Position numbers and translations under genes: made by a program. This document shows positions 1 to 64,000 of a stretch of DNA of 64,000 bases, one piece after another. The notes under the pieces were generated by a model. That model saw nothing but the letters and a program-made list of their open reading frames with translations, ran no database searches and was not told the origin of the DNA. Every line of letters begins with the position of its first letter. The first letter of the stretch is position 1. Source of the DNA: Phycisphaeraceae bacterium (GTDB lineage Bacteria > Planctomycetota > Phycisphaerae > Phycisphaerales > UBA1924); assembly GCA_019636615.1 (NCBI GenBank), contig JAHBXF010000002.1, positions 374,001 through 438,000 of the forward strand, in the 5' to 3' direction.

Positions 1-167
1 TGCCGACGGGGAGTCCTCGGCGATGGCGTCGAGGGGTGGGGGTCCGTACGCTTGGGCAGCCCGTTGGGGCAACTCCCCGCAGGGTTTCGTCAACTGCGCG
101 ATGCAACTTCTCCCCAGGCGGCCCGCGGACGGTCGGGCAGGGTCAATCTATCGGAGGTAGAGTCAGC

Positions 168-1469
<1,302 letters not shown>

Positions 1470-1667
1470 GAACGTTCGGTACGCGATAGGATATCGTGCA
1501 CAGACTGGAACTTGCCAGACTGTGTAAGGTGAATGAAAGGGTGTTGTGCTTCTTCTTCTGGGCGAGAAAGCCCGCAGGAGGAGGGCTATCATCCCGACCC
1601 GTCACCGAGCGGCGCAGCGGCGCCGTCTCATGGCGGAAAGAAGCAGTGTGTTGATCGGGGTTGCCCT

Positions 1668-1961
1668 ATGCCCAAGAACAAGAACCACAAAGGCCTTCTG
1701 AAGCGGATCCGGATCACCAAGACCGGCCTGATCCGTCACCGTTCGTCCAGCCATAAGCACTTGCGCTCGGGCAAGGGCGGCAAGAAGTTGCGCCAGTACC
1801 GGAACGATCCGTACATGTCCAGCGCGGATACGAAGCGGCTCGAAAAACTGCTCTTCCGTCGCCTGCGTGGGCGCGAGCAGCCCCGCACGTCGCTTCGCCG
1901 CAGCCCCTCGCCCGAGCAGCGTAAAGCCGCGCAGGCGGCCAAGGCCGCTCAGGGCGAGTGA
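1668..1961 (+). CDS. rpmI: 50S ribosomal protein L35 (bL35) with long C-terminal tail
   Basis: Structural protein of the large ribosomal subunit. The first roughly 65 residues match bL35: a start of MPKNKNHKGLLKRIRIT, then the basic HRSSSHKH and KGGKKLRQ segments. The product is 97 residues, against about 65 in most bacteria. The last 30 or so are Arg/Ala/Gln-rich and look disordered. The ATG at 1668 is preferred over the open upstream frame from 1533 because it gives the family N terminus; the upstream residues resemble no protein. It lies 167 bases before rplT, as is usual for this pair. infC, which often precedes rpmI, is absent here. Confidence 0.95.
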   Translation: MPKNKNHKGLLKRIRITKTGLIRHRSSSHKHLRSGKGGKKLRQYRNDPYMSSADTKRLEKLLFRRLRGREQPRTSLRRSPSPEQRKAAQAAKAAQGE

Positions 1962-2128
1962 TGCATGAACCCGCACGGGCCCGCGGCCGCGTGCGAGGAT
2001 CTTCAAGAAGAATCATCCGGCGCGAGGGGGGAAGTGTTCCCCGCGAGCGCCGAGGCAATGCCTGCCGGGAGATGAAAGACGACGGGAAGGCCCGCCGCTC
2101 CGTTCAGGCCAGTGAAGGAGTTTGATCG

Positions 2129-2518
2129 ATGCCCCGTGTACGTAAAGGTGCAGCCAAGACCCAGGCCCGCAAGCGGATTCTCCGCAAGGCCCGCGGCTAT
2201 TTCGGTTCCAACCACAAGAGCAAGTATCGCGCCGAGAACGCGGTGATCCGCGCCGGCGTTTACGCCTTCCGCGACCGTCGCGCCCGCAAGCGTGACTACC
2301 GCGCCCTGTGGATCACCCGTATCACCGCCGCGTGCAAGATGCGAGGCACCCGCTACAGCCTGTTCATGAACGGGCTGCGCATGGCCGGCGTCACGCTCAA
2401 CCGCAAGATGCTCAGCCAGATCGCCATCGAAGACCCCAAACTCTTCGACAACCTCGTGGCCACCGCCGTCAAGGCCAGCCGCGCGACCCCGTCGAAGCGT
2501 GGCAAAAAGGCCGCCTGA
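2129..2518 (+). CDS. rplT: 50S ribosomal protein L20 (bL20)
   Basis: Binds 23S rRNA early in large-subunit assembly. The 129-residue product has the classic start MPRVRKGAAKTQARKRILR and the RDRRARKRDYR block, and is about ten residues longer than average at the basic C terminus. GAAGGAG at 2114-2120 sits eight bases before the ATG. It follows rpmI. In other bacteria L20 represses this operon through an mRNA structure; none could be verified here by eye. A strong intrinsic terminator follows at 2547. Confidence 0.97.
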   Translation: MPRVRKGAAKTQARKRILRKARGYFGSNHKSKYRAENAVIRAGVYAFRDRRARKRDYRALWITRITAACKMRGTRYSLFMNGLRMAGVTLNRKMLSQIAIEDPKLFDNLVATAVKASRATPSKRGKKAA

Positions 2519-2546
2519 GGCTGGGTGTAGAAAACTCAACTTTTCC

Positions 2547-2582
2547 GCGGGCGGGGCGATGAGCCTCGCCCGCTTTGTTTTT
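2547..2582 (+). terminator. Intrinsic terminator after rplT
   Basis: An 11-bp GC-rich stem pairs 2547-2557 with 2563-2573 (one G-U pair) around a five-base loop. It is followed by a T-rich run with one G at 2574-2582. It ends the eno-rpmI-rplT unit. Confidence 0.9.
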
Positions 2583-2709
2583 GAGAGCAGTGGCTCACAG
2601 GAATTTGTGAAACCCGCGTTCGCGGGCTCGCCGACAGGCGAAGAATGGCCGGTGCCATGCCGCGCGGCGGCAGAACGGTGGCAGTGGGGCAGAGATCGAA
2701 GGGAGCGCG

Positions 2710-3390
2710 ATGGGCTGGTGGCTTGCCGATACATGGGCCAGTAACCCGGTATGGACGGTCTCGTGGATCGTGTGGGTGATCGGTTCGATCATTCTGCACG
2801 AACTGGGGCACGGCATCGCGGCGATCCGCTGCGGGGATGACACGCCACGCGAGATGGGGCACATGACCTGGAACCCGCTGGTTCACATGGGGCCCATGGC
2901 GCTGATCATGTTCGCGCTCTTCGGGTTCACGTGGGGGATGATGCCGGTGAACCCGTACAACTTCCGCGGGCGCTACGACGATGCGCTGGTGGCGTTCGCC
3001 GGGCCGCTGGTGAACATCGTGCTCTTTGTGCTGTGCACGGTGTGCGCGGTGGTGTGGGTGGTGTGGGCGAGCGCAATAGTGCCCGACCCGCTGTGGGGCA
3101 ATGTCTCCACGTTTCTCTGGACGGGCATGATGATCAACATGATGGGGTTCTGCTTCAACATGATCCCGATGCCGCCCCTGGATGGTTCGAGGATCCTCGG
3201 GTCGTTCGTGCCCGAATATGCCCGCCTGTGGCAGGGAGAACAAGGCGCGGTGATCGGTCTGGTAGTCTTCGCGGCGATCTTTTTCTACGGCGCGAGCAGG
3301 ATCTGGGATTTCGTGATCACGGTCTCGCGCGAGGTGCTCCACTTCGGCGTGCGGCTGGTCAGCAGCGGCACACCGGCACCCACCATCTGA
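2710..3390 (+). CDS. M50-type (site-2 protease family) integral membrane metalloprotease
   Basis: Predicted intramembrane zinc protease of 226 residues. HELGH at residues 30-34 lies in the first hydrophobic segment and supplies two zinc-ligand His residues and the catalytic Glu. The downstream motif with N150, P153 and D158-G159 supplies the third ligand, as in S2P-family proteins. A FAGPLVN segment near residue 96 is also typical. There is no PDZ domain, so it belongs to the compact group rather than being RseP-like. The substrate is unknown. It converges on the leftward gene ending at 3397 with only six bases between them. Confidence 0.85.
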   Translation: MGWWLADTWASNPVWTVSWIVWVIGSIILHELGHGIAAIRCGDDTPREMGHMTWNPLVHMGPMALIMFALFGFTWGMMPVNPYNFRGRYDDALVAFAGPLVNIVLFVLCTVCAVVWVVWASAIVPDPLWGNVSTFLWTGMMINMMGFCFNMIPMPPLDGSRILGSFVPEYARLWQGEQGAVIGLVVFAAIFFYGASRIWDFVITVSREVLHFGVRLVSSGTPAPTI

Positions 3391-3396
3391 TGTGTG

Positions 3397-4032
3397 TCAC
3401 AGGTAGGGCTTGAGTTCCGCGGGGATGGCCTTGATGCCGCGCCTGCGGGCCTTGGCGACCGCATAACGCAGCGAGCGGTCAACGCGTCGCTGCACAGACT
3501 CGGTGATGTTGAGGCCTTCCTTGCGCATCTGTTCGAGTGAGAACATCCACGCGTGGTATTCCTCGAGGCAGCGCGGCTTGTAGACGTTGAAACCGATGGC
3601 GTGGTGGCCGATCTCGTGGAGAAAAATGGCCGCTGACATCGGCCCGCGAGGCTTGGGAGATTCGATCAACCTCGAACGCGACCCGTCGGCGTAGGTGAGT
3701 TCCCACGCGATGCCAGACATGTTCGTGCGCCATCGGCGCACCCGCACACCGTAAAGATCAAGCATGCGGCGGGTCATGGCGTCGTAGCGGTCTTGAGCGG
3801 AAGGGCGCGCGGCCTTGTCTGCACGCGCGGGTTTTGTGGTGGGCTTTAATGCGGCCTTTGTGGCGGGCTTGGAGCGATGAGCGGGTGGTGGGGCGAGGGT
3901 GCGCGTTGCAGACGGGTTCTTGCGGCGTTGGAGATTGCCGCGTTGGGGCTTGCTGCGCGGGGGGGTGATACCCAGGGCCCGCGCGATGGGCCGCAATAGA
4001 TCCCAGAGTGTCAACTGGTCGCCGGATCGCAC
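3397..4032 (-). CDS. Unknown protein with a HEIGHH metallopeptidase-like motif
   Basis: I do not recognise the family. The 211-residue product has an N-terminal linker of about 60 residues rich in Lys, Arg, Pro and Ala, probably disordered. A compact domain follows with HEIGHH in a helix-like context and, about 18 residues later, CLEEYHAW. That pattern resembles the HEXXH plus distal Glu of zinc metallopeptidases (gluzincins), but the assignment rests on the motif alone. No signal peptide is visible, so it is probably cytoplasmic. The start overlaps the end of fmt by 22 bases, implying cotranscription and possible translational coupling with def-fmt. That context suggests, without proving, a role linked to N-terminal or nascent protein processing. 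Confidence 0.7.
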   Translation of the reverse strand: MRSGDQLTLWDLLRPIARALGITPPRSKPQRGNLQRRKNPSATRTLAPPPAHRSKPATKAALKPTTKPARADKAARPSAQDRYDAMTRRMLDLYGVRVRRWRTNMSGIAWELTYADGSRSRLIESPKPRGPMSAAIFLHEIGHHAIGFNVYKPRCLEEYHAWMFSLEQMRKEGLNITESVQRRVDRSLRYAVAKARRRGIKAIPAELKPYL

Positions 4033-4973
4033 GTGAAGACCTCGCCGCTGAGTGGGTGACGCCCACGAGCATATTCAGCCCAGGGCATGGGCTTGCCGCC
4101 CGCGGGGTGCAGTTCGATAACGCGGAGGCACCCCTCACCGCAGGCGATGAAGCCGGCGGCGGGATCGATGAGCGTGCCGGGCGCGTAGCCCGGCGTCTGC
4201 AAACTGTGTTCGGCGGTTACGCGCAAGAGTTTCAGGGGTTTTTCACGGTGCATCACGGTGACTCCCGGCCAGGGGGAGTACGCGTGCACGCGCCGCAGAC
4301 AGTCGGCGGCGGATGAGTTGAAGTTGATCTGCGCATCGGCGCGGCTGATTTTGGGCGCGAGGGTGACGAGCGACTCGTCCTGCTGCTGGGGTGTCAGCGA
4401 GCCCGCGGCGTGACGGGCGAGAACGTCGAGCATGAGGGCGGGCCCATCAGCGGCCAGAGCATCGTGCAGATCACCGGCGGTTGTCTCTGGGGTAACAGGG
4501 CGGCGGGAGGAGCCGAGCATCAGGCCCGCATCCATTCTGTCGGCCAGAGTGATGACGGTGTTTCCGGCGAAGGAGTCTCCGGCGAGGATGGCCGCGTTGA
4601 TGGGGGCCGCGCCGCGCCACCGTGGTAAAAGTGAACCATGAAGGTTGATGGCGAAGCGGTCAGCCAGGAGTCTCTGGGAGAGTTTCTGCCCGAAGGCGAT
4701 GACAACCCACGCGTCAGCCGGCAAGGCGCGGATGGCTTCGAGAACTTCGGGGGTGTTGACCTTCTCTGGCTTGAAGAGCGGGCGTTGAGGGTGGTTCTGG
4801 GACCACCAATCAGCGATTGGGGTTTGGGTCAGGCGTCCGCCGCGCCCCGCTGGGCGGTCGGGCTGGGTCACCACAGCGAGCACATCGTGGGTCTGGTCGA
4901 GGGCCTGAAGCGTGGGGAGCCCGAAGGCGCCAGACCCGAAAAAGACGAGGCGCAGTCGTTGGGAAAGGGGCAT
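4011..4973 (-). CDS. fmt: Methionyl-tRNA formyltransferase
   Basis: Transfers a formyl group from 10-formyltetrahydrofolate to initiator Met-tRNA. The 320-residue product has the Rossmann start RLVFFGSGAFGLP, the TQPDRPAGRG loop, and the catalytic segment INLHGSLLPRWRGAAPI with N110 and H112. The C-terminal half is the OB-fold domain. The frame is open to 5213, but the ATG at 4973 gives the family N terminus and lies eight bases after the def stop. This is the standard def-fmt pairing. Confidence 0.96.
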   Translation of the reverse strand: MPLSQRLRLVFFGSGAFGLPTLQALDQTHDVLAVVTQPDRPAGRGGRLTQTPIADWWSQNHPQRPLFKPEKVNTPEVLEAIRALPADAWVVIAFGQKLSQRLLADRFAINLHGSLLPRWRGAAPINAAILAGDSFAGNTVITLADRMDAGLMLGSSRRPVTPETTAGDLHDALAADGPALMLDVLARHAAGSLTPQQQDESLVTLAPKISRADAQINFNSSAADCLRRVHAYSPWPGVTVMHREKPLKLLRVTAEHSLQTPGYAPGTLIDPAAGFIACGEGCLRVIELHPAGGKPMPWAEYARGRHPLSGEVFTCDPATS

Positions 4974-4981
4974 GGGCGGTG

Positions 4982-5533
4982 TCAGTCGGCGCGTTCGAGA
5001 TCGCGGAGGGCTTTGCGGTTGCGCAGGCGGGACATCTGAGACATTTTGTCGATGATCAGGATGCCGTCGAGGTGGTCGATCTCGTGCTGCCAGCAGCGAG
5101 CCAGCAGGCCGCCGGCGGTGGCGGTGAACTCCTCGCCGTCGAGGTTGAGGGCGGTGACGGTGATAATGGAGGGGCGCATGACATCGCCGCGGATGTCGGG
5201 CAGGCTCAGGCACCCTTCCTCGAAGGGCGTGATGCCGCCCTGGGGGTTTGAAAGAACCGGGTTGATGTAGACCACGGGGCCTTTGGTGGCGGTGGCGGGG
5301 GAATCATCGGCGGATTGGCCGTCCCGGGCGGGGACATCCGCCACGAAGAGGCGCCACGAAAGGCCGATCTGGGGTGCCGCCAGGCCGATGCCCTCGTGCA
5401 GCCGCATCAGGCGGATCATTTCCTCAGCGACGGCGCGAACATCGTCATCGACCGCGGGAATCGTGGCGGCGCGTCTGCGGAGAAGGGGGTCAGGGTGGAT
5501 CCGGAGTTGGAGCGTGGAGACGTCGATGGGCAT
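4982..5533 (-). CDS. def: Peptide deformylase
   Basis: Fe/Zn hydrolase that removes the N-formyl group from nascent proteins. All three signature motifs are present in the 183 residues: GIGLAAPQIG at 48-57, EEGCLSLP at 105-112 and HEIDH at 150-154. These give metal ligands C108, H150 and H154 and catalytic E151. An insertion of about 12 residues (around 70-84) separates motif 1 from the strand before motif 2. No clear ribosome binding site precedes the ATG. First gene of a leftward unit with fmt and the HEXXH protein. Confidence 0.97.
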   Translation of the reverse strand: MPIDVSTLQLRIHPDPLLRRRAATIPAVDDDVRAVAEEMIRLMRLHEGIGLAAPQIGLSWRLFVADVPARDGQSADDSPATATKGPVVYINPVLSNPQGGITPFEEGCLSLPDIRGDVMRPSIITVTALNLDGEEFTATAGGLLARCWQHEIDHLDGILIIDKMSQMSRLRNRKALRDLERAD

Positions 5534-5774
5534 GGTTCGCAGAGAGGGTACACGCGGGTGCGCGCCGGGTCACTCTTGTGCGGGTGGGGTTTGGAGGGCG
5601 GGGTGAACTGACGGCGCGGGATAGCGGGCCGCCCCGGGGAGCCTATCCGACACGGTCGGCGTGAAAGGATCGGGGTTGTGGTTTGTTCGAGGGGTTCGAA
5701 TGTGTAAAATCGAGCCGACGGGGGGGGGCTGGCAAAGCGAACGAGAATCCGTGCCCGGCACGAGGGAGCCGCGA

Positions 5775-7298
5775 TTGGCGATTTTCAGTTGGAAGAAGTC
5801 TGAGCCCGAGGACCCCAAACAGCCCGGCGCGGGCGGTGCCGCCGCGGAAGGGGAGAGCGCCGCGGTCTTCTCGCCCGAGAAAGCGTTGAAGTTCTTTCAG
5901 CACGCGCGGACCGTGGACGAGGCGACCAACTACGAATACGCCGCGCAGTTGTGGCTGAGCGGTCTGCGGTTCGACCCCAACAACATGGACGGCCTGCAGG
6001 GTTTCTTCTCGTCGATCGCGAAGTTCAACGAAGAATCTGGCGGCAAGAAGGGCGTGAGCAAAGAGGTTGCCAAGAGTGTGAGCGGCAAGGGCGACGTTGA
6101 CCGCTTTCTGATGTCGCTGCTGGAGTGGGGTCAGCGGCCGCAGGAATCGACCCTTGCGGTGCGAGCCGCCGAGGCCGCCGCCGCCCTGGGGCTCAAAGAG
6201 CCCACGTTGTGGATCACCGAACGGGCCTTCGGCTTCGTGCTGCGCGACAAGAAGGTGCGCAAAGACCTGTTGCTCAAGTGCTCCGAGTGTTTCGGCAAGG
6301 CCGGCGCCTTTGACAAGTCTCTGGCCGCGGCCGAAGAGGCCCTGAGGCAGAACCCGACCGACGGCGCGCTGGCGGCGCACATCCGCGACCTTGCGGCGCA
6401 GGCCACGATGAGCAAGGGCGGCTTCGACCGCAGCGGAGAGAAGGGTGGGTTCCGCGACAACCTGCGTGATGCCGACAAGCAGCGGTTGCTGGAAGAGCAG
6501 GACCGCATCGTGAAATCAGAGGACACGGTCGAGCGGCTGCTGGCGGCGGCGCACGAGGAGTATCAGAAGCGGCCCGGCGACCTGCCCACCATCGAGCGGC
6601 TCGCGAAACTGCTGCTGGAGCGGGGGAAACTCGCCGACCAGGAAAAAGCCTACCAGTTGTACATGAACTCGTACAACGATACCAGGCAGTTCCGGCTGCG
6701 GGAGTTGGCGGGCGACATCCGCATCAAGCAGGCACGCAAGAAGGTTTCGGAACTGAAGGAAATGCTCGAGAAGTCCGCGGGCAGCGAGATGATCCAGCGG
6801 ATGCTGGACACCGCCAAAGAAGACTACGCCAAACTGGAACTGACAGAGTACAAGGCACGGGTCGACAACTACCCCTCGGACCTCTCGAGGCGGTTCGAGT
6901 TGGGCAAGCGGTACTTCGCTCTCGGGCACTACCACGAGGCCATCGAGCAGTTCCAGGAGGCCCAGCACGACCCGAAGAACCGCGCCGCCTCGCTCAATCT
7001 GCTCGGGCAGTCGTTCCAGCGCATCGAGTGGAACGACGAGGCCATCGACACCTTCCGGCACGCGCTCGAGGTGAAGGACATCATGTCCGAGGTTGAACTC
7101 GAACTTCGGTATGAACTCATGACCGCGCTGCAGGCCAAGGCCGAGAAAGAGCAGGACATTCCTTCCGCCGAAGAGGCCGACAGGCTCGCCTCGGGCATCG
7201 CACGCCAGCAGATGAGTTACCGCGACATCCGCCACCGGCGCGAAGCGATCAAGAACCTTCTGCTCACGCTGCGCGCCCCCAAGGGTGGCGGGGCATGA
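5775..7298 (+). CDS. Tetratricopeptide repeat protein
   Basis: Protein of about 507 residues, largely helical, with recognisable TPR units near residues 365-435 (AL-HYHEAIEQFQEA and WNDEAIDTFRHAL patterns) and degenerate ones upstream. There is no signal peptide or membrane segment, so it is probably a cytoplasmic scaffold. The TTG at 5775 is preferred because GGGAG lies at 5764-5768 and the product then begins MAIFSWKKSEPED; the open frame to 5661 encodes residues unlike a protein. Its stop overlaps the kdsB start by four bases (ATGA), so the two are translated together. No function beyond a binding role can be given. Confidence 0.82.
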   Translation: MAIFSWKKSEPEDPKQPGAGGAAAEGESAAVFSPEKALKFFQHARTVDEATNYEYAAQLWLSGLRFDPNNMDGLQGFFSSIAKFNEESGGKKGVSKEVAKSVSGKGDVDRFLMSLLEWGQRPQESTLAVRAAEAAAALGLKEPTLWITERAFGFVLRDKKVRKDLLLKCSECFGKAGAFDKSLAAAEEALRQNPTDGALAAHIRDLAAQATMSKGGFDRSGEKGGFRDNLRDADKQRLLEEQDRIVKSEDTVERLLAAAHEEYQKRPGDLPTIERLAKLLLERGKLADQEKAYQLYMNSYNDTRQFRLRELAGDIRIKQARKKVSELKEMLEKSAGSEMIQRMLDTAKEDYAKLELTEYKARVDNYPSDLSRRFELGKRYFALGHYHEAIEQFQEAQHDPKNRAASLNLLGQSFQRIEWNDEAIDTFRHALEVKDIMSEVELELRYELMTALQAKAEKEQDIPSAEEADRLASGIARQQMSYRDIRHRREAIKNLLLTLRAPKGGGA

Positions 7299-8086
7299 GC
7301 GGGCAGGGGCACACCGGCGCGTCGGGCGCGGGCGGTGTTTCGCCGCTGGCTGTGGTGATCATCCCGGCGAGGCTCGGCTCTACTCGGTTCCCCGAGAAAC
7401 TGCTCGCCTCACGCACCGGCAAGCCGCTGATTCAGCACGTCTACGAGCAGGCTTCAAAGGCTGTGATGGTGCCGCGCGTTGTGGTGGCGGCCGATGACGA
7501 GCGCATCGCGGACGCGGTGCGTGGGTTTGGCGGCGAGGTGGTGATGACGAGCCCGCACCACCCGAACGGTTCGAGCCGGCTGGCCGAGGCCTCCGCCATT
7601 CTGGGCATGGGCGAAGACGACCTCGTGGTGAATGTTCAGGGAGACGAGCCGGAGATTGACCCCACCGTGATCGACGCGGCGGTAGCGCGTGCGGTGCAGA
7701 CGGGGTGCGAAGTGGCGACAGTCGCTTCGCCGATGGGCGAGGGTGAAGACCCTTCCGACCCGAACATCGTGAAGGTCGTGCTTTCGGTGAACGGGGATGC
7801 GCTCTATTTTTCACGGGCTATGGTGCCCTTCGCGCGGGTCGGCGGCGATGCGCTCGCGTCGCCCCTGCGGCACGTGGGGCTCTATGTCTACCGCGTCGGG
7901 TACCTGCGGCGGTATGTGGGCCTGGCCCCGACACCCCTGGAACGCACCGAGATGCTCGAGCAACTGCGCGTGCTTGAGCACGGCCACAGGATCAGCGTGG
8001 TCGTGATGCCCTTTCACGGACAGGGGATCGACACCCCAGAGCAGTACGAGACATTCGTGCAGCGGGTGTGCGCGCGTGGGGTTTGA
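7295..8086 (+). CDS. kdsB: 3-deoxy-manno-octulosonate cytidylyltransferase (CMP-Kdo synthetase)
   Basis: Activates Kdo with CTP for lipopolysaccharide inner-core synthesis in the cytoplasm. The 263-residue product has the nucleotide-binding IPARLGSTRFPEK at 23-35, VNVQGDEPEI, and the late GIDTPEQYE motif that marks KdsB. A 14-residue Gly/Ala-rich N-terminal extension precedes the conserved start. It overlaps the TPR gene by four bases. Together with the gmhB and heptosyltransferase-like genes elsewhere in the window it supports an outer membrane carrying Kdo/heptose lipopolysaccharide. Confidence 0.95.
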   Translation: MSGQGHTGASGAGGVSPLAVVIIPARLGSTRFPEKLLASRTGKPLIQHVYEQASKAVMVPRVVVAADDERIADAVRGFGGEVVMTSPHHPNGSSRLAEASAILGMGEDDLVVNVQGDEPEIDPTVIDAAVARAVQTGCEVATVASPMGEGEDPSDPNIVKVVLSVNGDALYFSRAMVPFARVGGDALASPLRHVGLYVYRVGYLRRYVGLAPTPLERTEMLEQLRVLEHGHRISVVVMPFHGQGIDTPEQYETFVQRVCARGV

Positions 8087-8169
8087 GACGCTCGCCTCGT
8101 CTCAACTGATGGCGCCAAGTTGTGGCATGTAGCGCCAAGCGTGACCCGGTCACGCCCAGTCGCGTTCAA

Positions 8170-10698
8170 TCAGCGTCTGCGCAGCGCTTTGAGCCACTGG
8201 GCGAGTTGCCACGCGAGTTCCTCCGAACGTGTGGCCGCCAGGAGTTTCTCCAGTTCAGGAATGGCGCGTGTTTCGCCGGCCGCGACGAGGGCGTCGCCCG
8301 CGGCGCGTGACACGCGGACATCCTTCTCCCGCAGGAGGGCCAGGAGGGATTCGAGCGCGTCGTCCGGGTTGTGTTCTCTGAGGCGGCCGATCGCCAGCGC
8401 GGCCTCGGCACGCGTGCGGTTGAAGGGCATCGCGCCGATTGCCCCGCGAATGGCGGTCAGCGCCGCGGGGTCGTTGTACGCCGTCAGCGCGGCGATGGCC
8501 GCCTGCTTCAGGGCGTCTTCCTGCGAATCCGTGTTCAAGGCGCGGTCGATCAGCGGACGGGCGTTGGCCGAGCGCAGGCCGCCAAGGCCGCGCATCGCCG
8601 CGGCACGCACTTTGACGCTCGGATCGCGCTGCAGACGGTCGATGAGCAATCGCTCGGCGGTTTCGGCGTGCGTGGTGGGGTTGCCTTCGCCATCGCGAGC
8701 CAGCGATGGGAGCGCTTCGGCGATGGCCTGACGCACTTCCCAGTGATTGGTGTGGGTCGTGGCGATGGCGCGCAGTGTGTCATGGGCTCGTTGGGCCGCC
8801 AGGGCGCGGATGGCCTCGGCCCGCGGCCAGTGATGGTTGGTCTGCGACATGGCGAAACGCTGGAGCACGGGCGTGGATGGGCCGCGCGGCTCGGTGGCGA
8901 GCGTGCGCGCAGCGAGGACGCGTGAGTAGAGCGTTGGGCCGTCTTCGAGAGCGCCGATCGACCACTGCACAGGCTGTGAGACACTCACGCGGGCAAGAAC
9001 AGCGCGGCGGGGGTCAACGGCCAGCCAGCGTGGCTGGGCCGGCGCGGGGATGGTGAGTGAGGCATCGCGGCCGCGCACGGCCAGGGTGTGGGTCGTGGCG
9101 TCTGCCCGGCCCTGCCAGGCGATCTGCACCGGGAGATCGAACTCGAAGGCCGGGTTGTCGCCGTCGATGCGCTGGGTTTGTGTCAGGGAGAGCGTGAGTT
9201 GGTCGCTCGTCCAGTCGGCGGTGATGGCGATGTGGGGCACCCCCGGGCGGGCTGTCCACTGGTGGAAGAACTGCCCGAGCGTTTCGCCGCTGACTTCTTC
9301 GAAGACGCGCTGAAGGTCGATGGTTTCAACGGTGGTGAACTTATGGCGCTCGACATAGGCGGCCAGGGCCCGGAAGAAGACATCGTCACCAAGGCGCATC
9401 CGCAGCATGTGCATGACGGAGGCGCCCTTGGTGTAGGGGTTGGCCTCACGGCGGAAAGTTTCCCACGGGTGCATGAAGATGTTGCTGGTCATGCCCACCC
9501 GGGCGGGCGCCTCGGCGAGATCGACACCGGCGACAGAATCCATGCTGCCGCCGATGGAGCGTTCGTAGCCGTGAATGCCGTCTCGCTTTTCAAACCAGAG
9601 GCTGGTGAGGTAGGTGGTGATGCCCTCGTTGAGCCAGATGTGATCCCACGAGTTGCAGGTGATGAGGTTGCCGAACCACTGGTGGGCGAGTTCGTGCGAG
9701 ATAAGGCCGTCGTAGTCGAAGTCGATGAGCGCGGAGGGCTCGATGAGGCAGGCCTCGTAGAGCGTGGTGGCGGCGGTGTTCTCCATGCCGCCGGCGCCGA
9801 AGTTCCAGACGACGAGTTGCGCGTAGCGGTCCCACGGGTAGGGTTCGTCGAGGATGCGGGCGAAATGTTCGAGCATCTGCGGCGTGCGGCCGAAGGTGGC
9901 GGGAACATCTTTGCCCCGCCCGGGCGGCACGTACACGGGCATGCTTATCTGGCGTGTGCCGACATCGACAATGTCGAACTTGCCGACGACGAGTGAAACG
10001 AGGTAGTTGACGTGGGGCTTGTCCTGCAGCCAGTGCCAGGTGTCGTAGATGCCCATGGTGCGGGCGACGCCGGGCCGCTCGACAGGCAGAATGGACTGCG
10101 ACTTACGGATGAGCCTGCCGTTGGAACTCGCGGTGTAGCCGGCGGGTACGGTGACGATGAGTTCGGTCGTGAGACGATCGTTGGGGTAGTCGTGGCAAGG
10201 GAACCAGTATGAGTTGGTCTGGGGCTGGCCCTGCGTGTGGAGTTGGGCGTCGCGCCCGTGGCCGGCGGGGGACCAGATCAGGCCCAGCGGAGGGTCGGTC
10301 ACGGCGTACGAGATGACGATCGTGCGGGCTGACTCGCGCGGCAGGGGAGGGTTGAAGCGGATGTCGAGTTTCTTGCCCTTGTGCTCGAATTCGAGGGGCT
10401 GGCCCGCCATGGTGACGGCGGAAACTTCAAAGGCTTTGGCATCGAGCGTGATGGTGCTGAGAGACTCAACGATGGGGGCAAAGGTGATGGATGCCGTGGC
10501 GGTGAACCGGGGCACATTCATGTCTGGGATCGTGATTTCCAGTTTCATGTGCCGGTAATCAACGGGGAGGTCGGGCGGCAGCGAAACGGCGCGGGGCTCG
10601 GGGGCCGGGGTGTCTGCCGGCGCGGCGAGCGCGGCCCCGCGGCAGAGGGCCAGGGTCAGCGTGAGGGCGATGACGAGGTGTGTGAGTGCGGTGCGCAT
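8170..10698 (-). CDS. Secreted M1 family aminopeptidase with C-terminal HEAT-repeat region
   Basis: Zinc aminopeptidase of about 842 residues. HELAHQWFGN (HELAH at 335-339) and the downstream WLNEG provide the zinc ligands and catalytic Glu; GGMENTAAT upstream is the M1 substrate-binding motif. After the catalytic domain, the last 220 or so residues are Ala/Leu-rich helical repeats of HEAT type. The ATG at 10698 is chosen because it begins a clear signal peptide ending near ALA-APAD. The frame is open to 10779, and in-frame ATGs at 10725 and 10779 are alternatives; 10779 would place the start only eight bases after the upstream gene. No start has a good ribosome binding site. Probably periplasmic peptide degradation. 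Confidence 0.9.
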   Translation of the reverse strand: MRTALTHLVIALTLTLALCRGAALAAPADTPAPEPRAVSLPPDLPVDYRHMKLEITIPDMNVPRFTATASITFAPIVESLSTITLDAKAFEVSAVTMAGQPLEFEHKGKKLDIRFNPPLPRESARTIVISYAVTDPPLGLIWSPAGHGRDAQLHTQGQPQTNSYWFPCHDYPNDRLTTELIVTVPAGYTASSNGRLIRKSQSILPVERPGVARTMGIYDTWHWLQDKPHVNYLVSLVVGKFDIVDVGTRQISMPVYVPPGRGKDVPATFGRTPQMLEHFARILDEPYPWDRYAQLVVWNFGAGGMENTAATTLYEACLIEPSALIDFDYDGLISHELAHQWFGNLITCNSWDHIWLNEGITTYLTSLWFEKRDGIHGYERSIGGSMDSVAGVDLAEAPARVGMTSNIFMHPWETFRREANPYTKGASVMHMLRMRLGDDVFFRALAAYVERHKFTTVETIDLQRVFEEVSGETLGQFFHQWTARPGVPHIAITADWTSDQLTLSLTQTQRIDGDNPAFEFDLPVQIAWQGRADATTHTLAVRGRDASLTIPAPAQPRWLAVDPRRAVLARVSVSQPVQWSIGALEDGPTLYSRVLAARTLATEPRGPSTPVLQRFAMSQTNHHWPRAEAIRALAAQRAHDTLRAIATTHTNHWEVRQAIAEALPSLARDGEGNPTTHAETAERLLIDRLQRDPSVKVRAAAMRGLGGLRSANARPLIDRALNTDSQEDALKQAAIAALTAYNDPAALTAIRGAIGAMPFNRTRAEAALAIGRLREHNPDDALESLLALLREKDVRVSRAAGDALVAAGETRAIPELEKLLAATRSEELAWQLAQWLKALRRR

Positions 10699-10787
10699 CG
10701 TCGTGTTCGTGAGAGTGGTGTGCATCGGCAGGGTGCCGCGGAGATGGGTAGATACGTGGAACCGGGCTCGGGTCAACATCGCTCTGG

Positions 10788-12782
10788 CTATCGCGTGCCG
10801 GGTGGTGCGAAGGGGTTGAGCGCGTGCTGGTTTGAGGATGGTACGGAATCTGCAGCGTCAGGGTGTGCGTGATGGAAATGGAGCAGCGCGGCGCGGGCTT
10901 CTGGCTGCGGGCTTGCAGCAAGGAAGTCCCGGGCGGCCGCCCGGGCCGCGAACGTGGGGCCGCTGTGCAGTTCTTCGATCCACCAGGAGAGTTCTTTGCG
11001 CACCTCGACCGCGGCGAGCACCGTCAGCCGCGGATCGACGCTCACCTGAGTGGGCTTGGCGGGCAGTGAGAACGTGGCTGATGCCACGCTGCCAACAACG
11101 CGGATCGTCTCGGTGCGTGCCGGATGGTTCTCGAATCGCATGTGGATCGGAAGGTCGAAGAGGTACGGCGGATTGTGGGTGTCGATGCGCTGGGTCTGCT
11201 CGAGCGATACCGAGAGGGTTGAATCGGCGTCGTTCCAGTCAAGGTCCAGCGCCAGGCGGGGCATCCCCGGACGCATGGTCCATTGATCAAAGAAGGCTCG
11301 CAGGCTCTGGCCGCTGACCTCTTCAAGGGCGCGCCGGAAGTCATCGGTGGTGACCGTGCCGTGGGCGTAGCGCTTGAGATAACGGGTTGAGCCGCTGAAG
11401 AAGGCATCGTCGCCCAGTCGCATGCGCAGCATGTGCAGGATGATCGCGCCCCGGGCATAGGGGTCTTCCGATTTCATGAAGACCGAGTCGCCGTCGGTGA
11501 AGCGGTTGCTCACCAGGGGAGGAATCTGGGGATATTCGGCCAGGCTGCGCATCCGCTGAGTTTGAACAAAGCGGCGGATGGTCCGTTGATACGCCGCGGC
11601 GGAGCGGTCTTGTGGGCCCCGCGAGGCGGCGTGCTCGTCCCACAACGCCTCGCTGAACGAGGCCCAGCCTTCATTGAGCCAGAGGTGGTCCCAGTTGTTG
11701 CAGGTGACAAGGTTGCCGAACCACTGGTGGGCAAGTTCATGGGCGATGAGCGCATCCTGGCTGCCGCGGCGGCCCCGCAACGTGCCGGCGTGGAGCAGGG
11801 TGCAACCGGTGTTCTCCATGCCGCCCGCGGCGAAGTCTCGCACGATCACCTGGGCGTAGGCGTGCCAGGGGTATGGAACACCGAAACGTTCTTCGAAAAA
11901 GGCCATCATGGGGGCGGTCTGGGCGAACATCGAGGCCATGGCGTCTTCGGAGCCTGCCGGGCCAAAGACGGGCATCCCAAGGCCCGGGCGTGCTGAGTCT
12001 GGCCCGCCGAGATCGACGCGGCCGAACTTGCCCACGGCGATGGTGACGAGGTACGGGGAGTGGGGCTGTTCCTGCGTCCAGTGCCATCGGGTTCGGGGTG
12101 GCCCGTCGGGGGTCGCGGCCGGGGCGGCGGATGTGCTCACCAGCCTTCCATTGGAGACGACCGTGTACCCATCTTCGACCGTGCAGATAACCTCCGTGGT
12201 GAGTTTCTCGTTCGGGGCGTCGTGGCAGGGGAACCAGCGGCTGTTGTGCTGGGGCTGTCCCTGCGCGTGGATCTGTGGAGAAGCCAGCGTGATGCTCTCG
12301 GCACCGGCGACCGGGGCCGAATAGGTGAGCCCTACGCCGCGGTTGCGGGCGAAATCGAGCATGTAGTGGATGATCACCGAAACCCGACGCCCCGGCGGCA
12401 CCGGCTCGGGAAGGGTGATGAGCAAGGCACCGGGTTCCTGGGTGAAGTTCGCCGGGCGGCCATCGACCGTCGCGCGATGAACGATCGGGCCCTTGGAATC
12501 GAGGCGAAGGAAGGCCCGGGCGGAACCAACGGCGGTGGCCTCGATGCGTGTGGTGCCAATCAGATAGGCCTGTTGAATGTCGGGGATATCGAGTTCCACG
12601 GCTTGGTGGTGGTGGTCGAAATGGCGTGCGGGAGGCCATGTGGCGACCATGCGGCCGGTGTCGGCGCTGATGCGCGGGTCGGCGTCGAGGGTCTGGGCCG
12701 GGGCAGCGGCCGACCAAACCGCTGTCAGCAGAAGACCAAGGCAGAACGAAGCGGAGAAGGTCGCAGGATGATTGGAGTTCAA
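10788..12782 (-). CDS. Secreted M1 family aminopeptidase (paralog)
   Basis: A 664-residue paralog of the next gene downstream. It has a signal peptide (SFCLGLLLTAVWSAAAPAQ), the GGMENTG motif, HELAHQWFGN with HELAH at 348-352, and NNWDHLWLNEG. It lacks the long HEAT-repeat tail of its neighbour and ends shortly after the beta-sandwich region. The start is TTG at 12782, with GAAGG seven bases upstream on the minus strand. The two genes look like a tandem duplication that has diverged in length, probably in one transcript. Confidence 0.9.
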   Translation of the reverse strand: MNSNHPATFSASFCLGLLLTAVWSAAAPAQTLDADPRISADTGRMVATWPPARHFDHHHQAVELDIPDIQQAYLIGTTRIEATAVGSARAFLRLDSKGPIVHRATVDGRPANFTQEPGALLITLPEPVPPGRRVSVIIHYMLDFARNRGVGLTYSAPVAGAESITLASPQIHAQGQPQHNSRWFPCHDAPNEKLTTEVICTVEDGYTVVSNGRLVSTSAAPAATPDGPPRTRWHWTQEQPHSPYLVTIAVGKFGRVDLGGPDSARPGLGMPVFGPAGSEDAMASMFAQTAPMMAFFEERFGVPYPWHAYAQVIVRDFAAGGMENTGCTLLHAGTLRGRRGSQDALIAHELAHQWFGNLVTCNNWDHLWLNEGWASFSEALWDEHAASRGPQDRSAAAYQRTIRRFVQTQRMRSLAEYPQIPPLVSNRFTDGDSVFMKSEDPYARGAIILHMLRMRLGDDAFFSGSTRYLKRYAHGTVTTDDFRRALEEVSGQSLRAFFDQWTMRPGMPRLALDLDWNDADSTLSVSLEQTQRIDTHNPPYLFDLPIHMRFENHPARTETIRVVGSVASATFSLPAKPTQVSVDPRLTVLAAVEVRKELSWWIEELHSGPTFAARAAARDFLAASPQPEARAALLHFHHAHPDAADSVPSSNQHALNPFAPPGTR

Positions 12783-12962
12783 GTCGGCACCTTCGAGGCA
12801 GGTACATGGGGGGGAGCAAGGTGGGCCTGAGCCAAGGTAGCGCCGATGAACCGAGCGGACGCGGACGGGGGCTCATCGGAGGGGGCGGCAGGCCGGGGGA
12901 CGGGATGGTCAGAAGCGTGGGGTGCGTCGTGCGTGGTGCAAGCCCGCGGGTTACCATATCCC

Positions 12963-14936
12963 ATGCCCGCCCAGCCAGGACCAGCCGACAGCGACCACCC
13001 GATTTTTCATACCCCGATTCAACCCAAACCCATCACCGTGAAGGCGGGTGAGCCGTGGACAGACTCGCCTCCGGCGGGGGAGAGTGGGCGGCCCGGCACA
13101 ACACTCTCGGACCTTGCCGACACATCGGCCGATTCAGAGTTTTACAGCCCGATCCCCGAGGGGTACCAGCGGGGGTACCACAAATACGTGATCGTCTTCG
13201 GCACGGTGATGTCCGGGCTGGGCAAAGGCATCTTCGCCAGCAGTGTCGCCAAGATGCTCAAGGACAAAGGGCTGGTGGTCGCGCCGATCAAGATGGAGGG
13301 GTATCTCAACATCGATTCCGGCACGCTCAACCCGTACCGGCACGGCGAGGTCTTCGTGCTCGAGGACGGCACCGAGTGTGACATGGACCTTGGCACCTAC
13401 GAACGCCTGCTCGATCAGCACCTGTCCCGCAAGAACTTCACCACCAGCGGGCAGATCTACGCCGAGATCATTGAGCGGGAGCGTCGCGGGGCCTACCTGG
13501 GTCGCGACGTGCAGATGATCCCGCACGTGACGGGCGAGGTAAAACGCAAACTGCGTGAGGTCGCGGTGCGGGGCGATGGGGTGCGCCGGGCCGACGTGGT
13601 GTTTGTCGAGGTCGGCGGCACGGTGGGCGACTACGAGAACGCGTTTTACATCGAGGCCCTGCGCGAACTCGCCTTTGAAGAGGGGCCCGGGTCGTGCTGC
13701 TTTGTCGCTCTCACCTACATCATCGAGCCCAAATCGCTGGGCGAGCAGAAGTCCAAGGCGGCGCAGTTGGGCATCAAGCGACTGATGGAGGCGGGCGTGC
13801 AGCCGCACATCATCGCGTGCCGCGCGGGCAACGAAGTCAAGCGCACGGCGATGCAGAAGATCGCGATGTTCAGCAATGTCCCCATGCGCCGCGTCTTTTC
13901 GATGCACGACCGCGAGAGCATCTACACGATCCCAGAAGAGATGAGGCAGGGCGGTCTGGACAGAGAGATTCTGTCGATCCTGAACCTGCACGAGCGGGTG
14001 AGCCAGGCCGAGGAAGACCGCAGCCGCGAACGTTGGACCGGGTTCGTGCGGCGGTTGACGGCGAACAAGCCGCGCACGGTTCGTGTGGGTATCGCGGGCA
14101 AGTATGCCAACCTGAGAGACGCCTACGCCTCGATCGACAAGGCCATCGAACACTGCGAGGCTCACCTGGGCACGCGTGTGGAACTCGACTGGATCGATAC
14201 CACCGAGATCAGCGATGCGAACGTGGATGGTTTCCTGCGCGGCGTAGACGCGGTGATCGTGCCGGGCGGGTTCGGTGTCCGCGGGGTCGAGGGCAAGATC
14301 GCGGTGGCCAAGTATTGCCGCGAGAAGGGGATGCCGTACCTGGGCATCTGCCTGGGCTTCCAGGTCGCGGTGATCGAGTTCGCTCGAAATGTGCTGGGCA
14401 TGTCGGACGCGTCGTCGACAGAGTTCAACGTGCGAACGTCGAGCCCGGTCATCAGCGAGTTGCCCGAGCAGAAGAAGATCGAAGGGCTGGGCGGCACGAT
14501 GCGCCTGGGGGCGCAGGATGTCGCGATTGTGCCCGGCACACTGGCGAGTTTTCTCTACGGCGGCAAAGCCAGCGTGCGGGAACGCTTCCGTCACCGGTAC
14601 GAGGTCGATCCCGACTTTGTGACAAGGCTGGAAGATGCCGGGCTGGTTTTCTCCGGCAGGCACCCCACGCGGCCCATCATGCAGGTGCTTGAACTGCGCA
14701 GGCCCGGGTCTGACGGCTCGGCCGGCCTGCCCACACACCCGTTCTTCATCGGCGGTCAGTTCCACCCGGAACTCACCAGCAGGCCCCTGCGCCCGCAACC
14801 GATGTTCATGGGCCTCATCGGCGCGGCGATCCAGCGAAAGTACGGCCCCGCTGTTGATGGACGCGATCCGTGGGCCGACGACCTTCGGCGATGGATGCCC
14901 TCGCCGGCGTCCGCGGCTCAGATGACGACCGCGTGA
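12963..14936 (+). CDS. pyrG: CTP synthase (glutamine-hydrolysing), divergent
   Basis: Makes CTP from UTP, ATP and glutamine. From the ATG at 12963 the product is 657 residues, versus about 545 in E. coli. The excess is an N-terminal Pro/Ser/Thr-rich extension of about 70 residues. The synthetase P-loop reads GTVMSGLGKG (80-89) where most enzymes have GGVVSSLGKG, but the GKG core, the ECDMDLG acidic pair and VGGTVGDYE are kept. The glutaminase domain has GICLGF with C463 and QFHPE with H601 and E603, so the catalytic triad is intact. The true start is uncertain because the open frame reaches 12846 and no clear ribosome binding site was seen. Confidence 0.93.
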   Translation: MPAQPGPADSDHPIFHTPIQPKPITVKAGEPWTDSPPAGESGRPGTTLSDLADTSADSEFYSPIPEGYQRGYHKYVIVFGTVMSGLGKGIFASSVAKMLKDKGLVVAPIKMEGYLNIDSGTLNPYRHGEVFVLEDGTECDMDLGTYERLLDQHLSRKNFTTSGQIYAEIIERERRGAYLGRDVQMIPHVTGEVKRKLREVAVRGDGVRRADVVFVEVGGTVGDYENAFYIEALRELAFEEGPGSCCFVALTYIIEPKSLGEQKSKAAQLGIKRLMEAGVQPHIIACRAGNEVKRTAMQKIAMFSNVPMRRVFSMHDRESIYTIPEEMRQGGLDREILSILNLHERVSQAEEDRSRERWTGFVRRLTANKPRTVRVGIAGKYANLRDAYASIDKAIEHCEAHLGTRVELDWIDTTEISDANVDGFLRGVDAVIVPGGFGVRGVEGKIAVAKYCREKGMPYLGICLGFQVAVIEFARNVLGMSDASSTEFNVRTSSPVISELPEQKKIEGLGGTMRLGAQDVAIVPGTLASFLYGGKASVRERFRHRYEVDPDFVTRLEDAGLVFSGRHPTRPIMQVLELRRPGSDGSAGLPTHPFFIGGQFHPELTSRPLRPQPMFMGLIGAAIQRKYGPAVDGRDPWADDLRRWMPSPASAAQMTTA

Positions 14937-15011
14937 GGCCGTCTCACATGATCGTGCAGAGTTCTGCGGCTGGTGAAGCCTCGACTGATGAGGCCTTGAT
15001 CGCACGCATCG

Positions 15012-15713
15012 TCATGAGGCGCTGAGGGCACGCGCGGCGTCAAGTAGAATCAGCGCCGAAAAGGCGTCCGGTTCGCCCCCATCTATCAAGGCGTTGTGCA
15101 ACAGGCTCTGCGCGTAAAGATCGGCGTGGGCGTTGTTCTCGTCGGCGGCGATGGCCGCGAAGACGTGGATGGCCCAGGGGTGGTTCGTGGCGTTGTCGGG
15201 CTGCAGTTCGCCGACCATCCACAGCGCGGCTTCGCGAAGTCGGCGTTTGAGCGAGTGCGGAGCGTCTTGTCGCCCGGCGAGGTGCGACAGCGCGTGGAGC
15301 GCGCACAACTCGGACTCTGTCCATATCTCGATGCCCCGTGATTGCAGCGAGGGCACCAGCGGCCCCGTGAAATCCTGTACGCTTCGCGGCAAGGGCTGTT
15401 CAGGGAACGCCAGGTGCAGCCAAATCTGGAGATCCTCGTCCGGTGATCGAGGGCGCGGGGCCGAGTGCGGGGGGTGACAGCCAAGCAGATGAGAGAGAAA
15501 CCAGGGATCAACAGCACGGCGGTGACCCGCGGAATCGCGGAATGCCAGGACCCATGCGTGCAGATCTGTGACCGGCAGGGATGTGTGCGGCAGCGAGGCG
15601 GCCGCCCGGCGGGTGACAGCGACAAGCCTGCCGGCCCAGTCTGCGCGTGCGATGCTGGAATGAGGGGGTGTGTCGGATGATCGGGAAGCGTGGTCGATGG
15701 GAATTGACTCCAT
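15012..15713 (-). CDS. Conserved-looking hypothetical protein
   Basis: A 233-residue protein I cannot assign. It is mostly alpha-helical, with no signal peptide or membrane segment. Ala/Leu/His-rich stretches such as HALSHLAG and AIHVFAAIAADENNAHADLY suggest a helical bundle or degenerate repeats. Codon usage is consistent with the neighbours and no competing frame on the other strand looks more protein-like. It converges on pyrG and diverges from the PilZ-like gene, with the 5' ends close together. Confidence 0.6.
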   Translation of the reverse strand: MESIPIDHASRSSDTPPHSSIARADWAGRLVAVTRRAAASLPHTSLPVTDLHAWVLAFRDSAGHRRAVDPWFLSHLLGCHPPHSAPRPRSPDEDLQIWLHLAFPEQPLPRSVQDFTGPLVPSLQSRGIEIWTESELCALHALSHLAGRQDAPHSLKRRLREAALWMVGELQPDNATNHPWAIHVFAAIAADENNAHADLYAQSLLHNALIDGGEPDAFSALILLDAARALSAS

Positions 15714-15762
15714 GGGTCATGCCGCGAGCGGGGGAGGTCGATCACCTTGGGGAAGAACACCT

Positions 15763-16218
15763 ATGCCGCACACGAACGATGGTTTGCATCCTGAGACACT
15801 GACGCCTGGCCAAACGCATGATTGGTCGGCCCTTGCAGAGGGTTCGTCCGGACAGGACCGTCCGGATGGGGGAAACGGCCGCGAGGTTCGAATTCGGGCC
15901 CACATGTCCGAGTTGCTGGGCCAGGGGCGACCCGGGCCTGCGTGGAGTGTGGTGACCTCGTCGATCAGTCCAAGCAGGTTCTCGGTGGAATCGCGCAGGA
16001 TGTGCTACCCGGAGCGGCCGGTGATCGCGGCGCTGCACGTGCTGGATGCCCGGCCGATGCCGCTCATGGGTATGGTGTTGTCGTGCGAATACACGGGTGA
16101 TGGGGTCCACCGAGTCGTGGTGGCCATGACGGCGTATCAGCCCCGGAGGTCGCTGGAACTGTGGCTGGAGGAAGTCGGCCGGGAGTTTCAGCGGAGCGCA
16201 AAGCGGCTGAGGGGATAA
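15763..16218 (+). CDS. Small unknown protein, possible PilZ-like domain
   Basis: About 151 residues from the ATG at 15763, which has a GGGGAAG stretch upstream; the frame is open to 15670. The C-terminal 100 residues alternate Arg-rich turns and short strands (SVESRRMCYPERPVIAAL, then LMGMVLSCEY and HRVVVAMTAY), a pattern like PilZ or flagellar-brake-like barrels. The canonical RxxxR and D/NxSxxG motifs are not clear, so c-di-GMP binding is only a suggestion. It precedes panC by about 70 bases. Confidence 0.55.
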   Translation: MPHTNDGLHPETLTPGQTHDWSALAEGSSGQDRPDGGNGREVRIRAHMSELLGQGRPGPAWSVVTSSISPSRFSVESRRMCYPERPVIAALHVLDARPMPLMGMVLSCEYTGDGVHRVVVAMTAYQPRRSLELWLEEVGREFQRSAKRLRG

Positions 16219-16285
16219 GGAGTCTGCCGAAGCCGAATGCGGGCGGGCGCTTGACGTTCGGGCCCAGCGTGTCCACGCTTGCCCC

Positions 16286-17155
16286 GTGCGTGTTGTGCAT
16301 GTCCATTCTGAACTGTCCGAGGCGTGGGGTGGTGTCTTTGTGCCCACGATGGGCGCGCTGCACGAAGGGCACGCCTCCCTGGTCCGGCGGGGTGTGGTGC
16401 TGGCCCGCGCACGCGGCGCGGCGTGCGTGGTGAGCATCTTTGTGAACCCCACGCAGTTCAACGAGCCCGCGGACTTTGCCAGATACCCCAAGACGCTTGA
16501 GGCTGATCTGGCGTGCTGCGAAGCGGCCGGAGCGGACGTGGTCTATGCCCCCGCGGCCGATGATGTGTACCCGCCGGGGCAGCAGATCGAGGTGCCGGCC
16601 CTGCCGGCGCAGGCGATCGCGCCGGGGCTTGAGGATTCACGTCGCCCGGGGCACTTCGCCGGGGTGTGTCAGGTTGTGCTCAGGCTCTTGCGGATCGTGC
16701 AACCCGGCGCGGCAGTCTTCGGTGAAAAAGACTGGCAGCAACTGAAGGTGATCACGGCCATGGTGGCCGGCGAGGGGTTGGGGGTCGAGATTGTGCCCGG
16801 CGAAACCGTGCGAGAAGCCGACGGGCTGGCGATGAGCAGCCGCAACAGGTTTCTCGCGGGCGAAGACCGGGCGCGGGCGGGCGCACTGCACCAGGCGCTC
16901 AGTGCGGCGCTCGGTGCGAGAGATCCATCGGGCGCCGAGGCCGTCATGCTTCAGGTGCTCGCGTCAAGAGGCATCATCCCGGAGTATGCCGTGGTTCGCG
17001 GGGCCGAGAGCCTGATGCGGCCGGCGCAGGATGTTGATGCCGACATCGGGGGCGTGACGCGTTGGAGGGCATTGATCGCGGCGCGGGTGGGGGACGTGCG
17101 GCTGATCGATAATGCGCCGTGGCGGGCTGGGGGCGGGGCCGGCGGGGCAGTATGA
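16286..17155 (+). CDS. panC: Pantothenate synthetase (pantoate--beta-alanine ligase)
   Basis: Cytoplasmic ATP-dependent ligation of pantoate and beta-alanine, the last step to pantothenate. The 289-residue product has PTMGALHEGH at 20-29 (ATP-binding HxGH-like motif), FVNPTQF, GEKDWQQL and MSSRN, all in order and at normal spacing. The start is GTG at 16286. It lies 48 bases before gcvT on the same strand; a shared transcript is possible but the genes are not functionally linked. Confidence 0.96.
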   Translation: MRVVHVHSELSEAWGGVFVPTMGALHEGHASLVRRGVVLARARGAACVVSIFVNPTQFNEPADFARYPKTLEADLACCEAAGADVVYAPAADDVYPPGQQIEVPALPAQAIAPGLEDSRRPGHFAGVCQVVLRLLRIVQPGAAVFGEKDWQQLKVITAMVAGEGLGVEIVPGETVREADGLAMSSRNRFLAGEDRARAGALHQALSAALGARDPSGAEAVMLQVLASRGIIPEYAVVRGAESLMRPAQDVDADIGGVTRWRALIAARVGDVRLIDNAPWRAGGGAGGAV

Positions 17156-17203
17156 TTGCGGCCTTGAAAGACCTACGGCCACGGCCAGAACGGAGCAGCC
17201 CGC

Positions 17204-18328
17204 GTGCAGAAGTCCCCACTGCGTGAGTTTCACATCGATATGAAGGCCCACATGGTGGAGTTCGCCGGGTGGGAAATGCCCCTGTATTACTCGGGGATTC
17301 AGAGCGAGCACGTGCAGGTGCGCACGAGCGGCGGCGTCTTTGATGTGTCGCACATGGGCCGGTTCAAGGTGAGCGGACGGCACGCCAGGCGCCTGTTGGA
17401 GCGTGCGTGCACCCGCCGAATCAGCGACATGGAGATCGGTCAGTGCCGCTACGCGCTGGTGTGCAACGAGCAGGGGGGCGTGCGTGACGATGTGATCGTC
17501 TACCGGTTGGATGACGACCAGTTTCTGGTGGTGGTGAACGCCTCGAACCGGGCGAAACTGTGGGAACACTTCGAGCGGGTGAGGGCGGCGGGAGAGCTGA
17601 AGGTCTCGATGGACGATCAGACGCTCTCGACGGCCATGGTGGCGCTTCAGGGCCCGCGCGTGATCGAACGAATCGGCCAGTTCAGCCGCGAGGTGCCCAC
17701 GCTCAAGAAGTACCGGTTTACGGTGAAGAACCTGCTCATCGCCAAGTTGATCGTGAGCCGCACGGGGTACACGGGCGAGGACGGCGTCGAGGTCATCTTG
17801 CCCACGATGGCTGTGGGCATGGCGATGAAGTACCTGCTGCAGGACATCGACATGAAGGCCGAGCAGGCGTTGCTGCGCCCCGCTGGGCTGGGGGCCAGGG
17901 ACACCCTGCGCATGGAGGCAGGAATGCCACTCTACGGGCACGAACTGGGCGAAGAGATCAACGCGCTGTCGTGCGGGGTAGATTTCGCCATTTCACTCGA
18001 CAAGGCCGACCAGGACAAGGGCGAGCCATTCGTCGGCATGGAGGCGTTGCGGCGCGTGCGCGATGAGGGCGGCCCGGCGCGGCTCATGACGGGATTTCTT
18101 GTGGATGGCAAACGCTCAGCACGACAGGGCATGCCTGTGGTGCACGGGGGCAAGCAGGTTGGTGTCATCACCAGCGGGTGCCCGAGCCCCACGCTGGGCG
18201 TGTGCATCGCGATGGGTTTTCTCGACAAAGACCTGCGCGCCATCGGTACGGGGGTTGAGATCGACACCGGCAAGGGTTTGCTCGCGGCGAAGGTGGCTCC
18301 GCTGCCCTTCTATAAGGCTGCCAAATAA
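17204..18328 (+). CDS. gcvT: Aminomethyltransferase (glycine cleavage system T protein)
   Basis: Transfers the aminomethyl carbon from H protein to tetrahydrofolate. The 374-residue product has the N-terminal PLREFHIDMKAHMVEFAGWEMPL block, FDVSHMGR, LQGPRV, SRTGYTGEDG and the C-terminal barrel, all typical of GcvT. The start is GTG at 17204. No gcvH or gcvP gene is adjacent, so the rest of the system must be elsewhere. YgfZ-type proteins are excluded by the GcvT motifs. Confidence 0.95.
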   Translation: MQKSPLREFHIDMKAHMVEFAGWEMPLYYSGIQSEHVQVRTSGGVFDVSHMGRFKVSGRHARRLLERACTRRISDMEIGQCRYALVCNEQGGVRDDVIVYRLDDDQFLVVVNASNRAKLWEHFERVRAAGELKVSMDDQTLSTAMVALQGPRVIERIGQFSREVPTLKKYRFTVKNLLIAKLIVSRTGYTGEDGVEVILPTMAVGMAMKYLLQDIDMKAEQALLRPAGLGARDTLRMEAGMPLYGHELGEEINALSCGVDFAISLDKADQDKGEPFVGMEALRRVRDEGGPARLMTGFLVDGKRSARQGMPVVHGGKQVGVITSGCPSPTLGVCIAMGFLDKDLRAIGTGVEIDTGKGLLAAKVAPLPFYKAAK

Positions 18329-18406
18329 CAGGTGCCAGGGCCAGGCTCGGCGAGCGCCGCAAGGACGATGCGGCCCGGCTCCCGAGAGCCGATGGGAGGG
18401 GTTGAG

Positions 18407-18988
18407 ATGCACAGCCAGCAGGCACGCACCGCTTCCCGGGCGGCTGTCTTTCTCGACCGAGACGACACGCTGATCGAGTGCAACGGCCTGCCCCCTGCGC
18501 CGCCGCCGGCACAGCCGGGAGACTTGGTTGACCCGTCGCTGGTGAGACTCCTGCCCGGTGTGCTCGATGGGTGCCGATCGCTCTCGGGCGCGGGGTTTGA
18601 TCTTGTCGTCGTGAGTAACCAGGGGTGCATAGCCCGCGGCGCGGCCACGTGCGAAACGGTGGAAGCGGTGAACGAAAGGGTGAGAGCGTTGTTGGTTGAT
18701 GAGTTCGGGCGGGGGCTGATTCGTGCGGTGTATTTCTGTCCGTTCCACCCGCGGGGCCGCGCGGGATGGCTGGCGCAGGAGCACGATTGGCGCAAGCCTT
18801 CCGGGGGGATGTTGTGCGCCGCGGCTCACGAACTGGGTGTTGTGCTGACACGCTCATGGCTGATCGGCGATGCGGCGCGAGACATCGAAGCGGGGATCAG
18901 CGCCGGCTTGCGGCCCGAGAGGTGTCTGCGGGTGGGGGGCGGTGTGGACTTTGCCGCGGCGGCTGCGCGGGTGCTGGCGCAGGCCTGA
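18407..18988 (+). CDS. gmhB: HAD-IIIA phosphatase, GmhB-like (heptose 1,7-bisphosphate phosphatase)
   Basis: Probable dephosphorylation of D-glycero-manno-heptose 1,7-bisphosphate in ADP-heptose synthesis. The 193-residue product has DRDDTL (D17/D19), SNQ and WRKPSGGM, the GmhB/histidinol-phosphatase pattern. The zinc loop is altered: CPFHP keeps the first Cys and His, but the CxC expected just before RKP reads HDW. Zinc binding may therefore be lost or use other residues. The ATG at 18407 is preferred to the open frame from 18332 because GGGAGGGG lies just upstream. The heptosyltransferase-like gene at 19330 supports the heptose role. Confidence 0.82.
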   Translation: MHSQQARTASRAAVFLDRDDTLIECNGLPPAPPPAQPGDLVDPSLVRLLPGVLDGCRSLSGAGFDLVVVSNQGCIARGAATCETVEAVNERVRALLVDEFGRGLIRAVYFCPFHPRGRAGWLAQEHDWRKPSGGMLCAAAHELGVVLTRSWLIGDAARDIEAGISAGLRPERCLRVGGGVDFAAAAARVLAQA

Positions 18989-19009
18989 GGGGCACTACGC
19001 TGGTGTGAC

Positions 19010-19333
19010 GTGAACGACGAGAGCAAAGTTCGGTTGCGGGCGGTATCGGGCACACCCCTCGATGACGAGGGTGTTCGCGGTGTCGTTGTGTCGGCGGCAC
19101 GGGCGTTGGCGGAACGCTCCGGCGTCGAAGTGATCAAACTCGAAACAACGCGCGACGCGATCACGCTCACGCTGGGCATCGACAAACTGGCGGCGCTCGG
19201 GTTTCTGATGGAACTCCGCCGCCAGACGAACACCTGGTACGAGGCAAAGTACCGCGACGGCCCTCTGTGGGGCACGCCCCGCCCGGGGAAGGGTGACGAA
19301 GCAGACGGCGGTGCGATGGAGGACTTTGATTGA
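19010..19333 (+). CDS. Small conserved-looking hypothetical protein
   Basis: A 107-residue acidic protein starting at GTG. It has an alternating alpha/beta appearance (VVVSAARALAERSGVEVIKLETTRDAITLTLGI) and a WYEAKYRDGPLWG segment. I do not recognise it. No signal peptide or membrane segment. It starts 21 bases after gmhB and its stop overlaps the next start (TTG at 19330) by four bases, so it is almost certainly cotranslated with the heptosyltransferase. Confidence 0.7.
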   Translation: MNDESKVRLRAVSGTPLDDEGVRGVVVSAARALAERSGVEVIKLETTRDAITLTLGIDKLAALGFLMELRRQTNTWYEAKYRDGPLWGTPRPGKGDEADGGAMEDFD

Positions 19334-20457
19334 CCTCGCACGGCGATGATCTCAGGTCGGAGGCGCGTCCGGGCAGGTCAGCCAGGCCGCTTCGATTGCT
19401 TGTTGTGCTGCCGAGTTGGGTTGGGGATGCGGTCATGGCGACGCCCGCGCTGCGCATGATCCGTCGGGCCTGGCCCGGCACGTTGATCGGAGGGTTGTGC
19501 CGCCCGGGGGTGGATGAGTTGCTCGCCGGGTGCGGGTTCGTAGACGAGTTTCATGTCGAGCGGGCGTCGGGTGTGATGGGCCCAAAGCACGCGGCCGCGA
19601 AGGTCAGGCCGCGCCGGTATGAGGCCGCCTTGCTGCTCACCAACTCCTTCTCGACAGCGCTGGTCACACGCATCGCAGGCATCGGCGTGCGCATGGGGTA
19701 TGACAGAGACTGCCGCGGGCTGCTGCTCACGCACCGTCTGGCGGCCCCGCGCTCATCGGTCGGCGGCGGGTGGGATGTGATCCCCGCGTGCGAGTATTAC
19801 TGGCGCGCGGCGGCGGCCCTGCTCACCGGCGATGGGCACGAGACCGGCCTGCCCGGTGATCGACGCATCATGCCGGCGGGAGAGTTCATGGAGTTGTCGG
19901 TGACGCCCGAACAGGCAGACGCCACAGCCCGGGTTCTCGGGTCGGCCGGGGTCGCCCCGGGGGAGCCCTACGCGGTCTTCAACCCAGGGGGGAACAAAGC
20001 CGAGAAACGATGGCCCGCGGATCGATATGCCGCGCTGGCGCGGTATGTATCTGAGCGGTATGGACTTCGGGTTCTGGTGAATGGATCTCCCGCAGAGAGG
20101 GCGCTGGTTGAGTCTATTGCCGGGGGTGGAGTGGGGGTTCCATTGACGGGGCACGGGGTATCGCTGGGCTCATTGAAGGGTCTCCTGGCCGGGGCGAGGG
20201 TGCTGGTGACGAACGACACAGGCCCCCGACACATCGCGGTGGCGCTGGGTCGCCCAGTGGTTTCGCTCTTTGGGCCTACCGACTACCGCTGGACCGTGGT
20301 ACCCACCCGGGCAGGTGGGCCGGAGAAGATCATCCTGGCAGACCCCACCCTGCCGGCGTCAGAATCGGCCAATGACCATCCGGAGCGGTGCAGGATTGAG
20401 AAGATCGAGTTGGAGCGGGTGGTGGGGGCTGTCGATGAGATTCTCTCCCCCGCTTGA
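19330..20457 (+). CDS. Glycosyltransferase family 9, ADP-heptose:LPS heptosyltransferase II-like
   Basis: Probably adds heptose to the lipopolysaccharide inner core at the inner face of the cytoplasmic membrane. The 375-residue product shows the GT9 layout: N-terminal LRLLVVLPSWVGDAVMATPALRMIRR, the mid FNPGGNKAEKRWP (sugar-nucleotide site), and the C-terminal VTNDTGPRHIAVALGRPVVSLFGPT. These match WaaF closely, but exact acceptor specificity cannot be read from sequence. TTG start, with a four-base overlap with the preceding small gene. A candidate promoter for the downstream tRNA begins inside its last codons. Confidence 0.9.
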   Translation: MTSHGDDLRSEARPGRSARPLRLLVVLPSWVGDAVMATPALRMIRRAWPGTLIGGLCRPGVDELLAGCGFVDEFHVERASGVMGPKHAAAKVRPRRYEAALLLTNSFSTALVTRIAGIGVRMGYDRDCRGLLLTHRLAAPRSSVGGGWDVIPACEYYWRAAAALLTGDGHETGLPGDRRIMPAGEFMELSVTPEQADATARVLGSAGVAPGEPYAVFNPGGNKAEKRWPADRYAALARYVSERYGLRVLVNGSPAERALVESIAGGGVGVPLTGHGVSLGSLKGLLAGARVLVTNDTGPRHIAVALGRPVVSLFGPTDYRWTVVPTRAGGPEKIILADPTLPASESANDHPERCRIEKIELERVVGAVDEILSPA

Positions 20458-20481
20458 CCCTTGCGGGGGCGTCACTACGAT
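20454..20481 (+). promoter_or_regulatory. Candidate sigma-70 promoter for tRNA-Ala
   Basis: TTGACC at 20454-20459 and TACGAT at 20476-20481 are separated by 16 bases. Both hexamers are close to consensus, and the site lies about 75 bases before the tRNA gene, a sensible leader length. Assigned by eye. Confidence 0.6.
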
Positions 20482-20554
20482 AGAGACCGGCCTGATCGGT
20501 ATTCGGCCCTCCCGGGCCGGGTACAACCAGGCCGGCAGCCACAAGTGGCCCTTC

Positions 20555-20629
20555 GGGGGCGTAGCTCAGTTTTGGTAGAGCGCATCCATGGCATGGATGA
20601 GGTCGAGAGTTCGAGTCTCTTCGCCTCCA
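20555..20629 (+). tRNA. tRNA-Ala(GGC)
   Basis: A complete cloverleaf can be drawn. The acceptor stem pairs GGGGGCG with CGCCTCC (one G-U pair). The D arm is GCTC/GAGC. The anticodon stem CATCC/GGATG encloses the loop ATGGCAT with anticodon GGC (alanine). The T arm is GAGAG/CTCTT around TTCGAGT. Discriminator base is A; the 3' CCA is not encoded and must be added after transcription. Confidence 0.95.
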
Positions 20630-20647
20630 CTTGTTTGAGCCCCGTTC

Positions 20648-20680
20648 AGACCCCGGTCAAGCCGGGGTCTGCGGCGTTTT
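20648..20680 (+). terminator. Probable terminator after tRNA-Ala
   Basis: A perfect nine-base-pair stem (20648-20656 with 20662-20670) around a five-base loop, followed after six bases by only four T residues. The stem is strong but the T-run is short and displaced. Confidence 0.6.
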
Positions 20681-20729
20681 GGGCATGGGCTCACCGGCCG
20701 GCGCGCGGCACGTCGTACCCTGTGCATCT

Positions 20730-21512
20730 ATGACGAGTCATCCAATGAAAGGGCGCGTGGCCGTGGTCACCGGAGCCACCGCGGGCATCGGCGAAGCCCT
20801 GGTGCGCAGGCTGGTGGGCGACGGGTGCTTTGTCGTGGTGAACGCGCGACGGGCCGACAGGCTCGATGATCTTCGGCGCGAACTGGGCGACGAGGATGTG
20901 CGGTGCGTCGCCGGGGATGCAAGCGATGAGAGTGTGATCGAGCGGATGCTCGACACCGCCCGCGACGCCCTGGGCACGCCCGGCCAAGAGGCCGACCTCG
21001 TGGTCATCAATGCGGGGCGGGGTGTCGCGGGGTCGGTTATCGGCTCTGACACGGCCGTGTGGGAGGAAATGGTCCGCACGAACTACCTCGGCGCGGCCCG
21101 GCTGCTTCGGGCCGCGGCTCTCCGCATGCAGCACGAGGCAAAGGGTGAGCCCCCCCTGACACGGGCGAGGGACATCGTGGTGCTGGGCTCTGTGGTAGGG
21201 CGGCACGTCTCACCCTTTTCATCGATGTACGGATCGACCAAGTTCGCCGTGCATTCTCTGGCAGAGGGCGCTCGCCGAGAGTTGGCGGGGACGGGCATTC
21301 GGGTGACGCTCATCGAGCCGGGCTTTGTCAAGACTGAGTTTCAAGGCGTGGCGGGGTATGACCAGGCGTGGTTTGAAGAGGTCATGGCCAAAGTCGGCCC
21401 GCCGCTTTCGCCCGACGATGTGGCCAGGACGATCATGTTCAGCATCTCTCAGCCGGCGGGGGTGCATGTGAGCGATCTCGTGCTGCGGCCGACGCGCCAG
21501 GAGTACCCGTAA
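20730..21512 (+). CDS. Short-chain dehydrogenase/reductase (SDR)
   Basis: A classical NAD(P)-dependent SDR of 260 residues. TGATAGIG at 14-21 is the cofactor loop, VINAGRG the NNAG-equivalent, and the catalytic YxxxK is Y167-K171 (YGSTK). The substrate cannot be inferred. The ATG at 20730 gives the usual N terminus; the frame is open to 20631, inside the 3' flank of the tRNA. It is followed by serC on the same strand after 80 bases. Confidence 0.93.
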   Translation: MTSHPMKGRVAVVTGATAGIGEALVRRLVGDGCFVVVNARRADRLDDLRRELGDEDVRCVAGDASDESVIERMLDTARDALGTPGQEADLVVINAGRGVAGSVIGSDTAVWEEMVRTNYLGAARLLRAAALRMQHEAKGEPPLTRARDIVVLGSVVGRHVSPFSSMYGSTKFAVHSLAEGARRELAGTGIRVTLIEPGFVKTEFQGVAGYDQAWFEEVMAKVGPPLSPDDVARTIMFSISQPAGVHVSDLVLRPTRQEYP

Positions 21513-21592
21513 CCCCCCGCGAAGGCGGAGGGTGAAGGCGGGGAGGCCTGCGGGCGGGCGAGGCGGGCGGCCCGAACCGCTACGATGCCTCT

Positions 21593-22756
21593 ATGAGCAT
21601 GGCCCAGACCCTGCGTACGAACGAAGGCGGTTCCAGCGGCGCGAGGAGCGCTTCGGGCAGAATGTACAACTTCTCCGCCGGCCCTGGTGTGCTGCCCGAG
21701 GAGGTCGTCCGTCAGGCCCAGGAAGAGATCTGGGACTGTCGGCAGAGCGGCATCGGCATTCTCGAGCACAGCCACCGTGCACCGACGTTCGACGCGATCC
21801 TTCACGAGGCGGTGGCAGACTGCCGGGCGATCGGCGATATTCCTTCTGACTACCACGTGCTGTTCATGACGGGCGGGGCCACAAGCCAGAACTTTCTGGT
21901 GCCGGCGAACCTGCTGGGGCAGGAGGAGACAGCCGACTACATCACGACAGGCTACTGGGCCGAGCGCACCTTCGAGCACGCGCAGATGTTCGGCAAGGTG
22001 CGCGAGGCGTGGGACGGTCGGCCGCTGGCGCACAGGCGTGTGCCCGAAGACGCCGAGATCTCGTGGTCTTCGAGCCCCGTGTACGTGCACATGTGCAGCA
22101 ACAACACGATCTACGGCACCCAGTGGCGGCTCGCCGATGGGTCGCTTCGATTGCCGAAAATACCCCCGGGCTCTTTCCTGGTGTGCGACATGTGCAGCGA
22201 TATCTTCAGCCGCCCTTTCGACGTGCGCGACTTCGGGGTGGTGTACGCCGGCGCACAGAAGAACGTGGGCGTGGCGGGTGTATCGCTGGTGCTGATCCGC
22301 GACGATCTGCTTTCTCGCAAACCCCGCGAACTTCCGCTGATGCTGCAGTACCGCGTGATGGCCAGGGACGAGAGCCGCCACAACACGCCCCCGGTCTTCC
22401 CGATCTACATGAGCGGGCTGGTGTTCAAGTGGATTCTTCGCCAGGGTGGGTTGGGCGCCCTGCACGCGCGCAACGTTGCCAAGGCCGCGCTGATCTACGA
22501 CGTGCTCGATTCAAGCACGTTCTACACCGGTCACGCCGAGCGTGCCAGCCGCAGCCTGATGAACGTGACCTTCCGCACGCCCAGCGAGAAACTCGACGAC
22601 CTGTTCGTGCGCGAGGCGTACGACGCCGGCATGGACAACCTGCGCGGGCACCGCGCCACGGGCGGGATGCGTGCGAGTGTCTATAACGCGATGCCCGACG
22701 AGGGGTGCAAGGCGTTGGCCGATTTCATGCGTGAGTTTGAGCGGCGTCACGGGTGA
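21593..22756 (+). CDS. serC: Phosphoserine aminotransferase
   Basis: PLP enzyme of serine (and possibly pyridoxine) biosynthesis. The 387-residue product has YNFSAGPGVLPEEV, SHRAPTF, TGGATSQNF, and AGAQKNVG with the PLP-binding Lys at residue 223. The C-terminal GGMRASVYNAMP is also diagnostic. A 23-residue Gly/Ser-rich N-terminal extension precedes the conserved start. Its 3' end overlaps that of the convergent glycosyltransferase gene by ten bases. Confidence 0.96.
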   Translation: MSMAQTLRTNEGGSSGARSASGRMYNFSAGPGVLPEEVVRQAQEEIWDCRQSGIGILEHSHRAPTFDAILHEAVADCRAIGDIPSDYHVLFMTGGATSQNFLVPANLLGQEETADYITTGYWAERTFEHAQMFGKVREAWDGRPLAHRRVPEDAEISWSSSPVYVHMCSNNTIYGTQWRLADGSLRLPKIPPGSFLVCDMCSDIFSRPFDVRDFGVVYAGAQKNVGVAGVSLVLIRDDLLSRKPRELPLMLQYRVMARDESRHNTPPVFPIYMSGLVFKWILRQGGLGALHARNVAKAALIYDVLDSSTFYTGHAERASRSLMNVTFRTPSEKLDDLFVREAYDAGMDNLRGHRATGGMRASVYNAMPDEGCKALADFMREFERRHG

Positions 22757-23808
22757 GCGTGCATCAGCCTTGAACGCGCGGCGGCGAGAACTTCATCAAC
22801 GCTGATGCGCCGCATCATGCCGGAGTTCTGTGCGTTTTTATGGTTGAATGTGTCTTCGGGCCGGGTGTGATGCAGCACGTCCGCGTCGCGTCGGTACGGG
22901 CCGACGCGCTCGACGCGGGTCGGCCCGAAGAGCGCGATGAGGGGGCGGCCGAAACCTACGGCGATGTGCAGCGGGGCGGAATCGTTGGCGATGATCAGGG
23001 CGCTCTGTTCGATGAGCGCCATCACGCGATCGACCGGCAGCGCCGCGACCATGTCGATGATCGGCGCGAGCCCCTGCCACGACGCTGCCAGTTCGCGCAG
23101 CGGGGCGCACTGGGCTTCTTCGCCCGGGGCGCCGATCACCGCGACGGGGTGGCCCTGCGAGGCGAGCGTTCGCGCGACCTCCGCGAAACGGTCGGCGGGC
23201 CACTGTTTGGCCGGCCAGCGTGACGTGGGCGCGAACACGACTGTGCGCGAAGCATCGAAGGCCAGCGACGCGGCCCATTCGCGGGCCGCCGGTGATGTGT
23301 AGAGTCGAAGATCGTGCACAGGTGAAACGCCCGGCGCGGCGCAGACGATTTCGAGCATCTGATCGACCGTGTGCTGCGATGGGCCCCCGCCGACCCGTGT
23401 GGTGTAGGCCAGCGGGGCGAGTTCGCGGGCGTCTGACCTTCCGAAGCGGTGGGGCGCGCCGGTGGCGCAGGCGATGGCCGCGCTGCGGGCAAGGCCCTGA
23501 AGGTCGAAGACGGCGTCATACTCGGCGGCGCGAAGGGCGTGGAGCAGTTCGCGCAGCGGGCCGGTGCGGGCTCGTGTGAGGGCGGCTTTGATGCGAGCCT
23601 TGGGAAATGGAATCGCGGCGGAGAGGGCCGGGTGATGTTCGATGATGGGCACGCAGCCGGCATCGACCAGCCAGTCGATTCTGGCGGCTGGGTACGCGGC
23701 GCGCAGACTGACCAGCGCGGGCACGGTGCGGGCGACATCGCCCATGGCGCTGGGGCGGATGATGAGGATGGAACGGAACGGGGCCTGGGCCACGGTGGTC
23801 TGCCCCAT
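22747..23808 (-). CDS. Glycosyltransferase family 9, heptosyltransferase I-like
   Basis: A 353-residue GT9 protein with SILIIRPSAMGDVARTVPAL at the N terminus, APTSRWPAKQWP in the nucleotide-sugar site and IIANDSAPLHIAVGFGRPLIALFGPT near the C terminus. It resembles WaaC more than WaaF, suggesting heptose transfer to Kdo, but the acceptor is not certain. It starts one base after the gspE stop, so it is cotranscribed with a secretion/pilus ATPase, an unusual pairing. Its stop overlaps serC by ten bases on the opposite strand. Confidence 0.88.
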   Translation of the reverse strand: MGQTTVAQAPFRSILIIRPSAMGDVARTVPALVSLRAAYPAARIDWLVDAGCVPIIEHHPALSAAIPFPKARIKAALTRARTGPLRELLHALRAAEYDAVFDLQGLARSAAIACATGAPHRFGRSDARELAPLAYTTRVGGGPSQHTVDQMLEIVCAAPGVSPVHDLRLYTSPAAREWAASLAFDASRTVVFAPTSRWPAKQWPADRFAEVARTLASQGHPVAVIGAPGEEAQCAPLRELAASWQGLAPIIDMVAALPVDRVMALIEQSALIIANDSAPLHIAVGFGRPLIALFGPTRVERVGPYRRDADVLHHTRPEDTFNHKNAQNSGMMRRISVDEVLAAARSRLMHAHP

Positions 23809-23809
23809 G

Positions 23810-25489
23810 TTACTCGCTGAGCGCGGAGAGGACTTCTTCGATGGTGGTTCGGCCCGCGAGGACCTTGACGAAGCCGTCTTCGATGAGGCGGGAGAGGTCG
23901 CTGTCGGCCAAGGCCCGCGTGACGATCTCCTGGCTGCTTGAGCGCTGCGTCACAAGGTGGCGGATGTTGTCGCTGATGGTCAGGAGTTCGTAGACACCCA
24001 GGCGGCCGCGATAGCCCGATTGCCTGCACGCGCGGCAGCCCGCGCCTCGGCGCAGGTGGGTGCCCGGGGTGTAGGCCAGCCCGGCGGGGACATCGGCCGG
24101 ATCGGGGGTGTAATCGTGTGCACAGGCATCGCAGATGCGGCGGACGAGTCGTTGCGCCAGCACAGCCTCGAGCGAACTGGAAACAAGGAACGGCTCGACT
24201 CCCATGTCGAGCAGGCGTGTCACGGCGCCGGCCGAGTCGTTGGTGTGCAGGGTGGAAAAGACCAGGTGGCCCGTGAGGGATGCCTGCACGGCGGTCTCGG
24301 CCGTTTCCTTGTCGCGGATCTCGCCGATCATGACCACGTCAGGGTCGTGGCGAAGGATCGACCGGAGGCCGCTGGCGAAGTCGAGCCCCACCTTGTGATT
24401 GACCTGGATCTGGTTGACGCCAGGAACGTGGTACTCGACCGGGTCTTCAACCGTGATGACCTTGATGGCGTCGCTGACGATGCGGTTGAGCGATGCGTAG
24501 AGCGTGGTGCTTTTACCCGAGCCGGTGGGGCCGGTGACGAGCATGATGCCGTGCGGGCGTTCGATGAGTTTCGACCAGCGGTCGCGGATGCCCGCGGGCA
24601 TGCCCAGGTCGTCGAGCGACATCAGCACCGCGGACTTGCTGAGCACGCGGAGCACGACGCCTTCGCCAAAGAGCATGGGGATGATGCTCAGGCGCAGATC
24701 GAACTCCTGCGTCGGGCCGCCGGTGGTGCGGCAGCGGAAGGTGATGCGGCCGTCTTGCGGGCGGCGCTTCTCGGCGATATTCAGGTTCGCCATGATCTTC
24801 AGGCGGCTGACGATGGCGGCGGCGAACCGGTTGATCGTGGGAGGGACGTTGGCACGCTCCAGCACGCCGTCGATGCGGTACCGCACGATGAGTTCGTGCT
24901 CGTACGGCTCGATGTGCACGTCGGTGGCTCGCTCGGAGATCGCCTCGGCCAGAAGGTCGTTGACGAGGCGGATGAGCGTGGCTTCCTGCGCTTGATCGGC
25001 CTCGTCGCCGCCCTTGGCCTCGGCGGGGCGCTGGTCGATCCCGGCCGAGAGGGCGTCGAGGGTGTCGCCGCCCACGCCGTACCGGTCGCGGATGAATCGG
25101 GAGATTTCTTCTTCGTCGGCCAGCACGAGGTCGATCGGCGACCCGGTGATCATCCGCAGTTCGTCAACCACCGCCATGTCGTAGGGGTCTGATACGGCGA
25201 CGGTCAGTGTGCCGTTCTCTTTGCGCACCGGGGCGCAGCGCTGGCGGAAGACAACGCGCGATGGGAGGAGGTCGATCACGCTCTGGTCGACATCGAGCGA
25301 GGGCAGATCGACCACAGGCATGTGGAACTGCTCGCCCAGCGCGGCGAGCATCCGCTCTTTGGCGACCAGCCCGAGACGGATCAGCACACGGTCGAGCCGT
25401 TCGCCCGATGACCGCTGCTCGGCAACGGCCTGATCGAGTTGCGCCTGAGTGATGGTGCCGGAGTTGAGGAGGAGTGCGCCCAGTGGCAT
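23810..25489 (-). CDS. GspE/PilB family secretion or pilus assembly ATPase
   Basis: Cytoplasmic hexameric ATPase powering type II secretion or type IV pilus assembly. The 559-residue product has an N-terminal T2SSE_N/MshEN-like domain (MPLGALLLNSGTITQAQLD), the Walker A motif GPTGSGKST with K326, VVMIGEIRDKETAE (Walker B region) and a tetracysteine pair CDAC...CRAC near the C terminus. GspE and PilB cannot be separated without the rest of the machine, which is not in the window. The start at 25489 is chosen for the family N terminus; the frame is open to 25831, antisense-overlapping nothing real but crossing the upstream gene. Confidence 0.92.
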   Translation of the reverse strand: MPLGALLLNSGTITQAQLDQAVAEQRSSGERLDRVLIRLGLVAKERMLAALGEQFHMPVVDLPSLDVDQSVIDLLPSRVVFRQRCAPVRKENGTLTVAVSDPYDMAVVDELRMITGSPIDLVLADEEEISRFIRDRYGVGGDTLDALSAGIDQRPAEAKGGDEADQAQEATLIRLVNDLLAEAISERATDVHIEPYEHELIVRYRIDGVLERANVPPTINRFAAAIVSRLKIMANLNIAEKRRPQDGRITFRCRTTGGPTQEFDLRLSIIPMLFGEGVVLRVLSKSAVLMSLDDLGMPAGIRDRWSKLIERPHGIMLVTGPTGSGKSTTLYASLNRIVSDAIKVITVEDPVEYHVPGVNQIQVNHKVGLDFASGLRSILRHDPDVVMIGEIRDKETAETAVQASLTGHLVFSTLHTNDSAGAVTRLLDMGVEPFLVSSSLEAVLAQRLVRRICDACAHDYTPDPADVPAGLAYTPGTHLRRGAGCRACRQSGYRGRLGVYELLTISDNIRHLVTQRSSSQEIVTRALADSDLSRLIEDGFVKVLAGRTTIEEVLSALSE

Positions 25490-25533
25490 GGTGTTCCTGA
25501 GAGAAGGATAGAAGCCGGCCGCGGGGCTGGTTT

Positions 25534-26106
25534 TTAATCGAGCGGGAATGCAGGCCCGATGAAGCGGCCCGGCGGCACGGTGCCTCTCTGCCGAGCCAGG
25601 GAGGTGAATGCCGCGAAGCCGAAAGGCTGTTCTTCCCCGGCGCGCTCCGCCTGCGCCTTCACGGCGGCCGACTTGACCTGCTCGACGAGGGCCTCGGTCA
25701 GCGTGTGGAACATGCTGATCTCGTGGAGCGGGAGTGTGTAGACCTCGCCCGATGGTGTGATGATCTGATAGATGGTGCACTCGACGCCCACCGATAGATC
25801 GCGCGAATCCTGTGTTTCGGTCACGCCGCACGCGAAGATGGGGGAAACCGAACCGATGGGGATGCGGTGTCCCAGTCGTGTGATGATGGCCAGTCGCCCG
25901 TCAAAGATCTCGGCGTCCTGCTGCTCCTGCGATAACGCGGCCAGGCCCAGCAGCATCTCCTGCATCATGTTCTGCCAGAAGAGTTCACGCGTAGCACCCA
26001 GCACCTTGATGTCGCGCCTCGATATGGGGAGTGAGACGGTCGGCGAGCCGTCTTCTGCCGGTGCGCCGGGCTGCGCCGTTGGTGCGGGGCTCGGGGGCTG
26101 GGTCAT
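25534..26106 (-). CDS. Conserved-looking hypothetical protein
   Basis: A 190-residue soluble protein, unrecognised. A Pro/Ala-rich start is followed by an alpha-helical segment (RELFWQNMMQEMLLGLAALSQEQ) and a beta-rich core (CTIYQIITPSGEVYTLPLHEISMF). It contains FACGVTETQDSRDL. No signal peptide. It lies between the ABC ATPase (23 bases upstream) and gspE (44 bases downstream) and is probably in the same leftward transcript. Confidence 0.7.
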   Translation of the reverse strand: MTQPPSPAPTAQPGAPAEDGSPTVSLPISRRDIKVLGATRELFWQNMMQEMLLGLAALSQEQQDAEIFDGRLAIITRLGHRIPIGSVSPIFACGVTETQDSRDLSVGVECTIYQIITPSGEVYTLPLHEISMFHTLTEALVEQVKSAAVKAQAERAGEEQPFGFAAFTSLARQRGTVPPGRFIGPAFPLD

Positions 26107-26129
26107 GCGGGCGGCCTCCGGGGTCGTGG

Positions 26130-27257
26130 TCAGGATGGGTCGGCCAGGGAGACGCCGAACTCTCCGGGCTCAAAGAAGTGCGCGGCGTCGGCATCCGGCT
26201 CGAACAGGGCCGTCTGTCCCCCGGTCAGGCCGCTGTGCGCCGGCACACGCGCAACGAGGTGCGCGTGCTTGGGGGTTGAACATGAAACATCCATGGCGTC
26301 TCCCAGCGGCTCGACAACGCGCACCGGCAGCCGCCAGGCAGACGGTGTCGGGGCTGTGACTTCGCGGAGCATCTGCGGACGCAGGCCCATGACGATCGGC
26401 TTCCCGGCGTGCGTGGCGAGGGCCTGGGAACGGGCGCCGGGAAGGCGCACGCGGTACGCGCGGCCGTCGGCGTCGGCAGAGCCTTCGACGAACCACAGCG
26501 CGCCGCCGTCCTGGGCGATCGTTCCTTCGAGGAAGTTCATGGGGGGCATGCCGACGAAGCCAGCGACGAAGCGGTTGAGCGGACGGCGATAGACCTCCAG
26601 CGGCGTGCCGGCCTGCTGGATGAGCCCCTTGCTCATGACCACGATGCGGTCGCCCAGCGTCATCGCTTCTTCCTGGTCGTGCGTGACGTAGATGGTCGTT
26701 GTCTTCAGGCGCATGTGCAGGGCCTTGAGTTCGGCCCGTGTCGTCACGCGCAGTTTGGCATCGAGGTTTGAAAGGGGTTCGTCGAAGAGAAATGCCTTGG
26801 GCTCACGAACGATGGCCCGGCCCACGGCAACACGCTGACGCTGCCCGCCCGAGAGTTGGCGGGGCTTGCGGTCGAGCAGGTCTTCGATTCCCAGGGTGCG
26901 CGCGGCCCCGCCCACGCGACGATCGATATCCGCCTTGGGCACCCCTCTGAGTTTCAGCGCGAAGGCCATGTTCTTGTAGACGCTCATGTGCGGGTAGAGG
27001 GCGTAGTTCTGAAAGACCATGGCGATGTCACGGTCTTTGGGGTGTACGTCGTTCACCACGCGGCCGCCGATCGAGATCGTGCCTGAGGAAAGTTCCTCCA
27101 GGCCCGCGACCAGCCGCAGCGTGGTTGATTTGCCGCACCCCGATGGGCCCACGAGAACCAGGAACTCCCCGTCGGAGATATCGAGGGAGAGACCCTTCAC
27201 GGCTTCGAAACCGCTTGGGTAGACCTTGCGTACGTTATTGAGGGTGACCTGAGCCAT
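26130..27257 (-). CDS. ABC transporter ATP-binding protein, MalK/UgpC type
   Basis: A 375-residue ATPase with Walker [10 protein letters not shown] at 37-45, [14 protein letters not shown], Walker [16 protein letters not shown] and the H-loop [10 protein letters not shown]. The last 110 or so residues form the TOBE/OB regulatory domain seen in MalK, UgpC and MsmK, so the family is that of carbohydrate importers. No permease or binding-protein gene is adjacent, which fits the shared-ATPase arrangement known for this group. The substrate is unknown. Confidence 0.92.
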
Positions 27258-27469
27258 ATGTTCTGGTTCAGGGTACCACCCTTAGGCGTTCTGCCAAGTC
27301 GGTTCGGAAGGGGAGATTCCGGCCAGCGAAGCAGGTGAGCAGGAGGCAGCGCGGCATAGCCGTCACAGGCGGTACATGTTCGCGGGGGGTGTCGCCATGC
27401 GCACCAATGGACGCAATGTGGTGTCGCGTCGCTCCGATAGCAGGGGCGGTGCAAGGAGGCACATGCGTC

Positions 27470-27697
27470 ATGGGACCCTCAGAGAAGACGTTCCAACAGG
27501 TCAAGTCGATCCTCGGGAAACTTGACCGCTCGATCGACCAACTGCGCGAAAAGCGCACCACACCCCCGCCGCCGATGCATCCATCGGCCGAGGCGACCCG
27601 CAAACTCGCCACAAACGGGGATGCCGCGGGCACACAGCCCACGGCACGCGCTGCGAGCCAGTATGGACGGGCCACCCCGATCCAGCCTCAGCGGTGA
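27470..27697 (+). CDS. Small hypothetical protein
   Basis: A 75-residue protein beginning MGPSEKTFQQVKSILGKLDRSIDQLREKR: a short amphipathic helix or coiled coil followed by a Pro/Ala/Thr-rich tail. A strong AAGGAGG lies ten bases upstream of the ATG, which supports translation. The longer in-frame start at 27335 has no such site. Unrecognised. A terminator-like hairpin follows at 27771. Confidence 0.6.
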   Translation: MGPSEKTFQQVKSILGKLDRSIDQLREKRTTPPPPMHPSAEATRKLATNGDAAGTQPTARAASQYGRATPIQPQR

Positions 27698-27770
27698 CCC
27701 CGGGACGGGCGCACGCTTCCCGTGGAAACACCTGGGGGCGACCTCCCGACGTGAGATGAGCACGAGCAAG

Positions 27771-27824
27771 CGACAACCGCCAAGCCTCGACGCGTGTGCG
27801 TCCAGGGTGGTGGTTGTCGGTTTT
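27771..27824 (+). terminator. Terminator-like hairpin
   Basis: An imperfect long hairpin pairs 27771-27782 with 27808-27819 (one internal mismatch). A second short stem (ACGC/GCGT) lies in the loop and TTTT follows at 27821. Placed to end the small rightward gene and lying just beyond the convergent M32 gene. Confidence 0.65.
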
Positions 27825-27842
27825 GGGGGGTGCTGGCGGAGT

Positions 27843-29366
27843 TCAGACGCCGTAGACCGTTTTGATCTTGGCAGAAAGGTGCCTGAGCAGGGGTTCTGAA
27901 GAGAGTTCGCTGCCGGTGGCACGCTTGCACAGCTCGGCCGCGGAATAGCGGCGGCCGTGGGCGTGGATGTTGGTGTTGAGCCAGGCTTTGAGCGCGCCGA
28001 ACTTGCCCTTGCCGATGTCCTTCGTGAGGTCGGGAAGATCCTTGTTGATTTTTTCCCACATCTGGGCGGCGTAGAGATTGCCCAGGGTGTACGTGGGGAA
28101 ATACCCGATGAGGCCAAAGGACCAGTGGACGTCCTGCAGGCAGCCGCGCCGGTCGTCGGGCACGTCGAGGCCGAGGAACTCCTTCACGCGTCGGTTCCAT
28201 TCGGCGGGCACGTCTCTGACCTTGATGTCTCCGCGCAGCAGGCCCCGCTCGATCTCGAAGCGGAGCATGACGTGAAGGTTGTACGTGGCCTCGTCGGCCT
28301 CCACACGGATGAGGCTGGGCCGGGCCGTGTTCGCGGCGAAGAAATAGTCCTTCACGTCGTAGCGGTCGATGCGTTTGCCGAGGATTTTGCGGGCGTGGGG
28401 GATGAGCCACTTCCAGAATGGTTTGCCCCGGCCGACAAAGTTCTCCCACATGCGGCTCTGGCTTTCGTGGATGCCCAGTGAGACCGAGGCGCCCAGCGGC
28501 TCGCCGAAGTGCGAGTCTTTGGGCAAACCCTGTTCATAGAGGCCGTGGCCCATTTCGTGCAGGGTGCCGTAGAGGGCGTCTGTCCACTTTTCACCGCGGT
28601 AGCGGGTGGTGAGCCGGACATCGCCCGGCCCCATGCCGGAACAGAAGGGGTGCGTGGTGGTGTCGAGCCGCCCGGCTTTGAGATCGAAGCCCATTTTTTC
28701 GAGCACAAAGAGGCCCAGTGCGTGCTGAACTTCGGGCTCGAACTTGAGCAGTAGGGGCTTCTCGCTGGGCGGGTTGCCGTCGGCCTGCACACGCTTGAGC
28801 AGTTCACTCAGGCGGGCACGCAACGGGGTGAAGACCTTTTCGATTTCGGCGGCGGGGGTGTTGGGCTCATACTCATCGATGAGCGCGTCGTACAACTCAC
28901 CCCCCCGCGGCACTCCAAGGCACTCGGCCTTGCGCCTCGTAAGCAGGAACATGCGTTCGAGGTGCGGGGCGAACAGCGCGAAGTCTGACTTCTCGCGTGC
29001 TTCCTTCCAGACCTGCTGGGCCATGCTGCCGGCCTTGGCCAGTTCTTCAACGAGTTCTTTGGGAAGTTTGGTGGCCAGTTCGTAGTCGCGACGGATCTCG
29101 CGAAGGTTCGCGGCGGTTGCGCTGCCGGGCTTGGTCAGGTCCGCGTCCTGCTCGCACGCGGCGAGCAGTTCGGCGATTTTGGGGCTCGTCTGCCGTTCGT
29201 GCACGATCCCCGCGAGGATCGATGATTGATCGGCGCGGCCAGAGGCACCCGACGGGGGCATGTAGGTTTCCTGGTCCCAACTGATCAGGCTTGAAACAGC
29301 ACCGAGGTGCGCGGCATCACGCAGGAGGGAACAGAGTTGGGTGTACGCGGCGTTGGGGGCGGACAT
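27843..29366 (-). CDS. M32 family carboxypeptidase (carboxypeptidase Taq type)
   Basis: Metal-dependent carboxypeptidase of 507 residues, the normal M32 length. HEMGHGLYEQG at 270-280 carries the HEXXH site, and HESQSRMWEN about 27 residues later provides the third ligand Glu region. The DVRLTTRY motif just before the active site is also an M32 hallmark. No signal peptide, so it acts in the cytoplasm on peptides. It stands alone between intergenic gaps. Confidence 0.94.
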   Translation of the reverse strand: MSAPNAAYTQLCSLLRDAAHLGAVSSLISWDQETYMPPSGASGRADQSSILAGIVHERQTSPKIAELLAACEQDADLTKPGSATAANLREIRRDYELATKLPKELVEELAKAGSMAQQVWKEAREKSDFALFAPHLERMFLLTRRKAECLGVPRGGELYDALIDEYEPNTPAAEIEKVFTPLRARLSELLKRVQADGNPPSEKPLLLKFEPEVQHALGLFVLEKMGFDLKAGRLDTTTHPFCSGMGPGDVRLTTRYRGEKWTDALYGTLHEMGHGLYEQGLPKDSHFGEPLGASVSLGIHESQSRMWENFVGRGKPFWKWLIPHARKILGKRIDRYDVKDYFFAANTARPSLIRVEADEATYNLHVMLRFEIERGLLRGDIKVRDVPAEWNRRVKEFLGLDVPDDRRGCLQDVHWSFGLIGYFPTYTLGNLYAAQMWEKINKDLPDLTKDIGKGKFGALKAWLNTNIHAHGRRYSAAELCKRATGSELSSEPLLRHLSAKIKTVYGV

Positions 29367-29448
29367 TGGGGCTCTCTCTTGGTGGGTGGTGTGCGGTGTG
29401 GATCGTGGCCCGTAGCGTACCCGGGCGGGCCGGTTCCCGCCGTGTTCA

Positions 29449-30726
29449 TCACGGCGTGGGGGTTTTCTCGGGCTGGCGTGCCGCGCCCAGCGCGCACAAG
29501 GCGTAGGCGGTGATCAGGACTTTATTGTCCTCCATCCAGCGGTCGTCGACCACGCGGAAGGAGCCATCGTCTTCCTGCAGCGAGGCGAGGCGGCGGGTGA
29601 GGTCCGCAGCCCAGTCGCGGGGTATTGACGCTCCTGTAGCAGGGTCGATGGCTTCGATCCGCGGTTCGGCCAGCGCGGCAAGGGCCCTGCCGAAGACCAC
29701 GAAGTAGTAGTAGAGACCGTCGGTCCCAACGCCGGGGTTTTCATCAAGGGTGTAGTTGCGGCCGATCCAGGCCCGCGCGGCGAGCACCCGGGGATCGTGC
29801 GCGTTGAGGCCGGCGTACAGGTAACTCTTGAAACCGGAATAGGTCATGGAGCCATACGACCTCAGGCGGCTTGCGACGGTTCCGTCGCTGAGGGTTTCTT
29901 CGATGACACCCGCAAAACTCTGGCCGATCCCGATGGTGTCCTTGTTTTCTGACGTGGCGTAGATAAACCCGCCCTGCCGGGAGCCCTTGGCGTAGGGCAT
30001 GTCGTTCACGGCGATGATGCCCGCGTCACCCTGCACCTGCTCGATCATCTGCGTGCGCTGCAGGAAGATCACGGCACGTTTCATGGCGGGGTCGTCCGGG
30101 CCGACGCCCGCCGCGTGAAGGGCTTCAACGAAAAACGCGGTGTTGGAGAGGTCGGGCCTGCCGTGACGGCCGTAACCCACCCCGCCGTAGAAGGGGTGGT
30201 CTTTGCCCACAACGCCGGCGTTTTCGATTTCATCGCCGACTTCCATCGCCTCTTCGCCCCATTGCAGCGTTCTCAAAAAGGCCAGTGCGCGGGCGCGGGC
30301 GTCCGCGACCTGGGGTGGCTGAGAGACACGGCTGAGGGCCGTGAGACAGATGGCGGTGTTGTAACTGGGCAAGAGACCCATGTAGATGCCGCCGTTGGGC
30401 TGTTGGCAGTTGAGGATGTACTTCACTGCCTTCGCTACGGCTTCGTCGTCTTCGGTCACGCCCGGCGTGTCGAGCAGGCCCATGAGCGCCAGGCCGGTGA
30501 TCGCCGGAAAGTTTGGCCCGCGCTGTTGAACCGACCACCCTCCGGTTTCTTCATCCTGCTGCGAACGCAGGAACGCCGCGCCTCGTTGCATGACGGTGGC
30601 AAGGGCGGGTTCGCCAGGAGGCGCCGGAGTGGCCTGCGCGGGCGATTGCCCCGGGCACGCCCAGCAACTCAGGCCGAAGGCAACACACGCGGAGAGAACC
30701 ACACTAGCGGCGCGGGAGGTGCTCAT
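29449..30726 (-). CDS. Secreted prenyltransferase/squalene-oxidase repeat (terpenoid cyclase fold) protein
   Basis: A 425-residue exported protein with an alpha/alpha-toroid repeat pattern. QW-like units such as FLRSQQDEETGGWSVQQ, ILNCQQPNGGIYMG and RLASLQEDDGSFRVVDD recur along its length. The N terminus is a signal peptide (AASVVLSACVAFGLSCWACPGQ). The DxDD motif of class II terpene cyclases was not seen, so true cyclase activity is unlikely. Such proteins are common in planctomycetes with unknown role. The ATG at 30726 is chosen; the GTG at 30747 is an alternative. Confidence 0.82.
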   Translation of the reverse strand: MSTSRAASVVLSACVAFGLSCWACPGQSPAQATPAPPGEPALATVMQRGAAFLRSQQDEETGGWSVQQRGPNFPAITGLALMGLLDTPGVTEDDEAVAKAVKYILNCQQPNGGIYMGLLPSYNTAICLTALSRVSQPPQVADARARALAFLRTLQWGEEAMEVGDEIENAGVVGKDHPFYGGVGYGRHGRPDLSNTAFFVEALHAAGVGPDDPAMKRAVIFLQRTQMIEQVQGDAGIIAVNDMPYAKGSRQGGFIYATSENKDTIGIGQSFAGVIEETLSDGTVASRLRSYGSMTYSGFKSYLYAGLNAHDPRVLAARAWIGRNYTLDENPGVGTDGLYYYFVVFGRALAALAEPRIEAIDPATGASIPRDWAADLTRRLASLQEDDGSFRVVDDRWMEDNKVLITAYALCALGAARQPEKTPTP

Positions 30727-30777
30727 GATGGAGAGGGTAGTACGCACCCGCCCCGCACCGAATCAATGTGGGCGGGG

Positions 30778-31503
30778 TCAGCACCCAGAACACCCGCGCA
30801 TGATGATCGCCGTCGCCGCGATGGCGGCGGTCTCGATGCGCATGGTGTGGGGGCCAAAGCGCGCGATTGTGGCCCCCGCGGCCCGTGCCTGGTCGAGTTC
30901 TTCCTCGGTGAAGCCTCCCTCGGGGCCGATGAGCAGCGAGACGGGTGATTGGCAAGAGTCTTCGGGCGAATAGGGCGCACCGCTGGCATCGGCGATGATG
31001 AGACGATGCCCAGGTTCTGGGCGCAGGGCGTCATGAAAGTCGATCATCGGGAGAATGTCGAGCCGCCACGCCCTGCCGCATTGTTTCATGCTCTCGATGG
31101 CGACACGGTGCAGGCGTTCGTGTTTGTTCGCGCCGGGTTCAACTACGGTGCGGGTGGTACGCAGCGCACGCCACGAGGCGGCGCCGGTCTGGCTGAGCCC
31201 GCCGACCAACTCTGCCAGGTGGTCGCCCTTGGGCGATGATGTCAGCACGTGCAGTGTCGGGCCAGGACGGGCAGGCGTTCGCATCTCCAGCACGGCGGCA
31301 GAGAGCCGCCATTCACCGGCGCGGCTCTTCTCGGTAGACACAATGCGACAGTGCGCGATGCGTCCGCACCCGTCGTGGATATCGATCAGGTCGCCCTCGC
31401 CCAGTCGCCGCACACGCAGCGCATGGTGGGCTTCGTCCCCTTCAACGGTGAGAGTCGTGGGTGAATCGCCCAGATGGGGTGAATACACGGCAACGCGGGG
31501 CAT
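30778..31503 (-). CDS. rsmE: 16S rRNA m3U1498 methyltransferase
   Basis: SAM-dependent SPOUT methyltransferase that modifies U1498 near the decoding centre. The 241-residue product has the N-terminal PUA-like region (EAHHALRVRRLGEGD), the knot motif LLIGPEGGFTEEEL and the C-terminal RIETAAIAATAI. Length and order match RsmE. The ATG start at 31503 lies 118 bases from the divergent gene starting at 31622. Confidence 0.94.
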   Translation of the reverse strand: MPRVAVYSPHLGDSPTTLTVEGDEAHHALRVRRLGEGDLIDIHDGCGRIAHCRIVSTEKSRAGEWRLSAAVLEMRTPARPGPTLHVLTSSPKGDHLAELVGGLSQTGAASWRALRTTRTVVEPGANKHERLHRVAIESMKQCGRAWRLDILPMIDFHDALRPEPGHRLIIADASGAPYSPEDSCQSPVSLLIGPEGGFTEEELDQARAAGATIARFGPHTMRIETAAIAATAIIMRGCSGC

Positions 31504-31621
31504 GGGAGAGAGTTATACGCCATCCGCCGGCATGAGCATTGTTCCGCACTTGCCCCCCGGCGCTGGAGGGGGGCACCCCTGTTTCCGATGATTCAGGCAG
31601 CGCCAAGGAGTGTGTGGATCA

Positions 31622-32818
31622 ATGACGGGGCCCAATCAGGAGAACGCCGCGCGGTCTCAGAGCCCATCGCCGGGCACAGAGAGCCTGCGCGCCGATGAAC
31701 TGAGTTCACGAATCGACGCCCTTCTGAGCGAGATCGGCGAGGCATCGCACCGCATCGAAGAGCAGGTGGACTCATTGCCGCTCGCCGAGCCGGGCCTGGC
31801 ACTTCCCGAGAGAACGCTTGGAGGGCCAACGCCGCCGCCCGATGTGAGCGAGGCCGGAGGGGATGGAGTCGGGCGTGACGCGGCCGACTCGGCGGAGATG
31901 GCGGCGAGCATAGACAACACGACGATCGATGAAGCGGCGCTCGCGCATGTTCAGGATGTTGCGGAGCCCTCGCGGGTGTTGGAAGCGTTACCCCAAGAAG
32001 GCACAGGCCTGGGTGAGTTGAGCGAGCGTGAACTTGAGTTGGAGTTAGCCGCGCAGGCACAATCCGGGAGAGCGATCGAATCGGCAGAGAGCAACGCGGG
32101 GGGAATCGAAAGTCGCGCTGAGAACACGGCCAGCAGCGCCGCGCACGAGTTGTTGGCAGACCCGCCGATGGGCGCCACCGGCCAAGCGTTTGCGCCGGCG
32201 GGAGAACCGGCGGGGGAGCCGGAAGAATCACCCTCTGCCACCGGCGATGATGCCTTGTCGATGCCTCGGGTGTCCACTCCTGCTCCGCTGTCGCTCGACC
32301 AACTGGATCGACAACTCGCCGAAATCACCGAGGCGCTGCCGCTCGATCCGCAGCCGCGCGCAAACAGTCAGCAACCCGAGTCTGGCGCAGCGGCGATGGC
32401 GCCTCAGCCATCGCAGCCACACGCCGCGCACCCCGCGCCGCGCACACCCGCGCCTGCCGGGACTCCTGCGGAGCCGACCGAGCAGCCGCCCGCGGAACCG
32501 CGGGTGAAGACCTCAACAGTGCATGCCGCGGCGATCACGGCGACGTGTGCACCGGTTGTAGCCGTGCTCGGGGGGCCGATCGCGAAGTTGCCGCGGGCGG
32601 CCCGCAGCATGGTGAGCCTGATGGCGGTGTACACACTGATGCTCGGCGCCGGGGCGTGGGTCTATCTTGGGTACTTCCGCCCGCCAGAGTTCACCGGCGC
32701 GGCGGCCTTTGACTTTGAGCACGGCCGGCTCGCGGACGTTGAATCCGCACGCGGGCCTCGGGCAGAGCCCGCCGAGACCAAGGGCAAAGCGAACGAACAA
32801 CCCAAGGGCGGGCACTGA
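31622..32818 (+). CDS. Acidic, low-complexity protein with one C-terminal membrane segment
   Basis: A 398-residue protein not assigned to a family. The first 300 residues are rich in Glu, Ala, Ser and Pro and look disordered, with short helical repeats (DALLSEIGEASHRIEEQVDSL and a similar DRQLAEITEALPL later). One hydrophobic segment (MVSLMAVYTLMLGAGAWVYLGYF) lies near residue 345, followed by a short charged tail. The first 340 residues or so are probably cytoplasmic. AAGGAG at 31605-31610 supports the ATG at 31622 over the GTG at 31610. Confidence 0.65.
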   Translation: MTGPNQENAARSQSPSPGTESLRADELSSRIDALLSEIGEASHRIEEQVDSLPLAEPGLALPERTLGGPTPPPDVSEAGGDGVGRDAADSAEMAASIDNTTIDEAALAHVQDVAEPSRVLEALPQEGTGLGELSERELELELAAQAQSGRAIESAESNAGGIESRAENTASSAAHELLADPPMGATGQAFAPAGEPAGEPEESPSATGDDALSMPRVSTPAPLSLDQLDRQLAEITEALPLDPQPRANSQQPESGAAAMAPQPSQPHAAHPAPRTPAPAGTPAEPTEQPPAEPRVKTSTVHAAAITATCAPVVAVLGGPIAKLPRAARSMVSLMAVYTLMLGAGAWVYLGYFRPPEFTGAAAFDFEHGRLADVESARGPRAEPAETKGKANEQPKGGH

Positions 32819-32857
32819 TCATCCGGGCAAGGCCGACGCTTCACGCTCTGGCGGGCG

Positions 32858-33628
32858 TCACGGCACGATGGTCCAGACTTCATCTGATGATCGGATGGTG
32901 ATGGGCCCGATGCGCACACGCAGGGATTCTCGTTCCCACACCATGCCCCGTCCGGGGATGATGTTCTGCGCGGTCCGCTGCTCAACCCGTGCCGCGCTGA
33001 GTTTCATGTCCAGGGTCGTCCAGAGTGTCCACGTGGCGCCCGAATCATCGGGTGGCATTCGAAGGCTGGCGCCCGAGACTGCTTCTCCGCGATCGATCAC
33101 CTTGCCGGTGCTGATGCGACGGATCTCAACCTTGCTCGTTGACGTGAACTGCTGGTCGTCGGCGAGTGTGGGCGGGAGAAGGAGGAGCGGCGGCGAGAAT
33201 GTCGTCGTGGAGTTCTCGGGTATGTCGTCCACGCCAACCATCGCGATCGCGCCGGTATCCATCCGGGCGATCTGAACGCTCCGTGAGAGCCGCCACCCGT
33301 CGGGCGATTGAGGGTCTGGTCGATCAATCTCGATGCGCCATGCGCCGCTACGCTGCGGATCAGCGACCGTTCGGCGTCGTTCCTGTGTCGCCGGCCGCCC
33401 GGCCTGGCCGCCTTCAAAGAGGCGCTCGGCGGGCAACGCCGGGTCGTACACCGCACCGGCCGGCAGCGGGAGTGTGGCGGTTGAGCCCTTGAGTTTCTCG
33501 GGCGCCTGGAAGGAGCGCGGCGAACAGCCGGGCGGTGTCGCGGCGGCAGCAATGACCAGAAAACACAGCCGGATGGGGTGCGACTTTCCGCACAGCGGAA
33601 GCAGTCGGCCGAGGGATTCGAAGCGCAT
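32858..33628 (-). CDS. Hypothetical exported protein, possible lipoprotein
   Basis: A 256-residue beta-rich protein of unknown function. The N terminus has a hydrophobic signal (RLCFLVIAAAATPPGC) with Cys at 35, but the residues before it do not form a standard lipobox. The rest alternates short strands (VEIRRISTGKVIDRG, LRVRIGPITIRSSDE). The start at 33628 lies 30 bases from the divergent lipoprotein gene. The frame is open well beyond it, to 34189, but that part is antisense to the HEAT gene. Confidence 0.65.
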   Translation of the reverse strand: MRFESLGRLLPLCGKSHPIRLCFLVIAAAATPPGCSPRSFQAPEKLKGSTATLPLPAGAVYDPALPAERLFEGGQAGRPATQERRRTVADPQRSGAWRIEIDRPDPQSPDGWRLSRSVQIARMDTGAIAMVGVDDIPENSTTTFSPPLLLLPPTLADDQQFTSTSKVEIRRISTGKVIDRGEAVSGASLRMPPDDSGATWTLWTTLDMKLSAARVEQRTAQNIIPGRGMVWERESLRVRIGPITIRSSDEVWTIVP

Positions 33629-33658
33629 GCGGCTCCCGTGAGTTGCTACACTGGCCCG

Positions 33659-34483
33659 ATGACGAGCGGGCAAAGATCGTTGCTTGATCGTAGTGGCAGG
33701 GCCTTGGCCGGCGCGGCCGTCTCGGCAGCGTTGCTGTGCGCGCTCGCCGCGTGCGGTTCGCTGGAACTCCGCCCGGGCGCCAGGAGCGTCTTTGATTTCT
33801 TCCGCGGGCCTGATGTTCAGGACGCGGCGAAGTGGGCGCTGGATCCGTACGACGCCGACAAACGCTACCGGGGCACCCTGGCGCTGGCCAACGAGCCCTA
33901 CGCGAACGACCCGGTGTACATCAAACTGTTCATGGATAACGCCGCGGATAACGACCCCGGCGTGCGGCAGGCTTCGCTGCGGGGGCTGGCCAATCACGGC
34001 GGGGCCGTGCACGTACCGATCGCGGTGGAACTGCTGAAAGACAAAGACATTTCCGTGCGCATTGAAGCGGCCAGAACGCTTCAGAGACTGCACAACCCGG
34101 TCGCCGTGCCCGCGCTGATTGAAGCGATGGACCCGCAGAAAGAGCCCGAGGCGGTGGTGCGTGCCGAGGTGGCGGCGGCGCTGGGGCAATACGCGCAGCC
34201 CCGGGTGGTCGACAGGCTCATCTCATCGCTGGACGATGCCAACCTCGCGGTAAACCGCAACACGCTGACTTCCTTGCGGATCCTGACAGGGCAGAACTTC
34301 GGATATGACCGCGGGGCATGGGCGAAGTGGAACAAGGAACATCAGGACCTCTTCCTCGCGGGGAGCGTCTACACCTACCAGGGGTATTACCGCGACAAGT
34401 TCTGGTATGAATACCTGCCCTTCGTGCCGCCGCCGCCCAACGAGCCCGCCAGCACCCCGGCGGGGTTTCAGCCAAGACCCTGA
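33659..34483 (+). CDS. HEAT-repeat lipoprotein
   Basis: A 274-residue exported lipoprotein: signal peptide with lipobox LAAC (C32), then three to four HEAT-like repeats (NDPGVRQASLRGLANHG, DISVRIEAARTLQRL, EAVVRAEVAAALGQY). A Tyr/Trp-rich segment and a Pro-rich tail end the protein. HEAT repeats suggest protein binding in the periplasm. The ATG at 33659 is chosen for the signal peptide; upstream in-frame sequence overlaps the divergent gene. Confidence 0.78.
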   Translation: MTSGQRSLLDRSGRALAGAAVSAALLCALAACGSLELRPGARSVFDFFRGPDVQDAAKWALDPYDADKRYRGTLALANEPYANDPVYIKLFMDNAADNDPGVRQASLRGLANHGGAVHVPIAVELLKDKDISVRIEAARTLQRLHNPVAVPALIEAMDPQKEPEAVVRAEVAAALGQYAQPRVVDRLISSLDDANLAVNRNTLTSLRILTGQNFGYDRGAWAKWNKEHQDLFLAGSVYTYQGYYRDKFWYEYLPFVPPPPNEPASTPAGFQPRP

Positions 34484-34501
34484 CTGGTCGATAGCCCTGT
34501 C

Positions 34502-35626
34502 GTGGAGCCGCCGCTTCGTTGCGGCGGCGCGCCCGCCACGTTCCGGGGATGCCCCGTGCCCGCTCACGTCCGCGAACAACTCGGTTCAGCGCTCACTCGT
34601 TCGCTCCTGCTCCGCGGGGGTGTGTTGTGTGTCACAGATCACCGCGGCATGGCCGGGGATGGAACTGTGCTGCGGCCGCGCCTTGTCGCGGTTTCGTCGC
34701 TCGACGTGGCGCGAGTGCGTTCCGGCAAGGATCACGATGGGCCACTCTGCCACGCGGCGGTGGGGAAGATCGCCGGTGCTCCGGCCCGGGCACTGCCGGG
34801 CCTGGGCGCGACGACACAGCGGGTGGTCACGAGCGTGGCGGTGCCGTGCGGGGTGTGCACGTGGTGCGGGCGTGGGCTTGCATCGGTCTGCCCATCGAGA
34901 CGCTTCCCGGGCATGAACGCCCCGGGCTATGCGGCGAGCGGGGCCGCGCTGGGTGCCCATGGCTTTGCGGTGCTCCCGTCCTCGGTGCACGATGATGCGG
35001 GGCTCCTGGCTCCTTTCGTCGCCGGCGCCGCCGAGGCTGTGCAGCGCGCGGCGATCTCAGAGCGGGACTATGTCACGGTGCTGGGAGATGGCGTGATGGG
35101 CCTGCTCGCGGCGCAGATCGCGGCCCGGGCCAACCCTCGCGTGCGCCTGCTCGGCAAACACGCGCCACGGTACTCGCTGTGCGAGCGATGGGGCATCAAG
35201 CACCGTCACGTTCGCGAAGCCGGTAAACGGCAGGACCAGGACGTCGTCATCGATTGCACAGGCAGGGCCGGGGGGCTTCTCGACGCGCTGGGTGTGGTGC
35301 GTCCGGGCGGGCGGGTGGTAATCAAGGGGCCGCCCTGTCAACTGCCCGGCGTTGGCGAGGCCGGGATAGAACACGGCAGATTGATGGCGGCCATGGCCGA
35401 GCGGGTCGAGGTGGTCGGCGCGGGCTGCGGCACACTGGCGGAGGGGGTCAAACTGCTGGCGGCCAAAGCGGTTGATACGGCCGCACTCCTCACGAGACGG
35501 TTTCCGATGTCCCAAGCCGCCCAGGCCTTCGCGGCGGCAGGCGACCGTGAAAACGTGCTTGTGGTGCTCGAAGTCAGCGGGCCCGCCGCGGCGCCGGGTA
35601 CAGTCGGCGCATGCGAATCTGCGTGA
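34502..35626 (+). CDS. MDR superfamily alcohol-dehydrogenase-like protein
   Basis: A relative of zinc-dependent medium-chain dehydrogenases, up to 374 residues. The structural-zinc lobe is intact (CGVCTWC...C, spacing C-x2-C-x2-C-x7-C). A Rossmann domain follows (VTVLGDGVMGLLAAQIAA, then DVVIDCTGRAGGLLDALGVVRPGGRVV). The N-terminal catalytic lobe is degenerate: the expected Cys-x-x-Asp reads SSLD and the GHE motif reads CHAA. It may bind NAD(P) but use another chemistry or be inactive. The GTG at 34502 is the longest start; the real one may be nearer 34620-34650. It overlaps ispD by 16 bases. Confidence 0.75.
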   Translation: MEPPLRCGGAPATFRGCPVPAHVREQLGSALTRSLLLRGGVLCVTDHRGMAGDGTVLRPRLVAVSSLDVARVRSGKDHDGPLCHAAVGKIAGAPARALPGLGATTQRVVTSVAVPCGVCTWCGRGLASVCPSRRFPGMNAPGYAASGAALGAHGFAVLPSSVHDDAGLLAPFVAGAAEAVQRAAISERDYVTVLGDGVMGLLAAQIAARANPRVRLLGKHAPRYSLCERWGIKHRHVREAGKRQDQDVVIDCTGRAGGLLDALGVVRPGGRVVIKGPPCQLPGVGEAGIEHGRLMAAMAERVEVVGAGCGTLAEGVKLLAAKAVDTAALLTRRFPMSQAAQAFAAAGDRENVLVVLEVSGPAAAPGTVGACESA

Positions 35627-36402
35627 TCATCCCGGCGGCGGGCGCCTCCAGCCGTTTTCAGCGTGAAGGGGGCCTTCGGTCGAAGTTGGATGAAGACCTC
35701 GGCGGCAAGCCGGTCTTGCAGCGCACGGTCGAGGTTTTCACAAAGATCGACCGCGTTGGTTCGATCGTGGTCGCCGGGCCGGCGGGCGATGATGACTTCC
35801 GCGAGTTCAAGGAGAAGTACGGCGACAAGATGGCGCTGCTGGGGGCCACGCTGTGCAGGGGCGGGCCCGCGCACCGCTGGGAAACGGTGAAAAACGCGCT
35901 GCAGCACGCCGACAACTGCACCCACATCGCGGTGCACGACGCGGCGCGCCCGTGCGTATCTGCCGCGCTGGTCGAACGCCTCTTCGACGCCGCGGAAAAG
36001 CACCCCGCGGTGATCCCCGGTGTTGCGGTGCCCGACACGGTCAAGCGCGCTCGAGAAGAGGACGCAGGCGAAGAGGCACACGACCCGATCGCGGCGATTC
36101 TGGGTGTGACGCAGGAGCCGAAAAAACTCAGACTTGTGCAGGAGACGGTGGATCGAACAGGGCTGATCCTCGTGCAGACGCCTCAGGTCTTCGAGGCCGA
36201 CCTGCTGCGGCGGGCGTACGGACAGGCGGACCTCACAAGCACAGACGACGCCTCGCTGGTGGAGCGACTGGGCGCACGGGTCGTCGTGGTCGAGGGCGAG
36301 GCCCGGAACATCAAAATCACCCACCCGCCGGATGTTGACCTCGCGCGCGCCATCCTCGGATTCCGCGGGCCCGAAGGCAGGCCCACGCACAAAAGGTTCT
36401 GA
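35611..36402 (+). CDS. ispD: 2-C-methyl-D-erythritol 4-phosphate cytidylyltransferase
   Basis: Third step of the MEP isoprenoid pathway (MEP plus CTP to CDP-ME). The 263-residue product has VIIPAAGASSRF at the N terminus, HDAARPCVS, QTPQVFEADLL, STDDASLVE and the terminal NIKITHPPDVDLA, all in IspD order. An insertion of about 20 residues (EEDAGEEAHDPIAAILG) lies in the substrate-side region. It overlaps the MDR gene by 16 bases and is probably translationally linked to it. Confidence 0.95.
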   Translation: MRICVIIPAAGASSRFQREGGLRSKLDEDLGGKPVLQRTVEVFTKIDRVGSIVVAGPAGDDDFREFKEKYGDKMALLGATLCRGGPAHRWETVKNALQHADNCTHIAVHDAARPCVSAALVERLFDAAEKHPAVIPGVAVPDTVKRAREEDAGEEAHDPIAAILGVTQEPKKLRLVQETVDRTGLILVQTPQVFEADLLRRAYGQADLTSTDDASLVERLGARVVVVEGEARNIKITHPPDVDLARAILGFRGPEGRPTHKRF

Positions 36403-36427
36403 ATCCCTCACACTCGGAGCGCACGGG

Positions 36428-37825
36428 TCACGCCGCGGCGGGCGTCACTTGTGGTGGAGTTCCCTCCCGTCGTTTCCGCGGCGAGAGCCTGCGCGAATAG
36501 GTGAAGATGGCGGTGGCGACGGCGATGAGCAGCGCGCCGTTGGCCTGGTGTGCCGTGCGAACCAGCGCCTGCGCGACAGAGTCTGTACCGACACGCTCGG
36601 TGCCCAACCCGAAGGCAACCCACCCCAGGATGAACTGCACCGAGATCACCGCCAGCAGGCCCTTGCCCAGAAGCATCAGTGGGGGTGCATTCTCGCTGGT
36701 GCGAGACTTTGAGACGTAGGCCACCGCGGCGGTGCCCGCGAGCACGGCGGCGGCAACGACGATGATCGAAAAGCCGGCGTGGGTCCACAGGGCGTGCGAA
36801 CTTCGCGTGTGGCGGTACGCCGCGCCGATGACGAGTTGCAGCAGGATGGTGTGAAGGGTGGCCGTGGCGAAGGCGCGAAGCCGACGGGCCTCGGCATCGC
36901 CTTCAGAAGAAATCGTCCGGTAGCGGGTTCCCAGCCGCACCGACAGGGCGACCAGAGCGGCGAAGATCACCTGCGCGCCGATGCCGTGGAGCATCGCATA
37001 AAACCGGTTGTCGTGGGCTTCGTCCGCGCTGCCCTGAAGGACTCGTATCCCGCCCAGCAACCCCTGCGCAACAACCGCGAGAAAGATCGCAACGGCCCAC
37101 CAACGGTCGGCGGGTGTGTGCGCGTGTCGCCACGCCCACCCCATGAGGCACAGGGAAGCAAGGCCCAGCAGTGTGCCGAAAAGGCGGTGAGAATGCTCGA
37201 GGAAAATATCGACAGGGGCATTCCCGAGCGGATACAGGAACATGTTCACGCCCATCGTGGTGGGGTAGTCGGGCACGGCCATCCCCGAGTTCGTGCTTGT
37301 GACCAACCCCCCCACAAAGAGCAGCGGCGCGGCTGCCGCCACGGTGATCCATGCGAACGCGGGAAGGAGCGGCCGCTGAGCAGGAGCCTTGGGGAGCGCC
37401 ACCCGCGCGATGGCGGTGGCCATGAGGCCGATGATGACGCCGGTGATGAGAAAGCCCATCGCCAGAAGGGGTGCCGATGGCGCATTCCCATCGGGGTCCG
37501 GGTTCAGTTTGGAACCCAGCGCGAGCAGGCCAAGCAGCGAGGCGACGGCCCCGCCGGCCGCGCCGTGGCCGGGGGAGAGGAGTCGGTATCTTCCCGCGAG
37601 AAAGAGGGCGGTGAGTGCCCACGCAAGAAGTACGAGCACCATGGCCAGCCCCGGGTGCATGCCTACCCATGGGAGGTGGGTGAGAAACCACATGACCCAG
37701 AGTGAGACGGCGGAGCCAAAGCCCAGCAGCAGGGCTGAGGCAGGAAGTGAGGGGCGTTCGGTGGTGAGGAGCATGAGGCTCTCCGGTGTCTGGGGAAGGG
37801 GCGAGTTGTTGAGACTGCCTCTCAT
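36428..37825 (-). CDS. ctaA: Heme A synthase (CtaA/COX15 family)
   Basis: Membrane enzyme that oxidises the C8 methyl of heme O to give heme A for cytochrome oxidase. The 465-residue product is strongly hydrophobic with many membrane segments. The family motifs GGLVTSTNSGMAVPDYP, EHSHRLFGTLLG, LHGIGAQ, THAGFS and RTAHQANGALL give the paired heme-ligand His residues. It is divergent from the ACIII-oxidase genes, whose oxidase needs heme A. The farnesyltransferase CtaB is not in the window. Confidence 0.93.
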   Translation of the reverse strand: MRGSLNNSPLPQTPESLMLLTTERPSLPASALLLGFGSAVSLWVMWFLTHLPWVGMHPGLAMVLVLLAWALTALFLAGRYRLLSPGHGAAGGAVASLLGLLALGSKLNPDPDGNAPSAPLLAMGFLITGVIIGLMATAIARVALPKAPAQRPLLPAFAWITVAAAAPLLFVGGLVTSTNSGMAVPDYPTTMGVNMFLYPLGNAPVDIFLEHSHRLFGTLLGLASLCLMGWAWRHAHTPADRWWAVAIFLAVVAQGLLGGIRVLQGSADEAHDNRFYAMLHGIGAQVIFAALVALSVRLGTRYRTISSEGDAEARRLRAFATATLHTILLQLVIGAAYRHTRSSHALWTHAGFSIIVVAAAVLAGTAAVAYVSKSRTSENAPPLMLLGKGLLAVISVQFILGWVAFGLGTERVGTDSVAQALVRTAHQANGALLIAVATAIFTYSRRLSPRKRREGTPPQVTPAAA

Positions 37826-37849
37826 TTACGTTCGTGTTCGGTTTATGCC

Positions 37850-37878
37850 TTGACACTGTATCGTTGGCTTGCTCCAAT
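37850..37878 (+). promoter_or_regulatory. Candidate sigma-70 promoter of the ACIII-oxidase cluster
   Basis: A perfect -35 TTGACA (37850-37855) and TCCAAT (37873-37878, 4 of 6 consensus) are 17 bases apart in the 201-base ctaA-actA gap. A second, weaker pair (TTGGAA 37944, TAGTAT 37968) lies downstream. Assigned by eye. Confidence 0.5.
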
Positions 37879-38026
37879 TGCTGTCAAACAGAAACGGTTC
37901 TGGTTTGGCGAAACGTGTCCCGATAATCGAGCGTTTCAGACGATTGGAAGGGCGTGCGTTTGCGGGTTAGTATCTCGTAAGGATTCGCACCAACGGCGAA
38001 TCGGATTCCCAGCACAGGAGGCGCGA

Positions 38027-38725
38027 TTGTCGCTGCTTTTTCCGAAGTGGATGAACGTGCTGCCGACGGTCTTTGCCGTTGGCGGTTTGCTGGGCGCGAC
38101 CACCGTGGTCGGCGGGTTCTGGTACTACGCCACGCCCAAGTTCTTCAAGGTGGGGTACATGCCCACGCAGCCCGGTAGCGGGTTCAACCACCAGTTGCAC
38201 GCGGGCAAACTCGGGATGGACTGCCGGTACTGCCACACAAAGGTCGAGGAGTCGCCCGAGGCGAACATCCCCAGCGTGGCGACGTGCTTCGGGTGTCACG
38301 CCGAGAACAAACTCGCGAAGTTCACCGAATCTGAAACCCACAAGACCAAGACCAACTTCATCCGCGAGGCGTACGCGACGGATACCTCGATCGAGTGGCG
38401 CCGGGTGCACAAAGTCGCGGATTACGTCCGCAACTTTCCCCACCACATCCACGTGAACGCGGGCATCTCGTGCTACTCATGCCACGGACAGATCACGGCG
38501 ATGCCGGTGGTTTTCCAGGTGCAGCCGCTCTCGATGTCGTGGTGCCTCGAATGCCACCGCGCCCCCGAAGAGCACCTCGTGCCCCGTGACAAGGTGACGC
38601 AACTGGTGTGGGTTGAGCAGCACCTCAAGGAGCGTCAGTCGGGCGGCGCGAACACCGAGGGGCAGCGTCTTCTGCAGGCCCTGGGCGCCGAGCCGCCGCA
38701 GAACTGCGGGGCGTGCCACTACTGA
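38027..38725 (+). CDS. actA: Alternative complex III subunit ActA, pentaheme cytochrome c
   Basis: Exported cytochrome anchored by one N-terminal membrane helix (residues 11-33). Five CxxCH heme sites at 66-70, 87-91, 149-153, 173-177 and 227-231 match the pentaheme ActA of quinol:electron-acceptor oxidoreductase. The TTG at 38027 is chosen because AGGAGG lies five bases upstream and the protein then starts with its membrane anchor. The frame is open to 37850 but those residues are not protein-like. First gene of the respiratory run; it receives electrons from ActB. Confidence 0.94.
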   Translation: MSLLFPKWMNVLPTVFAVGGLLGATTVVGGFWYYATPKFFKVGYMPTQPGSGFNHQLHAGKLGMDCRYCHTKVEESPEANIPSVATCFGCHAENKLAKFTESETHKTKTNFIREAYATDTSIEWRRVHKVADYVRNFPHHIHVNAGISCYSCHGQITAMPVVFQVQPLSMSWCLECHRAPEEHLVPRDKVTQLVWVEQHLKERQSGGANTEGQRLLQALGAEPPQNCGACHY

Positions 38726-38866
38726 TCCACGACGGTGTCAGCAAGCGTGCGTCCGGGCGCCGGCATGAGGGCCCGAACGGAACGTGACAGAAGATGAAAC
38801 GCTCGCGGCCTCCGCGAACGCCCAACTCCCAGCCTCATGCCTGCCGGTCGATCTCACAGAACTCCC

Positions 38867-41800
38867 ATGTCGCACGACCAATGCCCCACGACAACGCACG
38901 GTGAGAAGCAACAGCCCGCAAAGGCTGAACTGGCTGCGGTTGGGCGCGTCCCAGGGCGCGTCAACGGCCTCTCCGTCTGGCGGAGTCTCGAAGAGATCGC
39001 CGACTCGCCCGACTTCCGCGAGCACCTCGAGAAAGAGTTCCCCCACGGCGCGCTCGAGATGCACCGCGCGGTTGAAAACGGCGGAGAGTCTCGCCGGCAC
39101 TTCCTCAAGATCATGGGCGCGTCGATGGCCCTGGCCGGTGTCGCGGCCATCCCCGGCTGCCGCCAGCCGGATCACAAGATCCTTCCCTACTCGCGCGAAG
39201 TTCCCGAGGATGTCATCCCCGGCAAGCCGATCTTTTTCGCCACCAGCATGCCCCGCCCGGACGGTGGCGCTGAGGGCCTGCTCGTCGAAACACACGAGGG
39301 ACGCCCCACCAAGATCGAGGGCAACCCCCTCCACCCGATCAGCAACGGCAAGTGCTCGACCTGGGCGCTGGCCAGCATCATGTCTCTCTACGACCCCGAC
39401 CGCCTGAAGTTCCCGGTGTACAACAACCCGGCGCGCGGCAAGGTGGAAGCCACGTGGGACGACTTCCGCGCCTGGGCCACGGCCCATTTCGCCGCGCACC
39501 CCGCGGGCGGTGGTGAAGGGCTTGCCTTCGTCGTCGGCAAGGCCAGCAGCCCTTCGCTCGAAGCCGCCAAGGCCGCCATCCTCGCCCGCTGGCCCAAGGC
39601 CCGCTGGGTCTGGTACTCGCCGATGGAGCAGTCCGCCGCGGTTGAAGGGGCACGCATCGCCTTCGGCGCCCCGATGCGCGAGGTTCTCAACCTCACGAAA
39701 GAGAACACCCGCGTGATTCTCTCGCTCGACCGCGATTTCCTCTACCACGAAGAGGGCGAGGTTTCAAACGCCCGCGGCTTTTCACGAACCCGCGAGGTCT
39801 ACACGACTTCAGACTCGATGAGCCGCCTCTACGTTGTCGAGAGCGGCTTTACGACCACCGGCGCTCAGGCGGATCACCGTCTGCGCATGGCCCCGTCACG
39901 CGTCGCCGCCTTCGCGGTGGAGATCGCCAAGTTCATGCTGCCCATGCTTGGCAAGGGCGCCGCGGAGCAGGTCGCCGCCGCGCTCGCCGCTGTTGGTGTT
40001 CCTGCAGGCGCCGACATCGGCGCGGGTTCCAAGGGGCGTGCTTTCCTTGAAGCGTGCGCCAAGGACCTGGTCGATGCGGCGAACCGCGGCAAAGCGGTGG
40101 TGCTCGCGGGCCATAACCAGCCGGCCGCGATCCACGCCCTGACCTACGCGTTGAATGCCGCGCTGGGCAGCCTGGGCGCGGCCCAGGTCTTCACGCCATT
40201 GACCGCCGACGAGGCCGCATCATCGATCGATGGTCTGGCCGGGCTGGTCGCCGCGGCGGCCGACGGCGGGGTGAAAACGCTTGTGGTTGTCAACGCCAAC
40301 CCGCTCTACGACGCGCCCGGCGACCTGGACCTGGCGGGCGCGTGGAGCCGCATCGGTGCCACGATCACGCTGAGCGTTGGGCAGAGCGAGACGGCGGACG
40401 CCTCGCTGTGGTCGCTCAACGGGGCGCACTACCTCGAGTCGTGGGGCGACAGCCGCGCGATCGATGGAACGATCTCGCCTGTTCAGCCGATGATCGCGCC
40501 GCTGTACGACGCGCCCGGGAAGCACGCGGTGCTCAGCGATCTTGAGTTCCTCACGCTTCTCGCGGGCGGCGACATGACGGCGCGTGTGGACGGCTATGAG
40601 GTTGTGCGTGCCAACTGGCGTCGGCTGGTCGGTGAGGCCGGGTTCGAGAACACGTGGCGGCGTGCGTTGCACAACGGTGTTCTTGATGCGGTGCGCCCCG
40701 TGAAGGCCACACCCCAGATCAACGCGTCGTCGGTTGTTCGTTCGTTCGAAGGGCTGCGCATCGAGGGCGAACCCACGTCGCAGAACATGGATGTCTCGTT
40801 CGTGCTGGGCCACCCGCACGACGGTCGCTACGGCAACATCGCGTGGCTGCACGAACTGCCCGAGGTCGGCACCCGCACCGTGTGGGACAACCCCGCGCTG
40901 CTCAGCCCCGCGACGGCGGAGGCACTGGGCGTTCTCCCCGTAGGTTACAGCCAGCGAGACCCATCGGGCATCTACACGAAGATCAAGTACCCCGAGGGGC
41001 GTCTGGCCGACATCACGCTCGAAGGTCGAACCGTCCGCATGCCTTGCTGGATTCTTCCCGGCATGGCCGACAACACGGTGATCCTCACCGTGGGGTACGG
41101 GCGTGACATGTGCGGCAAGGTGGGCGACGGCGTGGGCGTGAATGTGTACGGCCTGCGCGGCAGCGCCGCGGCACGCCGGGGCGGAAGGGCCGCCAGGGGC
41201 GCGAGCCTCGTCGCGGCCGGCGGCACCTACATGATCGCCAGCACGCAGAACCACTGGACGATGGAGGGCCGCGCGTTGGTTCGCGCGGTCGACTTCCAGG
41301 CATGGCAGAAGCACGGCGACAGCGTGCAGCACGTCGTGGACAAGTTCTACGGCACAGAGTCCACGCTGAACTTCGCCGAGCAGTTCGGCGAGAAGTCTCA
41401 CCACCCGCCCATCCTGTCGATCTACAAGAACCCGTACAACGCCAGCGACGGCGCCCCGACGCCGGGCTCTCAGTACGCCACCGGCCAGCAGTGGGCGATG
41501 ACCATCGACCAGACGCTGTGCAACGGGTGCGGCACGTGCACGATCGCCTGCCAGAGCGAGAACAACATCCCCGTCGTCGGCAAGAAGGAAGTGGCCAAGG
41601 GCCGCGAGATGACGTGGATCCGCGTCGATCGCTACTTCGCGGGTGAGTTCGACGAGCCCGAGCACATGCTGCACCAGCCGGTGGCGTGTGTTCACTGCGA
41701 GAACGCGCCGTGCGAGGTGGTGTGCCCCGTCAACGCGACGGTGCACGGCCCCGAGGGGCTCAACTACATGACGTACAACCGCTGCATCGGCACGCGGTAC

Positions 41801-42499
41801 TGCGCCAACAACTGCCCCTACAAGGTGCGCCGGTACAACTTCTTCGAGTACGGCAAACTCGCCTTCAACGGCGACTACATCGGAAAGGAGACGCTCGAGA
41901 AGATCGTTCCCGAGCGGGGCGGCGTGAACGGCTCGAACCGTCACAACAAGATCAACATCAACCTGATCCCGCCGCGACTGCGCGAGAAACTCAACGAGAT
42001 CGAGCAGATGCAGAAGAACCCCGACGTCACGGTGCGCATGCGCGGCGTCATGGAAAAATGCAGTTACTGCGTGCAGCGCATCAATCAGGCACGCATCGAA
42101 ACCCGACTTCAGGGCCTGGCCGGCATCCCGGACGGCTTCTTCCAGGCGGCGTGCCAGCAGGCATGCCCCAGCGACGCCATCGTCTTCGGCGATATGAACG
42201 ACAAGTCCAGCCGGGTGCACCAGACCCGGGCCAACGCTCGCAGTTACGCCCTGCTGGGCTTCCTCAACACGCGGCCACGCACCAGCCACATGCTCCGCGT
42301 GATGAACCCCAACCCCGCGTTGTGCAGCGAAGCACGCAAGGCCTCGTGGGATCACCCCTTCCACCACGGCGACGACCACGGCGACGGGCACGGCTCGCAC
42401 GCCAACGGCGCCCACACCACCCGATTTGATCAGCGCAGGCGCGACGAGGACCGCGGCTATGCACTCAGTCTGAACGTCCTCGGCGGAGACATGGCATGA
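38867..42499 (+). CDS. actB: Alternative complex III subunit ActB, molybdopterin-oxidoreductase-like/iron-sulfur fusion
   Basis: A 1210-residue peripheral subunit. The N terminus carries a Tat-like signal (SRRHFLK at 75-81, then a hydrophobic stretch ending in Cys). The first 850 or so residues are a molybdopterin-oxidoreductase-like domain; ActB of this family is not known to hold the cofactor. From about residue 884 a ferredoxin-like domain follows with four Cys clusters ([31 protein letters not shown]), predicted to hold 3Fe-4S and 4Fe-4S centres. The ATG at 38867 is preferred over 38837. It overlaps actC by four bases. Confidence 0.95.
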
Positions 42500-44118
42500 C
42501 GTCGATCAACCCCGATCAACTCACCGCCGAACGGCTCGCCGGGCGCGTCCGCCCAGCGTTGGGCGGCGAGCCCGCGCCGGGGACGGGGGACGGAACGCTC
42601 GTTGATACGCCCGGCGTGCGCCCGCCGATGGTGCTCAACAACCGCTCCTTCAAGGAAGTCACGGACATCATCTGCGGCTACGCCGAGAACCCGCCGCCAC
42701 GCTGGTGGTTCCCGCTCTTTGGCCTCTCCGCGACCATCGCGGGGCTCGGCGGGGCGTTCATCCTTTACCTGGTGATCACGGGCATCGGCACCTGGGGCCT
42801 CAACAACCAGGTTGACTGGGCGTGGGACATCACCAACTTCGTCTTCTGGATCGGCATCGGCCACGCCGGCACGCTCATCTCGGCCATTCTCTGCCTTCTC
42901 AAGCAGAAGTGGCGCACGGCGGTGAACCGAGCGGCGGAAGCGATGACGATCTTCGCCGTCATCTGCGCCGCCACCTTCCCCGGCATCCACGTCGGCCGCC
43001 AGTGGATGGCCTGGATGCTCTTCCCGATTCCCAACTCCAACGCGATCTGGCCCAACTTCCGCAGCCCGCTGCTGTGGGACGTCTTCGCGGTGTCCACCTA
43101 CGGCACGGTGTCGTTCCTCTTCTGGTACATGGGCATGATGCCCGACTTCGCCACCCTGCGTGACAGGGCCGACCGCCGGCTGCGGGCCAACCCGGACGGC
43201 GGCGCGGTGCTGCTGCCCTTCCTTCCCATCCGCACCGACGCCATCCGCGCGTATGTCTACGGCTTCCTCAGCATGGGCTGGCGGTTCAGCGGCCGTCACT
43301 GGCACCGCTACGAAACCGCGTACCTGATCCTCGCGGGCATCTCAACCCCGCTGGTGCTCAGTGTGCACTCGATCGTCTCCTTCGACTTCGCCACCAGCGT
43401 CATCCCCGGCTGGCACACGACGATCTTCCCGCCTTACTTCGTGGCGGGCGCGATCTTCGGCGGGTTCGCCATGGTGCTGCTGCTGCTCATCCCGGCGCGT
43501 GAACTCTTCGCCAACATGAAGGACTTCATCACGCTGCGGCACATCGAGAACATGGCCAAGATCATCCTGGTCACGGGCATGATGGTCGGCTTCGCCTACT
43601 CGATGGAGTTCTTCATCGCCTGGTACGGCGGCAACGAGTACGAGCTGTATGCCTTCAAGAACCGTGCCGTGGGCCCCTATTGGTGGGCGTACTGGTCGAT
43701 GATCGCCTGCAACGTGCTCTCGCCGCAGGTCTTCTGGTTCAAGTCGATGCGCACCAGCGTGGTGGTGGTCTTCATCGTTTCCTTCCTTGTCACCATCGGC
43801 ATGTGGTTCGAGCGGTTCGTGATCATCGTCACCAGCCTCCACCGCGCCTTCCTGCCCGGCGAGTGGCACATGTTCAGCCCCACGCTGGTCGACATTTCCA
43901 TCTTCGTGGGCTCGTTCGGCGTCTTCCTCACGCTCTTCCTCCTCTTCCTGAGGTTCCTGCCCGTCTTCGCCATGTCCGAGATCAAGGCCGTGCTGCCGCA
44001 GGCCAGCCCGCACTACGGCCACCACGGTGATCACGGTGATCATGCTGGTCACGGTCATCACTCCGAGCAGGCCGGCCACACCGGCAACGACACGGGCCAT
44101 TCGAAGGGAGCCCACTGA
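42496..44118 (+). CDS. actC: Alternative complex III subunit ActC, NrfD-like quinol-binding membrane protein
   Basis: A 540-residue integral membrane subunit with about ten hydrophobic helices, of the NrfD/PsrC family. It begins with a Pro-rich cytoplasmic segment, then [15 protein letters not shown], the usual ActC entry motif. Predicted quinol oxidation site and partner of ActB. The last 35 residues form an unusual His/Gly/Asp-rich tail (encoded near 44011-44115), a possible metal-binding extension. The ATGA overlap with actB shows translational coupling. Confidence 0.94.
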
Positions 44119-44121
44119 GCC

Positions 44122-44682
44122 ATGGCAACCCCTCTCTACGTTACTGAAACGGGCGAACCGATCCACGGCATTCTCGCCGAGTTCGCCACGCCGGCGGACC
44201 TCTACCACGCCGCGGAAAAAATCCGCGACGCGGGGTACCGCCGCTGGGACACGTTTTCACCCTTCCCCGTGCACGGCATGGAGGAAGCGATGGGCTTCGA
44301 CCGCACCATCCTGCCGCTGATCGTCGCGGTGGGGGGGTTCACCGGCGCGGGCCTGGGCTTCCTCATGCAGTGGTGGATGTCCGCCGTTGATTACCAACTG
44401 GTCACCCAGGGCAAGCCCTTCGCATCGTGGCAGGCCTTTGTGCCCATCACCTTCGAGTGCGGCATTCTGTTCAGCGCTTTCGCCGCGCTCATCGGCATGC
44501 TCGCCCTCAACGGCCTGCCCCGCTGGAATCACCCGCTGATGAAGAAGGAACGGTTCCTCTCGTCGAGCGACGACAAGTTTTTCGTCTGCATCGAAGCGGC
44601 CGACGGCAACTTCCACCCCGAACGCACCCGCCAGCTGCTCGAGAAGGCCGGCGCCACCAGCATCGAACTCGTCGAAGAGTAA
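44122..44682 (+). CDS. actD: Alternative complex III subunit ActD (DUF3341)
   Basis: A 186-residue membrane subunit with two transmembrane helices (PLIVAVGGFTGAGLGFL and TFECGILFSAFAALIGML). The N-terminal domain has the GILAEF and GYRRWDTFSPFPVHGMEEAMG motifs typical of DUF3341/ActD. The short C-terminal soluble part ends acidic. It starts three bases after actC. Its role in the complex is structural as far as is known. Confidence 0.93.
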   Translation: MATPLYVTETGEPIHGILAEFATPADLYHAAEKIRDAGYRRWDTFSPFPVHGMEEAMGFDRTILPLIVAVGGFTGAGLGFLMQWWMSAVDYQLVTQGKPFASWQAFVPITFECGILFSAFAALIGMLALNGLPRWNHPLMKKERFLSSSDDKFFVCIEAADGNFHPERTRQLLEKAGATSIELVEE

Positions 44683-44749
44683 CCCCGTCTGTGAGCGACC
44701 TTTCAAGGCCCGACGCACTACCCGCCTGTTCCATCGGACCGACCAAGTC

Positions 44750-45529
44750 ATGAAGAGTTACACCCACATCCGCACGCTCATCGCCGCCGCCCTCGCGGGC
44801 GCCGCGGCGCTCGGCGGGCTCTCGGGCTGTCGCGGCGACCGTGAAGACGCGCCCCCGCGCCAGTTCTTCCCAGATCTTGACGATCAACTCAAGTGGCGCC
44901 CTCAGGGCAAGTCCGACTTCTTCTCCGACGGACGCATGATGCGTCCCCCGGTCCCCGGCACCGTCGCCTTCGGCCGCTACGGCTTTGTGCCCGACGACGA
45001 GTGGCCCGCGTTCTTCCGCAACCAGCGTGACCAACTCCTGAAGGAAGACCCCGCGGTCTATCAGGGCGTTGGCGCCGATGGGCGGTTCCTCGACCGCATC
45101 CCCGCGGATGTCACCCTGGCCATGCTGGCGACCGGTCAGGAAAAGTACAACATCTACTGCGCCGTCTGCCATGGTTTCCTGGGCGATGGCAAGGGACAGG
45201 TCGGCCTTCAATGGTCATACCCGCTGCCCAACTTCCACGACGAGAAATACAAGAAGCCCGATCCCAACGACGCCAGCAGCCAACTGCACACCGACGGGTA
45301 CATGTTCCACATCGCCCGGGTGGGCCTCATCGGGCCCGACGGCGTCTCCAAAATGCCCGGCTACGCCCACGCGCTCGACGAGGGTGAGGCCTGGTCGGTC
45401 GTCGCCTACATCCGCGCTCTGCAGGCCAGCCGCGAGGGCTCGCTCAGCGATGTTCCCGAGGCGATGCGTCCGCAACTCGAACGTTCCCGCTCGGGCGGCG
45501 CCGCCCCGGCTCAAGGAGGTGTCCAGTGA
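44750..45529 (+). CDS. actE: Alternative complex III subunit ActE, monoheme cytochrome c lipoprotein
   Basis: A 259-residue exported lipoprotein: signal peptide with lipobox LSGC (C27). One heme site CAVCH at 137-141 lies in a cytochrome c domain, with a likely Met axial ligand in the KMPGYAHAL segment. It passes electrons from ActA towards the oxidase. Its last codons contain AAGGAGGTG, the ribosome binding site for actF, which it overlaps by four bases. Confidence 0.92.
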   Translation: MKSYTHIRTLIAAALAGAAALGGLSGCRGDREDAPPRQFFPDLDDQLKWRPQGKSDFFSDGRMMRPPVPGTVAFGRYGFVPDDEWPAFFRNQRDQLLKEDPAVYQGVGADGRFLDRIPADVTLAMLATGQEKYNIYCAVCHGFLGDGKGQVGLQWSYPLPNFHDEKYKKPDPNDASSQLHTDGYMFHIARVGLIGPDGVSKMPGYAHALDEGEAWSVVAYIRALQASREGSLSDVPEAMRPQLERSRSGGAAPAQGGVQ

Positions 45530-46836
45530 GTCAGGTCGCCTCTCCGCACTCCATCGCGGCGCAGTTCCCCGCGTTGCGTGCCGACAACATCACGCTCCCT
45601 CCCGGTTCGGGCAAGGGCCTTGGAACCATGCTCATGGCCGCGGGCCTCGCCTGCGTCGTGGGCGCCGCCGCCATCGGCGTGATGGGCATCGGGGGAGTGT
45701 TCGCCCGTCAGGCGCTCGCGGCGTACCACATCGGATCGATGTGTGTCTTGGCCATGAGCCTGGGCGCGCTGTTCTTCGTGCTGGTCTTTCACCTCACGCA
45801 GGCCGGCTGGGTCGCCGCGTTCCGCCGTCAGGCCGAGAACGTGATGGCCTTCCTCCCGTTCGCTTTCGCGATGGTGCTGCCCACGCTCATCATCGAAATC
45901 GCCACCGGGGGCAAACTCTTCAAGTGGCTCAGCAAGGCCGCCACGGGCGAGTATGTCCTCGAGCACAAGTCTTTCTACTTCTTCGGCGGCGCCGAAATCG
46001 GCACCGGCCACGTTCCCTTTCCTACGTTCTTCGTTGTTCGTGCCCTCGTCTACGGCGCCGTCTGGACGCTGCTCAGCCGCCGCCTTCTCTCGCTGAGCCT
46101 TTTGCAGGATTCCGGCCAGGACCCCTCGGCGTTCGCCAAGGCCCGCTTCACCAGCGCGTGGGGAATGCTCCTCTTCGCGCTCACCACCGCCTTCGCGGCC
46201 TTCGACTGGCTCATGAGCCTTGACTACGTCTTCTTCAGCACCATGTGGGGCATCTACTACTTCTCCGGCGCGGCCTTCTCCAGCGCCGCCCTGATCGTGC
46301 TCATCCTCGCCGCCCTCCGCGGCGCCGGCAAGTTGCAGGGCGCTGTGACGCACGAGCACTTCCACGACCTGGGCAAACTGATGTTCAGTTTCACGGTCTT
46401 CTGGGGGTACATCGCCTTCAGCCAGTACTTCCTCATCTGGTACAGCAACATCCCCGAAGAAACCGCCTTCTTCAAGTACCGCAGCGAGCACTGGAAGGGC
46501 CTGGGCATCCTGCTCATGGTCGGCCACTTCGTGGTGCCCTTCCTCATCGTGCTCTTCCGCGGCGTGAAGCGAAACTACCGCCTGCTCGCGGTCATGGCGC
46601 TCTGGGCCATCCTCATGCAGGTCGTTGACATCTACTGGATCGTCCGTCCCATCGTCTACGCGGGCAACGATCAGCCGCCGACGGGCGCCATGGTCTGGAT
46701 CACCGACATCCTTGGTGTCGCCGGCCCGCTCGCGATCTTCTTTGGCTACCTCATCACCACCATCCCCAAGGGCCCCCTCCTGGGCGTCGGTGATCCATTC
46801 CTCCGCGAATCTCTGGAACACAAGAACTACGTCTGA
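45526..46836 (+). CDS. actF: Alternative complex III subunit ActF, NrfD-related membrane protein
   Basis: A 436-residue integral membrane protein with about ten helices, paralogous in fold to ActC. It shows the ActF-type motifs AFDWLMSLDYVFFSTMWGIYYFSG and FWGYIAFSQYFLIWYSNIPEE. The start is GTG with a near-perfect ribosome binding site (AAGGAGGTG) seven bases upstream. It closes the ACIII part of the cluster; a 158-base gap with a possible promoter follows. Confidence 0.92.
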   Translation: MSQVASPHSIAAQFPALRADNITLPPGSGKGLGTMLMAAGLACVVGAAAIGVMGIGGVFARQALAAYHIGSMCVLAMSLGALFFVLVFHLTQAGWVAAFRRQAENVMAFLPFAFAMVLPTLIIEIATGGKLFKWLSKAATGEYVLEHKSFYFFGGAEIGTGHVPFPTFFVVRALVYGAVWTLLSRRLLSLSLLQDSGQDPSAFAKARFTSAWGMLLFALTTAFAAFDWLMSLDYVFFSTMWGIYYFSGAAFSSAALIVLILAALRGAGKLQGAVTHEHFHDLGKLMFSFTVFWGYIAFSQYFLIWYSNIPEETAFFKYRSEHWKGLGILLMVGHFVVPFLIVLFRGVKRNYRLLAVMALWAILMQVVDIYWIVRPIVYAGNDQPPTGAMVWITDILGVAGPLAIFFGYLITTIPKGPLLGVGDPFLRESLEHKNYV

Positions 46837-46910
46837 TCTCTCCGGCCCCCCGCACGCGGTTTCCTTGGGTAAAACAGGTGCCAAACCCCTCTCCGGCCGT
46901 CCCCGGCGTG

Positions 46911-46970
46911 TTGAAGGAGTTTGCAGGGTCGAATACAGTCTCGCAGTAATCCGTCCTGTTTGACAGGACG
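46911..46970 (+). promoter_or_regulatory. Candidate internal promoter and 5' hairpin before the oxidase genes
   Basis: TTGAAG (46911-46916) and TACAGT (46934-46939) are separated by 17 bases in the only sizeable gap of the respiratory run. A perfect eight-base-pair stem with a three-base loop (46952-46970) would then lie at the very start of the transcript. There is no T-run, so this is not an obvious terminator. Assigned by eye. Confidence 0.45.
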
Positions 46971-46994
46971 AACCAAAGGGTGAGGTAGAACGCG

Positions 46995-47393
46995 ATGTCA
47001 GGCCACGAACACACCCCGGTCATTCACGATCACGCGGATGAATGGCACCACCATGAACGCGCCGAGGGGCTGCCGCAGCGCGAGCACACGGCCGCGATTG
47101 ATTCCGGCCTCATCATGCGATGGATGGTGGGCATCCTCATCTTTGTGGTTGGCCTCATCGTCATCGTCTCGACCTACTTCGCCAAGTACGCCACGCAACT
47201 CCGTGCCGAGCGGGTAGAAACCACGATCTTTGCCCGCGACGCGACGTTGGCCCAGAAAGAGGCCGAGGCCGCGCTGGGCATCGGAGGCTCCGAGTCGTCC
47301 GCGTACAAGTGGGCCGACTCTACGACTGGTCAGGTGCAGATCCCCATCCGTCAAGCCATGCAGAAGGTGGTCGAGAGGTACTCGGGCAAGTAA
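46995..47393 (+). CDS. Small single-pass membrane protein with His-rich N terminus
   Basis: A 132-residue protein with a His/Glu/Asp-rich first 30 residues, one transmembrane helix (MVGILIFVVGLIVIVSTYF) and a short, probably periplasmic, domain. I do not recognise the family. Its position between actF and the Sco gene suggests an accessory or assembly subunit of ACIII or the oxidase. GAGG lies upstream of the ATG. Confidence 0.8.
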   Translation: MSGHEHTPVIHDHADEWHHHERAEGLPQREHTAAIDSGLIMRWMVGILIFVVGLIVIVSTYFAKYATQLRAERVETTIFARDATLAQKEAEAALGIGGSESSAYKWADSTTGQVQIPIRQAMQKVVERYSGK

Positions 47394-47427
47394 GCAGTCC
47401 AGCCCTATACCCACACTCCGTCCCATC

Positions 47428-48384
47428 ATGAACACGTATCTCCGCACATCCCGGATTGCCCGTTCCCTCCGCCTCGGCGCGGCGTGCGCGATCCTTCTGG
47501 GCGCCTCGGCGGCGGGGCAGGAGCAGGGGGGGCAAGGAGCGCAGTCGGGTCGCCAGTCAGCCTTCGATCGTGACCTGCCGATGCCCACGCAAACCCGCGG
47601 GCTCGATGTCGAAGAGCATGTCGGACGCGGGTTGCCCCTCGAACTCGAGTTCCTCAACTCGCGCGGCGAAAAGGTCACGCTGGGCAGTTACTTCAACTCG
47701 AACAAACCCGCCGTGATGGCGATGGTCTACTACCGCTGCCCCATCGTCTGCGACGTGGTCATGGAGAAAATGGCCGAGACGTTCAACCAGATGGACTTCA
47801 CCATCGGCAAAGACTTCAACGTGCTTCTGTTCTCCTTCGACCACACCGAGACACCCGCGGACGCCGCGTCGGTCAAGAAGGGATACCTCTCGGGGTACTC
47901 GAAGGAAGTCACCCCGGAAGTCGAGGCGGGGTGGGAGTTCCACGTATCGCCGGACGTCTACGCCCCACGTCAACTTTCCGACGCGCTCGGCTTCCGCTAC
48001 CGGTCGCTTCCGGACGGCGAGTTCAGCCACCCCGTGGCGATCTACGTGATCACGCCCGACGGCAGGATCAGCCGATACCTGTACGGCTACTCATACCCGC
48101 CCCGCGACCTCAAACTCTCGTTGATCGACGCGACCAACGGGAAGATGGCCCGCAGTCTGGGCGACAGGTTCATGTCATTCTGCTATATGTACGACCCCCT
48201 GGCCGGGAGTTACTCCCTCGCGGCTTTCCGGGTGATGCAGTTGTCGGGCATTCTCACGGTGACAGCGGTCGGCACGCTGATCGGGGCGCTCTTTGTGGGT
48301 GAGCGGCTGCGCCGACGATGGGTCGGTGTGCCCGCCGGTGAGCAAGATTCTCTGGGATCGTCGATGAACGAGGTGACGAAGTGA
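47428..48384 (+). CDS. Sco1/SenC/PrrC family copper chaperone
   Basis: Thioredoxin-fold protein that delivers copper to the CuA site of cytochrome oxidase. The 318-residue product has a signal peptide, the metal-binding YYRCPIVC motif (C104, C108) and an FSFDHTETP segment. A C-terminal transmembrane helix (LSGILTVTAVGTLIGALFVG) is less usual, since most Sco proteins are anchored at the N terminus. The ATG at 47428 is chosen for the signal peptide. It overlaps coxB by four bases. Confidence 0.92.
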   Translation: MNTYLRTSRIARSLRLGAACAILLGASAAGQEQGGQGAQSGRQSAFDRDLPMPTQTRGLDVEEHVGRGLPLELEFLNSRGEKVTLGSYFNSNKPAVMAMVYYRCPIVCDVVMEKMAETFNQMDFTIGKDFNVLLFSFDHTETPADAASVKKGYLSGYSKEVTPEVEAGWEFHVSPDVYAPRQLSDALGFRYRSLPDGEFSHPVAIYVITPDGRISRYLYGYSYPPRDLKLSLIDATNGKMARSLGDRFMSFCYMYDPLAGSYSLAAFRVMQLSGILTVTAVGTLIGALFVGERLRRRWVGVPAGEQDSLGSSMNEVTK

Positions 48385-49556
48385 CCGTGCACGAGCATAC
48401 CACAAACCCGGCCGCCCTGACGCTCGCGGAGGGGTTTTTCCACCGCATGTTCTTCCAGCGTGCCCCCGGCACGGCCAACGCCGTGGCCACGGACGACATG
48501 TACATGTGGCTCTGGTGGTTCTGCCTTGCCTGGTTTGTCTTTCTCATGGGCCTGCTGGGTTTCTTCGTGATCCGCTACCGCCGGCGGCCCGGCAAGATCG
48601 CCCAGACGAGCACCAGCCACAACACGCCCCTTGAAATCGCGTGGACTGTCATCCCCACGCTCTTTCTTGTGTACATCTTCTTCAAGGGCTTCTGGGGGTA
48701 CATGGACAAAGTGGTCTCGCCCGGGCACGCCATCGAGATGAACATCACCGGGGTGAAGTGGAACTGGTCTCTTCAATACCCCAACGGGGCTGAGAGCACC
48801 TACACCACCCGCCTAGGCGCGAAGGAAATCCCCGTCTTCTACATGCCCGCCGAGACGCCCATCAGGCTGCGCATGATCAGCCAGGATGTCATGCACGCCC
48901 TCTGGGTACCCGACTTCCGCATCAAGCAGGACGTGCTGCCCAACCGCTACACCACCTTCTGGTTCCAGGCCAACGCCCCCTCGGGCGACAAAGTTCACCC
49001 GATGAACGACCTCGAGGCCAAAGGCAGCAAGGCCCCCTTCATCGCGGAACTCGCCGGCGTTCCGTACGAGGATCACATCATTTACTGCGCCGAATACTGC
49101 GGCGACGAACACTCCGAGATGGCCGCGGTGATCCGGGTGGTGAGCGACGACGCCTTCGCCCGTTGGCTCGATGTCATCGCCAACCCCACGGACAAATCGC
49201 CGGTGGAGCTCGGCGAGATTGTCTGGAAACTCAAGTGCGCCTCGTGCCACTCGATCGACGGCTCGCGCAACACCGGCCCGACATGGAAGAATATCTTCAA
49301 CACCAACCGCCGCTTCACCGACGGTTCGTCGGCCGTGGCGGACGAAGAGTACATCCGCAACTCCATCCTCTACCCCGCCCGTCAGGTCGTGGAGGGGTAT
49401 CCCAACAACATGCCTCTGATCCCGCTGCGTGAGCGGCAGCTCGAAGGGGTCATCGCGTTCATCAAGTCTCTCAGCGACGACCCGCTCGTCCGCGCTTCGG
49501 TGCTGGCCCCGCCGGCCGAGCAGAAGAAGGAAGAGGGTCAGGACGCGCCTCAGTAA
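48381..49556 (+). CDS. coxB: Cytochrome c oxidase subunit II with fused cytochrome c domain
   Basis: A 391-residue caa3-type subunit II. Two N-terminal membrane helices precede a cupredoxin domain whose CuA ligands are C236, C240, H244 and M247 (CAEYCGDEHSEM). A C-terminal cytochrome c domain follows with CASCH at 286-290. The fused heme domain lets it accept electrons directly from ActE or ActA. GTG start overlapping the Sco gene. Confidence 0.96.
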   Translation: MTVHEHTTNPAALTLAEGFFHRMFFQRAPGTANAVATDDMYMWLWWFCLAWFVFLMGLLGFFVIRYRRRPGKIAQTSTSHNTPLEIAWTVIPTLFLVYIFFKGFWGYMDKVVSPGHAIEMNITGVKWNWSLQYPNGAESTYTTRLGAKEIPVFYMPAETPIRLRMISQDVMHALWVPDFRIKQDVLPNRYTTFWFQANAPSGDKVHPMNDLEAKGSKAPFIAELAGVPYEDHIIYCAEYCGDEHSEMAAVIRVVSDDAFARWLDVIANPTDKSPVELGEIVWKLKCASCHSIDGSRNTGPTWKNIFNTNRRFTDGSSAVADEEYIRNSILYPARQVVEGYPNNMPLIPLRERQLEGVIAFIKSLSDDPLVRASVLAPPAEQKKEEGQDAPQ

Positions 49557-49664
49557 CCTGAGGCGCTCGAAGGTGGCGGCAGGGTCGGGTCTCGCCGCGG
49601 TCTGTTCGGCGGCGTTGGGTGTGGGGGCTGGTTCGGTCAGGCACGAAAGTCTGGAGGCGTAGTC

Positions 49665-51428
49665 ATGTCGGGTCACTCCGAGCATCACGGCAGTTACCTT
49701 GAGCGCAAGGGCGGGATGATCGCCACGATCTGGGATTGGGCGACCACCGTCGATCACAAGAAGATCGGCGTGATGTACCTCTTTGCCATCCTGTTCATGT
49801 TCTTCCTGGGCGGCATGGCCGCGATCGCCGTACGCATGGAACTCTGGGAGCCCGTCCGCCAGGCCGCGGACGGCTCCTTCACGGGCCAGCTCTTCCGCCC
49901 CGCCGACGCGGTGAGCATGAGCGAGGGCAACAACTTCTACAACCGCCTCTTCACGCTGCACGGCGCGATCATGGTCTTCATGGTCATCGTTCCCAGCATC
50001 CCCGCTTCGCTGGGCAACTTCCTGCTGCCGCTCATGCTGGGCGCCAAGGACGTAGCCTTCCCGCGGCTGAACCTGCTGAGTTGGTACATCTACGTATTCG
50101 GCTCCATCTTCGCGGTCTGCTCGATCATCCTGGGCGGCGTTGACACGGGGTGGACGTTCTACACGCCCTACAGCACCACCACGGACGCGGACCACATCAA
50201 GGTGGTCCTGATGGTCCTGGGCGCCTTCATCCTTGGCTTCAGTTCCATCCTCACGGGCCTGAACTTCATCGTCACGGTTCACAAACTGCGCGCCCCGGGC
50301 ATGGGCTGGTTCGACATGCCCCTGTTCATCTGGGCGATCTACTCCTCGGCCATCATCCAGGTGCTCGCCACCCCGGTCATCGGCATCACCCTCCTGCTCC
50401 TGGTCTTCGAGCGGGTCTTCAGGATCGGCATTTTCGACCCCGCCCTGGGCGGCGACCCTGTGCTCTATCAGCACTTCTTCTGGTTCTACAGCCATCCGGT
50501 CGTGTACGTGATGATCCTGCCCGGCATGGGTGTCATCTCCGACGTGCTCGCCGTGCAATCGCACAAGCGGATCTTCGGCTACCGCGCCATCGCCTTCTCG
50601 TCGCTGGGCATCGCCGCCGTCTCGTTCATCGTGTGGGGGCACCACATGTTCACGAGCATGAGCGAACTGGCCAGCGCGGTCTTCTCGGCCCTCACCTTCC
50701 TCGTGGCCATCCCCACGGCGGTCAAGGTCTTCAACTGGATCGCCACGCTCTACAAGGGGTCGATCACCATCAACACCCCGATGCTCTACGCCCTCATCTT
50801 CCTCTTCCTCTTCAGCATCGGCGGTCTCACGGGTCTGCCCCTGGGCACACTCTCCACCGACCTCCACCTGCACGATTCCTACTTCGTTGTCGCGCACTTC
50901 CACTACGTGATGATGGGCGGCACGATCATCGCCCTGATGGCCGGCATTCACCACTGGTGGCCCAAGATGTTCGGTCGAATGTACAACGAGACCGGCGGCA
51001 TGATCGGCGCCATCGTGGTCTTCATCGGTTTCAACATCACCTTCCTGACCCAGTTCCTGCTGGGCACGCAGGGCATGCCCCGCCGTTACGCCTCCTACTT
51101 CGACGAGTACACCTCGCTGCACCAGCTCTCCACCATCGGTTCGTGGGTGCTCCTGGCCGGCTTCCTCATCCACCTCTTTGTCTTCCTCGCGTCCTTCGCT
51201 TCGGGCAAGAAGGCCCCGCCCAACCCGTGGGGCGGCCTCACGCTTGAATGGGTCGCTACGAGCCCGCCCATCGAGCACAACTTCGAGCACGAGCCCCTCG
51301 TCAAGCACGGCCCCTACGACTTTGACACGGTGGTTCCCCCTCACTGGGATCCCAAGGACTACCCGATTCCCGAGGCGCAGGCGGGCGGCCGCCCGGCCGT
51401 GGCCCACTCCCCCGACCGCAACGCCTGA
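49665..51428 (+). CDS. coxA: Cytochrome c oxidase subunit I (A2-type heme-copper oxidase)
   Basis: Catalytic subunit of 587 residues with twelve or more helices. The active-site helix reads WFYSHPVVY (Y275-Y281): H277 is a CuB ligand and Y281 the cross-linked tyrosine. The D-channel Glu of HPEVY is replaced by Val, with a Tyr-Ser just before it, the signature of A2-type proton-pumping oxidases. WGHHMF gives the other CuB ligands and [12 protein letters not shown] the heme a3 and a ligands. Confidence 0.97.
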
Positions 51429-51470
51429 GTAACCACCCGATCCCCAGACCAGGAACAAGGGACCGACCCC

Positions 51471-52145
51471 ATGTCCAGCATCCCCTCCCAGAACGCCAGC
51501 AAGCCACTGTGGGCACGCTACACACACGCGTCCCACTTCCGCACCGCGGCGGAAGAGTTCGACGCGTGCAAACTCGGCTTCTGGCTCTTCCTCACCACCG
51601 AAGTGCTCCTCTTCGGCGGCATCTTCTGCGCCTACTTCATCTTCCGCACCCTCTACCCCGGGGCATGGAAGGAAGGCTCGCAACTGCTCGACTGGCGCTT
51701 CGGCGGGCTGAACACCGCGGTTCTGCTCATCTCCAGTTACACCATGGCCGCGAGCATCTACTGCTTCCAGAAGGGGTATACCCGGCGAGCGCAGTGGAAC
51801 CTCATCATCACCCTCATCTGCGGCGCCGCCTTCCTCTTCATCAAACTGGCGTACGAGTACATCCCGAAGTGGTCTGTCGGGAAGCGTCCCGGCGCGCTCT
51901 TCGATTACCCATTCGCCGCAGACCCGCACCTGCCCCTCTGGTGGAGCGTGTACTACAGCGGCACCGCGATCCACGCGGCCCACGTCATCATCGGCATGGT
52001 GCTCATCGCCCGTGTTCTCTACCGCTCGTACAAAGGCCACTACGGGCCGACGCACTACACCATGGTCGAAATCACGGGCCTCTACTGGCACCTGGTAGAC
52101 CTGATCTGGATCTTCCTCTTCCCCCTGCTCTACCTCATCCACTGA
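51471..52145 (+). CDS. coxC: Cytochrome c oxidase subunit III
   Basis: A 224-residue membrane subunit with about five helices. It has KLGFWLFLTTEVLLFGG, SGTAIHAAHVIIGM and the final GLYWHLVDLIWIFLFPLLYLI, all standard for subunit III. Starts 42 bases after coxA. The short five-helix form is normal for caa3-type enzymes. Confidence 0.95.
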   Translation: MSSIPSQNASKPLWARYTHASHFRTAAEEFDACKLGFWLFLTTEVLLFGGIFCAYFIFRTLYPGAWKEGSQLLDWRFGGLNTAVLLISSYTMAASIYCFQKGYTRRAQWNLIITLICGAAFLFIKLAYEYIPKWSVGKRPGALFDYPFAADPHLPLWWSVYYSGTAIHAAHVIIGMVLIARVLYRSYKGHYGPTHYTMVEITGLYWHLVDLIWIFLFPLLYLIH

Positions 52146-52212
52146 GTTTCACCCCCGGCCCAAGAGTCATCCTCACGTTCAGCCGTCTACGCCGCCGCAC
52201 GAGTCATTCCCC

Positions 52213-53205
52213 ATGGCACACCACGCCCCAGCCGCCTCAGACCACTTCGACGAGACCGACCCGCACGGCCACTCCAAGCACGGCCAGCACGAGTCGCACG
52301 TCATCGTCGGGCCCTTCATTCTGCGCACGATCCTCGTCGTTCTGCTGCTGTTCACGGCCCTCACCGTCGGCATCGCGCAGTTGGAGATCGCGATTCAGAA
52401 CTGGTTCGGGATCTACCTGCCGTGGTGGGTCAACGTCGTCGGCGCGATGAGCATCGCCACGATCAAGAGCATTCTGGTCATGGCGTACTTCATGCAACTC
52501 AAGTACGACAACCCCATCAACACCGTGGCCATGCTCTTCTGCTTCTTTGCGCTGGGCCTCTTTCTGCTCTTCACCGGCCTCGATCTCTTCACGCGTGACA
52601 AGATCTACGACTACAAGGCAGGCCCCGTGGTGGCCGGCGGCACCGGCGCGGGCGTGGTTTCGGCCGGCGGCAAGCCGATCGTCGAGGCCTCCAAAGATCG
52701 GTTTCTTGTGAAACTCGCCGAGCCCGACGTGCGCGAAGCCATGATCACCGTCAACGCCCTGCGTCACGAAGTGCACGAACTCGGGAAACTCGGCACCGAC
52801 GCCGCTAGGCAGGCCGCGGCGGTCATTTCCGCCCGGGCCGATTACCTCTCCGACCTCAAGACCATCATCGTCAAGCAGATCGAGCCGGGCGAACTCGCCC
52901 GTTCCGCCAAGCACCTACGCGACCGCGCGGCCGAACTCCGGGCCGGGGCGGCATCGCCCGCGGCAGACCTTCTCGAGAAAGCCGCCCAGCACGTCGCGGG
53001 CGTCAACCTCGCCGAGGCCGCTGCTTCTTACTCCATCGACGCCACCTTCGCCACGCTCGCTTCCTTCGCTCACGGGGATCATGGCCAACACGCCCATTCC
53101 GGCGAGGCCGCTTCGACTTCCGATCGTTCCCGGCCCCGCGCGGGCCTCACCGACGCGCTCGAAGTCTTCGGCCCGGCCGCCGCCAAGCCCCAGGGCGGGC
53201 ACTGA
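52213..53205 (+). CDS. Cytochrome c oxidase subunit IV-like protein with long C-terminal extension
   Basis: A 330-residue protein. Residues 30-140 form a subunit IV domain with three helices and the hallmark ILVMAYFMQLKYDNP. Subunit IV proteins are typically about 100 residues. Here about 190 more follow: a Gly-rich linker and an Ala-rich helical region, then a His-containing stretch (HGDHGQHAHSGEA) and a Pro/Gly-rich end. The N-terminal 30 residues are also His-rich. The extension has no assigned function. No frameshift is evident. Confidence 0.88.
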   Translation: MAHHAPAASDHFDETDPHGHSKHGQHESHVIVGPFILRTILVVLLLFTALTVGIAQLEIAIQNWFGIYLPWWVNVVGAMSIATIKSILVMAYFMQLKYDNPINTVAMLFCFFALGLFLLFTGLDLFTRDKIYDYKAGPVVAGGTGAGVVSAGGKPIVEASKDRFLVKLAEPDVREAMITVNALRHEVHELGKLGTDAARQAAAVISARADYLSDLKTIIVKQIEPGELARSAKHLRDRAAELRAGAASPAADLLEKAAQHVAGVNLAEAAASYSIDATFATLASFAHGDHGQHAHSGEAASTSDRSRPRAGLTDALEVFGPAAAKPQGGH

Positions 53206-53292
53206 TCACGGCTGTCCGGGGCGGGTCGGGTTGGCCGCGGTTCGTAGGCGAGGGCTCGTTGCCCCTCTGCCCGTTGTTCGGTTCTTGCACAG

Positions 53293-54108
53293 ATGGCCCG
53301 GCCAGCGCTCAGGTCACTCATGCCCAGCCGCTTCTCAAAGCCCCTGCTCGCCCTCGCGGCGGCTTCCGCGGCTGGCCTCGTGGTTTCTGTGTGGTTCATG
53401 GCCCAGCGCGTCGATGATTTTCACGACGCGAACCCGCGCGAAACATACGCCTTCGAGCCGGTCAACACCCGCGCCTTTGTCTTTGCTGGGCGAGACGTGA
53501 CCGTGCAGGACGAAACTTCCGGCGATGCCGCCGCCCCGATGGGTCATGTGATCATCGCCTACGGCCCAGACCACCTGCGGCTGCGCGTGGCCATCCCGGG
53601 GCGGGCAGAACTCCCGGGCCTCATGCCCTACGCGGACTGGCTGCGTGTCATGCGATTCGGCCTTCTCACGGGCCGCACCATGAGTCAGTTCCGCGAAGAT
53701 CTCGGCGGCGAGGTCGAAGAACGTCTCGTCGTGGTCACACGCACCCCACGCCCCGGCACCGACCCGCAGACTTGGGGATCGGTCTGGAAGAAAGACTGGA
53801 CCTTCGAGTTCCACGAGTTCCTGCCCTCGGGGGGCTTCGCCAGCGAGCGTCTCAAGTACCCCACATACCGCGTCGGCCAGACACCAAAGCCCGGCGAACT
53901 GCGTGAAAATACGTGGCAGTACCACGCCGCGCTTCAACTGCTGCCCCAGGCCGGCCGCAACGGCCCGATGTATCGTTTCACCGAAGACGCGGTGAAGCGC
54001 ATGGGATGGACACTGCCGGTGGCCGCGACCAGCGGGCTCACGCTCTTCATCTCGATGGGCTTTGCGCTGGCGCCCCGGCGGCGTCCTTCGGGCACGCAGC
54101 CCGCCTGA
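53293..54108 (+). CDS. Two-TM hypothetical protein following the oxidase genes
   Basis: A 271-residue protein with an N-terminal helix (PLLALAAASAAGLVVSVWFM), a soluble region of about 180 residues, and a second helix near the C terminus (AATSGLTLFISMGFAL). This layout resembles SURF1-type oxidase assembly factors, but no SURF1 motif was seen. Position suggests oxidase assembly. An ATG at 53320 is an alternative start. Confidence 0.72.
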   Translation: MARPALRSLMPSRFSKPLLALAAASAAGLVVSVWFMAQRVDDFHDANPRETYAFEPVNTRAFVFAGRDVTVQDETSGDAAAPMGHVIIAYGPDHLRLRVAIPGRAELPGLMPYADWLRVMRFGLLTGRTMSQFREDLGGEVEERLVVVTRTPRPGTDPQTWGSVWKKDWTFEFHEFLPSGGFASERLKYPTYRVGQTPKPGELRENTWQYHAALQLLPQAGRNGPMYRFTEDAVKRMGWTLPVAATSGLTLFISMGFALAPRRRPSGTQPA

Positions 54109-54147
54109 GCCCCTTTCACCCACCAGGGCGGTACAGCAGATCCTGGG

Positions 54148-55002
54148 TTACTTAAAGACCGAACTCACGCCGCCGAGCAACCAGTAGGCGATGTCGTTCG
54201 TGACTTTGGCCAGCACCATGCCCAGGATGATGATCGCGAGAAAACTGGTGACGAAGGCCTCGGTCGTCGCCGCGCCCACACCCTCGGCGCCGGGCTTGCA
54301 GTTGAAGCCCTTGTAGCACGAGATGAGGCCGATGGCCGCGCCGAAGAAGACAGACTTGATCAGCCCGCTGAAGATGTCGATGGAGTAGACGAACCGCTCC
54401 GAGTACCACAGGTACATGGCGGGGTCGGCGTTGTAGATCCTGGTGACCACGAACCAACTGCCGAAAACACCGCACATGTTGCTCACGATCGTCAGCGACG
54501 GGATCATCAGAACGCACGCGAGGAATCGTGGAACCACCAGCACGCGGACGGGGTCGGCCGCCATCGCGCGCATCGCGTCTAACTGCTCTGTGACGCGCAT
54601 CGAGCCGAGTTCGGCCGCCAGCGAACACCCGACGCGCCCCGCGAGCATCACCGCCGCCAGCACCGGCCCGAGTTGTTTGACAATCGAGAGGTTGATCACC
54701 CCTCCCAGTCGGCCTTCCTGGCCGATCGCCTGGAACTGCCGGTACCCCTCGAAAGCCAGCGTCATGCCGACGAAGGCCCCGGTGAGCGCGAGCACCGGAA
54801 TCGAGAGCGTGCCCACTTCAAAGAACTGCCGCCCGAGCCTGGAGCGTCGCAGCCAGACTTTGGGGTGCATGATCCCGATGAATGTCTCTCGCGTGAACGC
54901 GCAGAAGCGACCAAAGCCCGCGACCGCGTGCAGGATGGCGTTGCCGATCCGCGAAACGACGTAGACAAAGCGGGCAGTGATGGCGCGCGGGGCATCGAGC
55001 AT
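54148..55002 (-). CDS. MlaE-family ABC transporter permease
   Basis: A 284-residue permease of the Mla (phospholipid trafficking) family. Five to six helices and the motifs QFFEVGTLSIPVLALTGAFVGMTLAFEG, LGSMRVTEQLDAMRAMAADPVRVLVVPRF and FFGAAIGLISCYKGFNCKPGAEGVG are diagnostic but split here for brevity: QFFEVGTLSIPVL, VTEQLDAM and CYKGFNCKPGAEGVG. The ATPase and MCE-domain partners are not adjacent. It lies 48 bases downstream of murA on the same strand, so the two may share a transcript. Confidence 0.92.
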   Translation of the reverse strand: MLDAPRAITARFVYVVSRIGNAILHAVAGFGRFCAFTRETFIGIMHPKVWLRRSRLGRQFFEVGTLSIPVLALTGAFVGMTLAFEGYRQFQAIGQEGRLGGVINLSIVKQLGPVLAAVMLAGRVGCSLAAELGSMRVTEQLDAMRAMAADPVRVLVVPRFLACVLMIPSLTIVSNMCGVFGSWFVVTRIYNADPAMYLWYSERFVYSIDIFSGLIKSVFFGAAIGLISCYKGFNCKPGAEGVGAATTEAFVTSFLAIIILGMVLAKVTNDIAYWLLGGVSSVFK

Positions 55003-55050
55003 CGGGCAATGTTAGCAGCAACGAACATGCCGAGACTGTGCCCTCTCCGC

Positions 55051-56436
55051 TCAGCAGCCCGCGGGCACGGGGGCCGCCACCGCCTCGCGGTCGTCAACCC
55101 TCTGGATGCTCGCGCCGAGTGATCGGAGCCGTTCTTCCATCCTGTCGTACCCCCGGTCGAGGTGATACACACGGTGGATCGTCGTGCGGCCTTCGGCGGC
55201 CAGGCCCGCCAGCACCAGCGCGGCGGAAGCACGCAGATCACTGGCCATCACCTGCGCCCCCATGAGCCGCCGAACGCCGCTGATGATCACGCTGGAACCC
55301 AGGCGGGTGAGGTTGGCCCCCATCCGGGAGAGTTCCGCGACGTGAAGGAAGCGGTCGGGGAAAATCCGCTCGGTGATGACCGAGTTGCCGTCGGCCAGGC
55401 TCAGCACGGTCATCAACTGGGCCTGCAGATCGGTGGGAAACCCCGGGTGAGGCTGCGTGGTGACCTGCACAGGGCGGAGGATGCGGTCGCTGGTCACGCG
55501 GACGCTGCACCGCATGGGGTCGTCGCAGCCGCGATGGGCCGAGCGGGTCGGCACGGTGGTTGGCGTCGCGTTGCACGCTTCGACATGCACCCCGACCTCG
55601 GTCAGGCAATCCAGGGCAGAAAGCAGGGTGTCTACCGGGCAGTTATCCAGAATGATCTCGCCGTTGGTCACTGCGGCGGCCATCATGTACGTGCCGGCCT
55701 CGATGCGGTCGGGGATCACGCGGTGCTCAGCCCCGCCGAGTTCATCAACGCCTTCGATGGTGATGCGGGGAGAGCCCTGGCCCGAGATGCGGGCGCCCAT
55801 CTTGTTGAGGAGCAGCGCGAGATCAACGATCTCGGGTTCACAGGCGGCGCACTCGATGACGGTGGTGCCCTTGGCCAGCGTCGCGGCCGACATCACGTTG
55901 GCGGTGCCCAGCACGGTAGAGCCGAAGGCCCCGCCCATGAAGATCGTGTTCCCGGTGAGGCCGCCGGTGGGCACGCGGGCGATGATGTCGCCCTCGTTGA
56001 TGGTGATCTGAGCCCCCAGGGCACGCAGGCCGCGGATGTGCAGGTCTACCGGACGCTCACCGATCGCGCACCCGCCCGGGAGCGAAACACGGGCATAGCC
56101 GCGCCGGGCCAGCATCGGGCCCAGGGTGCAGATGCTGGCACGCATCGTCTTGACGACTTCATACTTCGCGTGTGACTTGCTCTGGTCCGTCGCGGCCAAG
56201 GTGACGGTGCCGGACCAGGGGGTGCCTTCTGCCGGGGCGTCGCGGTGTTCGCAGCCCAGTTCCCGCAGCAGGCGCAGCATGTTCTGGATGTCCGCCAGGT
56301 TGGGCACGTCACGCAGTCGAACGGGTTGATCGGTGAGCAGGGTGGCGGCCAGCAAAGGCAGCGCGGCGTTCTTCGAACCGTTGATACGCACCCGGCCCGC
56401 CAAGCGGCGGCCGCCATCGATGACGAACGTGTCCAT
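55051..56436 (-). CDS. murA: UDP-N-acetylglucosamine 1-carboxyvinyltransferase
   Basis: First committed step of peptidoglycan synthesis. The 461-residue product has RINGSKNAALP with K22, SLPGGCAIGERPVDLHI with the catalytic Cys at 123 (fosfomycin target), the EIVDLALLLNKMG segment and the C-terminal RRLMGAQVMASDLRASAALVLAG, split from its neighbours. It is about 40 residues longer than E. coli MurA, with an insertion around residues 300-320. The ATG at 56436 is chosen over the open frame from 56502. It shows that this organism encodes peptidoglycan synthesis. Confidence 0.95.
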   Translation of the reverse strand: MDTFVIDGGRRLAGRVRINGSKNAALPLLAATLLTDQPVRLRDVPNLADIQNMLRLLRELGCEHRDAPAEGTPWSGTVTLAATDQSKSHAKYEVVKTMRASICTLGPMLARRGYARVSLPGGCAIGERPVDLHIRGLRALGAQITINEGDIIARVPTGGLTGNTIFMGGAFGSTVLGTANVMSAATLAKGTTVIECAACEPEIVDLALLLNKMGARISGQGSPRITIEGVDELGGAEHRVIPDRIEAGTYMMAAAVTNGEIILDNCPVDTLLSALDCLTEVGVHVEACNATPTTVPTRSAHRGCDDPMRCSVRVTSDRILRPVQVTTQPHPGFPTDLQAQLMTVLSLADGNSVITERIFPDRFLHVAELSRMGANLTRLGSSVIISGVRRLMGAQVMASDLRASAALVLAGLAAEGRTTIHRVYHLDRGYDRMEERLRSLGASIQRVDDREAVAAPVPAGC

Positions 56437-56787
56437 GTTGTGATCTGCCCCGGGCGAAGTGAACTGGTGTGGGGTCGCGTCCGTGCGATCCGCCGCGGTC
56501 ACTTTATCGGCACCGGCCGCCCATTGCCATCACAGGTCTGAAAAGTTGCGTGATGATTGGGTTGAAGCCGTGCACGCGGGCGTCGCGCAGGGCGGGCGTC
56601 ACAGACCGCGCAGACCGACCCGGGCAGAAAAGAACATGGGGTGGGCCCTTGCGGGCGAGGGCGGCGAATTTGAGACTGTGGATCGGGCGGTGATGGCTTC
56701 GGGCACGAGCGTCCGGGCTGGCCGCCACGATCCGACCGCGTGTGTCGTGAGGGCGGGGAGCGGAGGAGTCTGTAAGGAGGCGTTTCA
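56437..56787 (+). other. Intergenic gap between murA and the fibro-slime gene
   Basis: This 351-base divergent spacer contains short open frames on both strands that look like chance ORFs in GC-rich sequence. No convincing promoter, RNA gene or repeat was found by eye. AAGGAGG at 56774-56780 serves the gene starting at 56788. Confidence 0.5.
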
Positions 56788-57711
56788 ATGTTGACCAAGC
56801 GTACTTCAGCGGCCGGGTTGGGTTTTCTCACGCTCGCGGCGGGTCTGGCAATGACCACCGCTCAGGCGGGGCAATCCACCGATAACTTCGCCTCGTTGCC
56901 CAGCAGCATCGAACTGACCGCGATTATCCGCGACTTCCGGGGGTCTGACCAGACCAACGGGCACGCGAACTTCGAGCGTCAGCCCTCGGCGGGGTTCGGC
57001 CAGTACGCCAAGATGGTCGCCGATCAGTTGGACCAGGACGGCAAGCCCGTCTTTCTCTCCACCGGCCGCAAGGTCTCCACCGTCTGGAAGGACGCGAACA
57101 ACCGCCCGGTGATCGATCCCCGTCCGTACATCGCCTCGAAGCCCGGCGACGTGAACGGCGCGATGTCGACGAGCCTGGGCGGAGCGCTCTCCAACGCCAA
57201 CGATTTCGCGCAGTGGTACCGCGACGTGCCCGGCGTGAACGTGAGCAAGCAGATCTCGCTCACGCTCAACCGCAACGCCAACTCGAACGTGTACACCTTC
57301 AACGACCGCACGGACCCCTTCTACCAGTCTCGCGGCGGGTTCTTCCCGATCGACGGTGAACTGCTTGGCAACTCAGGCGGGAGCACCCCGAGCAAGAACT
57401 TCCACTTCACGACCGAGATCCAGACGGAGTTCGTCTTCGAGCAGGGCGCCGGCCAGGTCTTTACCTTCACGGGTGACGACGACGTGTGGGTGTTCATCGA
57501 CGGCAAACTGGTGGTCGACATCGGCGGCATCCACTCGGCCGTGTCGCAGACCATCGAGTTGGACCGCCTGACCTGGCTCCAGAACGGCCAGAGTTACCAG
57601 CTCAAAATCTTCCACGCCGAGCGGCACCGCACACAGTCGAACTTCCGTATCGACACGACCATCCGCCTGCGGCGCGTCGATCCGCCGGCGACGACCGCGC
57701 TGTACGACTGA
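56788..57711 (+). CDS. Secreted fibro-slime domain protein
   Basis: A 307-residue exported protein with signal peptide (LGFLTLAAGLAMTTAQAG). The body matches the fibro-slime/PA14-like fold: IELTAIIRDFRG near the start, then FTGDDDVWVFIDGKLVVDIGGIH and YQLKIFHAERH, split from its neighbours. Such domains occur in surface proteins of Fibrobacter, planctomycetes and slime moulds, and are thought to bind carbohydrate or calcium. A near-perfect ribosome binding site lies seven bases upstream, suggesting strong expression. The role is probably at the cell surface or secreted. Confidence 0.9.
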   Translation: MLTKRTSAAGLGFLTLAAGLAMTTAQAGQSTDNFASLPSSIELTAIIRDFRGSDQTNGHANFERQPSAGFGQYAKMVADQLDQDGKPVFLSTGRKVSTVWKDANNRPVIDPRPYIASKPGDVNGAMSTSLGGALSNANDFAQWYRDVPGVNVSKQISLTLNRNANSNVYTFNDRTDPFYQSRGGFFPIDGELLGNSGGSTPSKNFHFTTEIQTEFVFEQGAGQVFTFTGDDDVWVFIDGKLVVDIGGIHSAVSQTIELDRLTWLQNGQSYQLKIFHAERHRTQSNFRIDTTIRLRRVDPPATTALYD

Positions 57712-57905
57712 TCCGTGCTTGGCGTGCCTAGGTGCCGCCTGGAGAGCGGGGGCCGGCTCAGGGAAGGCCGGCCCACCGGGGAGAGCGCTCGACGGGCGCT
57801 GAGGCGTGCGGTGCAGGGTTGTTCGGGCGAGGGAACACGATCCTCCTCCCGAAGGTAATCCGAGTGCCGGGCATGTTTCTCAGCGTCCGTCGTGCAAAGA
57901 GTTCC

Positions 57906-57946
57906 ACGCCCGGGTTGGCAGCGTGCCGCCCGGGCGTTGAATTTTT
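57906..57946 (+). terminator. Terminator-like hairpin between convergent genes
   Basis: A nine-base-pair outer stem (57906-57914 with 57929-57937) encloses a four-base-pair inner stem (57917-57920 with 57924-57927), and five T residues follow at 57942. An additional eight-base-pair hairpin without a T-run lies at 57750-57774. Together they separate the fibro-slime gene from the convergent lipoprotein gene. Confidence 0.7.
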
Positions 57947-57968
57947 GGCGTGAGACGTTCTGCTGAGA

Positions 57969-58391
57969 TCACCAGCCATCGCGCCACCAGCCGCGTGGAC
58001 GCGAAGTCTCGGGATTGGTGTTGAAGTAGATGATCGTTTCCGGGCGGTGGGGCAGCGTCAGTCGCCGCGCGGCATTGAGGTCGGCGCGTGCGGCGGCGGG
58101 CCAGGCTTCGGCGTCGTACGGGGTTGAGGGTTCCTGGCGGGCGGCGAGGTCGGGCCGCCTGGCAAACTCTGGAGCCCAGTTTGAGAAGGCCAGCGCATCC
58201 TGCTCGACGAGGTGCCGCGGGAAGAGTGCCGCCTCGGCGCTGGTGGGGGCGGCGGCCGGGGCAGGGCGCGCCGCCGGGCGTTGATACCCGGCGGTGCTGC
58301 ACGCCGGGAGTGCCGATGCCGAGAGGGTCAGTGCCAGGCACGCGAAAGCCCGTGGCCTGAGGCCCTTGAGTGTGCGGATCTTGGTGTGCAT
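57969..58391 (-). CDS. Small hypothetical lipoprotein
   Basis: A 140-residue exported lipoprotein with lipobox LPAC (C31). The mature part is Ala/Pro/Arg-rich with a conserved-looking end (ETIIYFNTNPETSRPRGWWRDGW). Function unknown. GAGGGAG lies nine bases upstream of the ATG at 58391; the frame is open to 58532 but lacks this support. Confidence 0.7.
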   Translation of the reverse strand: MHTKIRTLKGLRPRAFACLALTLSASALPACSTAGYQRPAARPAPAAAPTSAEAALFPRHLVEQDALAFSNWAPEFARRPDLAARQEPSTPYDAEAWPAAARADLNAARRLTLPHRPETIIYFNTNPETSRPRGWWRDGW

Positions 58392-58558
58392 GGTGCGGAC
58401 TCCCTCAAGAAGAGGTACAACCCCCGTGCCAGAGAGGTTCGTGCCGCGAAAGAACCTGTGGCGAGGGTGGAAGGTTCGGGCGTTGTTGCCGCGACGCACC
58501 AAGTGGCCGCTGATGTTGCTCTCAGGCACCACACCGAATGTGCGAGCATGGGTGGGGA

Positions 58559-58606
58559 TTGATCAACGCTCAGGGTGTGGCTACGCTTATTGAGTATGGA
58601 TTCTCA
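58559..58606 (+). promoter_or_regulatory. Candidate znuA promoter and Fur/Zur-like operator
   Basis: TTGATC (58559-58564) and TACGCT (58582-58587) are 17 bases apart. Immediately downstream, 58591-58606 is a 7-2-7 inverted repeat, TGAGTAT-GG-ATTCTCA, with one mismatch between halves. This resembles metal-regulator (Fur/Zur) boxes of the TGAGAAT/ATTCTCA type. It covers the ATG at 58596, so a repressor there would block transcription, and the message may be leaderless. By-eye assignment. Confidence 0.45.
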
Positions 58607-59546
58607 TTACGAGGGCGTTCCTTTCCGGCGAACCGAGGTCATCAGGACTTGGGTGGGGTTCATCGCGGTTCTGCTGGGCATTCTCGGGCTCATGGGCTAC
58701 GGAACCAACGCCTCAGCGCAGGGGCCGGATCGCCCGATGCGTGTTGTGGTGAGCCTGCCCCCGCTGGCGGGGCTCGTCAAAGGCCTGACGCCTGAGGGCA
58801 CACGGATCGACGTGCTGATCCCGCCGGGCGTGAACGAGCACGGGTATGAGATCCCGCCGTCACGGCTGGCCGCGATCGCCACGGCGGATGTGCTGGTGTA
58901 CGTGGGGCTCGGGCTCGAGCCGCAGGTAGAGAAGTTGGTTCGAGAACGGCCGTCTCCGACGAGACGCACGATCTGTTTCGCGGAGGTGGTTGGCGAACGC
59001 GAGGGTGACGCGCACCACGATCACGACCATGAACACGGCGAGCACTGCGCACACGGTGTTGATCCGCACCTATGGCTTGATCCAATGCTGGTTCGCACAT
59101 TGGTTCGCACGCTGGCCACAGAACTTCGCGCCGTAGACCCGCGCGCGGCCACGCAAGCGCAGGTCGATGCACTGATCCAGACCATCGAAGAGATCGACCG
59201 CGGCTACGAGACGCTGAGGCTGGGCGCCGGATCGCGCGTGGCGGTGGTCGCGCACGACGCGTACGGGCGGTTGGCCGCGCGGTATGGTTTCGAGACCATC
59301 GCCATCGCCGGGCTGAACGCGTCGGAACCAACGCCCAGCGCGATCGCCGCGGCGGTTGAGGCGATCAAGTCGCGGGGGGTCAGCGTGGTCTTTGTTGAAC
59401 CGCAACTCTCGAAGGCGACGGCGCGTCGTATCGCGCGAGCCTGCTCGGTCGAAGTTCGAACGCTCGACCCCGTGGGCGGCAGCGACTGGGCGGCGACGAT
59501 GCGGCAGAACCTGGAAGAGTTGCGGCGAGCCTTCGGCGTGAAGTGA
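58596..59546 (+). CDS. znuA: Zinc/manganese ABC transporter substrate-binding protein (ZnuA-like)
   Basis: Periplasmic cluster A-I metal-binding protein of 316 residues. A signal-anchor-like segment (WVGFIAVLLGILGLMGYG) is followed by the fold with metal ligands H82 (NEHGYEIPPS), H158 (PHLWLDP), the VVAHDAYG His and the late EPQLS region. A His/Asp/Glu-rich loop at 140-153 is typical of zinc-specific members. The ATG at 58596 is chosen; GTG at 58575 is an alternative. First gene of znuA-znuC-znuB. Confidence 0.93.
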   Translation: MDSHYEGVPFRRTEVIRTWVGFIAVLLGILGLMGYGTNASAQGPDRPMRVVVSLPPLAGLVKGLTPEGTRIDVLIPPGVNEHGYEIPPSRLAAIATADVLVYVGLGLEPQVEKLVRERPSPTRRTICFAEVVGEREGDAHHDHDHEHGEHCAHGVDPHLWLDPMLVRTLVRTLATELRAVDPRAATQAQVDALIQTIEEIDRGYETLRLGAGSRVAVVAHDAYGRLAARYGFETIAIAGLNASEPTPSAIAAAVEAIKSRGVSVVFVEPQLSKATARRIARACSVEVRTLDPVGGSDWAATMRQNLEELRRAFGVK

Positions 59547-59647
59547 CGGGAAGGCTGATCGGGCACGCGGCATGCAGCGGCGGCTATGCTTGCGCCGGTG
59601 CGGTTGGTTCGGGTTTGCGGTGATGGTCGTGGGAGTGTGCGCCACGC

Positions 59648-60565
59648 ATGTCAGAGCCGGCCGTCAACTTTGAGAACGTATCGTTCACCTATCCCGGCGC
59701 GGAGTTCCCCGCGCTCGAGCACGTCTCGCTGCGCGTGGAACAGGGGGAGCGGCTCGGGGTGCTCGGGCCCAATGGCGGCGGCAAGAGCACGCTTTTGAAA
59801 CTCGCGCTGGGGCTGCTTTCGCTTCAATCAGGGCGGGTGACGCTGTTCGGGCTCGCCCCGCAAGAGGCGAGAAGGCGGGGGATGATCGGGTATGTTCCCC
59901 AGCGAGCCGAGTTGGAACTGGCGATGCCGCTGTCGGTGTGGCAGGTGGTTGAAGTGGCGGCGACCTGGCGGCGTGCCCCTTGGAGCCGGGCCGCGGACGC
60001 CCGAGAACGTGTGCGTGAGGCCCTCTTGCTGGCCGGCGCGGACGAACTGAAAGAGAAAGCGGTGGGGGAGTTGTCCGGCGGGCAGTTGCAGCGGGTGTTG
60101 ATCGCGCGGGCTCTGGTGGTCAGGCCACGCATGCTTGTTCTGGACGAGCCGATGGTGGGGATCGACGCCGTGGGGCAGGAGCGATTCGCGCAGTTGCTCG
60201 ATCGGATTCACCGAGAGCGCGGCATCACCATGTTGACGGTGACGCACGATGTGCGTGCCATTGTTGCGGGGAGCGATCGGGTGGCGTGCCTTGCGCGCCG
60301 GCTGCACAGCCACACAAGCCCGGAGGGGCTCACCCCGCGCGTGCTGGCAGAGGTCTTCAGCCACGATATCGCGGGTGTGGGCGGCGCGCTTCGGGGGACG
60401 CACATCCACGCGCACGGGCCGGAGGAACACTGTCCCGACGTGCATGAGACCGGTGCCGGTGGCCCCGCCCCGGGAGCGTGCGGCCACGTGTGCGGGCATG
60501 ATCATGGGCCCCACGAGGCAAGCACAAAGCGTGACGACCACCCGGCCAGCGGAGGAGGGGCATGA
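59648..60565 (+). CDS. znuC: Zinc/manganese ABC transporter ATP-binding protein (ZnuC-like)
   Basis: A 305-residue ATPase with Walker A GPNGGGKST at 40-48, LSGGQLQRVLIARAL, Walker B MLVLDEPMVGID and the H-loop THD. The last 55 or so residues are a His/Cys/Gly-rich tail (HIHAHGPEEHC, GHVCGHDHGPHE) that may sense or buffer zinc. It starts 101 bases after znuA and overlaps znuB by four bases. Confidence 0.93.
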   Translation: MSEPAVNFENVSFTYPGAEFPALEHVSLRVEQGERLGVLGPNGGGKSTLLKLALGLLSLQSGRVTLFGLAPQEARRRGMIGYVPQRAELELAMPLSVWQVVEVAATWRRAPWSRAADARERVREALLLAGADELKEKAVGELSGGQLQRVLIARALVVRPRMLVLDEPMVGIDAVGQERFAQLLDRIHRERGITMLTVTHDVRAIVAGSDRVACLARRLHSHTSPEGLTPRVLAEVFSHDIAGVGGALRGTHIHAHGPEEHCPDVHETGAGGPAPGACGHVCGHDHGPHEASTKRDDHPASGGGA

Positions 60566-61488
60566 GGACGATCGAGTACCTCTCGATTCCCGAGTTGGCG
60601 GAGATGTACTTTCAGGCCGCGCTGGCTGGGCTCGCGGTGGTGACGTTGTGCGGCGTGCTGAGCGTGTTTGTGGTGGTCAAGCGACTTGGGTTTGTAGGGC
60701 AGGGCGTGAGCCACGCGGCGCTGGGGGGCGTAGGCGTTGCGGCGATTGTCGCGGCGTTCGGCCTTATCCCGGGGGACGGCACGAGCGCGGCGGGGCTCTG
60801 GCAGTGGGCCATTGTGACGGCGTTTTGCGTGCTCTCGGCCGTGGGCATCGCCGCGGCGGGTGATCGGCGTGCATTGCCTTTCGACACGGCGATTGGCATG
60901 TTCCTGGTGGGATCGATGGCGCTGGGCGCGATTCTGGTTCAGATTGGGCGAGAGACAGCGACCTCGCGCGGCCAGTCTGGCATGACGCAAAGTTGGGAGT
61001 CGATCCTGTTCGGGTCGATCATGGGCACGGGCCTCGGAGATGTCGCGCTGGCGTGGGGGGCGTGCATCGGGGTGCTGCTTGTGCTGTGGGGGGTTCGCCG
61101 ACCGCTGTTGTTCTGGGGCTTTGATTCGGCAACCTCGCGGGCGTTCGGTGTGCCCGCGTCGGGCGTGAAGTACGCGTTGATGGTTCTGCTGGCGGTAGCC
61201 GTGGTGACGGCGATGCGGCTGACCGGGGTGATCCTGGCGACGGCGCTGCTGGTGCTTCCCGGTGCTACCGCGCTCAGGCTCACCGGCCGGCTGTGGCCGT
61301 CGATAGGGTTCTCGGTGGGAAGCGGCGTGTTGGCGCTGCTGGCCGGGCTGGTGCTGAGTATCGAGACAGACTGGCAGGCCGGGCCGAGCGTGGTGGTGGT
61401 GCAGTGCGTGCTGTTCGTGGCGGCGTGCGTGGCGGGGTGGCTCAAGGGGCGAATGGTGACAGGCAAGGGACCAATAATCAGGGCATGA
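60562..61488 (+). CDS. znuB: Zinc/manganese ABC transporter permease (ZnuB-like)
   Basis: A 308-residue permease with about eight to nine helices of the ABC-3 family. Motifs include VVTLCGVLSVFVVVKRLGFVGQG, SHAALGGVG and FGVPASGVKYALM, plus ATALLVLPGATALRL near the end. It forms the membrane channel for the ZnuA/ZnuC importer. ATGA overlaps at both ends show tight translational coupling with znuC and with the 63-residue ORF. Confidence 0.92.
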   Translation: MRTIEYLSIPELAEMYFQAALAGLAVVTLCGVLSVFVVVKRLGFVGQGVSHAALGGVGVAAIVAAFGLIPGDGTSAAGLWQWAIVTAFCVLSAVGIAAAGDRRALPFDTAIGMFLVGSMALGAILVQIGRETATSRGQSGMTQSWESILFGSIMGTGLGDVALAWGACIGVLLVLWGVRRPLLFWGFDSATSRAFGVPASGVKYALMVLLAVAVVTAMRLTGVILATALLVLPGATALRLTGRLWPSIGFSVGSGVLALLAGLVLSIETDWQAGPSVVVVQCVLFVAACVAGWLKGRMVTGKGPIIRA

Positions 61489-61676
61489 AAGCAGAAACCC
61501 TCCTGGCAGAACTGAACCGGCTGCGCAAAGACCTGGATGAAGACCCGACGGATGTCGAATGGCTCGCGTTGCACCATGCCTTCTGCTTCATCAGTTACAA
61601 GATGAGTGATTTTCAGCGGTATGTGGAGCAGGAAAAAGCCAAGGGCGCCTTCGCCGAGTATGAGGCCCAGTCGTGA
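61485..61676 (+). CDS. Small protein coupled to znuB
   Basis: A 63-residue ORF starting in the ATGA overlap with the znuB stop. The product is helical and charged (KAETLLAELNRLRKDLDEDPTDVEWLAL, written in parts, then FCFISYKMSDFQRYVEQEK). Codon use fits the neighbours. Function unknown; the position suggests a link to metal uptake, but that is inference. Confidence 0.6.
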   Translation: MKAETLLAELNRLRKDLDEDPTDVEWLALHHAFCFISYKMSDFQRYVEQEKAKGAFAEYEAQS

Positions 61677-61819
61677 GTACGTCGGCGGGGGGTGCGCCGG
61701 CGGCACGGCGGAAGAAGCCCGATCAAACAGATGACGCCTGCTTTGCGGGGAACTGCCCGGGGGGACGCGCCGTATCGATTCAAGGAGGTGTCGCGGCACT
61801 GCCGATAGACAGTGTGTGA
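61673..61819 (+). CDS. Possible 48-residue ORF
   Basis: A GTG start in a GTGA overlap with the previous stop opens 48 codons. The product is basic at the start (ARRKKPDQTDD) and contains two Cys (CFAGNC). Evidence is only the coupled start and open frame; it may be chance. It contains an AAGGAGGTG stretch at 61782-61790 that is explained by the codons for Gln-Gly-Gly-Val. Confidence 0.35.
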   Translation: MSTSAGGAPAARRKKPDQTDDACFAGNCPGGRAVSIQGGVAALPIDSV

Positions 61820-61947
61820 CACCAGGGCGGCAGTGAGTCGCCCGTTTCAATGTGCCGCGGGCGACGGCCCGCGGGGAAGGAGCCCGGCGACGAGGCGAGT
61901 ACAGACCTCGTGTGCCCGGGGAGGCCTTTCTGAAAGGAGGTGATCCA

Positions 61948-61983
61948 GTGAATCAAGACTGTACCCAGGGGCTGCGTCTCTGA
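61948..61983 (+). CDS. Possible 11-residue leader peptide
   Basis: GTG seven bases after the core AGGAGG opens the frame MNQDCTQGLRL and a stop. The spacing copies that of actF, which uses a nearly identical site and GTG start. A perfect hairpin begins inside the frame at 61969. Supported only by the initiation region. Confidence 0.3.
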   Translation: MNQDCTQGLRL

Positions 61984-62034
61984 CGCACTCGACGGTCTGC
62001 ATCAGTCGCAGCCCGTGACGGATGAATCCGTACG

Positions 62035-62069
62035 CCGGCCACCTTCGCACGGAGGTGGCCGGTTTTTTT
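62035..62069 (+). terminator. Strong intrinsic terminator (rightward)
   Basis: A perfect ten-base-pair stem (62035-62044 with 62053-62062), eight-base loop, and seven T residues at 62063-62069. Ends the znu operon transcript and the structured segment. Confidence 0.95.
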
Positions 62070-62082
62070 CATGCGCTCCATG

Positions 62083-62114
62083 AAAAAAGCGGGCACTCGG
62101 TGAAGAGTGCCCGC
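62083..62114 (-). terminator. Intrinsic terminator of hppA (leftward)
   Basis: On the minus strand, a perfect ten-base-pair stem (62105-62114 with 62089-62098) with a six-base loop is followed by six T residues (A at 62083-62088 on the plus strand). It lies 34 bases after the hppA stop and faces the rightward terminator. Confidence 0.93.
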
Positions 62115-62147
62115 TCTGGTCGGACTGATCGGTTGAAGTCGCGCGGT

Positions 62148-64000
<1,853 letters not shown>

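Follow-up and report, generated by a model that had tools for sequence, protein, structure and literature searches.

The window analyzed here, a 64,000-nucleotide stretch of DNA from a Phycisphaeraceae bacterium, carries an element that we consider, with a probability of roughly 60%, to be a ribosome-gated dual-function small mRNA of the extended Shine-Dalgarno (SD) kind, similar to rreB and rreR (Hahn et al., 2017, RNA Biol 14:1353-1363, as cited in PMC7298713, ref. 65) and representative of a planctomycete family. The evidence strongly supports the view that this element forms the core of an RNA gene in its own right, ~330 nucleotides in length, which is found nearly always once per genome. 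The planctomycete RNA family appears to be undescribed, since a literature search with poor coverage of subscription journals yielded no description of it.

An extended Shine-Dalgarno sequence that overlaps a start codon

The initial annotation had reported strong hairpins and a 16-base complement of the usual 16S rRNA 3′ end in this region, and the 16-base stretch GAAAGGAGGTGATCCA is indeed present at positions 61932-61947. The 3′ end of the organism's own 16S gene (L003; Rfam SSU match) reads ...GGCTGGATCACCTCCTTTCT, or CTGGATCACCTCCTTTC in a longer form, and therefore the exact complement is not 16 but 17 nucleotides in length (GAAAGGAGGTGATCCAG; positions 61932-61948, plus strand). The comparison with the organism's own 16S 3′ end, which had been proposed as a check, thus gave an exact match along all 17 nucleotides. 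The last of these is the G of a GTG start codon (61948), which opens an ORF of 11 codons plus a TGA stop (VNQDCTQGLRL; 61948-61983, plus strand) that the initial annotation had also described and that has homologous counterparts in relatives.

At the sequence level, this extended SD is complementary to the entire single-stranded 16S tail, reaching the first base of the start codon. The predicted duplex with the 16S tail amounts to -31.0 kcal/mol for the full extended SD versus -10.1 kcal/mol for a plain AAGGAGG. As with ordinary strong SD sites, the element pairs with the anti-Shine-Dalgarno at the usual spacing, but it differs from them by whole-tail pairing that continues into the start codon, and by the conservation through the phylum of positions that lie far outside a normal SD.

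The sequence AAAGGAGGTGATCC occurs three times in the whole 3.84-Mb genome, namely in the 16S gene, at the window site, and at one unrelated site (L001), while a reversed control pattern of the 14-base core has no occurrence in the whole genome. The unrelated copy (L001:1501-1514; C2:87455 in genome coordinates), which is the second outside of rRNA, has no start codon or element nearby. It was rejected as a second element because no element surrounds it and because it scores 9.5 bits with the broader of the two covariance models described below (R2).

Architecture of the RNA

A 253-nt segment carrying the element folds at -133.6 kcal/mol, compared to -103.9 ± 4.8 kcal/mol for dinucleotide shuffles (z = -6.15), which bears out the hairpins noted earlier. 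The core consensus begins with CGCGACGGCUGGG, ~12 nucleotides, and AAGGAGGUGAUCCA followed by GUG and two to five codons. It continues with the codons GAC UGU ACG AAG GGG CUG CGC, one more codon, the stop, and a hairpin with a CGACGG loop, after which come GCGCAGCCC, a small hairpin and the terminator. The GGGCUG codons of the ORF pair with CAGCCC located 3′ of the stop. In the window (all features on the plus strand), this stem is formed by GGGCTGCG within the ORF (61969-61976) and its exact 8-nt partner CGCAGCCC (62007-62014), which together close over the stop codon, and 95.4% of the corresponding cells in the alignment are paired. The enclosed post-stop hairpin (61984-62001) exhibits double-sided changes in all six of its pairs, and the GACG of its conserved CGACGG loop (61990-61995) is invariant in alignment A2. 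A small hairpin, ACGGAT-GA-ATCCGT (62018-62031), follows in the window fold, and relatives likewise carry small hairpins at this place, as read from their sequences. The RNA ends with an intrinsic terminator (62034-62070) composed of a 13-pair stem and a T-tract; a T-rich tail (six or more T in nine) is present in 36 of 38 homologues. Over the core as a whole, 91.5% of cells are paired, with 46 double-sided changes versus 12.6 for shuffled alignments and no more than 15 when partners are slid.

Upstream of the core lies a 5′ domain of ~190 nucleotides with five covarying helices, in which 94.2% of cells are paired and 101 double-sided changes are observed, versus 27.9 ± 4.3 for shuffled alignments and at most 32 for slid versions. 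Helix 3 (CCGCGGGC-GACG-GCCCGCGG; 61855-61874) is paired in 97.8% of cells and carries double-sided changes in six of eight pairs among 29 homologues. Helices 4 and 5 constitute a CCCGG/CCGGG stem with an inner ACGAGG/CCTCGT stem (61883-61920), and are paired in 94.5% and 88.1% of cells with double-sided changes in three of five and five of five pairs, respectively. Helix 2 (alignment A4) covaries in relatives, and at its place the window fold has a divergent hairpin, GGGCGGC/GTCGCCC (61825-61843). The window copy is therefore typical in its core and in helices 3 through 5, and diverges from its relatives further 5′.

Two known functions suggested by the loops were considered. The repeated GACGG loops raised the idea of a CsrA sponge, which was dropped because these loops conserve GACGG rather than AGGA. 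The CGACGG loop also recalls the 5′ region of tmRNA, and ARAGORN found no tmRNA in the window.

The SD might be partially masked. The segment CCTTTC at 61925-61930 falls in the predicted SD partner zone, and the CTCTT/CCTTT segment is the dominant predicted partner in the window element and in ~12 of 32 homologues. An earlier proposal that an upstream CCTT masks the site is therefore plausible for these RNAs, but does not extend to all, as the masking partner differs among species. The predicted accessibility of the SD is average.

A family of RNAs in Planctomycetota

An initial search with a 15-mer over 61 relatives mostly matched the 16S gene itself; after these matches were removed, clear homologues with the same layout were evident. 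Allowing two mismatches to GAAAGGAGGTGATCCAGTG yielded non-16S copies in most genomes, usually one in each. Built on the 116 positions of the core, a covariance model (R1) identifies the element in 93 of the 151 genomes at the order level, always as a single copy except for one genome with two, and misses ~38% of these genomes owing to loss, divergence or strict filters. Conservation of the SD in the training set arises in part by construction because the set was selected by SD, which is not the case for the helices or the 5′ domain. The window element matches the core model and has the helices, extended SD and short ORF of the family, although its scores (81.3 bits and an E value of 4.5e-20 with R1; 79.4 bits with R2) are likewise partly by construction because the window copy is in both training sets.

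R1 also finds members in other planctomycete classes, which carry the extended SD, ORFs such as VESVCISRRGGDA or MSDCTKGLPA, and a hairpin loop of CGACGGG or CGGCGGG. The broader model for the phylum (R2) has matches in 115 of 294 Planctomycetota genomes, every one at 30.5 bits or more, whereas 16S antisense decoys score 14 to 23 bits (maximum 23.0). Planctomycete elements outside the order may begin with ATG or TTG, and therefore not every element would pair into its start codon. No match was found among plasmid records or viral contigs. Candidate L039 was discarded as the start of another gene, and L061 as a chance match or an ordinary ribosome binding site.

These data address the explanation that the complement represents a chance match or a degenerate piece of rRNA. 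The 17 nucleotides do equal antisense 16S. However, the similarity to antisense 16S ends after AG, where GTG is present instead of GCC, and the context and ORF are conserved. The covariation of the core and 5′ domain, the occurrence through the order and the low scores of the decoys refute this explanation, to which we assign a negligible probability. The hairpins and the complement, whose absence from relatives would have told against the initial annotation, are in fact kept throughout the order, with covariation, and remain recognizable across the phylum.

Neighboring genes and independence of the RNA

The initial annotation had placed the segment between the znu operon and its terminator. 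In fact, the terminator is that of the RNA gene, and a conserved 63-amino acid orphan ORF (61485-61676, plus strand) intervenes. This ORF has no Pfam match and is located beside the element in 24 of 41 loci with 60-78% identity by tblastn (the window itself aside), and is probably a neighbor rather than part of the RNA. Ahead of the orphan in the window are genes with Pfam matches to ZnuA, ABC_tran and ABC-3, and the convergent gene behind the element encodes an H+-pyrophosphatase (H_PPase). Two possible metal-binding segments were observed in these neighbors: a His-rich tail on the Znu ATPase (60390-60560) and a His/Asp-rich stretch in the H+-pyrophosphatase (63040-63140, minus strand).

With znuB near the element in ~20 loci, and with a short Cys-containing ORF followed by hairpins in the manner of attenuators, a leader peptide or attenuator, which the initial annotation had listed as an option, might be imagined to control the znu operon or a downstream gene, and the frequent presence of the orphan could be read likewise. 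However, we consider such a role very unlikely. The element is downstream of znu, has its own terminator and is followed by the convergent H+-pyrophosphatase gene, and thus the hallmarks of a cis-acting leader, a regulated same-strand gene behind the terminator and a conserved synteny, are not observed. Other families of the order (L093-L096) carry the RNA without the orphan and without znuB, which argues for an independent unit and against a znu leader. Moreover, a -10-like box with a downstream TCGC is evident in 17 of 38 relatives when a strict pattern is used, and no recognizable promoter is located upstream of the window copy. From its sequence features, the RNA would be a structured small RNA gene of its own, with a putative promoter of its own in many relatives. 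Of the options offered by the initial annotation, a ribosome-binding regulatory RNA fits best, an RNA that sequesters ribosomes would be conceivable, and the leader or attenuator is not supported in view of the terminator, the convergent gene and the varying neighbors.

Conservation of SD pairing and of the reading frame

Across 35 elements at the order level and 60 at the phylum level, the bases that lie far beyond a normal SD (GTGATC) are retained. At SD position 12, opposite a U of 16S, A is replaced by G in 27 elements and by T in four; at position 14, opposite a G, C changes to T five times and to G once. Such substitutions would mostly keep G·U pairing to 16S. Positions 15 and 16, which are opposite the helix 45 base, are freer in other classes.

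The reading frame is also maintained. All 59 elements examined have an ORF of 9 to 18 codons, always with start and stop, and the peptide consensus in the order is DCTKGLR. Automatic calls place GGGCTG in frame in 36 of 41 cases; on reading, four of the five exceptions prove to be motifs picked wrongly, and only L084 has a true frameshift. In nearly all elements, indels ahead of the conserved GGGCTG are multiples of three. The frameshifted homologue (L084:2450-2565) has a 1-nt deletion within the conserved DCTKG part, retains an intact stem, and its ORF still stops after 14 codons.

A gene that simply encodes a micropeptide and has a ribosome binding site of unusual strength might account for the strong start site and for the DCTKGLR motif kept within the order. 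This seems quite improbable given that peptides differ almost completely across classes and phyla while the SD and layout stay constant, and that the long covarying 5′ domain would be superfluous for a peptide gene. The extended SD of rreB also reportedly lowers translation. The ORF is not constrained solely at the peptide level, as evident by conservation of nucleotides: cysteine codons in planctomycete ORFs are TGT in 60 instances and TGC in 10, versus 4 and 23 in ordinary genes of the window.

Cysteine is encoded by this rare TGT codon at window positions 61960-61962 and in homologues from several phyla, mostly at codon 4 to 7. Because Cys makes up ~9% of codons in planctomycete ORFs, is nearly always specified by TGT and occurs early in other phyla too, the RNA could be conceived as a sensor of cysteine supply, wherein pausing of the ribosome for Cys-tRNA at the early rare codon selects between two folds. 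We give this scheme little credence: Cys is absent from some ORFs, including most of those in Rhodobacterales (mostly VSR.LERGVGT) and several in planctomycetes, and there is no regulated gene downstream.

The RNA could alternatively be a non-coding decoy or sponge that merely occupies the 16S tail of 30S subunits, with the ORF being incidental or a release mechanism. The very stable tail duplex, the strong conservation at the RNA level (structure and TGT codons) and the frameshift in L084 are all in keeping with this idea, which we nevertheless judge to be unlikely. ORF lengths are tight, indels come mostly in threes, and start and stop codons are always present. In addition, a single RNA gene per genome would need to be expressed to extreme abundance to titrate ribosomes.

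Similar genes in other phyla

When one genome per species was scanned for AAGGAGGTGATCCAGTG, at least 117 loci emerged, and nearly all of those listed have a very short ORF whose length is specific to the lineage. Among the matches listed, ORFs encode 14 or 22-26 amino acids in most Hyphomicrobiales, 18 in Rhodobacterales, 11-12 in Phycisphaerales, and 14-15 in Myxococcota, Acidobacteriota and Krumholzibacteriota. Each of 14 genomes checked for copy number has one. Searches of the phyla Acidobacteriota and Myxococcota revealed more members, with peptide ends such as EVASS and TAGEVVSC, and there ORF codons (GAGGTGG) can likewise pair 3′ of the stop. Candidates L284-L287, L293, L294, L314-L317, L320 and L321 from other phyla were discarded as chance matches or ordinary ribosome binding sites.

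In Rhodobacterales, a CACCTCC-like stretch downstream is predicted to pair with the SD itself. Within the loci of this order (among L098-L204, e.g. L148), the consensus fold pairs a 16S-tail-like CTAACTGGCTCATCTCCTT, located 3′ of the 18-codon ORF, with the extended SD. It is possible that this stretch forms a self-masking switch that would compete with real 16S.

With R2, nine loci of Acidobacteriota, Krumholzibacteriota and Myxococcota score 25-34 bits, above every 16S decoy, although part of this excess is trivial because these loci share GTG with the model and the decoys lack it. No alphaproteobacterial locus clearly exceeds the 16S decoys. The scores therefore render common descent possible for the loci of the first three phyla, and leave it unproven for Alphaproteobacteria. 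Peptides change almost wholly between classes and phyla, and the SD and layout stay. One speculative reading, which we hold only tentatively, is that the RNAs of planctomycetes, Acidobacteriota, Myxococcota, Krumholzibacteriota and Alphaproteobacteria descend from one ancient bacterial RNA gene that acts in trans on the ribosome via the 16S 3′ tail. Such an RNA might, for example, monitor free 30S subunits or the condition of the 16S 3′ end, and its switch would be the translation of a peptide that is itself dispensable.

Comparison with rreB, rreR and CC2171

The alphaproteobacterial RNAs rreB (14 amino acids; Bradyrhizobiaceae) and rreR (18 amino acids; Rhodobacter/Roseobacter lineage) reportedly carry a 17-nt SD. 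They are said to associate strongly with 30S subunits and to be weakly translated, the transcript being stabilized by a start-to-stop change, and the extended SD reportedly lowers translation of rreB. Our scan recovers 14-amino acid ORFs of Bradyrhizobium (e.g. VSFTKRCHLAGIAR) and 18-amino acid ORFs of Rhodobacterales, which by their sizes are presumably rreB and rreR.

Like these genes, the planctomycete RNA has a 16- to 17-nt complement of the 16S 3′ end directly 5′ of a very short ORF with a GTG start, and is a small, putatively autonomous gene with nearly always one copy per genome. The window element exceeds the 16 nucleotides of complement ahead of a short ORF that would mark this type (17 nucleotides, 11 codons), and its GTG lies inside the complement, as it does in the order-level set, which was selected by pattern. 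Of the traits of an autonomous unit, the window copy has the terminator, and the promoter-like box is found in the 17 relatives noted above. Unlike rreB and rreR, the planctomycete RNA is from another phylum, encodes an unrelated peptide of 11-13 amino acids (DCTKGLR), and is ~330 nucleotides long, with a 5′ domain that is conserved and covaries and a hairpin whose loop is CGACGG. The window peptide VNQDCTQGLRL does not resemble VSFTKRCHLAGIAR or VSRVILERGVGTVRG.

A search of Rfam, as the initial annotation had recommended, gave only sub-threshold matches in the window, with CC2171 and BcKCsr2 touching the element; among 20 homologues, the only match was CC2171, for Rhizobium. The consensus of CC2171 (RF01867), a Caulobacter sRNA, contains GAAAGGAGGUGAUCCAGUGUCUCAU, and a match to the model at 91.5 bits spans the extended-SD locus of Rhizobium L152. 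The window element reaches 35.2 bits against a gathering score of 75, which places it outside the family; the strongest matching part is the 16S complement, and the structure fits poorly. The matching Rhizobium segment (L152:3335-3502) has an extended SD and a short ORF (VSHC...). CC2171, although listed as a non-coding sRNA, is therefore probably a small mRNA or dual-function RNA. On these comparisons, the planctomycete element resembles rreB and rreR in how it would work, yet is to be assigned neither to them nor to CC2171.

A proposed mechanism and its implications

Rather than a pure decoy, a sensor of cysteine or a simple micropeptide gene, we favor a dual-function RNA that responds to ribosomes, and infer the following mechanism and role. 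Free 30S subunits would dock via the unusually stable tail duplex, which would compete with partial masking of the SD site. Initiation would be slow because the duplex extends into the start codon, and each elongating ribosome would open the GGGCTG:CAGCCC stem. Docking and the short round of translation might thereby shift the RNA from one form to another of different stability or activity. In this way it would report the availability of ribosomes or react to it, as an RNA and possibly also via its peptide.

To our knowledge, extended-SD small mRNAs have been described only in Alphaproteobacteria. With relatives across Planctomycetota and similar genes in other phyla, RNAs of the rreB/rreR type look much more widely spread than described, and the catalogued non-coding sRNA CC2171 is suggested to carry such an ORF. 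More than 100 natural variants and the covariance models make the 16S complement, the short ORF and the stem separately testable. A family that spans the phylum and covaries strongly, together with genes of like layout in Acidobacteriota, Myxococcota and Krumholzibacteriota, suggests that the match to the whole 16S tail is a selected and old feature rather than a local oddity.
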